A stretch of 44,344 nucleotides of DNA from a bacterium. Its GTDB lineage: Bacteria; Patescibacteriota; Minisyncoccia; Sungbacterales; GWA2-42-14. Shown here one piece after another: positions 1-44,344 of this stretch. The DNA lies in assembly GCA_030649305.1 (NCBI GenBank), contig JAUSFV010000003.1:1-44344 (forward strand), read 5' to 3'. A program made the position numbers and the translations under genes. How positions within the stretch are numbered: the stretch's first letter is position 1; each line of letters opens with the position of its first letter. Under the pieces are notes generated by a model, which was not told the DNA's origin, ran no database searches, and saw nothing but the letters and a program-made list of their open reading frames with translations.

Positions 1-5
1 CCAAA

Positions 6-77
6 AGCCAGCGGTCGGGATTGAACCGACGACCTACTGTTTACAAAACAGTTGCTCTACCACTGAGCTACGCTGGC
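6..77 (-). tRNA. tRNA-Thr (anticodon TGT)
   Basis: Reverse complement GCCAGCGTAGCTCAGTGGTAGAGCAACTGTTTTGTAAACAGTAGGTCGTCGGTTCGAATCCCGACCGCTGGCT folds as a cloverleaf; anticodon loop TTTGTAA; CCA not encoded. Confidence 0.95.
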
Positions 78-239
78 AAATTTTGCAAGAACATCGAGGA
101 CTCTCGATATTGTAACCAAATAAAAAATTTGGACAATATCGAAGCAAAACAGTTGTTCCTTGTTTGTCTGCGAGTATTCAACGAGCAGCTACAAACAGCA
201 ATCCGCCAAAGTTTCAACGACGGCGGGCTCTGCCGCTGC

Positions 240-292
240 CGCCCCGACTAAAGTCGGGGCGAGCCTCGCCCCGCTGAGGCGGGGCGGGAGCT
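240..292. repeat. GC-rich inverted-repeat cluster (GCCCCGACTAAAGTCGGGGC and GGCGAGCCTCGCCCCGCTGAGGCGGGGC)
   Basis: Nested inverted repeats read directly. Confidence 0.6.
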
Positions 293-346
293 AAGGTGGC
301 GAAAGATGACGAGACATATAAGCCGCGCCAACCCCTTACTTCTATT

Positions 347-778
347 CTACTGAGGCGGAAGAAGCCCGTCTACTGATGAAGAATCCTCTTCATCTTGTTT
401 TAAACCGTTCCTGTTTTTCTTCTTCCACGCATGAAGCCGATTCAGATACCGCACGCGCTTTGAGGAGCCGTTGCCATTTTGCCGATCCTGCACATGGCGC
501 AGAAGCCAAAAAAGTCCCTGCTCTGCATATGCGATAATATCACGCAACGCCACGATCAACCGTTCAAGAAATGAAAAAACGAGGTAATGATGGTATCGTT
601 CCTGATACCGTGCTTTCACCCGACTCAAAAAATTATCCACGTACGAAGGGCGCGTCACAAAACTTTCTTCAATAAGCTGGTCTGGCACCGTACGCAGAAG
701 CGGCATTTTTTTCCATACAAGAAAAACCATCCCGCTAAGCGAAATAAGAAAAATTGCAAGAAAAATTAGTTCAACCAT
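347..778 (-). CDS. hypothetical membrane-anchored protein
   Basis: ORF with N-terminal TM segment (MVELIFLAIFLISLSGMVFLVW); the longer ORF start lies in an intergenic repeat, so start at 778 is preferred. Confidence 0.6.
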   Translation of the reverse strand: MVELIFLAIFLISLSGMVFLVWKKMPLLRTVPDQLIEESFVTRPSYVDNFLSRVKARYQERYHHYLVFSFLERLIVALRDIIAYAEQGLFWLLRHVQDRQNGNGSSKRVRYLNRLHAWKKKNRNGLKQDEEDSSSVDGLLPPQ

Positions 779-897
779 AAATATACAGATATACACAGAT
801 ACCCTACAGATGATCACAAATCACAGATGCAACCACGCCAGATATAACACAATCTATGATCTGTATATATCTGTAAAAAATCTGTGAGTATCTGTTT
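779..897. repeat. intergenic ACAGAT-rich repeat, copy 1
   Basis: Shares 'atcacaaatcacagatgc' and 'atctgtatatatctgtaaaaaat(c/t)tgtgag(t/c)atctgtt' with copy 2 at 1478-1583. Confidence 0.75.
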
Positions 898-1477
898 ATA
901 GCTCGAAACGGACAAACCTCCCCACCTTAATGTTCTCCCCGAATTTTCCGACCGCTTCGTTCACCACATCCCCCACCATCTTATCAGGATTTTTTACAAA
1001 AACTTGCGTCATAAGGCATAACGCCTCAAAATGAGTCTTCAGTTTACCCTCCACGATAGTTTTGGCAAGCTCCGGAGATTTCCCCAAAGCCACAACTTCT
1101 TCCTCAAAACGAACACGCTCTGCCGCCATAACCTCTTCCGGAACTGATGTGGTATCAAGATACAAGGGGGCAGATGCCGCGATATGTATGGCAATATCAT
1201 GCACCAACATTTTAAATTCGGGATTTCGCGCGACAAAATCAGTCTCGGAATACACCTCAACCAAAACGCCGATTTTTCCGCCATGGAGATAGCTATCAAT
1301 GACGCCCGCATGAAGTTCGCGGGATGACTTTTTCGCGGCCATTCCGCCAAGCGCTTTTTCCAGAATCACAATCGCCTTTTCTAAATCGCCGCTACTTTTC
1401 TCAAGCGCTTTTTTGCACTCCGCGATGGAGGCGCCCATGCGCTCCCGAAGTTCTTTTATTTTTTCAGTTAATACCAT
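896..1477 (-). CDS. tsf: translation elongation factor Ts
   Basis: EF-Ts motifs: IKELRERMGASIAECKKALEKSSGDLEKAI and SETDFVARN. Confidence 0.96.
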   Translation of the reverse strand: MVLTEKIKELRERMGASIAECKKALEKSSGDLEKAIVILEKALGGMAAKKSSRELHAGVIDSYLHGGKIGVLVEVYSETDFVARNPEFKMLVHDIAIHIAASAPLYLDTTSVPEEVMAAERVRFEEEVVALGKSPELAKTIVEGKLKTHFEALCLMTQVFVKNPDKMVGDVVNEAVGKFGENIKVGRFVRFEL

Positions 1478-1583
1478 GCGTGCACAGATTTATACAGATA
1501 AAAAACAGATAATCACAAATCACAGATGCGATACGTATAATCTGTGATCTGTATATATCTGTAAAAAATTTGTGAGCATCTGT
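1478..1583. repeat. intergenic ACAGAT-rich repeat, copy 2
   Basis: See copy 1; located between rpsB and tsf. Confidence 0.75.
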
Positions 1584-2347
1584 TATTCCTTCGGTTCTTT
1601 TGAAACTTCCTTTACCATTTTCTTTCCCTCGAGAATTGCTTCCTTAATGCGTCCGACCATATACCGCACTGCCGGCAGAGCATCATCATTTGAGGGAATA
1701 GGATAGGTTATAATATTCGGGTCGGTGTTAGTATCGGTAAGGGCTACAATCGGAATCTTCATCCTGCGCGCTTCACGAACCGGCAGGTCGTCATTTGAAA
1801 TATCAACTACAAAAAGAATGTCAGGAAGTTTTTTCAAATTCCGCATGCCGTCAAAAACATGATGCAGGCGCGCTAATTTCTTCTCAAGACGCATCTTTTC
1901 TTTCTTGGTATATTTTATAAACTCCCCTGCCGCTTTTTCTTTTTCAAGCCGTTCCAAAAGCTCAATTTGCCCGAAAATCACCTTGAAATTCGTGAGGGTC
2001 CCGCCCACCCAGCGAAGCGTGACCGCGGGCATCCCTGTCTCGGCAGACGCGTCTTCAAGCGCTTTTCGCGCCGCAGGTCGCGTTCCCGTCAAAAGAACGG
2101 TCTTCCCGCTCGCAACCGCCTTTTTCAAAAATTCGCACGCCTCATGCAGTTTCGTCTTTGTTTTTTCCAAATCAATGATTTCCACGTTATTCCGCACGCC
2201 AAAAACATATGCCGACATCGCCGGATTTCGCTTGGCTTTTGAATGCCCCAGATGCACCCCGACTTTCATCATCTCTTCAACTTCGGGGTCAGCCGGCGCA
2301 AAAACTGATGATTTTTGATTGTCTACGGTAATTTCAGCCACCAACAC
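1583..2347 (-). CDS. rpsB: 30S ribosomal protein S2
   Basis: S2 motifs: VHLGHSKAKRNP, RWVGGTLTNFKVI, PDILFVVDISND, ALTDTNTDPN. Confidence 0.96.
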   Translation of the reverse strand: MLVAEITVDNQKSSVFAPADPEVEEMMKVGVHLGHSKAKRNPAMSAYVFGVRNNVEIIDLEKTKTKLHEACEFLKKAVASGKTVLLTGTRPAARKALEDASAETGMPAVTLRWVGGTLTNFKVIFGQIELLERLEKEKAAGEFIKYTKKEKMRLEKKLARLHHVFDGMRNLKKLPDILFVVDISNDDLPVREARRMKIPIVALTDTNTDPNIITYPIPSNDDALPAVRYMVGRIKEAILEGKKMVKEVSKEPKE

Positions 2348-2538
2348 AACATATCACGAAACAACGCGTACCCGCAAGCCCCGAGGCAACCCTTGCATTT
2401 TTTTCTGCATTTTGCTACTATTTTTACTATACCCTCTTATATATTCTCTCATGGTCGGGTACAAGTATGCTTCATAACTTTGCTGGTTTTAATTTACAAG
2501 ATTCTTGTGCCAGACATTAAATAAATATATAAAATGGC

Positions 2539-2763
2539 ATGAAAACAGACATTCACCCCACATATCACGAGGCGACGGTGAAATGCGCCTGCGGCAATAC
2601 GTTCAAGGTCGGGTCCACCAAAGAGCGGATTGATATTGAAATTTGCTCAAAATGCCACCCGTTCTACACAGGCAAACAAAAACTGGTTGACACGGCAGGA
2701 CGCGTTGAGAAATTCAAAACACGAGCGGCACAACAAAAACCGAAGGCGAAAAAGAAGAAATAA
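2539..2763 (+). CDS. rpmE: 50S ribosomal protein L31
   Basis: [59 protein letters not shown]; paired CxC and CxxC cysteines. Confidence 0.95.
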
Positions 2764-2769
2764 CCCCCT

Positions 2770-2830
2770 ACAAATTACGAATGGCCGCGAATTACGAATT
2801 CGTAATTCGTTTATATTCGTAATTCGTAGG
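2770..2830. repeat. palindromic ATTCGTAATTCGT array
   Basis: Perfect palindrome CGAATTACGAATTCGTAATTCG followed by another ATTCGTAATTCGTA unit. Confidence 0.7.
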
Positions 2831-2842
2831 ATTTTTAATTTT

Positions 2843-3889
2843 ATGAACAACAAAGACGCCAAAAAAGAATACGACGACCTCGAGCAAAAACTTTCTGACC
2901 CCGAACTTCTCAAAAACCAAAAAGAATACGGGCTTGTTGCGACGCGCGCGGCAAAACTTGGAAAAATTCTTGAAGCCATGGATGCGGTACAAAAAATTGA
3001 AACGGAAATCGCGAGCGCCGAAGAAATGCGCTTGTCCGGAGACCCCGAATTGAAGGCAATGGCCGAAGAAGACATCTGGCGTCTTACTACGCAAAAAAAA
3101 GAAAAGGAAGCGCTCCTTAAAAAACTGACTACCACCGGAGGCGAAGAGGAGCCGACAAAAATCATCATGGAAATCCGCGCGGGTGCGGGAGGAGATGAAG
3201 CGGCTTTATTTGCAGCACAACTTTTTCAGATGTATACACGCTTTGCCGAATCAAAAAAATGGCGCGTTGAAATCATAGACCAATCCCCCACTACCATCGG
3301 CGGCATCAAAGAAGCGATTTTTGAATTATCGGGAGATGGCGTGTGGCGCGCGTTACAACACGAATCGGGAGTGCACAGAGTACAACGAGTTCCCGACACC
3401 GAAAAAATAGGACGCATTCACACCTCAACCGCATCCGTTGCCGTACTCCCCGAAGCAAAAGATGTGGATATGGAAGTGAAACCCGAAGACGTAAAGGTTG
3501 AATTTTTCCGCTCATCCGGCCCGGGGGGGCAGAATGTGAATAAGGTTGAAACGGCAGTACGCCTCACGCATATTCCGACAGGACTTGTAGTTGCTTCGCA
3601 GGAAGGCAGGTCGCAGGCAAAAAATCGTGAGCACGCCATGACTCTTTTAAAAACACGCCTTTTGGACGCCCGGCGCCAAACCGAAGAAAAAAAGATGGCG
3701 GCGGAACGCCGTGAGCAAATCGGAACGGCAGACCGCTCCGAGAAAATCCGAACCTATAATTTTCCACAGGACCGCATTACCGACCATCGCATCAAAGAAT
3801 CGTGGCATCATATTCATGAGGTTCTCGCGGGAAACCTTGACCCGATTGTAAAAGCCATGATAAACGCCAACCAACAAACGCAATCATAA
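2843..3889 (+). CDS. prfA: peptide chain release factor 1
   Basis: GGQ motif (FFRSSGPGGQNVNKVETAVRLTHIPTG); the longer ORF start at 2630 overlaps rpmE and is rejected. Confidence 0.95.
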   Translation: MNNKDAKKEYDDLEQKLSDPELLKNQKEYGLVATRAAKLGKILEAMDAVQKIETEIASAEEMRLSGDPELKAMAEEDIWRLTTQKKEKEALLKKLTTTGGEEEPTKIIMEIRAGAGGDEAALFAAQLFQMYTRFAESKKWRVEIIDQSPTTIGGIKEAIFELSGDGVWRALQHESGVHRVQRVPDTEKIGRIHTSTASVAVLPEAKDVDMEVKPEDVKVEFFRSSGPGGQNVNKVETAVRLTHIPTGLVVASQEGRSQAKNREHAMTLLKTRLLDARRQTEEKKMAAERREQIGTADRSEKIRTYNFPQDRITDHRIKESWHHIHEVLAGNLDPIVKAMINANQQTQS

Positions 3890-3918
3890 ACGCCACCGAA
3901 ACATGGGTGGCGTTTTTT
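3889..3918 (+). terminator. rho-independent terminator of prfA
   Basis: AACGCCACC GAAACATG GGTGGCGTTTTTTAT. Confidence 0.85.
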
Positions 3919-3948
3919 ATAGCGTATCAATTGGCGTTCCAATAGCTC

Positions 3949-5328
3949 CTAGATGGCTTTATCAATCTCGCGCGCAAGCGATGCCACCCGATTCGCATAC
4001 CAATTGCACGCTCTCCCCGATACCGTGCGAGTTGAGCAGGTTGAACGCCCGCTAATGTAAATGCGCGCCGCGCGCATTTCGCCCGCCGTTGTTTTTGATG
4101 TGGCACCCCCATCCGCAAGAAAAATGGCTGATGCCGTAAACGCATCCTCAACATTCCACGGATTCGGAGGATTATGCCTCGTCAACTGCGCCACGCGCTC
4201 TTCAAACAAAAGCCAGGTCGTCGGAATAAATTGCGCGGGACCCATTGCCCCTCCGCACCCGTATGACGCGCGCCGCGAGACCGGCATCTTATCCGGATCC
4301 AACCCGAGTTTTTCCGTAATTACAAAAAATGCTCTCTTTTGCGCCTCAGCCGCGGAACGCGACCCTTGGCGAATACGGCAATCATACATATCGGTTTTCC
4401 AATTTCCGGTACCGACATTCGTTCCGACACTAATAACCCCGTCCTCAAACTGCCGTCCGGTTTCTACCTCAAGAAGTGCCAGAAGAAACGCAGGACGGAT
4501 TCCCGTGCGTTCAGCGGCAAGTGTGGCATACCGAAGCGCGTCTTCCGCGGTCACGCCCGTCTTTTCAAGATAAAAAAGTTCGGTTTTTAAAGCGGCAATA
4601 TCTTTTTTCTTTGCGGCAAGTAATTTCTGAAATATCGCCTCTTTACCTTTGGTGAGACGCAGGAGTTCATCCTTTTCTTTCTTTTTTTGGTTGAGTGAGC
4701 GCTGTTCGCTTACCTGAAGGGCTTTCAATGACTGCTGGCCTTTTTGAAAATCGCGTAATTCCTCCTGCTCTTTCTCCAATTCCTCCCGATCTCCGCGAAG
4801 TGAGGCGAGTAATTCTTTAATATTCAACTGAAGATTCAGAAGATTATCAATTGCAACGAAAAAATTTGAAAGGCGCGAATTCTTCAAAAGTATTTCAACC
4901 ATTCCCTCATTTTCTTTCTGGGAAAGTAAAACGAGAGAAGCCGCGAGCGTGCGTTTGCTTGTCGCCATTTTTCCCTCAACAATCCTAATGCCCTCGGCTT
5001 TTTCCTTGATTTCTGACTCTGCCTGCTGAATGGCGAGCGTTATTTTTTTTATTTCAATTTCCTTTCGCTTGATCTCATTATTAAAAATGGAAACTTCGTT
5101 TGCGAGAGTGGTCGCTTCTTTCTGCGTTCCTTGAATCTGCGCGTCAATTACACCCGCCTCACGCTCCAGCGCCTCAATTTGATCTTGAATGGAAAGTTTT
5201 TTCTCGCCCGCACTCTGTCCTAAAACCAGAACGGGTGCCAAAAGAACCAATCCTAAAAGCCAAAAAACTTCTTTTGAAAGAAGTTTTTTACCAACCATTT
5301 GTAACTCATTTTTCATGTAATAGAGCAA
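3949..5328 (-). CDS. secreted coiled-coil protein with C-terminal lytic-transglycosylase-like domain
   Basis: Signal-like N-terminus, long coiled coil, then LLALLEVETG...GCGGAMGPAQFIPTTW typical of SLT/MltB-like folds. Confidence 0.75.
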   Translation of the reverse strand: MLYYMKNELQMVGKKLLSKEVFWLLGLVLLAPVLVLGQSAGEKKLSIQDQIEALEREAGVIDAQIQGTQKEATTLANEVSIFNNEIKRKEIEIKKITLAIQQAESEIKEKAEGIRIVEGKMATSKRTLAASLVLLSQKENEGMVEILLKNSRLSNFFVAIDNLLNLQLNIKELLASLRGDREELEKEQEELRDFQKGQQSLKALQVSEQRSLNQKKKEKDELLRLTKGKEAIFQKLLAAKKKDIAALKTELFYLEKTGVTAEDALRYATLAAERTGIRPAFLLALLEVETGRQFEDGVISVGTNVGTGNWKTDMYDCRIRQGSRSAAEAQKRAFFVITEKLGLDPDKMPVSRRASYGCGGAMGPAQFIPTTWLLFEERVAQLTRHNPPNPWNVEDAFTASAIFLADGGATSKTTAGEMRAARIYISGRSTCSTRTVSGRACNWYANRVASLAREIDKAI

Positions 5329-5374
5329 AAATCCTCCCTAGAGATTTTCGCGGTTCACAAGAGTATAGTATGAA

Positions 5375-6064
5375 CTACTTTTTCTCTTCCTCCGCTTTCT
5401 CTTCTTTCTCTTTCTCCGCCTTCACCTCTTGTTTTACCTCGCGCTCCGTCTTTACTTCCGTGGGCGATTCCGCAACCGGCGCTTCCCCAAGTGCCGCGAT
5501 CTCTTCTTCCGAACGCGGCGCTTCCACAATCGCAATGACGTCTTCGGGAGATACTTCAATAACAACCCCAGCCGGAACTTTAATATCTTTGATAAAAATT
5601 CGCGATTCAAGTACAGCCATCCCCGAAATATCTACGTGCAATTCATGCGGCAAATCTTTCGGCAACGCTTCAATCTCCACTTCCTGCATGACTTTCACAA
5701 AAACGCCACCGTCATTGTTTACCGCGGGTGATTCGCCGATAAACTCAAGCGGAACTTTCATCTTCACTTTCTTATCCATCCGGAGCGCGTAAAAATCAAT
5801 ATGTTCCGGGTCGCCTTTCAACGCGTTCGTTGTTACATCATAAATCAACACATTCAGAGGCTTCCCTTCAACTTTCAATTCAACAACCGTTGATTCCCCC
5901 GCTTCGCGGTACACTTTTTCAAAATCTTTCCGCGGAACGGAAAGCGGCATAGTTTCAACACTCTCACCATATACGACGGCGGGAATAACCCCTTCTTTCC
6001 GGAGGTTTTTTACCTTTTTACCGAATATAGTTCGTTTTTCCGCGTGTAATGTAGTCATATGCAA
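5375..6064 (-). CDS. rplY: 50S ribosomal protein L25/Ctc
   Basis: L25 N-terminal motif (KRTIFGKKVKNLRKEGVIPAVVYG), CTC-like C-terminal domain, acidic tail. Confidence 0.92.
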   Translation of the reverse strand: MHMTTLHAEKRTIFGKKVKNLRKEGVIPAVVYGESVETMPLSVPRKDFEKVYREAGESTVVELKVEGKPLNVLIYDVTTNALKGDPEHIDFYALRMDKKVKMKVPLEFIGESPAVNNDGGVFVKVMQEVEIEALPKDLPHELHVDISGMAVLESRIFIKDIKVPAGVVIEVSPEDVIAIVEAPRSEEEIAALGEAPVAESPTEVKTEREVKQEVKAEKEKEEKAEEEKK

Positions 6065-6127
6065 ACTATACTAAAAATGGCTAAAAATGCAAGCCTATCA
6101 GTCCGCCTAAGGCGGATCAGTGTGGAG

Positions 6128-7144
6128 TTAACCACGCAGTAACCGATATACAAAATAAAGTAGCGCATTAAACGGCAGATGCAACGAAGGGATTCGTTGA
6201 ATTTCTTCTCCCCCGAACCCCCGCTTAAATGCGGAGACCCCGGCAAAACGCTCCGAAATCCCCCATTGGTCAAAGGCAACGCATCCGGCTTTTTTTGCTT
6301 CCTGCATTGCATGCCACCGGAGCAAATTTGCCGCCTTCAGATTGCTATACGCGCGATTCACCCCGCTTAAAAGATTCGTTGCGGTTCTGCCAAAAAATAT
6401 AATTGCATTCATGCCGATACATGTATCCTTATAATATGCGCCGAAAAACCGAATACGCCCGCCACTTCCCTCATTGGTGCCAAAAACTTTAGCAAGCGCT
6501 TCATAATGCCTCATAGGATGCACAAAAAATTCTTTTGCCTCCGCCCTATTTTGCAAAAAATGAAACAGAAGTTTCGCGGTCTCTTGCGTCGGCGGCAATT
6601 CACGAATGGTTACTCCCCCGCGCTCGGCATAACCGATATTATAGCGCGTGCTTTTCTCCATTTGCTTTAATAATTCATCCTCCGTCTGCCGAAGGTCAAT
6701 CACAAGAGTCCGCTCGGGCTGAATGCGTTTTTGCGAAATACGACATCCCGCATCGCAGAACATCGGCAAAAGCACCTGTTCTTCTTCGCTATCCTTCAAC
6801 CAATCCGGCTCTAAAAATAAGAAGGAACCGTTAAGCGTTTTTTTGATTTCATTCACAAAAAGATGAATTGCTTCTCGCATCATTTTTTCATCCGCCAAAA
6901 TCTTTTTTGCGACCACCGGTCCGAACGGCACATACGCGTATGAAAATCCGAACGGCAATTCATGCCGAATCACCTGTGCGGCAAGCGCAATCTCATCGCC
7001 ATCCCCCACCGCAACCCTCGCCACCTTTCTTCCTTGCACCTTCTGCATCTCGCCCCATTCCCACGATTGCAAAAACGAAGCTCCCTCGCGGAGCATATAA
7101 TCATTCCACCGATCTTTATATATCTTTGTAGTAATGGCCTTCAT
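6128..7144 (-). CDS. FemAB-family peptidoglycan bridge aminoacyltransferase
   Basis: FLQSWEWGEMQ, STRYNIGYAERGGV, NLLRWHAMQEAKKAGCVAFDQWGI typical of FemA/B. Confidence 0.85.
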   Translation of the reverse strand: MKAITTKIYKDRWNDYMLREGASFLQSWEWGEMQKVQGRKVARVAVGDGDEIALAAQVIRHELPFGFSYAYVPFGPVVAKKILADEKMMREAIHLFVNEIKKTLNGSFLFLEPDWLKDSEEEQVLLPMFCDAGCRISQKRIQPERTLVIDLRQTEDELLKQMEKSTRYNIGYAERGGVTIRELPPTQETAKLLFHFLQNRAEAKEFFVHPMRHYEALAKVFGTNEGSGGRIRFFGAYYKDTCIGMNAIIFFGRTATNLLSGVNRAYSNLKAANLLRWHAMQEAKKAGCVAFDQWGISERFAGVSAFKRGFGGEEIQRIPSLHLPFNALLYFVYRLLRG

Positions 7145-7165
7145 TATATGACGTAATAACGCTCT

Positions 7166-7450
7166 TTATATTTCTCGACGCAACCGCAGAACAAAATACC
7201 ATATAAATACTCCTATAATTGCAATCACATTTAACACCTTCCAAACCAACAACCAATACATTTCCGGTTCAAAAAAGTTTCCAACATAAATCTCTAATAC
7301 ATCTGATACTCCGAACAACAAAAAAATAAAAAAAGCGAAAATTGCTAACTGCCTATATATTCCAATTTTTATATTACGTAGAAGCAATACCGCGCAACCA
7401 AGCCCCACCCAAAATGCAGCTTCCAAAATATTAAACATAAAATATGACAT
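7166..7450 (-). CDS. hypothetical membrane protein
   Basis: Three hydrophobic segments; start chosen to avoid overlap with the downstream-coded M23 gene. Confidence 0.5.
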   Translation of the reverse strand: MSYFMFNILEAAFWVGLGCAVLLLRNIKIGIYRQLAIFAFFIFLLFGVSDVLEIYVGNFFEPEMYWLLVWKVLNVIAIIGVFIWYFVLRLRREI

Positions 7451-7529
7451 ACGGCGTAATTTCTTTAGAATTTTCCGCCCGAGGCGGATCAGCCTCTGGC
7501 TGAAGAGTTTAGAATTTAGGATTTTAGCC

Positions 7530-8810
7530 CTACGGCTTTGCCACATAATCCAGTGGGTTCAGCGAACCGCCGCGCGGAACCGGACCGCAAAAAGCACTCT
7601 GATATATTTGAATCGTATTCGCGTCATACACCGTAAAATGCAAATGCGGCCCCGTAGAGCGCCCCGTATTTCCTGAATACGCAACATGGTCTCCGCGCTC
7701 CACGCGCGTTCCTACTGATACGCGCACCTGCGAAAGATGCACGTAGAGCGTTGCGAGATTATTATCGTGTTTTATCAAAAGCCACTTGCCGTATGCAAGA
7801 CCCGGGCAGTATTTATCGCTATCCCCCGCCCCAAACACTTCGCCGCTCTCCCCCGCGTACACTTCGGTTCCAATAGGAACACCAATATCAATCCCGTTAT
7901 GAAATCCTCCGCTGTGGTTATAAATGGGATTGCGCGAAGAAAATGATGTTACCCCATACCCCTGCGTAATCCTGCCGCCGTTCAAAGGCCACAGGAGCAC
8001 GCCTTGGCGCGCGCGGGGCAGACGCGACGGGTCAATGAAGCGGCGCAATGCTTCTTCCGCCTCATCAATCTCGCGCTCAATCGCGAGTTTTTTTTCTTCG
8101 GTTGCTTTAATAAGTTTTTGATACTCACTCTCTTTTGATTTTGTCTGTGTGAGTAATTTTTCCTTCTGACTCTTCACTCCTTCCTGAATATTTTTTTTAT
8201 CCGCGTATTGTTCCTGAAGGTTCTCTAACGTTCCACGTTCTTTTTCCGCGGCACCGCGCAAATTCTCAAGTTCCGCCTTTCGTGCTTCAAGCGCGTCATG
8301 TGATTCCTTGAGAGCCGAATCAAGCGATGCCAGCTGGTTCATATATCCGAACGCTCCGGAAATCTGCCGCTCGCGAAGTAACGAATACAATACGGGCTCG
8401 CGGTCTTTTTCAAATATCCGGAATAGAATTTCCGAAATGACGCTTCGCACCGTGTGTAACTCCTTTTCCTTCGCGATAATTTCAAGCGAAAGTTTATTGA
8501 TTTCAAGTTTCTTTTTTTCAACTTTGCGCTCAGTAAGGGCAACCGAGTTTCGTAACGACGTAATCTCTTTATTCAAACGGTCAACCGTTTTTTTAAGCGT
8601 AACGCCCTCTGATTTCGTAGAAGTAAGATTTTTTTGATACTGCGCGAGCGCTACCTCAAGCTTTTTTATTGCTTCTTCTTTTGCCGTAATTTGCCCTTCA
8701 AGTTCCTGAACCGTTGCCGCATCTGCGGGCAGAGCAAAAAAAGCAGTACCGACAATCGCGGCTACCAACATAATACTCCCAAAAATCCGCTTCGCACCGT
8801 GATATCTCAT
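7530..8810 (-). CDS. M23 peptidase / murein hydrolase activator (EnvC-like)
   Basis: Coiled coil plus M23 motifs GGFHNGIDIGVPIGTEVYAGESGEV and HLSQ...TGRSTGPHLHFTVYD. Confidence 0.9.
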   Translation of the reverse strand: MRYHGAKRIFGSIMLVAAIVGTAFFALPADAATVQELEGQITAKEEAIKKLEVALAQYQKNLTSTKSEGVTLKKTVDRLNKEITSLRNSVALTERKVEKKKLEINKLSLEIIAKEKELHTVRSVISEILFRIFEKDREPVLYSLLRERQISGAFGYMNQLASLDSALKESHDALEARKAELENLRGAAEKERGTLENLQEQYADKKNIQEGVKSQKEKLLTQTKSKESEYQKLIKATEEKKLAIEREIDEAEEALRRFIDPSRLPRARQGVLLWPLNGGRITQGYGVTSFSSRNPIYNHSGGFHNGIDIGVPIGTEVYAGESGEVFGAGDSDKYCPGLAYGKWLLIKHDNNLATLYVHLSQVRVSVGTRVERGDHVAYSGNTGRSTGPHLHFTVYDANTIQIYQSAFCGPVPRGGSLNPLDYVAKP

Positions 8811-8893
8811 ATTGTTATCGTAACAAAAAAATCAGCATTTTTCCAACCCAATGCTCTTGCGTTAAAAAAAGAAAAAGGCGGAGAACTGCCGCC

Positions 8894-9466
8894 TTAATGA
8901 TGATGACCCTCTTCAATCTTTTTACAAGGAGCCGGATTGCAAAAAAAATCTCTTACTGCCAAAACCTTGTTGCGTTTCTTGTCAAAAACTGCAAATCGAA
9001 TGCCCCCTACATTTCCTGAATGAGAATCATGGCTTAAAAATAGAGGCCCCGCTCTCAATGAAAGATCGCCCAGAAACCCGACGGCAAAAACCCGAATATT
9101 TCCATTTTTAGAAAATCCGATATCAGTCAATTCTCCGCCGTCTTCCCCCCGCGTAACAAAATTATCCTTATCGGCAATGAAATATTCATCCCGTACCCCA
9201 TCAGCGTAAACGCACAACACATACGTAAGTCCCGTATCCACGTGGGTCTTGTCGGGGAAAATAATTGCATAGGGATGCTCAGAACGCTCGATTGCCTCTG
9301 GCCTACAAAAATCTTTGAAATCCGCGAATGCGGATGGCGTGGCAACCGAAAGAAAAGAAAGGAACACTACATATGCGGTAATCCTTACCAACCATGTATT
9401 TTTTTGCACGCCCGCCTCCTTCAAGAGATGATGCAAAAAAAGAACCGTCCCCATGATACCACACAA
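8894..9466 (-). CDS. hypothetical secreted protein
   Basis: ORF with N-terminal signal/TM segment; no family recognised. Confidence 0.55.
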   Translation of the reverse strand: MCGIMGTVLFLHHLLKEAGVQKNTWLVRITAYVVFLSFLSVATPSAFADFKDFCRPEAIERSEHPYAIIFPDKTHVDTGLTYVLCVYADGVRDEYFIADKDNFVTRGEDGGELTDIGFSKNGNIRVFAVGFLGDLSLRAGPLFLSHDSHSGNVGGIRFAVFDKKRNKVLAVRDFFCNPAPCKKIEEGHHH

Positions 9467-9525
9467 AAACTCCGCGCGGCAAGACCACGCGGAGCTTCTT
9501 GTTCATCCCATAAAATTTTTAGATG

Positions 9526-10749
9526 TCACTGTATCCCCCGCAACACCTCCACCGCCTTATCCAGCTGCGGGTCGCGGTCGTTTTCCACGTCTTCGGGCGT
9601 GCGCTTCACCTCCACATCAGGTTCAATCCCCGTATCATTGATGGAAGTCCCCTTTGGCGTAAGCCATTTGGCAACGGTAATTTTTATAGACGTCCCGCGA
9701 GGCAATTCGCTGTATTCCTGCACTGAACCCTTGCCGAATGTTTTCTCGCCGACCAGGGTAATGCCGCGGATATCGCGAAGGGCGCCTGCCACAATTTCTG
9801 AAGCGGATGCCGACCCCTCGTTAATCAGCACAACAACCGGCATTGTTTCCAAAAATTTATTCCCGCTTGAGCGATACGTAAATTCATATCCGTCGGAGCG
9901 GCGTTCAATAGATACGGCTTCTCCCGCGGGCAAAAACCAGCTTGCAATATCAATCGCACGATGCAAATACCCGCCTGGATTATTCCGCACATCAAAAATA
10001 AGTTTGCGCCGTCCCGACAGAAGCATCTCCTGCAGGGCCTTCCGAAATTCAACCGAAGACGTTTCATTGAAATTCAGCAAATGAATATAGAAAACATCAT
10101 TCCCAATCTTTTTTGTTTCAATAACCGGCACCACAATCGTATCACGCGTAATCGTAATATCTTTGATGGTTTCAGAACCGTTTCGCGAGACTGTGAGCGT
10201 TACTTCGGTACCCTTCGGACCGCGGATAAACCCAACCGCTTCCTCAAGCGAAAGCTCCGCGGTTGAGGTCGCATTAATTTTCAAAACCTTATCACCCGCC
10301 ATAATTCCCGCGCGTTCGGCCGGAGACCCCTTGAGCGGTGTTACAATCGTCAGCACATCCTTGCGAATCCCGATTTCAGCGCCGATTCCCGAAAACGACC
10401 CGCTCACATCCTCCTGAAACCGCTTGGATTCAACCGGCGGAAAAAAAGTTGTGTACGGGTCACCCACCGCCTTCACCATGCCGCTAATCGCGCCATACAC
10501 CAATTTTTCGCGGTCAATTTTATCATGGTCAACATATTCATCCTCAAGACGGCTCCATACATCCCAAAACAAAGAAAAATCAACCTCCTCGGGCTTGAGG
10601 GTTTCCTGATTCAACACGCTTTCCACCCGCTTAATTGCAGGATACTGGCTCGTGCCCACCATAACGCCCACGTAAAATATTCCTCCCGCAAGAAGGAGTA
10701 TCGCAAATCCAAAAAGTATTTTTTTCATCAAAGGCTTCGTGATTACCAT
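9526..10749 (-). CDS. S41-family carboxy-terminal processing peptidase
   Basis: PDZ domain, YGAISGMVKAVGDPYTTFFPP, and NEGSASASEIVAGALRD...GEKTFGKGSVQ catalytic motifs. Confidence 0.95.
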   Translation of the reverse strand: MVITKPLMKKILFGFAILLLAGGIFYVGVMVGTSQYPAIKRVESVLNQETLKPEEVDFSLFWDVWSRLEDEYVDHDKIDREKLVYGAISGMVKAVGDPYTTFFPPVESKRFQEDVSGSFSGIGAEIGIRKDVLTIVTPLKGSPAERAGIMAGDKVLKINATSTAELSLEEAVGFIRGPKGTEVTLTVSRNGSETIKDITITRDTIVVPVIETKKIGNDVFYIHLLNFNETSSVEFRKALQEMLLSGRRKLIFDVRNNPGGYLHRAIDIASWFLPAGEAVSIERRSDGYEFTYRSSGNKFLETMPVVVLINEGSASASEIVAGALRDIRGITLVGEKTFGKGSVQEYSELPRGTSIKITVAKWLTPKGTSINDTGIEPDVEVKRTPEDVENDRDPQLDKAVEVLRGIQ

Positions 10750-10787
10750 ATTCTACATTCTATTTTCTACTTTCTACTCACTACTTA

Positions 10788-12107
10788 CTATATCAACTTC
10801 TTTGTATTTTTCCAAATATCCCCCGCACCCATTAAAATCGCGATATCTCCGCGTTTTGCGTTTGTTTTGAGAAAACCCGCGATTTTTGTATGACTTCCAA
10901 GATACCAAACGCGCGAATGCTGTTTCTGAAGTTTCTCCGCAAGTTCCTTTGTTACTTTTGCTACCCTTGTTGTTGCCTTTATATTCTTTCCTTCCCTTCC
11001 CGCCACCTGATAAATATCAAGCAGAGCAACTCCGTGCGCATCGCCGAATGCTCCGGCAAAATCTTTCAAAAGAAGGCGCGTCCGTTCAATCTGATGCGGC
11101 TGAAAAATGCACCAGACGCGCTTTCCATAGAATTTTTCTTTAAAACCCCTCAACGTTGCTTTAATTTCTGTCGGATGATGCCCGTAGTCGTCGTATATGC
11201 GAATGCCCTGAAAATTGCCGCGGTATTCGGAACGGCGCCACGAACCCCGATAATTTCGCAAAACTTTTTTCATCACCACCTCTTTCACGCCAATTATTTT
11301 TCCTACACGCCACGCTCCAAGCGCGTTTGAAACATTATGCGCGCCCGGAACCTGCATCATTTTTTTTATTGCAGGAGCTTGGCGGTCTTTCAACGAATAC
11401 CAAGACATAAAAATATCAGGGCGTTTTTTGGGGACAATACCAGCGATTTTTTTCAAATTCGGGTCATCGCGATTAATAACGACAACACCGCCTTTTTTGA
11501 TACCAAGCAAAAATTTCAGAAACGCAGTTTTTACATTCGCGAAATTTTTATAGTAATCCAGATGTTCGCGGTCAATATTCGTTACCACCGCGATATTCGG
11601 ACAATGCTGCAAAAACGAACCGCCATATTCATCGGCCTCCACAATCAAATACCGCGACTTACCGGCACGAAAATTTGTATTGCCAAACTCGCGAAGTTTC
11701 GTGCCGATAATGACCGTGGGGTCCAAACCGCCCCGTGTAAGCATCAATGATACGAGTGCCGTGGTCGTGCTTTTGCCGTGCGCCCCCGCAATCGCAATCG
11801 TAAAAAATCGTTTTGTTAAATCCCCTACCGCCTCCGCGTATGTCTTCGCTGCAATCCCACGGCGTTTCGCCTCGCGCAATTCCGGGTTGTCTTTTTTCGC
11901 GGCAAACGTATGAATTACAAGCGCGGCGCTTTTCGGAACATTTGTTTTTTTATGGCCAATGCGGATTGCGATACCGCGTTTCCGCAACATTTCCGTAATT
12001 TCCGAACGCGCAATATCAGAACCCGAAACCTGCGCCCCCCATGCATGAAAATACTGCGCCAGAGCGCTCATACCGATTCCACCAATGCCGACAAAATGAA
12101 TATTCAT
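10788..12107 (-). CDS. murC: UDP-N-acetylmuramate--L-alanine ligase
   Basis: MNIHFVGIGGIGMSALAQYF, AHGKSTTTALVS, VEADEYGGSFL, YDDYGHHPTEI. Confidence 0.95.
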   Translation of the reverse strand: MNIHFVGIGGIGMSALAQYFHAWGAQVSGSDIARSEITEMLRKRGIAIRIGHKKTNVPKSAALVIHTFAAKKDNPELREAKRRGIAAKTYAEAVGDLTKRFFTIAIAGAHGKSTTTALVSLMLTRGGLDPTVIIGTKLREFGNTNFRAGKSRYLIVEADEYGGSFLQHCPNIAVVTNIDREHLDYYKNFANVKTAFLKFLLGIKKGGVVVINRDDPNLKKIAGIVPKKRPDIFMSWYSLKDRQAPAIKKMMQVPGAHNVSNALGAWRVGKIIGVKEVVMKKVLRNYRGSWRRSEYRGNFQGIRIYDDYGHHPTEIKATLRGFKEKFYGKRVWCIFQPHQIERTRLLLKDFAGAFGDAHGVALLDIYQVAGREGKNIKATTRVAKVTKELAEKLQKQHSRVWYLGSHTKIAGFLKTNAKRGDIAILMGAGDIWKNTKKLI

Positions 12108-12211
12108 GCCTTTTATAATAGCATTTTCAAATAGAAGTACGAATTATTGCATTCATAAAAAATCTGTGGTACAATACCATTCGGCACGTTTACAAAAACA
12201 GGAGGGGTAAA

Positions 12212-13501
12212 ATGCTCTTTCGCCACGTCGGATATGCCCGCGATTTTGACAAAGCGCTACAACAGAGAATTTTCAAACGCGCCCGCATGATGCGTGATAG
12301 TTTTGCAACCAAAACAGGAAAAGACGCATTACGAAACATTTTGCCTCTGAAAGATAAGCGAAACCACCTGCTTATGTTTAAGGGGAAAAGCACGCGAACC
12401 GCCTCAACATTCATTGCGTCTATTCTTAATCTCGGAGGAAATGCCATCCCGCTTGGGTGGGAAGCGTCTTCCATGGCAAAAGGAGAAATGGTTCCCGCGA
12501 TGGTGCGCACACAGCACGCGGCAGGATTTTCTTCCCTCATTATACGCTATGACGATGACGATAAAGACGTGATTGCCGAAGCAATCGCAACATGCGAAGA
12601 ATGGAATCTTGATTTGTTCATTGTCAATGCGGGACTGGGCAACAGTGAGCATCCGACACAAATGCTTCTTGATATCTTCACGATTCAAGGACGACTCCCT
12701 GAAAAACTCCGAGAAGAAAGATTAAAAATCGCATTCGCCGGAGACCTTGCTTATAGCCGCGTTATTCAATCGCTTGCCGTCGGACTCAAAGAATACAAAC
12801 CGGAAATCTCTTTTATCAGCCAGCCGAAAATCCGTATCCCGGAATGGGTCAAGAAAGAATTAAATGATGCGGGTGTTCGCTTTTACGAAATCCACGAGCC
12901 GCTGGAGCATGTGATAGGAAGCCTCGGCGCAGACATATACTACTTGACGCGCCTGCAGACAAATTTAAGAAAAGATTGGGGCAAAGATACTGCCGCCGAC
13001 GAAGAACTGGAAAGCCAATTTCTTTTCTATTCAGGAATAACAGAAAAAGCCGCGAAAGCCGCTCCTGCTGAGACGCTCTTCATGCACCCAAAGCCAAGCG
13101 GCCCGGAATTGCCGGAATGGTTTGAAAAAGACCCGCGCAATATTGCGATAGAACAAATCATGAACGGCATTCCTCTACGAATGGCTCTCTACTACGAACG
13201 CTTTGCCGGAGACGATGACATTGAAATAGAACTTGCGCGGAGCATACCGGTAACATTTCATAGTAAAGACGGTGACGTTGTTGCAACAACGAGCGCCGAA
13301 ATTCGTTCAGTTTGTTCCGATCCTACATGCACCGCGGTCAAGCTTCGCCAATCAGATGGATGGGGAAATATCAAACCGGCCGAACACGTCTCATTAAAAC
13401 ATACATCCAACATGCTCTGCCCAAAACATCGGCCTACGCCGCCCGACCGAATCAAAAGCATGAGCGGAGAAGAAAAAATTATCAACCCAAAGCCCTCATA
13501 A
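12212..13501 (+). CDS. aspartate carbamoyltransferase-like protein (PyrB family) with C-terminal Cys-containing extension
   Basis: KSTRTASTFIASILNLGGN, SSMAKGEM, EHPTQMLLDIFTI, GDLAYSRVIQSL, DIYYLTRLQ, MHPKPSG, NGIPLRMALYYE; tail CSDPTC...CPKH; SD GGAGGGG. Confidence 0.8.
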   Translation: MLFRHVGYARDFDKALQQRIFKRARMMRDSFATKTGKDALRNILPLKDKRNHLLMFKGKSTRTASTFIASILNLGGNAIPLGWEASSMAKGEMVPAMVRTQHAAGFSSLIIRYDDDDKDVIAEAIATCEEWNLDLFIVNAGLGNSEHPTQMLLDIFTIQGRLPEKLREERLKIAFAGDLAYSRVIQSLAVGLKEYKPEISFISQPKIRIPEWVKKELNDAGVRFYEIHEPLEHVIGSLGADIYYLTRLQTNLRKDWGKDTAADEELESQFLFYSGITEKAAKAAPAETLFMHPKPSGPELPEWFEKDPRNIAIEQIMNGIPLRMALYYERFAGDDDIEIELARSIPVTFHSKDGDVVATTSAEIRSVCSDPTCTAVKLRQSDGWGNIKPAEHVSLKHTSNMLCPKHRPTPPDRIKSMSGEEKIINPKPS

Positions 13502-13516
13502 GGGGCTTTTCATTTG

Positions 13517-13628
13517 ACCCCGTTAGAAGTCCAGCCGAGGCTTTCTTGAAAGAAAGCAGAGAGGCGAAGCTGACTTACGTCTTTGTTATTCTTTAAATCG
13601 TGGGGCTTTCTTAGACTTCTAACGGGGT
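13517..13628. mobile_element. MITE-like element 1 with 15-bp terminal inverted repeats ACCCCGTTAGAAGTC
   Basis: Perfect TIRs at 13517-13531 and 13614-13628; same TIR as 24022-24153. Confidence 0.6.
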
Positions 13629-13693
13629 TGACAAAATCTATCAAAAACGATACTAAGTAATCAAGACGAACTACCGCAAAAGGAGTGTGCACA

Positions 13694-14749
13694 ATGTCCG
13701 ATATGCTGAACCGCCTACTCCGCCCTCCTATTCGTTTCTTCTTTGACAATATATATCTTCACATCCCACTCCATCTAAAAACCCTCTGGTTTTTTTGTAA
13801 GCAATACTTTATTGAAGGGTGGAATGAAATAAAAGAGAATGACAAAATAAAAAAGGATTGGAGTCCGCTCACAGAAAAGCTTTCTACATTCACTCGCGCG
13901 GATTACAACGCACTTCTCAACTTCTGTACGGAAGACGCGACATCACTTCAAGAGGCCGCGTACACCCGCGATGTATATTGCGAATTCATTAATCTCGTTA
14001 CAACGCTCAACCTTCAAAAAAATGTATCCTTGAGCATCAAGATGAGTCAATTCGGATGCTTCGCGCCTGATGGCCTTCTTGATGCTTTCGGACGGGATAC
14101 CGCGACATATGTAGTGCGCTACGCGCGACAAAGAAATATCGCGGTTGTATTTGACGGAGAACGATTGCAACACGCGCCAGCAGTAAAAACATTCGTCCGC
14201 GAACTCGCGCAAAGGTATCCAAATATCGCAATCCGTCTACAGGGATATGACCCACACTTTATAGAAGAAACAACTCGATTCGTAGAAACAAATATTAAAA
14301 TGGGCATCATAATTCCCATAAGTGTGTGCAAGGGGGCATATGATGAACCAGATGGGCTCTCAGCCAAAGAAACAGAGGTACATATACGCTGGGCCGCGCA
14401 ATACTGCAGAAGAGTTGATTACCCCATAGAAGTTGATACGAACGACGGAGAACTTATAAGAACCGCACGAAGCATCAGCGTGGGCATGCTCTACGGCATC
14501 AAGCCAGCGCTTGCCAAACAGCTAAAACAAGAAGGGTATCGTGTCCATATTTATTTCCCCGTCATCACAAAGACACAAAACGACGAACAAAATCCCCGCT
14601 GGGAAAAATTCGCCATCCGCCGCCTCGTTGAGCGACCGCTCTATCTTCTGTATCCGTTCAAATCGCTCTTAGATCGTCTTCTCGGAAGAAACAGCTACTT
14701 CGGTCATAAAAACAAACGCAAAAACAAGGGCTGCACATTCCGTTCATAA
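13694..14749 (+). CDS. proline dehydrogenase-like protein
   Basis: NVSLSIKMSQFG, VVFDGERLQHAPAV, IAIRLQGY, PISVCKGAYDEP, IEVDTND resemble ProDH strand motifs; SD AGGAG. Confidence 0.65.
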   Translation: MSDMLNRLLRPPIRFFFDNIYLHIPLHLKTLWFFCKQYFIEGWNEIKENDKIKKDWSPLTEKLSTFTRADYNALLNFCTEDATSLQEAAYTRDVYCEFINLVTTLNLQKNVSLSIKMSQFGCFAPDGLLDAFGRDTATYVVRYARQRNIAVVFDGERLQHAPAVKTFVRELAQRYPNIAIRLQGYDPHFIEETTRFVETNIKMGIIIPISVCKGAYDEPDGLSAKETEVHIRWAAQYCRRVDYPIEVDTNDGELIRTARSISVGMLYGIKPALAKQLKQEGYRVHIYFPVITKTQNDEQNPRWEKFAIRRLVERPLYLLYPFKSLLDRLLGRNSYFGHKNKRKNKGCTFRS

Positions 14750-14806
14750 ACTATTTTTACTATTAATAGGCGCCCACGCGCCTATTTTCTTATCAGCACC
14801 CAACAA

Positions 14807-14844
14807 AATCTATTCGCTTATTCGTACGAATAAGCGAATAGATT
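14807..14844. repeat. 38-bp perfect palindrome
   Basis: AATCTATTCGCTTATTCGT|ACGAATAAGCGAATAGATT, no spacer. Confidence 0.9.
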
Positions 14845-14868
14845 AACGAGAGTTTTTTTAAACCGATA

Positions 14869-15711
14869 TTACCGAAACGCGAATTTCTCCTGCAAGCTTT
14901 TGAAAAAATAGCCCTTTTCAATTTCGGCAAATTTCACAAGGCGCGGTGAGCGCGAAACAATAACCGTATCACCTTTTTTAAGAGCACATACGAGGTCGCT
15001 GTCTGATACCAAAAGCACATCTGCCCGCTCCCCTGTTTTTGTGATAGACAAAAGGCCTCGCGTACGAAAATCAAGAATTTTTAACACAATCTCACGATTT
15101 CTTTTAACCACGATACTCGGCGTCGGAATGTTATGGTCCAAAAGCTCGGTGATAATAAAACATTTAATATCGGGCATCACAATCGGACCATGCGCCGACA
15201 AATTATACGCGGTTGAGCCCGTCGCGGTTGAAACCAATAATCCGGTCCCGCGCACATACTGAAATGCGTGTCCTTCAATGCTCACCTCAAGCTCTACAAT
15301 GCCAAGCGGATTTTGAATTGCGACATCATTGAGTGACGAGGCGGAAAATATGGTTTTGCCACGACGAATCACATGGGAAGCAAGCATCATACGTTTGGCA
15401 ATACGATGTTTCCCCTTCAAAACCGCATCAATGCTTCCAAGAAATTTCTTCGGATTGCGGCAGGATGCCAAAAACCCGACTCGCCCTAAATTCAATCCGA
15501 GAATCACGGGGCCTCCATTTTGGTATTTCCGCGCCGCCTCCAAAATCGTACCGTCTCCCCCGAGCACAATTAAAACACGCGGCTTTTTTTCCACAATCCG
15601 CACCCACGAATATTTTTTCGCAAGAAATCGCCGAATTTTTGCTTCCCACAGGCGCGCTTTTATATTATCCGGCCTTGCGAAAAACCCAATTGTCATGTTT
15701 CGTTTTTTCAT
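14869..15711 (-). CDS. nadK: NAD kinase
   Basis: RVLIVLGGDGTILEAARK, GLNLGRVGFLA, NDVAI, GTGLLVSTATGSTAYNLSAHGPIV. Confidence 0.92.
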   Translation of the reverse strand: MKKRNMTIGFFARPDNIKARLWEAKIRRFLAKKYSWVRIVEKKPRVLIVLGGDGTILEAARKYQNGGPVILGLNLGRVGFLASCRNPKKFLGSIDAVLKGKHRIAKRMMLASHVIRRGKTIFSASSLNDVAIQNPLGIVELEVSIEGHAFQYVRGTGLLVSTATGSTAYNLSAHGPIVMPDIKCFIITELLDHNIPTPSIVVKRNREIVLKILDFRTRGLLSITKTGERADVLLVSDSDLVCALKKGDTVIVSRSPRLVKFAEIEKGYFFKSLQEKFAFR

Positions 15712-15831
15712 ATTGTTATAAGACGCTTTTAGAGTATACCACAAGTGTTCTGCGGAATTCTAATTATTATATGCAGCACATCACAAATACCGCATGAAAG
15801 CTTGTATATTCGAAATTTCGTTTAGCATAAT

Positions 15832-15850
15832 TAGTGTATAACTTACACTA
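15832..15850. promoter_or_regulatory. candidate NrtR operator upstream of NAD kinase
   Basis: TAGTGTA TAACT TACACTA, 2 bp downstream of minus-strand -10 TATATT (15853-15858; -35 TTGCGT 15876-15881, 17-bp spacer). Confidence 0.65.
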
Positions 15851-15899
15851 TTAATATAGCGCATCCCGAAAAATAACGCAAGAGGGTGCGGATACAGCA

Positions 15900-15921
15900 A
15901 AAAAAGACCCCTTCGGGGGTC
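15900..15921 (-). terminator. terminator of ligase gene
   Basis: Minus strand GACCCCCGAAGGGGTCTTTTTTT. Confidence 0.85.
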
Positions 15922-15961
15922 TGTGCTCTTTGAATCATCCGGATATTTTGATGCCATACCA

Positions 15962-16948
15962 CTATACATACTCCGCGTTCGGATAGCTCTTTGGCGCTAC
16001 GCACTCCGAAACTCTTTTATCGGGACGCAAACGCTTAAAGTAGGCAGTGCGAAGTTTCCCGGATTTCGGGAAACGCGTATCATACTCAAATTCTATGACG
16101 AGCGGATACTCCGCTTCTTCCATAAGATGTTTTTTCATCGCATTCGTGAAACTGCCGTACCTTCGGCATGCAAATTCTTCGCCGGTAACCGGATCAATCT
16201 GAAGGAGTGCCACATCTTTGAAACGCGACGAATCCTTTTGGGAAGGAATCCAACTGCGCACAATGAAATCACCCTCCGTAAGCGGCTTCCACTTGTAACA
16301 TCCCTCGGGGCGTTCCGGATTTTTACCATCCAAGCGATACGAATTAATGAAGTGCTTGTCATACAGGACAAGCCCTTCCCATTCTTTTTCGCGCACCAAG
16401 GCCTTTGCCGCGTCATACGGCATATCTAAAACTTGAACCGGCTTAAGATAATGAAGTTTACTTGCGCTTCGCGCGTGAATATCAGAAATGAGTTTTAAAA
16501 TCTCATGATACGGTTTCGTGACAACAGGTTTTCCCTCAAAAAACACTACGCCGAACTGAATGAAATGAATTTTTCCGTATTCCTCCTGAAGTCGCAATGC
16601 GGTCGTTTCGTCACTTTGAAAAATTTGTCCAACAACAGAAATATCATCTGCATCATCACGATCCAAAACACCCTCTCCCACCAATACCGTCTTGGGAGGC
16701 AAATCAAGCTTGGTAAATTCTTTCTTCAGATGATCAAATCGGCTGTCTACCTCATTCAAACCAGACGTATAGATTTTAATTTTTCCACGATAGGAAACTA
16801 CGAATAATTTCCAACCGTCGCGCTTGCGGGTCTTCAGAAGATCGCCCCGCTGTTCCAAATCATACACTACCAACTCATCATACTCGCCCCATTGAATGGG
16901 CTTTGCCAGTACAAATCCTTCGGGCAGGGGGTCAAATGGAAATCGCAC
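15962..16948 (-). CDS. ATP-dependent DNA/RNA ligase-superfamily nucleotidyltransferase
   Basis: KxDG-type motif I (KRDGWKLF), GEGVLD, EGLVLYD (motif IV), YKWKP (motif V); GTG start with AGGAGG SD. Confidence 0.8.
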   Translation of the reverse strand: MRFPFDPLPEGFVLAKPIQWGEYDELVVYDLEQRGDLLKTRKRDGWKLFVVSYRGKIKIYTSGLNEVDSRFDHLKKEFTKLDLPPKTVLVGEGVLDRDDADDISVVGQIFQSDETTALRLQEEYGKIHFIQFGVVFFEGKPVVTKPYHEILKLISDIHARSASKLHYLKPVQVLDMPYDAAKALVREKEWEGLVLYDKHFINSYRLDGKNPERPEGCYKWKPLTEGDFIVRSWIPSQKDSSRFKDVALLQIDPVTGEEFACRRYGSFTNAMKKHLMEEAEYPLVIEFEYDTRFPKSGKLRTAYFKRLRPDKRVSECVAPKSYPNAEYV

Positions 16949-17002
16949 TCCGCACCTCCTCTACAATTTTGTTATTTAGTTTTCAAAAAAACGAACAAAT
17001 GC

Positions 17003-17031
17003 ATTATAGCATTGCTCATTTTATAAGTCAA
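17003..17031 (-). promoter_or_regulatory. sigma70-type promoter of ligase gene
   Basis: TTGACT-17-TATAAT on minus strand. Confidence 0.75.
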
Positions 17032-17068
17032 GAGGTTATACACCTTGCATAATATTGGCCTTGTGATA

Positions 17069-17087
17069 TAGTGTATATAGAACACTA
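17069..17087. promoter_or_regulatory. candidate NrtR operator upstream of ADP-ribosylglycohydrolase operon
   Basis: TAGTGTA TATAG AACACTA, overlapping a plus-strand -10-like TATAGT. Confidence 0.6.
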
Positions 17088-17101
17088 AAAAAGGAGAAAA
17101 A

Positions 17102-18130
17102 ATGAATACTGAACCCACGCGCGATAAAATCCACGGCATGTTTCTTGGAATCGCTATCGGAGATGCCCTTTTTATGCCGGTAGAAACAATGAAGGCGGAG
17201 GAAATCACCGAACGCCATGGAAAAATCACGAACTATCTTCGCCCCGACGGCCACAAATGGTTTGACGGACGCGAAGCAGGAACATGGACGGACGACACCC
17301 AGCTTACACTCGCAATGGCAGAATCATTAATCGCGTGCAAAGAAATGAACATGGATGATATTGCCGCACGGCACGTCGCATCAATGCAGCGAGAAGGAGA
17401 CCTCGGTTTCGGAGGAAGTACGCGAGACGCAATTCAGCAGCTTGCCCAAGGCATATACTGGTCACAATCCGGCATTACGGAAAAACCGAAACGCGGCGTC
17501 GGAAACGGCATCCCGATGAAAATCGCGCCCATCGGAGCATACCACGCTTCTCCGTATTACAGGAACCAAAAAGAAGACGGGTTTTTCTTTCTCGAAAAAA
17601 TAGCGCAATGCGTCTTCATGACCCACCGAACGCAGTTGGCCCTTGATTCCGCATCCGCGCACATTGCCGCGATACAATATTGCCTTCGTACAAAATCTAA
17701 TATGTTTTCTTTATGGCAATTTATTGAAACAATCCGTACGTCAATTGCGTTCGAATATCCCTTTAAAATAGGGGTGCAGAATGAACATACCTTACAAGAA
17801 CGTCTTTTGATGCTTCGCGCTATTCCGCTTGAAAAAATGGAAGCAAAGGATTTCATGAAACTCTTCGGAGGCGGCACCTCGTATGTCTATAATTCCCTCC
17901 CCTTCTCGTATGCCTTTTTTCTCAAAAATCCGCAAAGTATTGAAACGCTTTACGATGTGGGCAATGCCGGAGGCGATACGGATACGAACGCCTCAATCGT
18001 TGGCGGACTTCTGGGAGCGCTGAACGGTACGGCGATTTTTCCCCCGCATCTTTGCGACGGACTCTGGCAGAAAGAACGAATTCTCAATACCGCAGAACGG
18101 TTTTGCGATACGTTCGGAATCAGGGCATAA
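17102..18130 (+). CDS. ADP-ribosylglycohydrolase (DraG/ARH family)
   Basis: GMFLGIAIGDALFMPVE, TWTDDTQLTLAMAESL, GNAGGDTDTNASIVGGLLGA metal-binding motifs. Confidence 0.93.
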   Translation: MNTEPTRDKIHGMFLGIAIGDALFMPVETMKAEEITERHGKITNYLRPDGHKWFDGREAGTWTDDTQLTLAMAESLIACKEMNMDDIAARHVASMQREGDLGFGGSTRDAIQQLAQGIYWSQSGITEKPKRGVGNGIPMKIAPIGAYHASPYYRNQKEDGFFFLEKIAQCVFMTHRTQLALDSASAHIAAIQYCLRTKSNMFSLWQFIETIRTSIAFEYPFKIGVQNEHTLQERLLMLRAIPLEKMEAKDFMKLFGGGTSYVYNSLPFSYAFFLKNPQSIETLYDVGNAGGDTDTNASIVGGLLGALNGTAIFPPHLCDGLWQKERILNTAERFCDTFGIRA

Positions 18131-18142
18131 AGGAGGGCAACC

Positions 18143-19312
18143 ATGTATATCGTCTATACCGGAGAAGAACCACCCGAATCATTTTCCCAAGCCATTTTTC
18201 TTGCGGGTCCTACGCCGCGAACGAATAAAGTCGCTTCCTGGAGACCAAAAGCGCTTCGCATACTGAAAAAACGCGGCTTTGGCGGAGTCGTATTCGTCCC
18301 CGAATGGCGGGACGGCACTCACGCGCGCGCCTACGAAAAAGAAGAAATTTGCGCGTGGGAGCACCGAATGCTCCACATGGCTGACTGCATTCTCTTCTGG
18401 GTTCCCAGAAATCTAAAAAACCTTCCGGGATTTACCACCAATATAGAATTCGGGCTCTTTGAACATTGTGCCAAATCTGTATTCGGCGCGCCTCGCAATG
18501 CTCCCAAAAATGATTATCTCCGCTTTGTTGCAAAAACTCATTCTATTCCGGCGTGTAGAACGCTACCAGCAACGATTGATGTAGCACTTGCGCGCGTCAC
18601 GCCGGGCGAGCTTCGCTCCGGGGGAGAGCGGCATATTCCTCTTCATGTGTGGCGGCATCCCGCGTTTCAAAACTGGTACGAAACGCAAAAAAACGCGGGC
18701 AACCGGCTTGACGGCGCGCGCGTGGAATGGCTCTCACGGGTACGGAATAAACCGGAAAAATTTTTCTGCTTTGCCATACATCCAAACGTATATATAACAT
18801 CAGAGAATCGAAACAAACTGAACGATCCTGTTATATTCAGATTAGACATCTCAAGTGTCATTCTTTACAAACGGGCACCGGATATTTCCGATACGAAAGT
18901 AGTTCTAGTCAAAGAATTTCGTTTGGCTGGCGCGACAAAAGACGGATTTATTTGGGAGCTTCCCGGCGGATCCTCTCCTTTTCTTTCAGACCCGCTCCAA
19001 ATTGCTATTGAAGAAGTACACGAAGAAGTCGGGCTCCATCTTGAACCCGACCGCCTAAAGCAAAATTGCACGCGCCAACTTGCTGGAACAATCCTTGCGC
19101 ACAAGGCCCATCTTTTCTCCGCCGAACTAACCAACGAAGAACTCGCGTGGCTTGAAACGCAAAAAGGCATCCCGCACGGCGCGGATCTGGATAATCCGAC
19201 CGGGGAACGCGCCTATACCGAAATAAAAACGCTTGGCGAAATTCTCTCCGAAAATCTCGTTGACTGGAGCAATGTCGGCATGATTTGCCAAGCGCTTCAG
19301 GAAATATCGTAA
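18143..19312 (+). CDS. fusion of nucleoside 2-deoxyribosyltransferase-like domain and NUDIX hydrolase
   Basis: N-term QAIFLAGPTPR...SWRPKAL...IEFGLF; C-term WELPGGSSPFLSDPLQIAIEEVHEEVGL NUDIX box. Confidence 0.78.
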   Translation: MYIVYTGEEPPESFSQAIFLAGPTPRTNKVASWRPKALRILKKRGFGGVVFVPEWRDGTHARAYEKEEICAWEHRMLHMADCILFWVPRNLKNLPGFTTNIEFGLFEHCAKSVFGAPRNAPKNDYLRFVAKTHSIPACRTLPATIDVALARVTPGELRSGGERHIPLHVWRHPAFQNWYETQKNAGNRLDGARVEWLSRVRNKPEKFFCFAIHPNVYITSENRNKLNDPVIFRLDISSVILYKRAPDISDTKVVLVKEFRLAGATKDGFIWELPGGSSPFLSDPLQIAIEEVHEEVGLHLEPDRLKQNCTRQLAGTILAHKAHLFSAELTNEELAWLETQKGIPHGADLDNPTGERAYTEIKTLGEILSENLVDWSNVGMICQALQEIS

Positions 19313-19349
19313 CAAAAGAAAAAAAGGATGTTCTCCTAAGAACATCCTT

Positions 19350-20573
19350 TTAATATTTGCATTCTTCCTGAAACCTCGTGGTATAGCCAACTTCCTTCAT
19401 GATCTTTTCTATATCCGCGGGGTCCCCAGTCGCTTTTGCGATATTATTGCTCAATTTAACAAGGCCCCGGCCATTTGCCCGGGTAGCTTTCACGACAATC
19501 GAAACGGGAGGAAATTTTGGTCCGAAATCATTCGTGAGATTCGTCCCCCATCCGAATACAACGCCAATCCGCCCCCTGAAGTGAGCCGCAATTCGGAGTA
19601 TTGCCGGCAAATCCAGACCATCGCTGAATATAAGCGTTTTTGTACGCGGATCAATGCCATACGCCTCATACCAGCGAATGCACTTTTCTCCCTCTTCAAG
19701 AGGATCCCCCGAATCAATGCGAATGCTCTTCCAATCACGGGCGATTTCGGGAGGAGCGGTCCGGAAGAAAAACTCGCTTCCCCAAGTATCGTTTAATGCG
19801 ACAGAAAGATCGTATCCGTACATATCCCACCACACACGCGATACCTCATTTTGCGCAAGAGCAAGATAATTAGATACACCATGATACAATCCCGCAACTA
19901 TCATGGGCATCTCATGAGCCGATGTTCCGCTCGGCTTCAAGCCGTAGCGCATCGCAATGGCTACATCGGAGGTGCCGATGAATTGTTCCGGAAGTTCACG
20001 GGCAACGGTTCGTGCCACCTCTGCCTGCCACGCATATCCCGCACGCCGCCGTGTGCCAAAATCACTGAAGAATATGTAGGGATGTTCGCGAAGCAATGCG
20101 ATCTTACGAGCGAGATTCGCTCTTCCAAGATCATACACGGCACGACGTTCCATACCATCGCAATCTTCCAGAAGAGAACGAAAATAAAGTTCATTCACAA
20201 TCGCAAGCGCGGGAATCTCCCAATAGATGGCGCTCTCCCATGGCCCCCGGAAGCGAAGTGAAAACACTTCACTCCCCCATTGCAAATCATAGGGCGGAAG
20301 ACGCAATTCTGCGAGAAACGAAAGGTAATCATCCCCAAAGATTCCAAACCCCTTCAAATACGCAAGCTCGTCTCTGCTAAAAGAAAGTGTCCGCACATGA
20401 TCCAATTCACGCCGCACATCCTCTTCACGAATAAATCGCGCAAGCGAAACGCGTTTTGTTCGATTGATGAATTCGTAGGTCACATCGACTCCCCGATAAT
20501 GGCGAAATACAGCCTGCCCCATGGTAACCTTGTAATAGTCGGTATCAAGGGACGATTGAATAATGGGGGCCAC
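19350..20573 (-). CDS. pncB: nicotinate phosphoribosyltransferase
   Basis: LDTDYYKVTMGQAVFRHY, FGTRRRAG, GTSAHEMPM, RIDSGDP; GTG start preceded by AGGAGG. Confidence 0.93.
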   Translation of the reverse strand: MAPIIQSSLDTDYYKVTMGQAVFRHYRGVDVTYEFINRTKRVSLARFIREEDVRRELDHVRTLSFSRDELAYLKGFGIFGDDYLSFLAELRLPPYDLQWGSEVFSLRFRGPWESAIYWEIPALAIVNELYFRSLLEDCDGMERRAVYDLGRANLARKIALLREHPYIFFSDFGTRRRAGYAWQAEVARTVARELPEQFIGTSDVAIAMRYGLKPSGTSAHEMPMIVAGLYHGVSNYLALAQNEVSRVWWDMYGYDLSVALNDTWGSEFFFRTAPPEIARDWKSIRIDSGDPLEEGEKCIRWYEAYGIDPRTKTLIFSDGLDLPAILRIAAHFRGRIGVVFGWGTNLTNDFGPKFPPVSIVVKATRANGRGLVKLSNNIAKATGDPADIEKIMKEVGYTTRFQEECKY

Positions 20574-20613
20574 GGATATCACCTCCTTTCTTTTCACGAT
20601 TCCCGAAAACTAT

Positions 20614-21216
20614 TTACGCATCAATACGAATTTTTACATCCTCACCAAGATACGAAATGATGAATTCAGCACCCGCATCCTGCATCTTTTTGATTGATGC
20701 AAGAGACGCCTCTGTATCGGTTCCGCGAATAGCATCCAATAATACATATACGCGATACCCCAATCGCCGTGCGGCCAACACAGCAGCTACCACACAAAAA
20801 TTCGTCGCAACGCCACATATCTCAAGAGTGTTCACATAATCTGCCTGCAAAACTTCATCCAAAGTCCTGCCATCCCCTGTTCTGCCGTCAAACGCAGAAT
20901 ATCCGTCAACTTCCCAATCCGCACCTTTTGCCTTAAGACCCTTGGAAACAATAATACCGTTTTCCGGCAATCTCAATAACGAGTGGAATTCCGCGCCCTC
21001 AGTATCCTCTACGCAATGCACGGGGTGTTTCTTAAAATGATCCGAATCGGCAGGATGCCAATCGCGCGAAAGAAAAACTTTCTTTTTCTCTTGTTCCGCT
21101 TTTTCTATTTTTATATTAATAGTTTCAAGAATCTCTTCTGCCCCCGCAACTGGCAATGTGCCCCTCTTAAAAAAATCTTTCTGTAAATCTATTACGAGAA
21201 GTGCTGTTCGCGCCAT
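20614..21216 (-). CDS. pncA: nicotinamidase
   Basis: ALLVIDLQKDFF, DWHPADSDHF, CGVATNFCV catalytic Cys. Confidence 0.93.
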   Translation of the reverse strand: MARTALLVIDLQKDFFKRGTLPVAGAEEILETINIKIEKAEQEKKKVFLSRDWHPADSDHFKKHPVHCVEDTEGAEFHSLLRLPENGIIVSKGLKAKGADWEVDGYSAFDGRTGDGRTLDEVLQADYVNTLEICGVATNFCVVAAVLAARRLGYRVYVLLDAIRGTDTEASLASIKKMQDAGAEFIISYLGEDVKIRIDA

Positions 21217-21334
21217 AACCCTTCCTCCTTTTTTTGCTCCGATGTTTTAATCGGAGCTCCGACCCACCCGACGTTATGTCGGGGGCGTCGGAGTTGTCAA
21301 AGAAATGCAGAGTTCTTCCGACATTCTGCCACTA

Positions 21335-23278
21335 TTACCGGAGTTCGTCAAGCCATGCCCTTGCCTCCGCATCCGAGGGCATGCGCCAATCCCCGCGCGG
21401 GGAAAGCGATACCGACCCGACTTTCGGGCCATCCGTCGCGACAGAACGCTTCCATTGCGCCCCGAAGAAACGTTCTAAAAATAAACGGAGCCACTTTTTC
21501 AGCACGGCGTTGGAATACTTCTCCCCCCACGCGTGGCGCGCTACGAATAAAATCTTTCGGGGAGAAGCGGCGCGTCGAATAAAATGAAACAGAAAAAAAT
21601 CGTGCAATTCATACGGACCGATAATATCTTCGGTCTTGTGAGTAATTTCATGCGGACGGCTTTTTTTGAGTTCCGGCGAAATAGGGGTTGCCAAAATATC
21701 ATCCAGAGTGGCCTGCGTTTTTTTATCCATCTCTGTTTCCGAAACCCATTGCACAAGATATTTCACAAGCGTTTTTGGAATACTGCAATTCACATTGTAA
21801 TGCGCAATGTGGTCCCCTGTATACGTATTCCACCCAAGCGCGATTTCCGACAGATCGCCCGTACCCACCACAATCCCCCGCATCTGATTTGCCTTATCCA
21901 TCAGAGTATAGGTGCGATAGCGCGCCTGCGCATTTTCATATACAACACTTTCATTATTATGGTCATGACCAATGTCGCGAAATTGCTGTAGTACACCTTT
22001 CGTAATATCTATTTCTTCAAAACTCACGCCAAGGGATTCGGCAAGACGACGCGCGTTTTTTCGCGTGCGATTTGATGTGCCAAACCCCGGCATGGAAAAT
22101 GCGTGTGTGTTTTTTAACGAAATACCGAGCGTTTCCATGGTTTTTACCGCGACAAGCAACGCAAGCGTTGAATCAAGCCCTCCGGAAAGCCCGATGATAA
22201 GGTTTTTGGCGCGGATTGCCTCAAGCCGTTTTGCGAGTCCCGCAACCTGAATTGAAAAAATTTCTTTTGCGCGCATATCGCGCTCCGCGGGATTTGCCGG
22301 AACAAAAGGATTCGGGCCTAGCAAGCGCTCAAGTTTTAAAATCGAAGCTGGCTCTATCAGCACATCAACAAAACGAAAAACTTTTTGGGGCGACTCATGT
22401 ACAGATTCGCCGAAACTCGTCGTCCGTTCGCGCTCATGCAGGAGATATTCAACATCAATATCTGATACAATCATCTCGCCTTCGCGCGAAAACCGCTTTG
22501 ATTCAGCAAGAATTGTGCCGTTCTCTCCGATAAGCGCATGCCCCCCAAATACGAGGTCTGTAGTTGATTCGTGCACCCCGCATGAGGCGTATACATATCC
22601 GAACATCCCACGCGCGGATTGCTGTTTGATAAGTTCACGTCGATACTCGGCTCTACCGACCCAATCATTTGACGCGGATGGATTCGCGATCAGAGTGGCA
22701 CCCACAAGCGCCTGAAAGGAACTTGGCGGGAGCGGTACCCAAACATCTTCGCAAATTTCAATGCCGAGAATTGCTCCCGGAATACGCGGAAAACGAAAAA
22801 GAATATCGGTGCCTACGGGAATTTTTTTACCAAAAAGCTCAACTTCTTTTGCAAGCAAATCACGGCCAGACGCAAACCACCGCTCCTCATAAAATTCTTT
22901 ATAACCCGGAATATACGTTTTCGGAACAATGCCCCAAATAGTCCCCTTATATACGAGGGCTGCGACATTAAAAAGTTTTCCTTCATGAGGAAGCGCAAAA
23001 CCGACGACAGATGCCGCACGAATATTTTTTGACGCGCTGACAAACCGCAGAAGCTCTTTTTTTGTCGCGTCTTGCAAGGTTTTCTGAAAATGCAAATCAG
23101 CAACCGTATAACCGGAAATCCCAAGTTCGGGAAAAACAACAAGCGTCGCTCCTTGCTTCTCTGCGCGTTTAAGCCATTGCAGCATCTCATCAACATTAAA
23201 ATGAGGATCGCCAACACGAAGCCGGGGTGATACCGCCGCAACGCGCACAAAGCCGAAATTTTCTTTTTGACTTCTCAT
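21335..23278 (-). CDS. nadE: glutamine-dependent NAD+ synthetase
   Basis: N-term nitrilase/amidohydrolase (FPELGISGYT, EICEDVW) and C-term synthetase (LIIGLSGGLDSTLALLV, VVGTGDLSEIALGWNTYTGDH). Confidence 0.95.
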   Translation of the reverse strand: MRSQKENFGFVRVAAVSPRLRVGDPHFNVDEMLQWLKRAEKQGATLVVFPELGISGYTVADLHFQKTLQDATKKELLRFVSASKNIRAASVVGFALPHEGKLFNVAALVYKGTIWGIVPKTYIPGYKEFYEERWFASGRDLLAKEVELFGKKIPVGTDILFRFPRIPGAILGIEICEDVWVPLPPSSFQALVGATLIANPSASNDWVGRAEYRRELIKQQSARGMFGYVYASCGVHESTTDLVFGGHALIGENGTILAESKRFSREGEMIVSDIDVEYLLHERERTTSFGESVHESPQKVFRFVDVLIEPASILKLERLLGPNPFVPANPAERDMRAKEIFSIQVAGLAKRLEAIRAKNLIIGLSGGLDSTLALLVAVKTMETLGISLKNTHAFSMPGFGTSNRTRKNARRLAESLGVSFEEIDITKGVLQQFRDIGHDHNNESVVYENAQARYRTYTLMDKANQMRGIVVGTGDLSEIALGWNTYTGDHIAHYNVNCSIPKTLVKYLVQWVSETEMDKKTQATLDDILATPISPELKKSRPHEITHKTEDIIGPYELHDFFLFHFIRRAASPRKILFVARHAWGEKYSNAVLKKWLRLFLERFFGAQWKRSVATDGPKVGSVSLSPRGDWRMPSDAEARAWLDELR

Positions 23279-23286
23279 ATTTATTT

Positions 23287-23328
23287 TCTACGACATTCCA
23301 ACATTCTCAAGAATGTTGGAATGTCGTA
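23287..23328. repeat. 19-bp-arm inverted repeat between nrtR and nadE
   Basis: TACGACATTCCAACATTCT CA AGAATGTTGGAATGTCGTA. Confidence 0.8.
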
Positions 23329-23336
23329 TGATGACA

Positions 23337-24023
23337 TTACGAAAAGAATCGTTTTAATTCCACGTACGTTTTCTTCTTAAATGCGTAGAGCCGAGCCGGA
23401 CGCTGGCGAAGGCCTCTCCGCATTTTCGGAAGCGCTTTCAAAAGCCCCAAAGAAAAGAGTTTCTTTCTAAAATTACGCTTATCAAGACGCCGTCCCCAAA
23501 TAGTCTCGTACAAATCCTGAATTTCACCAAGCGTAAATGCTCTCGGCAACAAGCTCCACGCGATATTCGTATACTGGATCTTATTTTGCAGACGCGTGCG
23601 GGCATACAGAAAAATTTTTTTATGGTCAAACGCAAGCGAGGGCAGTTTCCGTACCGGAAAAAATCGGGCATCTGCCGCATCCGATGCTCCGCGAACCTTC
23701 ATTTTTCCGCGCGGGATAAGCGCGAAATATGCCGCTGTCACAACTCTTCCCCGCGGGTCGCGTTTCGGGTCGCCAAAAGTATACAGCTGTTCCAGATAAC
23801 CGGCCCGCACGCCTGTTTCTTCCCGGAGCTCGCGTTCAGCCGCCCGCATTAATGATTCCTGTTTTCTCACAAACCCCCCCGGAATCGCCCATTTCCCAAT
23901 AAACGGCGGGGCTTTGCGTTTTACCAGAAGCACCTTCAGCACATCATCTTCAAACGTAAAAATAATGATGTCTATAACCACCATAATCGGTCCCAATTTT
24001 TTAAAAAATGCTTTTTGATTCAC
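23337..24023 (-). CDS. nrtR: NrtR-type NUDIX transcriptional regulator of NAD metabolism
   Basis: NUDIX box GGFVRKQESLMRAAERELREETGV, YTFGDPKRDPRGRVVTAAYFAL, C-terminal wHTH FTLGEIQDLYETIWGRRLDKRNFRKKL. Confidence 0.88.
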   Translation of the reverse strand: MNQKAFFKKLGPIMVVIDIIIFTFEDDVLKVLLVKRKAPPFIGKWAIPGGFVRKQESLMRAAERELREETGVRAGYLEQLYTFGDPKRDPRGRVVTAAYFALIPRGKMKVRGASDAADARFFPVRKLPSLAFDHKKIFLYARTRLQNKIQYTNIAWSLLPRAFTLGEIQDLYETIWGRRLDKRNFRKKLFSLGLLKALPKMRRGLRQRPARLYAFKKKTYVELKRFFS

Positions 24024-24153
24024 CCCGTTAGAAGTCTGCCGTTATAGAGCATCCATGCTCATTTCCAACAGGCTTATGTTACTGATTGCCCCATTATTAC
24101 CACGAAGAAAAAATTTAGAACAAATTTTTTCTTCCGAGGACTTCTAACGGGGT
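24022..24153. mobile_element. MITE-like element 2 with 15-bp TIRs ACCCCGTTAGAAGTC
   Basis: Perfect TIRs at 24022-24036 and 24139-24153; internal hairpin GAAGAAAAAATTT AGAAC AAATTTTTTCTTC. Confidence 0.62.
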
Positions 24154-24758
24154 TCTCCATATAAGCGATTACGAATAATAAAACGAAATATTTCTGGGTC
24201 AAGAAATTGTTTTGCTTTTTTAAAATCTTTCTTAGCGATAGCTTTCCGAATAACCGTGCTTGAAATAACTTGACGCGATGGAGCTCTTTTTAAAACAATT
24301 ATTTTCTCCAAAATTTTTTGAGGAACCTGCTTCATAGAAAAGCCCCTGCGCTTTGCGCCGACAAACTGGCAATGGTCCAGAATATCATACCCGAATTTCC
24401 ACTTCCACGGCATAGATACTATCGCGTCCGAACCCACAATCCAGAAAAGTTTTGCGCGGGGATAGCGTTTTTTTAATTCCGCAATGGTATCCGCGGTATA
24501 GGATTTACCGCGACGCTTCATTTCCATATCCGAAACACCCCATCCGCGCTTTCGTGCGACAACACGCGCCATCTGAAGACGCATCCCCGCGGGTATTTCG
24601 GGCATATCTTTATGCGGAGGGTGCTTTGTGGGTATCAAAATCAAACGGTCTAACTTTAGAGTTTTTTTCGCGTATTCGCCAATTTCCATATGTTCCGTAT
24701 GCGGCGGGTCACAGGCGCTCCCCAAAATCCCTATTGTTACTGGGTTTTTGGCTTTCAT
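24144..24758 (-). CDS. nadD: nicotinate-nucleotide adenylyltransferase
   Basis: GILGSACDPPHTEHMEIGEYA, LILIPTKHPPHK, FWIVGSDA, ISSTVIRK. Confidence 0.92.
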   Translation of the reverse strand: MKAKNPVTIGILGSACDPPHTEHMEIGEYAKKTLKLDRLILIPTKHPPHKDMPEIPAGMRLQMARVVARKRGWGVSDMEMKRRGKSYTADTIAELKKRYPRAKLFWIVGSDAIVSMPWKWKFGYDILDHCQFVGAKRRGFSMKQVPQKILEKIIVLKRAPSRQVISSTVIRKAIAKKDFKKAKQFLDPEIFRFIIRNRLYGEPR

Positions 24759-24768
24759 AGTTCATAGT

Positions 24769-24787
24769 TAGTGTATATCCTACACTA
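24769..24787. promoter_or_regulatory. candidate NrtR operator at nadD promoter
   Basis: TAGTGTA TATCC TACACTA just downstream of minus-strand promoter TTGACA(24814-24819)-17-TATACT(24791-24796). Confidence 0.7.
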
Positions 24788-24839
24788 TTAAGTATACTCC
24801 CACCGCGCATATCTGTCAATACCCCGCCGAGAAAAATGC

Positions 24840-24868
24840 TTGACATAAAATATAAAAAATATTATAAT
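24840..24868 (+). promoter_or_regulatory. sigma70-type promoter of nadA
   Basis: TTGACA-17-TATAAT. Confidence 0.85.
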
Positions 24869-24900
24869 GAAATTAGAAGAAAACGCTCCTTGATAATGAG

Positions 24901-26022
24901 GTGATACCAATGACGATCAAAGCAGGAGATATTCTCTCGGCACGTGAAGCAATACTGCTCGCGGAAGCTGAGGCAGTGGATTTGAGCCCGCCCATTGAAA
25001 TACCGCCCATTCCCCCCGAAGCGCATCCCAATTTTACACGCGACCAAAAGAAGCACGTCGAACTTATCGAAAACATCCAGAAACTCAAACGCGAACGGAA
25101 AGCAATCATTCTTGCGCACAACTATATGCCGAAAGATATTCAGGATATTGCAGATGTTGTCGGCGATTCGCTCCTGCTCGCGCAAAAAGGGAAAGAATCC
25201 AACGCGACAGTACTCGTAGAAGCGTCGGTTCGTTTCATGCAAGATATCCTTGCGGTGATGAAAAAACCCCACCAAACAGTTTTAGCGCCGGATCTCGGAG
25301 CGCTTTGTTCTCTTGCCGCGCACGCGAAACCGGAAAAAGTTCTTGAATGGAAGGAGGCATATCCCGACGGCATTGTCATCAGCTACGTAAATACCGATAT
25401 CCGCATAAAAGCCATAAGCGATTATTGCTGTGCATCAGCAAATTCACCAAAGGTTATCCGATATGCAACCATACACCATCCCGATGTTCCTATCTTATTT
25501 CTCCCCGATGTGTATCTCGGCCTCTATGCCGCGGATATTCTAAAAAAAGCCGGAGAGTCAATTGACCGTCTCTGGCTCATGATGGGCGCGTGCCACGTGC
25601 ATGATCGCATCAAACCAAGCCACGTGGAAGAAGAACTTCGAAAGAACCCGGGGGCCGCTGTCGTGGCGCATTCAGAATGCAGCTGCGTGAGTTCATGTAT
25701 ACAGAAAATTGCGTCAGGCAAAACTCCCGAAGCGCTCATGCAAATTCGCTCCACACAGGGCATGATTGATTTTGTACGAAATACGCCAAGCGATACGGTC
25801 ATCATGGCAACGGAGGTTGGTAATATTTACCCGATTGAAAAGGCAATACCCGGAAAGCGCATCATCCCGGCCTCCAAAGAGGCGATCTGCGCATTCATGA
25901 AGCAAAACACGCTTGAAAAAGTGTACGCATCACTCCGCGACCTAAAATATGAAATAACGGTTGACCGGGAACTTGCCGAGCGCGCCCGCATACCGATCGA
26001 AAAAATGCTTGCGATTGTCTAA
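24901..26022 (+). CDS. nadA: quinolinate synthase (divergent NadA)
   Basis: LAHNYMPKDIQDIADVVGDSLLLA, SYVNTDIRIKAISDYCCASAN, FLPDVYLGLY, MMGACHVHDRI, TEVGNIYPIEKAIPGKRIIP...AIC. Confidence 0.85.
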   Translation: MIPMTIKAGDILSAREAILLAEAEAVDLSPPIEIPPIPPEAHPNFTRDQKKHVELIENIQKLKRERKAIILAHNYMPKDIQDIADVVGDSLLLAQKGKESNATVLVEASVRFMQDILAVMKKPHQTVLAPDLGALCSLAAHAKPEKVLEWKEAYPDGIVISYVNTDIRIKAISDYCCASANSPKVIRYATIHHPDVPILFLPDVYLGLYAADILKKAGESIDRLWLMMGACHVHDRIKPSHVEEELRKNPGAAVVAHSECSCVSSCIQKIASGKTPEALMQIRSTQGMIDFVRNTPSDTVIMATEVGNIYPIEKAIPGKRIIPASKEAICAFMKQNTLEKVYASLRDLKYEITVDRELAERARIPIEKMLAIV

Positions 26023-26035
26023 TTGTCCAAATATC

Positions 26036-26060
26036 ACCGCTCTCTGAGCGGTATTTTTTA
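26036..26060 (+). terminator. terminator of nadA
   Basis: ACCGCTCTCTGAGCGGTATTTTTTAT. Confidence 0.8.
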
Positions 26061-26121
26061 TCTCAACAACCGTGGCCGATCGGCCAAAAGTGTTGAGATA
26101 AAATTTTTGTCCCCCTTTTCT

Positions 26122-27069
26122 CTACGATGCAGGTGCCGCCACGCACGCATTAAAAATACTCACCTGCCCGTTGTATTTTTCAATCAGCGTTTTTACTTCT
26201 TCAACCAGCGCGTTTAATTCAATCACTATCGCGTTATACTCCTCCACTTTCGCGTTGTAACGCTCCCGTTCGTTTTTCGAAATGGCATCCAGCTCCGCCT
26301 TTTTAATTTCAGCAAGGGCTGACAAATCTTCAATTCGCTGTTTCTTCTCCTCAATGGATTCCTGAAGAAGTTCGTCCGGCACGGGGCACGCGGAAAGCGG
26401 ACGCGCGAATATTTGCACCGCAAGCCAGGTATCTCTCCCTTCAAAGATACCCTTCCCAACGGCAATACCAATTTCTGTATAACGCGTACCCAAAATATTT
26501 TCTCTGTGTCCGAGCGAATCCATCCATGCCTGCACGAGTTCGGCATCGCTCTCAAAATCACCAAGCGCCAAATTCTCCCCGATATTTATATATTCGTACC
26601 CAGCGTCTTTTGCAAGATCTCCCGCTCCCCCTCCATCGGGTGACTGATGCGCGAAAAACTGCCGTAAAAACATGTCCTGTAACTTCTTACTTGCCGCCGC
26701 GTCAAGCAAAATATTTTTTTGAAGTACGGGCAGATTGTTTTGTATACGCTCTAAATTAGTTCCTATAAATATCCCGAACGGCGTTAAAACGACTGCGGGA
26801 GCGGGCGCTGGTTTCACTACGCGAAGAGGTTTCGGAGCAACAACTTCCGACTGCATTTTCTGTGGCGCAGAAGGAGCAGATGAGGGCAAAAAGGGTTCGG
26901 TCAAAACATCCTGCCTCATAAGTTCCCGCAACTTCTTCCCATTCTCTCCCCATGCGTTACGGCGGAGCAACGCGTTAAAATCATAATTTTTTGAAAAAAC
27001 AAAAAAACTAAGCGCCACAACCGCGCCACACACAATTAATAAACCAAAATAAAAGGATGTTTTCCGCAT
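26122..27069 (-). CDS. secreted CAP/SCP-domain protein with C-terminal coiled coil
   Basis: FFAHQSPDGGGAGDLAKDAGYEYINIGENLALGDFES...WMDSLGHRENILGTRYTEIGIAV. Confidence 0.88.
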   Translation of the reverse strand: MRKTSFYFGLLIVCGAVVALSFFVFSKNYDFNALLRRNAWGENGKKLRELMRQDVLTEPFLPSSAPSAPQKMQSEVVAPKPLRVVKPAPAPAVVLTPFGIFIGTNLERIQNNLPVLQKNILLDAAASKKLQDMFLRQFFAHQSPDGGGAGDLAKDAGYEYINIGENLALGDFESDAELVQAWMDSLGHRENILGTRYTEIGIAVGKGIFEGRDTWLAVQIFARPLSACPVPDELLQESIEEKKQRIEDLSALAEIKKAELDAISKNERERYNAKVEEYNAIVIELNALVEEVKTLIEKYNGQVSIFNACVAAPAS

Positions 27070-27151
27070 CCTTTTAATATATCAAAAAATATATACATCA
27101 TCTAACCGAATTTTTCTTATTTTTTTATCCGTATATCAATCTAAAAATGGT

Positions 27152-27181
27152 TTGAGGGCGATGTTGGAACATCGCCCTCAA
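27152..27181. terminator. bidirectional-type terminator hairpin
   Basis: TTGAGGGCGATGT TGGA ACATCGCCCTCAA with flanking T/A tracts. Confidence 0.8.
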
Positions 27182-27210
27182 TGGTTTTTGATGAAAGAAC
27201 TGTCAGCAAG

Positions 27211-27627
27211 CTACGCGCTTGCCACGATCCTGCTGAGGATCTCGGCCTTGCTGTAGTGCTTAGCCGGCACCCTGGTCCCGCCGATATGGCGCAGGGCCTT
27301 TGCGTAGTCAAACCGGGTCGTCTTGAGCGAGCCGACGCCGAGAGCCGTCACGACCTCGTTGAGAACCGCGGGGAGCTCGGAAGCGCTCGTGACCTTGGAG
27401 AACCGATTCTGACCCGAATCGCCCGGCTGCTTCCAGCCAAACTCACGGGTGAGCTTGCGGCCGATGACCGTGGCACCCCTTGACATCCTCGGCTCAACCC
27501 GGATGCGATAGTGGCCGGGCGCAACCTCGCGCACCGCCACCGTGCCCCGAGCCGTCTTCGCAACACCGACATACTGATTCGTGCCCTCGGTTCCGACCAT
27601 CCTAAACCTGGACTTTGGCAACGACAT
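27211..27627 (-). CDS. hypothetical protein, 138 aa
   Basis: ATG preceded by AAAGGAGG; third gene of the dikinase-like/phosphatase operon. Confidence 0.65.
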   Translation of the reverse strand: MSLPKSRFRMVGTEGTNQYVGVAKTARGTVAVREVAPGHYRIRVEPRMSRGATVIGRKLTREFGWKQPGDSGQNRFSKVTSASELPAVLNEVVTALGVGSLKTTRFDYAKALRHIGGTRVPAKHYSKAEILSRIVASA

Positions 27628-27712
27628 GACTGCCTCCTTTTTCGTGCCGCTCCATTTTTTTCTTGCGTCAATGTGCGGCATGCACTAACGCATATATCCG
27701 ATATTATCGGAG

Positions 27713-28231
27713 TTACTGGTACTTGACCGGCAGTAGTACTCCCTTGAGAGCAAACACCGCCTTGATTTGTTCATGCGTTTCAACGGCATGGCCGCAATAT
27801 CTGCCGCGGGCAACCCCGACCGGATCCTTGATCCTCGGCTCGAGGACAGCGATGAGGGACGCGAGAAATGTTCCCGTCCGCCCATGGCCGCCGGCGCAGA
27901 AAGCAAGAATCCTGCGACCCTGTTTCAACTCATCTGCGACTCTTGCGATAAACAAAACCCAGTCATCGGGATCAGGAACACTGAAATCCCGAATGGGATA
28001 GTGCCAGATCTTCTCCTCCGGCACCATATCCGTAATGACTTGAGACAACTGTTCCTTAAACGGTATGACGAGGTCATACCCCTCAAGATCTTCCGGAGCG
28101 AAATACATCGTCCCGCCAAGAAACAGCTGATGTTGATACTTTCCTACCCGCACCGGGTCGCCCCGATGCGGTTGGTGAAGTTTGTGACCTGTACGCGCAC
28201 GCCGGGCACAAACCTGAACGTTTCCGCTCAT
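27713..28231 (-). CDS. dual-specificity/tyrosine phosphatase-like protein
   Basis: CX5R signature FCAGGHGRTGTFLASLIAV; SD GGAGG; ATGA overlap with upstream gene. Confidence 0.75.
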   Translation of the reverse strand: MSGNVQVCARRARTGHKLHQPHRGDPVRVGKYQHQLFLGGTMYFAPEDLEGYDLVIPFKEQLSQVITDMVPEEKIWHYPIRDFSVPDPDDWVLFIARVADELKQGRRILAFCAGGHGRTGTFLASLIAVLEPRIKDPVGVARGRYCGHAVETHEQIKAVFALKGVLLPVKYQ

Positions 28232-30492
28232 CGTGCCCTCCTTTCTCCTGCGTTGTTCACACGCACGTCTTTATCCCAAAGTCTTCCTTTTCCTTTCTGC
28301 CAAAGCATCGCCACTTCAGGAGATACATTGGGACTTTCCCAAAACGATTTCGGGGCGTCATATTGATAACTATCCCGATAATCATAATGGACTACTTCGA
28401 GTCCCGCGACCAACAGATCAATGGTCTTTTGACGATGCTTGCAATCAAGCTGATACTGCAACATATCTTCATTGGTTTCCGAAAGCATCCGGTGTTTATT
28501 GAAGAGACGGCCTCCGTTGTGACGAAGATCAAAAACTCTATCAGCAAACACCGTATCGTTCAACTCGCCACTCAAGTACTGAAGCCCCGCTTTCGCAATT
28601 GCCGCCCATCGTGGCCCGCCGATAGAGCCGCCCAACCACGTGTTAAACGCGGGAATGGCAAGCCGAAAAAATTCCTGCTGCATCTCGCGGTCTGCATTAC
28701 GAAGCCGGTTCACCACCGACATCTGTGCTTCAGACCGACCAGAGCGCGCATCCCGAACGCTAAATTTCTCCTGAAGCACTGCAAACTCAGCGCCTCTCCA
28801 TCGAGAACCTTCCCAACCGTGCCGCAATTCTCCGGAAACCGCAACGATGAGATAGGCGGCGAATACTTCCGCCGCTTCCCGATGTATGCGCGCCCGAAGT
28901 GCTCGCGACTCTTGCTCAAGGTCGGTACCAACAGCAACTGATGCCATGGCATCAGCGAGATAGAAGTTATTGAGGATTATATTTGCCGAATACTCGCGCT
29001 CCACCGCCGAGAAATCCACCCTCCCTCCGTATAACTCGGGCCGAAGCTCTTTCAGCCACTTGAGAAAGATGGAAATCTCTTTTTGGTCGGAACGATGCGT
29101 AAACGGCACGGACCCGAGCACAAGAAGCCCCAACGATCCGTCTACGGACACTGTGTCGCCTGCGGAAAGCAGAAGCCCCGACGATACGCTTGGAATGGGA
29201 CCCGCACCGACAACCGCGGGCTTCCCAAGTCCCCGAGCAACAACGGCAGGATGCGAAGTGGCACCGCCCGTACTGGTAACGATGGCAGATGCCACAAGCA
29301 TGCCGGGGAAATCATCCGGACTCGTCTCCGGCCGGATAAGCACAACCTGCTTTCCCTGCCCAGCGAATTCCTGGGCCTGCTCGGATGTAAACGCGACGAT
29401 GCCGACCGCAGAACCGGGCGAGGCAGGAATACCTTTTGCAAGGACCCGCTTACCCTCAATCGCAAACTGCAACGCGCGCGGATCAAACGTAGCCTGACAC
29501 AAACGCAGAGCTTCGACGTCATAAACCTTAATCTTGTCTACGGCATCCTGTTTCATGCAGCGCTTTTCCCAAACTGCCTGCACCGCAAACCGCGCTTCGG
29601 CAACAGGAGTGCGTTGTGCCACCCGATACTGCAGAATCCACAGCTTTCCCCGTTCAACCGTAAATTCAATCTCCACCACGTCATTCGTATGCCGTTCAAG
29701 AGCCTCCGCAAACTGCGTTAACTCTTGAAAGGCCTCGGGGTGACGTTTGGAAAAATTCGTAATGGGAAGTGGTGTAACACTGCCCCCAACCACATCTTCA
29801 CCCTGACCTCTCGGATGGAACTCGCCATAGTGATGGTTTTCTCCGGTCGCGACATTTCGTGAAAAGAAAACGCCCGACCCCGACATTTCGTCGAGATTGC
29901 CAAAGACCATGGCCTGCACGATCATAGCAGTTCCGAGATACTCGGGAATGCCATAGAACCTACGATACTTGACGGCGCGGTCATTCAACCACGACTGGCA
30001 GACCGCCTCAAAGGCGAGTTCCAGTTGTTCCCACGGATCATCCGACGCATCCGACCCCACAACTTTTGTGAAACTTTTCCGAAACCGCCGTACCGTATCA
30101 TCTACGAAACGATCGCCGCCAAACTTTTTAAGCGCTGGATGCGATCCTTCCGTCATCCCGAGATTGAGAATGCTATCCATCATCCCGGGTATTGACACGG
30201 GTGCGCCCGAACGAACTGACACGAGAAGCGGGTTTGAAGGATCTCCAAACCGCTTCCCGGTCTGCTTTTCAAGTGATGCAATACATCGCTTGATCTGCCA
30301 CTCGAGCCGCTTCGGGTATCGCGCATGCTCGAGATATGCGCGACACACGCCGGTTGTAATTGCAAAACCAGGAGGAACCGGCATTCCGAACCTAGTCATA
30401 GTAACAAGGCTCATCGCCTTGTTGCCGATCAAATCCGCAGTAGCATCGCCCGCCTCGTGAAAGAGGAAGGCGACCTGACGATTGCGAGCCAT
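28228..30492 (-). CDS. pyruvate-phosphate-dikinase-like protein lacking the PEP/pyruvate TIM barrel, with novel C-terminal domain
   Basis: ATP-grasp motifs (GNKAMSLVTMTRFGMPVPPGFAITT, VRSGAPVSIPGMMDSILNLGM, VEIEFTVERGKLWILQYR) and swivel phospho-His motif GGATSHPAVVARGLGKPAVVG; about 295 C-terminal aa unrecognised; SD GGAGGAG. Confidence 0.85.
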   Translation of the reverse strand: MARNRQVAFLFHEAGDATADLIGNKAMSLVTMTRFGMPVPPGFAITTGVCRAYLEHARYPKRLEWQIKRCIASLEKQTGKRFGDPSNPLLVSVRSGAPVSIPGMMDSILNLGMTEGSHPALKKFGGDRFVDDTVRRFRKSFTKVVGSDASDDPWEQLELAFEAVCQSWLNDRAVKYRRFYGIPEYLGTAMIVQAMVFGNLDEMSGSGVFFSRNVATGENHHYGEFHPRGQGEDVVGGSVTPLPITNFSKRHPEAFQELTQFAEALERHTNDVVEIEFTVERGKLWILQYRVAQRTPVAEARFAVQAVWEKRCMKQDAVDKIKVYDVEALRLCQATFDPRALQFAIEGKRVLAKGIPASPGSAVGIVAFTSEQAQEFAGQGKQVVLIRPETSPDDFPGMLVASAIVTSTGGATSHPAVVARGLGKPAVVGAGPIPSVSSGLLLSAGDTVSVDGSLGLLVLGSVPFTHRSDQKEISIFLKWLKELRPELYGGRVDFSAVEREYSANIILNNFYLADAMASVAVGTDLEQESRALRARIHREAAEVFAAYLIVAVSGELRHGWEGSRWRGAEFAVLQEKFSVRDARSGRSEAQMSVVNRLRNADREMQQEFFRLAIPAFNTWLGGSIGGPRWAAIAKAGLQYLSGELNDTVFADRVFDLRHNGGRLFNKHRMLSETNEDMLQYQLDCKHRQKTIDLLVAGLEVVHYDYRDSYQYDAPKSFWESPNVSPEVAMLWQKGKGRLWDKDVRVNNAGERRAR

Positions 30493-31028
30493 CAAGCTCC
30501 TCCTCTCCGCCCGGTTTCCGGGCATTTTATTCGTGAGTTTGTGAGACAGAAAAAGTACTGCCTTGTTTTTGGGGGTTGTCGCGTCAGAAAAATGCACGTG
30601 CGGTTTTTGTTTCCATGAGATCCGAAATATTCGGAGGGATCCTCACGTTCCCTTCTCGCCCGAGAACTGTTTTTCCGACACCTAGACGCTCCGAAAAAAT
30701 CAATTCGGCCCATCTCCCCAAAGCCTGATGTCTTGGTATCAAGCCTGTCTAACACCCGTATTCCAGCGGCTATTTTGTTAGCGGATTACGGTATATATAA
30801 GGCATAAAAAAGCCGCTGTAGAATGTTAGTCAAAGCCCGCCCTCAACCCTTGCTCTGATTGCCCAGAACGGCACTCGGCAGGTGCCCTTAAGAATGCCTT
30901 TCCTCCCAAGAAGAAAGACACGCACGAGTCATCAAGAAAACGGCAATATATTCTGATGACTGCTGTCGCGACCTCAGTAGAATTTTTTCAGAGGCCCGAA
31001 TTCCCGGCATGACCGGAACGCGGATTCA

Positions 31029-31307
31029 CTACCGCCAGCCTGCTCTTTTTGCGACCCCTCTTTCGTATCCCTCAAGAAGAGCATAGAAGGACTCTTTCGC
31101 CGGCGCATTTCCACCATACGCATCCGGCGTTTCGTTCCGGATATACACCCGGAACTTTTTTTGCGTGGCCAACTGATCGCGATTGGACCACCGCCCTTTT
31201 TGTTTTTTTCCGCAAAGCGTTTCCCTGGCGAGAGAAAACAACTTTTTGTACTCAAAACCCAAGCGAGCTCGCTTGGCGCACTCCGTTCCTTCCGGCGCTT
31301 GCTTCAT
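31029..31307 (-). CDS. possible small protein (92 aa) in operon leader
   Basis: ATG immediately after the TGA of a 16-codon ORF (TGAATG); composition plausible but no homologue recognised. Confidence 0.35.
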   Translation of the reverse strand: MKQAPEGTECAKRARLGFEYKKLFSLARETLCGKKQKGRWSNRDQLATQKKFRVYIRNETPDAYGGNAPAKESFYALLEGYERGVAKRAGWR

Positions 31308-31685
31308 TCACACCTCGGCAAGACAGACACGGATGCGATCTCGTGCCGTTTCCTCCATAAAAAACTATTTTTAAAATAGTTTTTAAATTTTGGATCGCGG
31401 CCTGTTACGGTCGGCAGCGCGCATAGAGGAGCCGCCCCTATGCACGGCGCTTATGTTATTCCGAGGATGCGGATATACATAAGCACGGAGATTTCCGGAT
31501 TGTCTTCACATACGCAAGAGCATCGTCTCCCCCTTGTCTCTTCGCGTACGCGCCTCATGCCCACTCCAACACCATCCTTGATGTCAAAGCTCTCGGGGTC
31601 ATTGCATGAGAATGGTTTTTTTCTGCGCTCTGAAGCGCAGTTTGTTTTCGCTCGGTGAGCCCCCGCTCTTACGAATCCCACGTTC

Positions 31686-31757
31686 TTAAACCCTAAAAAG
31701 GGCGACCGCAAGAATAAGAGTCGCGCCGAGCTTCATTCAATTATGATGGTTAATCAT
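31686..31757 (-). other. two short leader ORFs: MINHHN* and MKLGATLILAVALFRV*, joined by TGAATG
   Basis: AAAGGAGG SD located 9 nt upstream of the first ATG (31757). Confidence 0.4.
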
Positions 31758-31926
31758 TCTGACTAACCTCCTTTCTATCCTGCTTGCGGCAGGATTTTCT
31801 TTGTTAAGCAGCCTTCCGTTTCTGGACCGATCCTGCTCCTTTATAAAAACCAGAAAAAGTACGGGGTCGGTCCACCCAATTTTTACTTAAAATTGGGAGA
31901 AAAACGCTTATTAATATAATACTTAA

Positions 31927-31955
31927 ATTATAGCATAATTTTATAATAAAGTCAA
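31927..31955 (-). promoter_or_regulatory. strong sigma70-type promoter (P2) upstream of dikinase-like operon leader
   Basis: TTGACT-17-TATAAT on minus strand. Confidence 0.82.
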
Positions 31956-31999
31956 TAGATACATGGTTAAACGCAAAAAATCCTTCCTAAATGTTCTTT

Positions 32000-32036
32000 A
32001 AAATGGAACGGCTCACCTCCTGGGAGGTGAGCCGGT
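32000..32036 (-). terminator. strong hairpin/terminator candidate
   Basis: Minus strand CGGCTCACCTCC CA GGAGGTGAGCCG TTCCATTTT: 12-bp perfect stem, imperfect T tract. Confidence 0.55.
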
Positions 32037-32816
32037 ATAACGCATGATTCCGATAGGCATTTGTCGCATCAGGGCACATAATATTCCCCAACGCCTAGGT
32101 ATCGGAGTCAAAAACCAGAATCCGAAACCAGCCTAAGCCCTAAGGTGCCATTCCTAATACAGGGGGTAGTGGTAACGGACATAGCGTGGTGTGGTGTTTG
32201 GTATGGTGTTTGGTGTTTTTTTACATAATCAAATTTTTTTCAATAACCCCCTCTATCCGGACGGCCTTCCTTCCACCGCAATTGCCTGCGGCTGCGCTGG
32301 CCATACGCACTTTCTACCGTCTCTCACGAGTACGGCGTACTGTCTGTCAGACACCCGCGGGCGAGCAATCTCCCGCGAATCCTGTTGCCGCCTTATGCAG
32401 AGTAAGGCAACTCGCTCTTCTGGACATACGCATATTCCCCCCAAAGAGCCTTGAGGGATCCAAACGAAGAAGGGGTATCTGCCGTTCCCTCCTCTCCGAC
32501 ACTGCCTCTAGCTGACAGTGATTTTGCGCAAAGCGTTTGTCCCCTCCCGCTCTGCCGCCTGGTATGCGCCGGTAGAATAACAACAAAACCGGAACATACA
32601 GTCAGTTCTGCAAAGGAGTCGTGTTGGCGAAGCGTATTGTTATCCGCGCCTTCTCCTCGTCTCACTGGCCGCCTTTGGCGCTACCAGCTACACACGGATT
32701 AAAAACGCACACAACAACTCTCCGGCAATACGATTCTGCCCCCGCATCATTGACCCCCGGGGCTGGCTCACCCCGAAATTCCTTACAAAATTTTAAATGC
32801 TCATTAAAATGAGCTA
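32000..32816 (-). ncRNA. candidate ~0.8-kb non-coding transcript
   Basis: Bounded by a consensus promoter and strong hairpin; no convincing ORF; many local inverted repeats. Confidence 0.35.
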
Positions 32817-32821
32817 TTTAT

Positions 32822-32850
32822 ATTATAGACGATATATAAAAATTAGTCAA
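32822..32850 (-). promoter_or_regulatory. strong sigma70-type promoter (P1)
   Basis: TTGACT-17-TATAAT on minus strand. Confidence 0.82.
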
Positions 32851-32907
32851 TACCCCGTCTCAAGAACATCAAGGAGCCCTGAGTCGTGTGGATAAACAAA
32901 TAAAAAA

Positions 32908-32934
32908 GTCCGGTATATATCCGGACTCCCTCCG
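32908..32934 (-). terminator. terminator of DUF2585 gene
   Basis: Minus strand AGTCCGGATATATACCGGACTTTTTT. Confidence 0.8.
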
Positions 32935-32937
32935 ACT

Positions 32938-33519
32938 CTATCCCCCCATCTGCCATTGCTTGATTGCCTCAAGCGGATACAGAAGCATAATAATATTGAG
33001 CGTCAAATTGTCACGAATGAAATATCCGACAAAAAGCTCCATCACAATAACAAGTAAAATCGTGAGCCACACGGGTGCTTTCCGCGCAACAAAAAACCCA
33101 GCCGCCATAAAAAGCACATCGCTCACCGAATTAATGACGCTATCACCGTAGTAATCAAGCGAAATGGTCACTTCACGATACCGGTTGATGATAAAATCGG
33201 TATTTTCAAAAATCTCCCACGAAATTTCAAGAAACAACGCTCCAAGAAAAAGGAGCCCGACGGGCAATACCCATCGTTTTTTGGTCATGCGCAACAGCCA
33301 ATAAAACGCAAAGCCGTGAATGATGTGCGAAAATGAATACCAGTCGGAGATGTGCTGGGAATTTTCGGAACTTACGGTCACCCCGTGCCACAATTTCACA
33401 TACCCACATTTACATATCGGCACCTGCCCCATCAAAAAAAGAATAAGCACAAATATAAAAATCATCCCCACCGCCGTGAGGATATACGTTTTCAAAGAAA
33501 TGCGTTCGTACCACTTCAT
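32938..33519 (-). CDS. DUF2585/UPF0314-like membrane protein
   Basis: [43 protein letters not shown] resembles the UPF0314 signature. Confidence 0.75.
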
Positions 33520-33534
33520 AGCCCCTCCTCTCTT

Positions 33535-34107
33535 TTAACTCTTTACAACAACCTTCTCGCGCGGAGCGATAACAAGCGCCTTCCCTTCCGCAACCGACTC
33601 GCCGTTCACGTTCGCGCCAACCTCAAACAGCACCCGCCCTTTTTCTTGCTTTTCTTTAACTTTTACATATACAACAAGCGTTTCGCCCGGCTTCACCGGT
33701 TTCAAAAATTTCAAACCTGATTCAAGCCAAACCGTACCAAGACCCGGCAGTTTCGTGCCAAGCAACTTTGAAATGATATTATTCGTGTAAACGCCGTGCA
33801 AAATCATGCCGCCGAATTTCGTACCCTTCGCATATTCATTATCCATGTGCGCGCGATTCGTATCGCCCGAAGTGATACCAAAAAACGTGATGAGGCCTTC
33901 CGTCACCTCAACTAACTCGTTCGCCTCCTGTCCCACTTCCAAAGCATCATACGGAATGCTCTCCTGCGCTGTTTTATTATTCCGATATTCCTCCTGACGC
34001 CGAACCAACTCCTCCACAAGAGGTAGATCTTCTTCTCTCACGCGCTCCCACAAAGGAGTGCCTGCTCCGTCTTTCGGAGTTTTTTCTTTATGAAAAGACG
34101 ATTCCAT
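33535..34107 (-). CDS. MaoC-like hot-dog dehydratase
   Basis: FGITSGDTNRAHMDNEYAKGTKFGGMILHGVYTNNIISKLLGTKLPG. Confidence 0.85.
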   Translation of the reverse strand: MESSFHKEKTPKDGAGTPLWERVREEDLPLVEELVRRQEEYRNNKTAQESIPYDALEVGQEANELVEVTEGLITFFGITSGDTNRAHMDNEYAKGTKFGGMILHGVYTNNIISKLLGTKLPGLGTVWLESGLKFLKPVKPGETLVVYVKVKEKQEKGRVLFEVGANVNGESVAEGKALVIAPREKVVVKS

Positions 34108-34146
34108 ATATCCGCATACTAGCGCATATGACCTTAAAAATCAATA

Positions 34147-34725
34147 TTACAAAATGCCGGCCGTGACTTGAAAAAGCTCCACCACACCCGCGGCATACAA
34201 CGTATTGAACACAAGATTTCCCGCAAACACCGTCGGAATAATATAGACAATACGATATTTCAAAAATCCGAGAGGAACAACGAGTATCTCATTCGGAAAC
34301 GGAACCAACGCGGCAAATAAAAATAACACCGCCATGGGCCCGAACCGATGGCGTTCCCGCATCTTCTCAAGCCGAAGAAGCACGCCGTCTCCCGTAGAAT
34401 ACGAAATTACCTGGCGGCCGACTTTGCCGAGAAAATACGCGATAGTATCCGCAAGCGTCATTCCCGCCCCGATGAAAAAAATCGCGGCCCAAAAATTCAG
34501 TCCCGATTCAAGAAAAAGCGGCAGAAACGCTATGGCAGGAACCGGAACTGCCAAATTAAAACCGCTGATGACAGAGATGACAAAAATACCCACGTATCCA
34601 TATCGGGCAACCACGACTCGCACGGCTTCACTCTCCTGCGCTATACGCGTCGCATACAAAGCACCCGCGAATATCGCAACAAGCACCGCTACCTGCAGAA
34701 AAATTTTTAATATCTTGTGGTTCAT
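34147..34725 (-). CDS. DedA/VTT-domain membrane protein
   Basis: YGYVGIFVISVISGFNLAVPVPA...GAGMTLADTIAYFLGKVGRQ. Confidence 0.75.
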   Translation of the reverse strand: MNHKILKIFLQVAVLVAIFAGALYATRIAQESEAVRVVVARYGYVGIFVISVISGFNLAVPVPAIAFLPLFLESGLNFWAAIFFIGAGMTLADTIAYFLGKVGRQVISYSTGDGVLLRLEKMRERHRFGPMAVLFLFAALVPFPNEILVVPLGFLKYRIVYIIPTVFAGNLVFNTLYAAGVVELFQVTAGIL

Positions 34726-34729
34726 ATGA

Positions 34730-35935
34730 TTATTTCGCCGCTACAAATAACACAACCCACGCGAAAACTATCAATACCGCTCCCGCGATAAAGGGCGCCT
34801 GAATTCCGATAGCGCCCGAACTGACGCCCGCAATCAAGGGTATAACCCCCTGCGAGAACGCAAAGAGCGAACTGTTAATGCCAAGTGCCGCTCCTTGTTT
34901 TTCAGAAGATACGCCCCTGCTAACGAGCGCCCCGAGATTTGCCATGGAAAGCCCTTGCGGTACCGCAAAAAAAGGAAGCAAAACATATACGAACGCAATG
35001 CGTGGCACAAACGGATACACGGCCAACGCAAACGCTACAACCGGAAATGACCAGAGCAATATCGTCCGCTCCCGGTATCTCCCCGAGAGTATGCGTATAA
35101 TAAAAAGCTGTGTTACAACCATCCATATGCCGGCCACGCCAAAATATGTCCCTACTGACGCCTCGGAAAGCGCGAATCGGGAAACCAGAAGAATTCCGAT
35201 AAAAGAAGTAAAAAATACAAAACCCGACGCGTAGAGAAAACTCGTGAGATATACCGGCCGTGCGTCAACATCACGGAAAGCGGCTACAATATTATGAATC
35301 CCCCTAAGAAAGGTAAAAGAACGGCGTTCAGTTTTTTCCGTATGCGTTTCAGGAAGAAAAAATGAAATAAATAAAACGTTTATGATGCCGAATATCCCCG
35401 CAAGCCAAAAGGGTGATGCGGCATCTCCGGTAACATGCGCGATCCATCCGCCAAGAAGCGGCCCTAAAATAAATCCAACGCCAAAAGCCGCCCCGATAAG
35501 TCCGAAGTTCTTCGCGCGGTCTTGCGGCAAAGTCACATCAGCAATGCTCGCCTGCGCGATACTAATATTCGCTCCGGCAAACCCCGCGACAGCACGGCTA
35601 AAAAATAAAAGACCGAGAGATGCGATTTCCACGCCAAACCCGAACAGAAGCTGAGAAAATGCCAAAACCCCGACACCAAGCGTTAATAGGCGCTTTCTGC
35701 CGTAGACATCCGAAAGTTCGCCAAGAATGGGGGACGCAATAAACTGCATCAGACCGAAGAGTGCTGTCAGGATTCCCGCGATGAAATACTGCCCGCTTTG
35801 CGAGTATCCGTGCAGAAGAAAAGAAGGCGAATTCGGGTCGGTAAAAATAATCGGTATAATCGGAATGATCATCCCGATGCCGACCGTATCAATCAGTAAT
35901 GTCACAAACAATATAGGAAGTACTTTTTTCTGCAT
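34730..35935 (-). CDS. MFS transporter (TetA-like)
   Basis: FVTLLIDTVGIGMIIPIIPII, GELSDVYGRKRLLTLG, 12-TM hydrophobicity. Confidence 0.88.
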   Translation of the reverse strand: MQKKVLPILFVTLLIDTVGIGMIIPIIPIIFTDPNSPSFLLHGYSQSGQYFIAGILTALFGLMQFIASPILGELSDVYGRKRLLTLGVGVLAFSQLLFGFGVEIASLGLLFFSRAVAGFAGANISIAQASIADVTLPQDRAKNFGLIGAAFGVGFILGPLLGGWIAHVTGDAASPFWLAGIFGIINVLFISFFLPETHTEKTERRSFTFLRGIHNIVAAFRDVDARPVYLTSFLYASGFVFFTSFIGILLVSRFALSEASVGTYFGVAGIWMVVTQLFIIRILSGRYRERTILLWSFPVVAFALAVYPFVPRIAFVYVLLPFFAVPQGLSMANLGALVSRGVSSEKQGAALGINSSLFAFSQGVIPLIAGVSSGAIGIQAPFIAGAVLIVFAWVVLFVAAK

Positions 35936-36029
35936 GAGATATGTTCTAATCGAATTTCTTTAAAAAATGTGCGAGGTCGCTTTTAAAGCTCATAAAAAAT
36001 TATAAGTGTTTTGTAATTTTTCATATCAC

Positions 36030-36824
36030 CTACCCTTCCGCGCCGAACCGCGCAAGCATTCCGGTGCGCACGATCATTCGGTACGTACGATTGAAAAAAA
36101 TATACGCCAAACCAAGAAATAAACACGCAAGGGCCAATCCCGGCGCGAGTGCCGAAAAAGAAAAAACGCCCGATGCCAAAACTTCACGCATACCCTCGAA
36201 AACATACGAAGTAGGAAGCAATCGCGAGATAAGGCGCGCAGGAAGCGGGAGGACGGAAACCGGATAAAACACTCCGGAAAAAGGATATAACAGGAACGGA
36301 AGCGGCCAACCGATCCATTCAGCAGACGGCCCCCATCGCAAAATCAAAGCAATAACAAATATTCCGAGCGTCATGCCGAAAAGAAATAGGACAAGAAAAA
36401 AAGGAATCAGCGGCATGCCAATACGGAAAAGCGAAAATCCAAAAAACCCGACCGCGATAGAAAGCATGAGGATGAGTGACACAAGGACCATCACAACGCC
36501 CGCAACCACGAGTCCCGCAAGGTATTCCCCGATCGCGATGGGAGATGCAAAAATATTCAAGAAATTACGCGACCACACATCTTCAAAAAACGCGGTCATA
36601 ATACCCTGCTGAACCCGAATCATAAAATTCCAAAGAATAATTCCTCCAAGAAACAGCGCAATAAAATCAAGACCGGAAACTCCGAGAGTATTCAAAAATT
36701 TTGTAATAAAACCCCACAAAAAAATATCCAAAACCACCCACAAAAACCCCGCAAGGCGTGCCGGGTTGCGGCGCATCAAAAATACCTGCCGGAGAAATAT
36801 TGCGTATATGCGAGTAAGATTCAT
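36030..36824 (-). CDS. ABC-2 type transporter permease
   Basis: Multi-TM, adjacent ATPase, GVFYPVSVLPLPARLISRLLPTSYVFEGMR. Confidence 0.85.
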   Translation of the reverse strand: MNLTRIYAIFLRQVFLMRRNPARLAGFLWVVLDIFLWGFITKFLNTLGVSGLDFIALFLGGIILWNFMIRVQQGIMTAFFEDVWSRNFLNIFASPIAIGEYLAGLVVAGVVMVLVSLILMLSIAVGFFGFSLFRIGMPLIPFFLVLFLFGMTLGIFVIALILRWGPSAEWIGWPLPFLLYPFSGVFYPVSVLPLPARLISRLLPTSYVFEGMREVLASGVFSFSALAPGLALACLFLGLAYIFFNRTYRMIVRTGMLARFGAEG

Positions 36825-36826
36825 AG

Positions 36827-37585
36827 CTATTCGAGCTCCAACGAAAGCGGCTCACGCGCAATCGTAATAAAAAGCTCTTCTAAATTCTCTTTGCCGTACG
36901 TCCGCGGAAGGGTTTTTGGGTCGCCTTCAAGCAAAATTTTTCCACGCGACAGAAATAACACCCGATCACATACCGTCTCAACTTCATGCATATTATGCGA
37001 TGTCCACAAAACGCCACCCGCGCCCGTCGCGGTCCACGCACGAACTTTCTCACGAATGATGCGCGCGGCACTCGGATCAAGGGAGGCCGTCGGCTCATCC
37101 AAAAGCAAAATGCGGGGCTTATTGCTCATTGCTTTTGCGAGATGCACGCGCGTCTGCTCACCCGAAGAAAGACGGCCGCAATTAATATCAGCAAACTTCC
37201 CTAATTCAAATTCACGAAGCAATTCGCGCACGCGCTCACGCGCATTTTGTACGCCATACAAAAGACAAAATATGTATAAATTTTCATATACGGTAAGATT
37301 CCATGGAAGTTGCGCATATACCGCTGAAAAATTAGTACGGCCAAGCGCTTCCTGCCTATCTGATTGCACATTAATCCCGTCAATCAAGACCGACCCCGCT
37401 GTCGGCTCAAGTACGCCAAGAATCATGCTAATCGTGGTTGTTTTTCCTGCGCCATTCGGTCCAAGAAGCCCCACAACTTCGCCTGCCTGTACAGAAAAAC
37501 CCACGCCCTCCACAGCGCGCGCGTCCTCATAATTTTTTGTAAGCCCCCGTACTTCTAATACCGTTTGTGTGTTCATAACATACAT
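36827..37585 (-). CDS. ABC-2 transporter ATP-binding protein
   Basis: Walker A GPNGAGKTT, signature LSSGEQTRV, Walker B ILLLDEPTASLDP. Confidence 0.93.
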   Translation of the reverse strand: MYVMNTQTVLEVRGLTKNYEDARAVEGVGFSVQAGEVVGLLGPNGAGKTTTISMILGVLEPTAGSVLIDGINVQSDRQEALGRTNFSAVYAQLPWNLTVYENLYIFCLLYGVQNARERVRELLREFELGKFADINCGRLSSGEQTRVHLAKAMSNKPRILLLDEPTASLDPSAARIIREKVRAWTATGAGGVLWTSHNMHEVETVCDRVLFLSRGKILLEGDPKTLPRTYGKENLEELFITIAREPLSLELE

Positions 37586-38353
37586 TTATACCTTCACGCT
37601 CCAAAAAAGAGAAACGATGAAGAGCGAGGTTCCGAGAAGAATAATGGAGGGGCCCGGAAGCAGGCCGAACGAATGCGCAACTAAAACGCCGAGTGCGGCA
37701 ATTGCCATACCGAGCACGGCGGAAATAACGATATATGCTTTCATGCCCCGCGTAACATTTCGCGCGATTGCCGCGGGAATAATGGTAAGCGCTCCCATCA
37801 GAAGCGTCCCCACGAGCTTGATACCGAGTGCCACCACAATCGCAAAGACAATAAGAAACAAAAGATTGTTTGTTTGCTTCACCCCAGATGCCTCGGCAAG
37901 CTCAGGTGCAATAATACGAAACGCGAACCTCCGCGTTGAGAAAAAAACGAACGCGGTTGCGATAAGGGCTGTTGCCACAATAAGCATCAGAAGATACGCG
38001 GGCATCAGGGGAAATTCACCGAAAAGCGAATGGATAATTTCTTCATCCGGAATCGTGAGAATACCGACGGCCAAACTCGCGGTAAACAAAAGCCCGACCA
38101 AAGCCTCGCTTGGCAATTTCGTTTTTGTCTCAAGCCAGAACACCACAAACGCGGCACCAATGAGCGACACGGCCACGCCCCAAAACGGGTCAAATTCGTA
38201 CGCCAAAGCAAGCGCAATACCGGGAAGTGCCACGTGCGAGAGCGCGTCTCCCACAAGCGCCATACGCCGAAGCACAACGAAAGCGCCAACACTTCCCGAA
38301 GCAAGGCCAACGGCAAGGGCAATAAGAAAAGATTGTGATAAAGAAATTTCCAT
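37586..38353 (-). CDS. zinc/manganese ABC transporter permease (ZnuB-like)
   Basis: FVVLRRMALVGDALSHVALPGIALA; start at 38353. Confidence 0.88.
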   Translation of the reverse strand: MEISLSQSFLIALAVGLASGSVGAFVVLRRMALVGDALSHVALPGIALALAYEFDPFWGVAVSLIGAAFVVFWLETKTKLPSEALVGLLFTASLAVGILTIPDEEIIHSLFGEFPLMPAYLLMLIVATALIATAFVFFSTRRFAFRIIAPELAEASGVKQTNNLLFLIVFAIVVALGIKLVGTLLMGALTIIPAAIARNVTRGMKAYIVISAVLGMAIAALGVLVAHSFGLLPGPSIILLGTSLFIVSLFWSVKV

Positions 38354-38358
38354 ATATT

Positions 38359-39078
38359 TTATCCTTTTGTTTCTTCGTGCAAATACAATTTTCCTGAACC
38401 GAACAAACGCGCGAGTTCTTCGGGTTTCAACACCTCCTGCGGAGAGCCGTGGCACACCATATCTTTATTTACACACAACACCTTTTGCGCGTAGCGATAC
38501 ACAAAATTAAGGTCATGCGAAATAAGCAAAACAGCAGTCCCCCGCTCATCCTGCACGCGGTGAATCAGCTGATACACCGTCTCTTCAAACCCGACATCAA
38601 TGCCCGCGGTTGGTTCGTCAAATAACAAAACATCCGGGTGCCGCAACATTGCCCATGATACGAGAAGCCGCTGCAGTTGCCCTCCGGAAAGTTCCCCCAC
38701 GGGCTTTTCCAAAATGATTGGGTCAAGTCCCACGAGACGGAGTTCGTGTTCCAAATGGAAAAGAAATTCTTTCTGCGGCATCCAAAAATGCTCCGTCTGC
38801 AAAAGAAAAAATTCTTTTACGGTGAGAGGCGCTCCCCGGTCTACCATAAATTTTTGCGGCACATACCCGATTCGTATGTTGTCCGCCCACGCAATCGTTC
38901 CCTCATAAGGAACAAGCCCGAGTAATGCGCGAAACAAAACGGTTTTCCCCGCGCCATTCGGCCCGATAATCGCAAGCGCTTCTTTTCGCTTTACGGAAAA
39001 CGAAATACCGCGAAGCACCGCTTCGCGTTCAAACGCAACCGAAAGATTTTTTACTTCAAGAACAACATCTTTTTCCAT
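38359..39078 (-). CDS. zinc/manganese ABC transporter ATP-binding protein (ZnuC-like)
   Basis: Walker A GPNGAGKTVLF, LSGGQLQRL, LLFDEPTAGID. Confidence 0.9.
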   Translation of the reverse strand: MEKDVVLEVKNLSVAFEREAVLRGISFSVKRKEALAIIGPNGAGKTVLFRALLGLVPYEGTIAWADNIRIGYVPQKFMVDRGAPLTVKEFFLLQTEHFWMPQKEFLFHLEHELRLVGLDPIILEKPVGELSGGQLQRLLVSWAMLRHPDVLLFDEPTAGIDVGFEETVYQLIHRVQDERGTAVLLISHDLNFVYRYAQKVLCVNKDMVCHGSPQEVLKPEELARLFGSGKLYLHEETKG

Positions 39079-39101
39079 AATAACCTCCTATGTTCTCTAT
39101 G

Positions 39102-39590
39102 CTACCGCGAATGATAAAGCTCCGCAATGCGGGATGCGTGCAAATCGGAAGACATGCCACCTCCCCGCGCGCATGATTTGCATATTCCGTAAAATTCAAG
39201 CGAGTGCTGTCTTATTTCGGAAAAATGTTTCGTTTTCCGTAAAATTCCGCTCTGCAATTCTTCAATACCGCATCCTGAAATATCCTCAATCCTTCCGCAT
39301 CGGAGACAAATCAAATGATGATGCTCTTTTGCGTTTGCCAATTCAAAATGCGCGTGATTATGGCGCAGGTCAACCTGCCGAATAATACCTTTTGTTTTGA
39401 GTGCGGTGAGCGTCCGGTACACCGTTGCCTGGTCCATGGCTTTTCCAACCGAATCAATAATTTCCTGCGCGCTCAAGGGATGGCGCAGACGCCGAAACAC
39501 CGCAAGTATCATCATGCGGGATGACGTCGCTTTATAACCGCTTTTTCTTAATAACGACTGAAATTCGGGGTTTTTTCTCATAATACCCAT
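39102..39590 (-). CDS. Fur/Zur-family regulator
   Basis: HPLSAQEIIDSVGKAMDQATVYRTLTALKTKGIIRQVDL, HHHLICLRCGRIEDI. Confidence 0.93.
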   Translation of the reverse strand: MGIMRKNPEFQSLLRKSGYKATSSRMMILAVFRRLRHPLSAQEIIDSVGKAMDQATVYRTLTALKTKGIIRQVDLRHNHAHFELANAKEHHHLICLRCGRIEDISGCGIEELQSGILRKTKHFSEIRQHSLEFYGICKSCARGGGMSSDLHASRIAELYHSR

Positions 39591-39605
39591 TATAATCTAA
39601 ATGCG

Positions 39606-39623
39606 AATTATTTGCAAATAATT
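39606..39623. promoter_or_regulatory. candidate Zur/Fur operator
   Basis: Perfect 18-bp palindrome AATTATTTGCAAATAATT overlapping -35 regions of divergent promoters. Confidence 0.65.
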
Positions 39624-39686
39624 TGACCGACACTGCTCCCCTGCTATACTGAATGCAGTAACTACCAAAATAACAGGAGAACAACT

Positions 39687-40451
39687 ATGCCAGTGGCACT
39701 CTATATCCTCGGAAGCGTTGCAGTAGTGAGCCTCGTTTCGCTCACGGGCATCTTCGCCATTTCGCTCCGGCACGAACGCCTTATGAAAGGACTTGCGTTC
39801 CTCATCCCTCTTGCAGTAGGAGCGCTCTTGGGTGATGCATTTTTCCATCTCATCCCGGAAGCGTTTGTGGAGGCAAAAAATCCCGCGACGGCATCTTTTC
39901 TTCTCTTACTTGGGGTTGTTTCGTTCTTTTTTCTTGAAAAATTTTTGCGATGGCACCATCATTCAGAAAGACTGCTTCCCAATCCAGCCGCCCCGCATAA
40001 CGAGCAAAAACATCTCGGACCTCTTATCCTCATCTCCGATGGGATTCATAATTTCATTGATGGCGTTATTATCGGCGTGAGTTATCTTGCGGGCATTGAA
40101 ATCGGCATTGCGACCACGCTTGCGGTTTTGTTGCACGAAATTCCCCAGGAGATCGGCGACTTCGGCGTATTGCTCTTTGCGGGGTACGGAAAAACAAAAG
40201 CGCTCTTCTATAATTTTTTGTCGGCATTAACCGCGCTTGCGGGCGCCATACTTGTTCTGCTTGTAGGCTCGCTTCCCGAGTCGTTGCTACAAGGAGTTGT
40301 CCCGTTTGCGGCAGGTGTTTTTATCTATATCGCAAGCTCCGACCTCGTGCCGGAATTGCATAAAAACGGAAGGGGCAAAAGCGTCTTCCCTGAAATTGCA
40401 GGAATCGGCATAGGCGTTCTTGCTATGTATCTTCTGCTCTTTCTTGAATAA
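39687..40451 (+). CDS. ZIP-family metal transporter
   Basis: GALLGDAFFHLIPEAF, ISDGIHNFIDGVIIGVSYL, LAVLLHEIPQEIGDFGVLL. Confidence 0.93.
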   Translation: MPVALYILGSVAVVSLVSLTGIFAISLRHERLMKGLAFLIPLAVGALLGDAFFHLIPEAFVEAKNPATASFLLLLGVVSFFFLEKFLRWHHHSERLLPNPAAPHNEQKHLGPLILISDGIHNFIDGVIIGVSYLAGIEIGIATTLAVLLHEIPQEIGDFGVLLFAGYGKTKALFYNFLSALTALAGAILVLLVGSLPESLLQGVVPFAAGVFIYIASSDLVPELHKNGRGKSVFPEIAGIGIGVLAMYLLLFLE

Positions 40452-40525
40452 CTACAGACATACATTAAAACTGCTCCGATTCAATTCGGAGCAATTTTTA
40501 ATACAATTGAGTTTGGGGCTCTTGC

Positions 40526-41797
40526 TTATCTCCTACTCCGCGGACGGCGGTGATACCCGCCGCCAAATGACGGGCGAGAACCTTGCTGGCCTCTTCCCCG
40601 CTGAGGTTGCGCGTAGGGACCCACCGCAGGTGCTACCGCATCCATGGGGGACGCCCCGGGCGGAAGTGATACGCGAAGCGTCTGTCTGATAAGACGCTCA
40701 ATGGAGCGGATTTCCTGATGCTCTTCGGGAAGCGCGAATGAAATCGCATGGCCCTCGGCACCCGCGCGCCCCGTGCGCCCAATGCGATGCACATAGTCCT
40801 CCGACTTTGACGGCAGGTCAAAATTCACAACAAGCTCAATCCCCCGCACATCAATACCGCGCGACGCAATGTCGGTTGCAATCAACACGCGATATTTTCC
40901 CGACTTAAAACCATCAAGCGCGTCTCGCCTTTGCACAAGCGAGCGGTTGCCGTGAATTTCAGCTGACCGATGCCCCATGTCGCGCACAACGCGCGCGATT
41001 TTTTTTGCGCCAAATTTTGTCCGCGTAAATACGAGTGTTGACCCCTTATACTCACCCAATATTTTTTCAAGAAGCCGGAGCTTTGCTTCTCTCCGCACAA
41101 TAAAAATTTCCTGCGATACTTTTTCTGCCGTGGTACCCGAGAGTGCCACTTCAATTCGCACGGGAAGCTTCATGTATTGCGCCGCAATCGCCATAATTTC
41201 GGAAGGAATGGTTGCGGAAAAAAGCATAGTTTGGCGGTCTTTCGGCAGATGCGGAAAAATGCGTCTCAACTGCGGCTCAAATCCCATATCCAGCATGCGA
41301 TCCGCTTCATCCAGCACAAGAATTTTTACCGAATCAAGCTTCACGGTTTTTTGTTCCAAGTGGTCAATCAAGCGGCCCGGGGTTGCGATAACAATGTGGG
41401 GGTTTCTCCCGAGCGCCTGCAATTGCGGCCGCATGGAAGCGCCACCAATAAGCACCGCGGTTTTCAAACCCAAAGGCCGCCCGATTTTATGCAGCTCCTC
41501 TTCAACTTGTAATGCAAGTTCGCGCGTCGGGAGCAAAACAAGCCCCTTGCCTTTTTCGCGCGCTAAAAGCTGGAGCATAGGAATGCCAAATGCGAGTGTT
41601 TTGCCCGTACCCGTCTGTGCCACACCAACCACATCCTTCCCCTCCATCGCCGGAGGAATTGCCTGATACTGAATGGGGGTCGGAATTGTGTAGCGCAATT
41701 TTGCCAAAACCTCAAGAAGCCCCGGGGCAATCCCGAGACCGTGAAACGTAAGACCTGATTGTATGTTTTGCGGAGGCATAATATATAGTATATACAT
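40526..41797 (-). CDS. DEAD-box RNA helicase
   Basis: AQTGTGKTLAFGIP, VLDEADRMLDMGF, SAT, HRIGRTGRAG. Confidence 0.95.
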   Translation of the reverse strand: MYILYIMPPQNIQSGLTFHGLGIAPGLLEVLAKLRYTIPTPIQYQAIPPAMEGKDVVGVAQTGTGKTLAFGIPMLQLLAREKGKGLVLLPTRELALQVEEELHKIGRPLGLKTAVLIGGASMRPQLQALGRNPHIVIATPGRLIDHLEQKTVKLDSVKILVLDEADRMLDMGFEPQLRRIFPHLPKDRQTMLFSATIPSEIMAIAAQYMKLPVRIEVALSGTTAEKVSQEIFIVRREAKLRLLEKILGEYKGSTLVFTRTKFGAKKIARVVRDMGHRSAEIHGNRSLVQRRDALDGFKSGKYRVLIATDIASRGIDVRGIELVVNFDLPSKSEDYVHRIGRTGRAGAEGHAISFALPEEHQEIRSIERLIRQTLRVSLPPGASPMDAVAPAVGPYAQPQRGRGQQGSRPSFGGGYHRRPRSRR

Positions 41798-41870
41798 AGT
41801 AAAGCATACTTCGGCGAAAAACTCAAGCTAGTGTCTTGTATTCATAAAAATTATTTCGTATTATATCAGC

Positions 41871-42530
41871 ATGGCTACACAAACCAAAAAACGTAAAGGT
41901 CGAATAAACAATTCGTCAAAAAAACTTCATATGAAAGAAATACAAGAAACACTGCTCACCCTGCCGGTTATCTTTTCGCTTGTCGCCGTGGGAGCACTTG
42001 TCGCGTTTGCAAAACCGATTACCTGCGCCACCATTCAGAACAGCACCATCACCGATTCCGCGGGTAACGCCGTTACACTCGGATTTGACCAGTTCGGCTA
42101 TAATTATCAGGTGCATCAATTCAACGGCACGTATGACTCCTCCGACCGGAATCTTGACGGCACCTACTGGGGTGATACGGCAGATTATGTGGACGACAAT
42201 CTCATGATGCAATGGTCCGACAGCTGGCTTGCTAACAAGGACTGCAACGGCGACAACAAACTTGACCGCGGACTTGTCGCGCGAATTGCCGACGGTACAA
42301 GCAAGGGGTGGCTTACGAATCAGGTAGAAGGAGATTATCTTGATACGGAAGGCGCCTCACAGCACTACACCTATTTCACAAAAATAGTGTGGACCGGCCC
42401 GGGAAGTCCTCTTTGGGGACAATATACGGTCATACAGGAAATCTACAACGACCCCGCGGGCGGATTTACCGGACCAACATTCAAAGCGGCAACGCCGGGA
42501 TTCGGTCTGAACGACCACTGGACGCAGTAA
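41871..42530 (+). CDS. hypothetical secreted/anchored Asp-rich protein
   Basis: N-terminal TM segment and Asp/Asn-rich loops (NKDCNGDNKLDRG). Confidence 0.65.
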   Translation: MATQTKKRKGRINNSSKKLHMKEIQETLLTLPVIFSLVAVGALVAFAKPITCATIQNSTITDSAGNAVTLGFDQFGYNYQVHQFNGTYDSSDRNLDGTYWGDTADYVDDNLMMQWSDSWLANKDCNGDNKLDRGLVARIADGTSKGWLTNQVEGDYLDTEGASQHYTYFTKIVWTGPGSPLWGQYTVIQEIYNDPAGGFTGPTFKAATPGFGLNDHWTQ

Positions 42531-42552
42531 TCAGCAAAGAACACGGAATTTT

Positions 42553-42587
42553 AAAAACGCCCTCCGACCTCGGTCGGGGGCGTTTTT
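42553..42587. terminator. bidirectional rho-independent terminator
   Basis: AAAAACGCCCTCCGACCTCGGTCGGGGGCGTTTTT. Confidence 0.9.
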
Positions 42588-42600
42588 GTAAAATTAACAA

Positions 42601-43284
42601 CTACACAATATACGGCGATATCGTATGCGCCATCACAACGGTCACCACGTAATACAGCCAATGAAGCGTATATGAAATAGTAAAACCGTTCGGCGCCTTC
42701 AGCATAAGCCGGGGAAATATGAGCCCGAACGCCATGGCTGAAATAATAAATCTAGTCACATACCCGAACGGCAATCCCCCGAATGAAAGCGCCAGATGCG
42801 CGCCTCCGAAAAGAATCATGCTCCAGAGCGATATGGCGCGGATGCTATACCCGCGCGCCGAAAACGCAAGAACAAGTGCTGCAATCAAAACCTGCTGGAG
42901 AAGAATTTCAATGGCTTTCGGCAAAAAATACCAATGATTCGCGACCATCAGTTCCGGCGGGTCCCACGACTCAGTCCAAACAATGGAGGGCAATTTCGGC
43001 ATAACGAATAATGCAAATAAAACCAGACCCGCGAAGGAGGCCAAAAGAAACATATAGGCGCGCGGCACATTCACAATTGGCCTCCACTTTTTAAAGATGG
43101 GCCAAAACGTATTTACGGAAACAGCAACCCAAAACGCGTAATAGAGCGCGATGCCGACGGGGGCATTTGAGTAGCCCGCAGAAAATCCAAAGAGCGGCAA
43201 CACGATATAGTAGCCGACATCCGAGGCAATCCAGAGTGCCGCAATTTCTGAAAGCGTCCGTATAAGAGAAACTTGATTGGCCAT
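42601..43284 (-). CDS. hypothetical multi-pass membrane protein
   Basis: Several TM segments. Confidence 0.65.
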   Translation of the reverse strand: MANQVSLIRTLSEIAALWIASDVGYYIVLPLFGFSAGYSNAPVGIALYYAFWVAVSVNTFWPIFKKWRPIVNVPRAYMFLLASFAGLVLFALFVMPKLPSIVWTESWDPPELMVANHWYFLPKAIEILLQQVLIAALVLAFSARGYSIRAISLWSMILFGGAHLALSFGGLPFGYVTRFIISAMAFGLIFPRLMLKAPNGFTISYTLHWLYYVVTVVMAHTISPYIV

Positions 43285-43439
43285 ACGCTATTGAATAAAA
43301 CTCTATGACTTTTCCCACCCGATAACCGGACGAAGCTCCCACCAAGAAAACTCGACTTTCCAACCATGCTGTTCAAGATATACAACAGCCGTACATCAAG
43401 TGCCATGCGTATGAAATTACGGTATAAAACGAAGTTCCT

Positions 43440-43646
43440 CTAGAACCCCACAGGAAGCGCTACCGACTGAAGAAACGCCGGAATGACCAGCGGCAAAACC
43501 AAAAGCGGCAAAACAACAACGACAGCCGTAATAATCAGCGTCCACAAAAAATATTTCCGCATCTTTTCGGAAGATTGAAAAACCGCATCCGTCTTTGCCG
43601 CAAGCTCGTTTAATTTCTCCTCAATATGTTTTAATTGTTCGTCCAT
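43440..43646 (-). CDS. small membrane protein
   Basis: Amphipathic N-terminus plus TM segment. Confidence 0.55.
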   Translation of the reverse strand: MDEQLKHIEEKLNELAAKTDAVFQSSEKMRKYFLWTLIITAVVVVLPLLVLPLVIPAFLQSVALPVGF

Positions 43647-43714
43647 ATATTATAGTATAACCCGAGTGCGCGCATATAACAAATGACTCCTGAAAACAGG
43701 GGCCGCGTCCCGTT

Positions 43715-44155
43715 CTATTGTCCGCTTGAACTCAATGGCCGCAACTGGATCATCCCGGCAGTAACGCTTCCGTCCGAATTCGCGACGCCATTGACGGTGA
43801 TATTTTTCCCGATTGCAAGGTCGCCCGAAACGCCCGATATGGACTTTACGATTTCTGTCACATCGGAAAAAAATACAATCTTTGACCCGCCATCCTGAAG
43901 TTTCAGCGTAACGCTCTTATCATCTTTGGAAATGATTTCTCCGGCGATAAATCCTCCGCCGCCTTGGCGCGGACGAACGTCTCCGGCATTCGCGCCGAAT
44001 TGCTGTAATCGCTGCTGGCGTTCCTCGGGCGAAAGATTGGCAAAATTTCCGCGCCCCCCTGCCGCTCTACTTTGCGCGTACTTCATACCACCGTAAAACG
44101 CTCCCCCGCCAACCACCACCGCGACTGAAATTACAACTAGTATTAATTTATTCAT
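43715..44155 (-). CDS. membrane-anchored DUF5666-like protein
   Basis: N-terminal TM, GGFIAGEIISKDDKSVTLKLQDGGSKIVFFSDVTEI small beta domain. Confidence 0.6.
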   Translation of the reverse strand: MNKLILVVISVAVVVGGGAFYGGMKYAQSRAAGGRGNFANLSPEERQQRLQQFGANAGDVRPRQGGGGFIAGEIISKDDKSVTLKLQDGGSKIVFFSDVTEIVKSISGVSGDLAIGKNITVNGVANSDGSVTAGMIQLRPLSSSGQ

Positions 44156-44201
44156 AATTTTATAAAATTTTTATTTTATAATTTTAACTTTTACATTTTT
44201 A

Positions 44202-44344
44202 TCATTCATACCGCAACGCTTCTATCGGATTCAACGAAGCGGCGCGCCGCGCCGGATAATATCCGAAAATAATTCCAATGGCCGCGGATACGCCGAACGC
44301 CAAAGCGATTGACGAAAAAGAAACTTGTGTAGCAATACCCGCGA
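44202..44344 (-). CDS. MacB/FtsX-type ABC transporter permease, C-terminal part (truncated by window edge)
   Basis: Translation ends ...[24 protein letters not shown]. Confidence 0.85.

Follow-up and report, generated by a model that had tools for sequence, protein, structure and literature searches.

What does a dikinase phosphorylate when the domain that binds its usual acceptor is absent? The question is raised by a three-gene operon on the minus strand at positions 27211–30492 of the window, i.e., the whole stretch of 44,344 nucleotides analyzed here, which encodes a dikinase::helical domain fusion, a CX5R phosphatase and a 138-aa protein (Table 1). The fusion contains the parts for ATP-driven His phosphorylation and lacks the usual acceptor domain; the swivel is followed by a conserved, predicted helical domain that carries a set of invariant polar residues, in the place of the acceptor barrel of pyruvate phosphate dikinase (PPDK). 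Judging from sequence, the three-gene set probably phosphorylates something new, because the front half of a dikinase is joined to a domain of predicted new shape and a paired phosphatase. We put at about even the chances that the operon represents a phosphotransfer module associated with phages and taken up by a small-genome bacterium, and not a PPDK, with a mechanism that we infer.

Translation of the open reading frames confirmed genes of 754, 172 and 138 aa where the original prediction had placed them, together with the predicted ATGA at 28228–28231, in which the dikinase TGA overlaps the phosphatase ATG, and the strong Shine–Dalgarno sequence of gene 3; ribosome-binding sites of the AGGAGG type precede all three genes. 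An impression of GC richness, gained by eye, was borne out by calculation: genes 1, 2 and 3 have 63.5%, 54.5% and 53.9% GC (GC3 of 0.81, 0.58 and 0.55) and are richer than almost all neighbours in the window, most of which lie at ~44–50%. This anomaly, the phage-borne fusion operons and the kinase tree support the separate origin that had been suspected for the three genes. The genome measures 1.02 Mb and is 94.7% complete; most of the listed genomes of the same phylum measure 0.5–1.2 Mb, so that we take the phylum to be one of small genomes, probably Patescibacteria. The operon is flanked by what we take, naming them by eye, to be ordinary bacterial genes (NAD biosynthesis, Nudix, transporter), and on the strength of these flanks, along with the same operon in two other genomes, we reject contamination of the genome bin as its source. 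Upstream of the operon, positions 30600–32900 are gene-poor and hold no long convincing ORF, and an Rfam scan of this region gave no match. The anti-phage defence models of PADLOC matched none of genes 1–3.

Table 1. Coordinates of the operon and its features in the window
Feature	Position	Strand	Basis
Gene 1 (P0001), PPDK-type kinase::helical domain, 754 aa	28228..30492	-	ORF and translation; PPDK_N, PEP-utilizers
ATP-grasp half, residues 1–345 (boundary approximate)	29458..30492	-	PPDK_N (PF01326), 1e-39; PPDK alignment
Phospho-His swivel, residues 346–470 (boundary approximate)	29083..29457	-	PEP-utilizers (PF00391), 1.6e-21
His414 codon, expected phospho-carrier, GGATSHPAVVARG	29251..29253	-	Position by script; aligned with PPDK GGMTSHAAVVARG motif
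C-terminal helical domain (predicted), residues 471–754, phrog_20946 family	28231..29082	-	PHROGs; custom phage profile
E-x-R-H motif (E555, R557, H558)	28819..28830	-	Invariant in 69 phage proteins and 5 fusions
D...H-N-x-G-x-x-F-N-K motif, D651–K666	28495..28542	-	D, H and K invariant in 85/85 copies compared
Gene 2, CX5R phosphatase, 172 aa	27713..28231	-	Tc-R-P, PTP-SAK, phrog_17568
Catalytic CX5R loop, C112–R118	27878..27898	-	C112 and R118 unchanged when aligned with the phage phosphatases
Gene 3 (P0003), 138 aa	27211..27627	-	Homologues beside fusion in G142, G726, L143, L144
Gene 1 ribosome-binding site, AGGAGGAG	30497..30504	-	Sequence
Gene 2 ribosome-binding site, AAGGAGG	28237..28243	-	Sequence
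Gene 3 ribosome-binding site, AAGGAGG	27633..27639	-	Sequence
Terminator-like hairpin, 13 pairs, just 3' of gene 3	27152..27181	-	Sequence

Pfam detected only PPDK_N and the PEP-utilizers swivel in gene 1 (Table 1), in agreement with the prediction of a PPDK-like ATP-grasp half and swivel without the PEP/pyruvate barrel. Alignment with PPDKs showed that K25, R94 in SVRSGA, the E276/E277 region and Q288/R290 are kept; the site roles of these residues are taken from what is known of PPDK. The PEP-utilizers_C barrel (PF02896) was found neither in the protein nor anywhere in the 94.7% complete genome, which has no PPDK_N besides gene 1; thus, an ordinary PPDK cannot be assembled from the parts seen. 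NF004531, which has 534 positions and is matched over ATP-grasp and swivel, is the only NCBIfam model whose cut-off gene 1 exceeds. Gene 1 scores 463 bits against a cut-off of 843 with the full-length PPDK model TIGR01828, and 41 bits against 999 with the rifampin phosphotransferase model NF041857. We reject a true PPDK on the missing barrel, the TIGR01828 score and a C-terminus of a different family, and rifampin phosphotransferase on its model score and the lack of a match to the rifampin-binding domain. Compared with its homologue in genome G142, the window protein lacks ~48 ATP-grasp residues at ~30048–30060 (P0001 residues 145–148), and the same gap is seen in genome G726.

The C-terminal domain of ~285 aa belongs to a family known from phages. 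Pfam run on residues ~456–754 alone gave no match to it, nor did the PDB sequence set; matches to DUF7222 and DUF2491 were too weak to be taken as homology. In PHROGs, phrog_20946, whose label names no function, matches gene 1 residues 539–701 (1.4e-14), and a custom profile of the phage phrog_20946 protein also matches the C-terminus. The description of this part as ~295 aa of unrecognised sequence therefore holds for Pfam and fails for PHROGs. A known PEP/pyruvate- or rifampin-binding domain, which the original prediction had proposed to look for in the C-terminus, was not matched in Pfam, NCBIfam, PDB sequences or a fold search of the phage homologue. For that homologue, gp142 of Stenotrophomonas phage DLP5, the predicted structure (70 rows; mean pLDDT 93.4, pTM 0.88) is essentially all-helical with a C-terminal strand pair. 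Foldseek of this model returned nothing better than E 0.75 from the PDB, and in a viral library only four full-length matches from its own family and one short protein stood out. The fold was modelled for the phage protein and is carried to the window domain by sequence homology; on this basis, the C-terminal domain of gene 1 is predicted to be all-helical and of a shape seen in no solved structure.

Within the domain, E107, G179, G180, W183, D205, H212 and K220 (DLP5 numbering) are unchanged in 85 of 85 copies. R109 and H110 show no change in any of the 74 copies linked to a dikinase, of which 69 are phage proteins and 5 are fusions. R and/or H is altered in five of the six bacterial copies unlinked to a dikinase, which are few and partly related, and the pair is mostly kept in five further viral contigs without PPDK_N, which may be fragments. 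The window domain has all residues invariant in the phage family (E, R, H, GG, W, D, H, N, K).

Named Stenotrophomonas, Rhizobium, Rhodobacter and Vibrio phages carry the phrog_20946 protein as a gene of its own (326–357 aa). A PPDK_N protein is encoded a few genes upstream of it, and one or two CX5R phosphatases lie next to it. Gene calling and HMMs gave the one-strand order dikinase–phosphatase 1–helical protein–phosphatase 2–P4. An IMG/VR profile search with the helical protein only yielded 77 loci, and 88 were counted over IMG/VR, named phages and 7 genome contigs, all fetched without requiring other module genes. Among these loci, which are related to each other so that the counts are not independent trials, the dikinase lies upstream of the helical gene in 72/72 with enough contig, a phosphatase upstream in 78/81 and downstream in 80/81, and P4 downstream in 80/80; all five parts are present in 63 of 65. 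This collinear set is a real, conserved phage-borne module. Annotated phage records with the helical protein number 40, and every one belongs to a phage of Vibrio, Stenotrophomonas, Rhizobium or Rhodobacter, the same groups in which the phage dikinase is found. The module occurs in cultured phages (Vibrio SIO-2, VHS1, Stenotrophomonas DLP5, Rhodobacter RcZahn), so its function is directly testable.

The corresponding phage set phrog_18609/phrog_17568/phrog_20946 (SIO-2, VHS1, DLP5, Rhizobium RHph_TM16, RcZahn) has been published as 'PPDK' plus tyrosine phosphatase. The window shares with it the kinase type, the helical domain, the phosphatase and probably the P4 part, in collinear order; unlike the phage set, it has the kinase and helical domain in one protein, a single phosphatase and a short P4-like part, and its kinase falls in a different clade. 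Sampled stand-alone phage dikinases extend ~120–210 aa beyond the swivel, compared with ~350 aa in typical full-length PPDKs; one phage 'pyruvate phosphate dikinase' (L023:3854-5803) has PPDK_N and swivel and no PEP-utilizers_C. The neighbourhood of the phage module includes a DNA polymerase and a CsrA-like protein, which is no more than a hint to the acceptor. In Vibrio phage VH2_2019, a CsrA-like protein (L008:8073-8555; PF02599, 1.9e-6) is encoded between the dikinase and the first phosphatase, where similar small genes were seen by eye in other phages.

The operon is also found elsewhere in its fused form. P0001 used as a single-sequence query gave no hit in IMG/VR or GTDB, and profile searches did find relatives: the kinase::helical fusion, phosphatase and P0003-like protein occur in the same order in G142, of the same phylum (42, 40 and 43% identity to window genes 1, 2 and 3), and in G726, of the same class and another family (59, 50 and 65%). 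The fusion operon is also present on the IMG/VR contigs L143 (an 89.7 kb record, with two P0003-like genes) and L144 (48.8 kb). These contigs are assigned to tailed phages because the L144 record carries a large terminase and portal, and the L143 record tail proteins, a tape measure and helicases. The co-occurrence of the three genes elsewhere, the other check that had been proposed, was thus found in two genomes, two viral contigs and the phage loci. In the kinase tree, the fusion kinases cluster together (100/99); the stand-alone phage dikinases (100/100) are separate from this cluster, and its neighbours are short bacterial 'PPDKs' (91/89). The tree is unrooted, and from it the pairing of kinase and helical domain would be either old or built twice.

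The identification of gene 2 as a CX5R phosphatase stands, with the CX5R loop (CAGGHGRT), the Asp of the acid loop (DFSVP) and two Pfam matches over the cut-off (Tc-R-P, 1.3e-8; PTP-SAK, 1.1e-7), along with phrog_17568 (2.7e-18). Gene 2 resembles DSP-type CX5R phosphatases (PTP-SAK, Tc-R-P) in both loops and differs from them in being tied to a dikinase module. In DLP5, the second CX5R phosphatase of the module (DLP05_143, L004:10592-11380) is annotated as 'thymidylate synthase thyx', a misleading label that phrog_17568 also bears.

Gene 3 had been described as an unknown small protein; the 138-aa ORF with its Shine–Dalgarno sequence is there, and it now has a probable phage homologue, P4. The P0003 family comprises members in the window, G142, G726, L143 (twice) and L144; a protein-level search of phages for P0003 gave no hit. 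Over 37 columns, the family profile aligns with the phage P4 domain (P=8e-6), with a score of 36.6 versus at most 17.6 in 200 column shuffles; P0003 alone matches P4 weakly, the match needing family profiles. Common descent of P0003 and P4 is likely, given this profile match and the equal place in the gene order. The P4 C-terminal domain is predicted (pLDDT 95.6) to have a beta-beta-beta-alpha-beta-alpha arrangement, and its model gave no significant match to PDB folds. In the fetched bacterial loci, P0003 relatives lie beside the dikinase fusion and not beside the domain–phosphatase pairs of G445 and G406.

Those pairs belong to a small group of bacterial copies of the helical domain, which was found in 4–5 of the 380 genomes of a phylum-wide sample and in 7 of the 384 of a class-wide one; it was not found in the plasmid collection. 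In G445 and G406, the domain adjoins or overlaps the phosphatase, with no dikinase beside it; it stands alone in G451 and G505 and ends other proteins in G085 and G306. No PPDK_N at all is present in G445, G451, G505, G488 and G306, and it lies in separate frames in G406 (1164 aa) and G085 (600 aa). The helical domain need not be only a dikinase acceptor domain and may have another role, since it is present in genomes without any dikinase. In three proteins, it follows other N-terminal parts without a Pfam name (L109:7005-9263, L110:1903-3165, L225:4338-6050), and on L225 a phosphatase gene comes after it.

The sequences show which domains are present, which residues are conserved, how the genes are ordered, that they co-occur and that phages carry them; from this we infer each reaction step and the acceptor. 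The ATP-grasp half would phosphorylate swivel His414 from ATP, probably in the PPDK manner with release of AMP and PPi, and the swivel would carry the phosphate to an acceptor bound at the C-terminal helical domain. There, a putative conserved site (E555, R557, H558, W629, D651, H658, K666) would bind and activate a non-pyruvate acceptor, which could be a nucleotide, nucleic acid, protein or small molecule. The CX5R phosphatase would take the phosphate off the product, making the modification reversible or corrected, and the P4-like protein may accompany the kinase as its partner or its target. A phosphotransfer module is suggested by the kept ATP-grasp and swivel motifs, the missing PEP barrel, the conserved phage order, the recurring fusion operon, the E/R/H residues invariant in dikinase-linked copies with R/H altered in five of the six unlinked ones, the GC anomaly, and the phrog_20946 homology without a PDB fold match. 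Against it count the extra 120–210 aa after the swivel of phage stand-alone dikinases and the relatedness of the phage loci; the transfer mechanism calls for caution because the domain, with or without phosphatase, occurs in genomes that lack PPDK_N. More tentatively, and at less than even chances, we propose an undescribed reversible phosphorylation system common to tailed phages and ultrasmall bacteria, in which a phospho-His swivel of the PPDK type would feed a new all-helical phosphotransfer domain and a CX5R phosphatase would counter it, the acceptor class (nucleic acid, protein or small molecule) being new for dikinases.

It is also possible, although less likely than not, that the helical domain acts on its own, as an enzyme or binding protein of the same pathway; the dikinase half would then supply or consume a phosphorylated metabolite, or phosphorylate the domain, and the fusion would only keep the two together. 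Such independence would explain the bacterial copies that are paired with a phosphatase without a linked dikinase, stand alone or end other proteins, as well as the two separate genes in phages; it accords less well with the fusion in five loci, a dikinase upstream in every phage locus with room, and an R–H pair kept in every dikinase-linked copy. We regard as very unlikely indeed a degraded or specialised PPDK, or another energy-metabolism enzyme as the phage genes are annotated: the 44–45% identity of the kinase half to PPDKs, the NF004531 match and the published phage annotation speak for it, but neither the protein nor the genome has PEP-utilizers_C, the TIGR01828 score is far below cut-off and the C-terminus is of another family. 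A foreign insertion that is decaying and no longer functions in this genome, for which one could cite the foreign base composition, the ~48 missing ATP-grasp residues and the few long ORFs just upstream, is very unlikely in view of three intact ORFs with good ribosome sites, a stop/start overlap and kept motifs, and of homologues 40–65% identical in the same order, one of which (G726) has the same gap.

With regard to known systems, gene 1 shares the ATP-grasp half, phospho-His swivel and their motifs with PPDK, but an unrelated helical domain replaces the PEP/pyruvate barrel. ATP-grasp and swivel are reused for non-pyruvate acceptors in rifampin phosphotransferase (Rph), phenylphosphate synthase, PigC/RedH and glucan water dikinase. 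In all of these, the acceptor part is unrelated to the helical domain of gene 1; in Rph, the swivel is C-terminal (match at 765–859 of 864), whereas that of gene 1 lies in the middle. If a phosphotransfer module of this kind exists, the dikinase family would gain a new acceptor branch.

Phage dikinases have been published as PPDK auxiliary metabolic genes interconverting pyruvate and PEP, with PEP docked into the supposed barrel (PMC12038007), and have been listed beside tyrosine phosphatases (PMC7326821). Open-licence literature on phage PPDK, RNA repair, NAD/ADPr systems and jumbo phages contained no description of the helical protein or the module; as far as we found, the dikinase–phosphatase–helical module is undescribed. 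If our reading is correct, phage 'PPDK' genes would do something other than pyruvate/PEP interconversion, since the phage protein scanned has no recognised PEP domain and these genes belong to a conserved module with phosphatases and a domain that resembles no known fold. The published docking of PEP to the phage barrel (PMC12038007) deserves re-checking.

The acceptors of the short bacterial 'PPDKs' also seem worth study. These proteins (NF004531; 506–568 aa in L130, L132 and L134) share the kinase part with gene 1, and some are its nearest kinase relatives outside the fusion clade; they lack the helical domain, and the loci shown contain no phosphatase gene. The examples annotated as 'pyruvate phosphate dikinase' that end after the swivel are L130:3414-4934, L132:3516-5084 and L134:3405-5111. 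Genes for PEP-utilizing enzymes lie near two of these short dikinases, and a pyruvate kinase gene lies beside the third.
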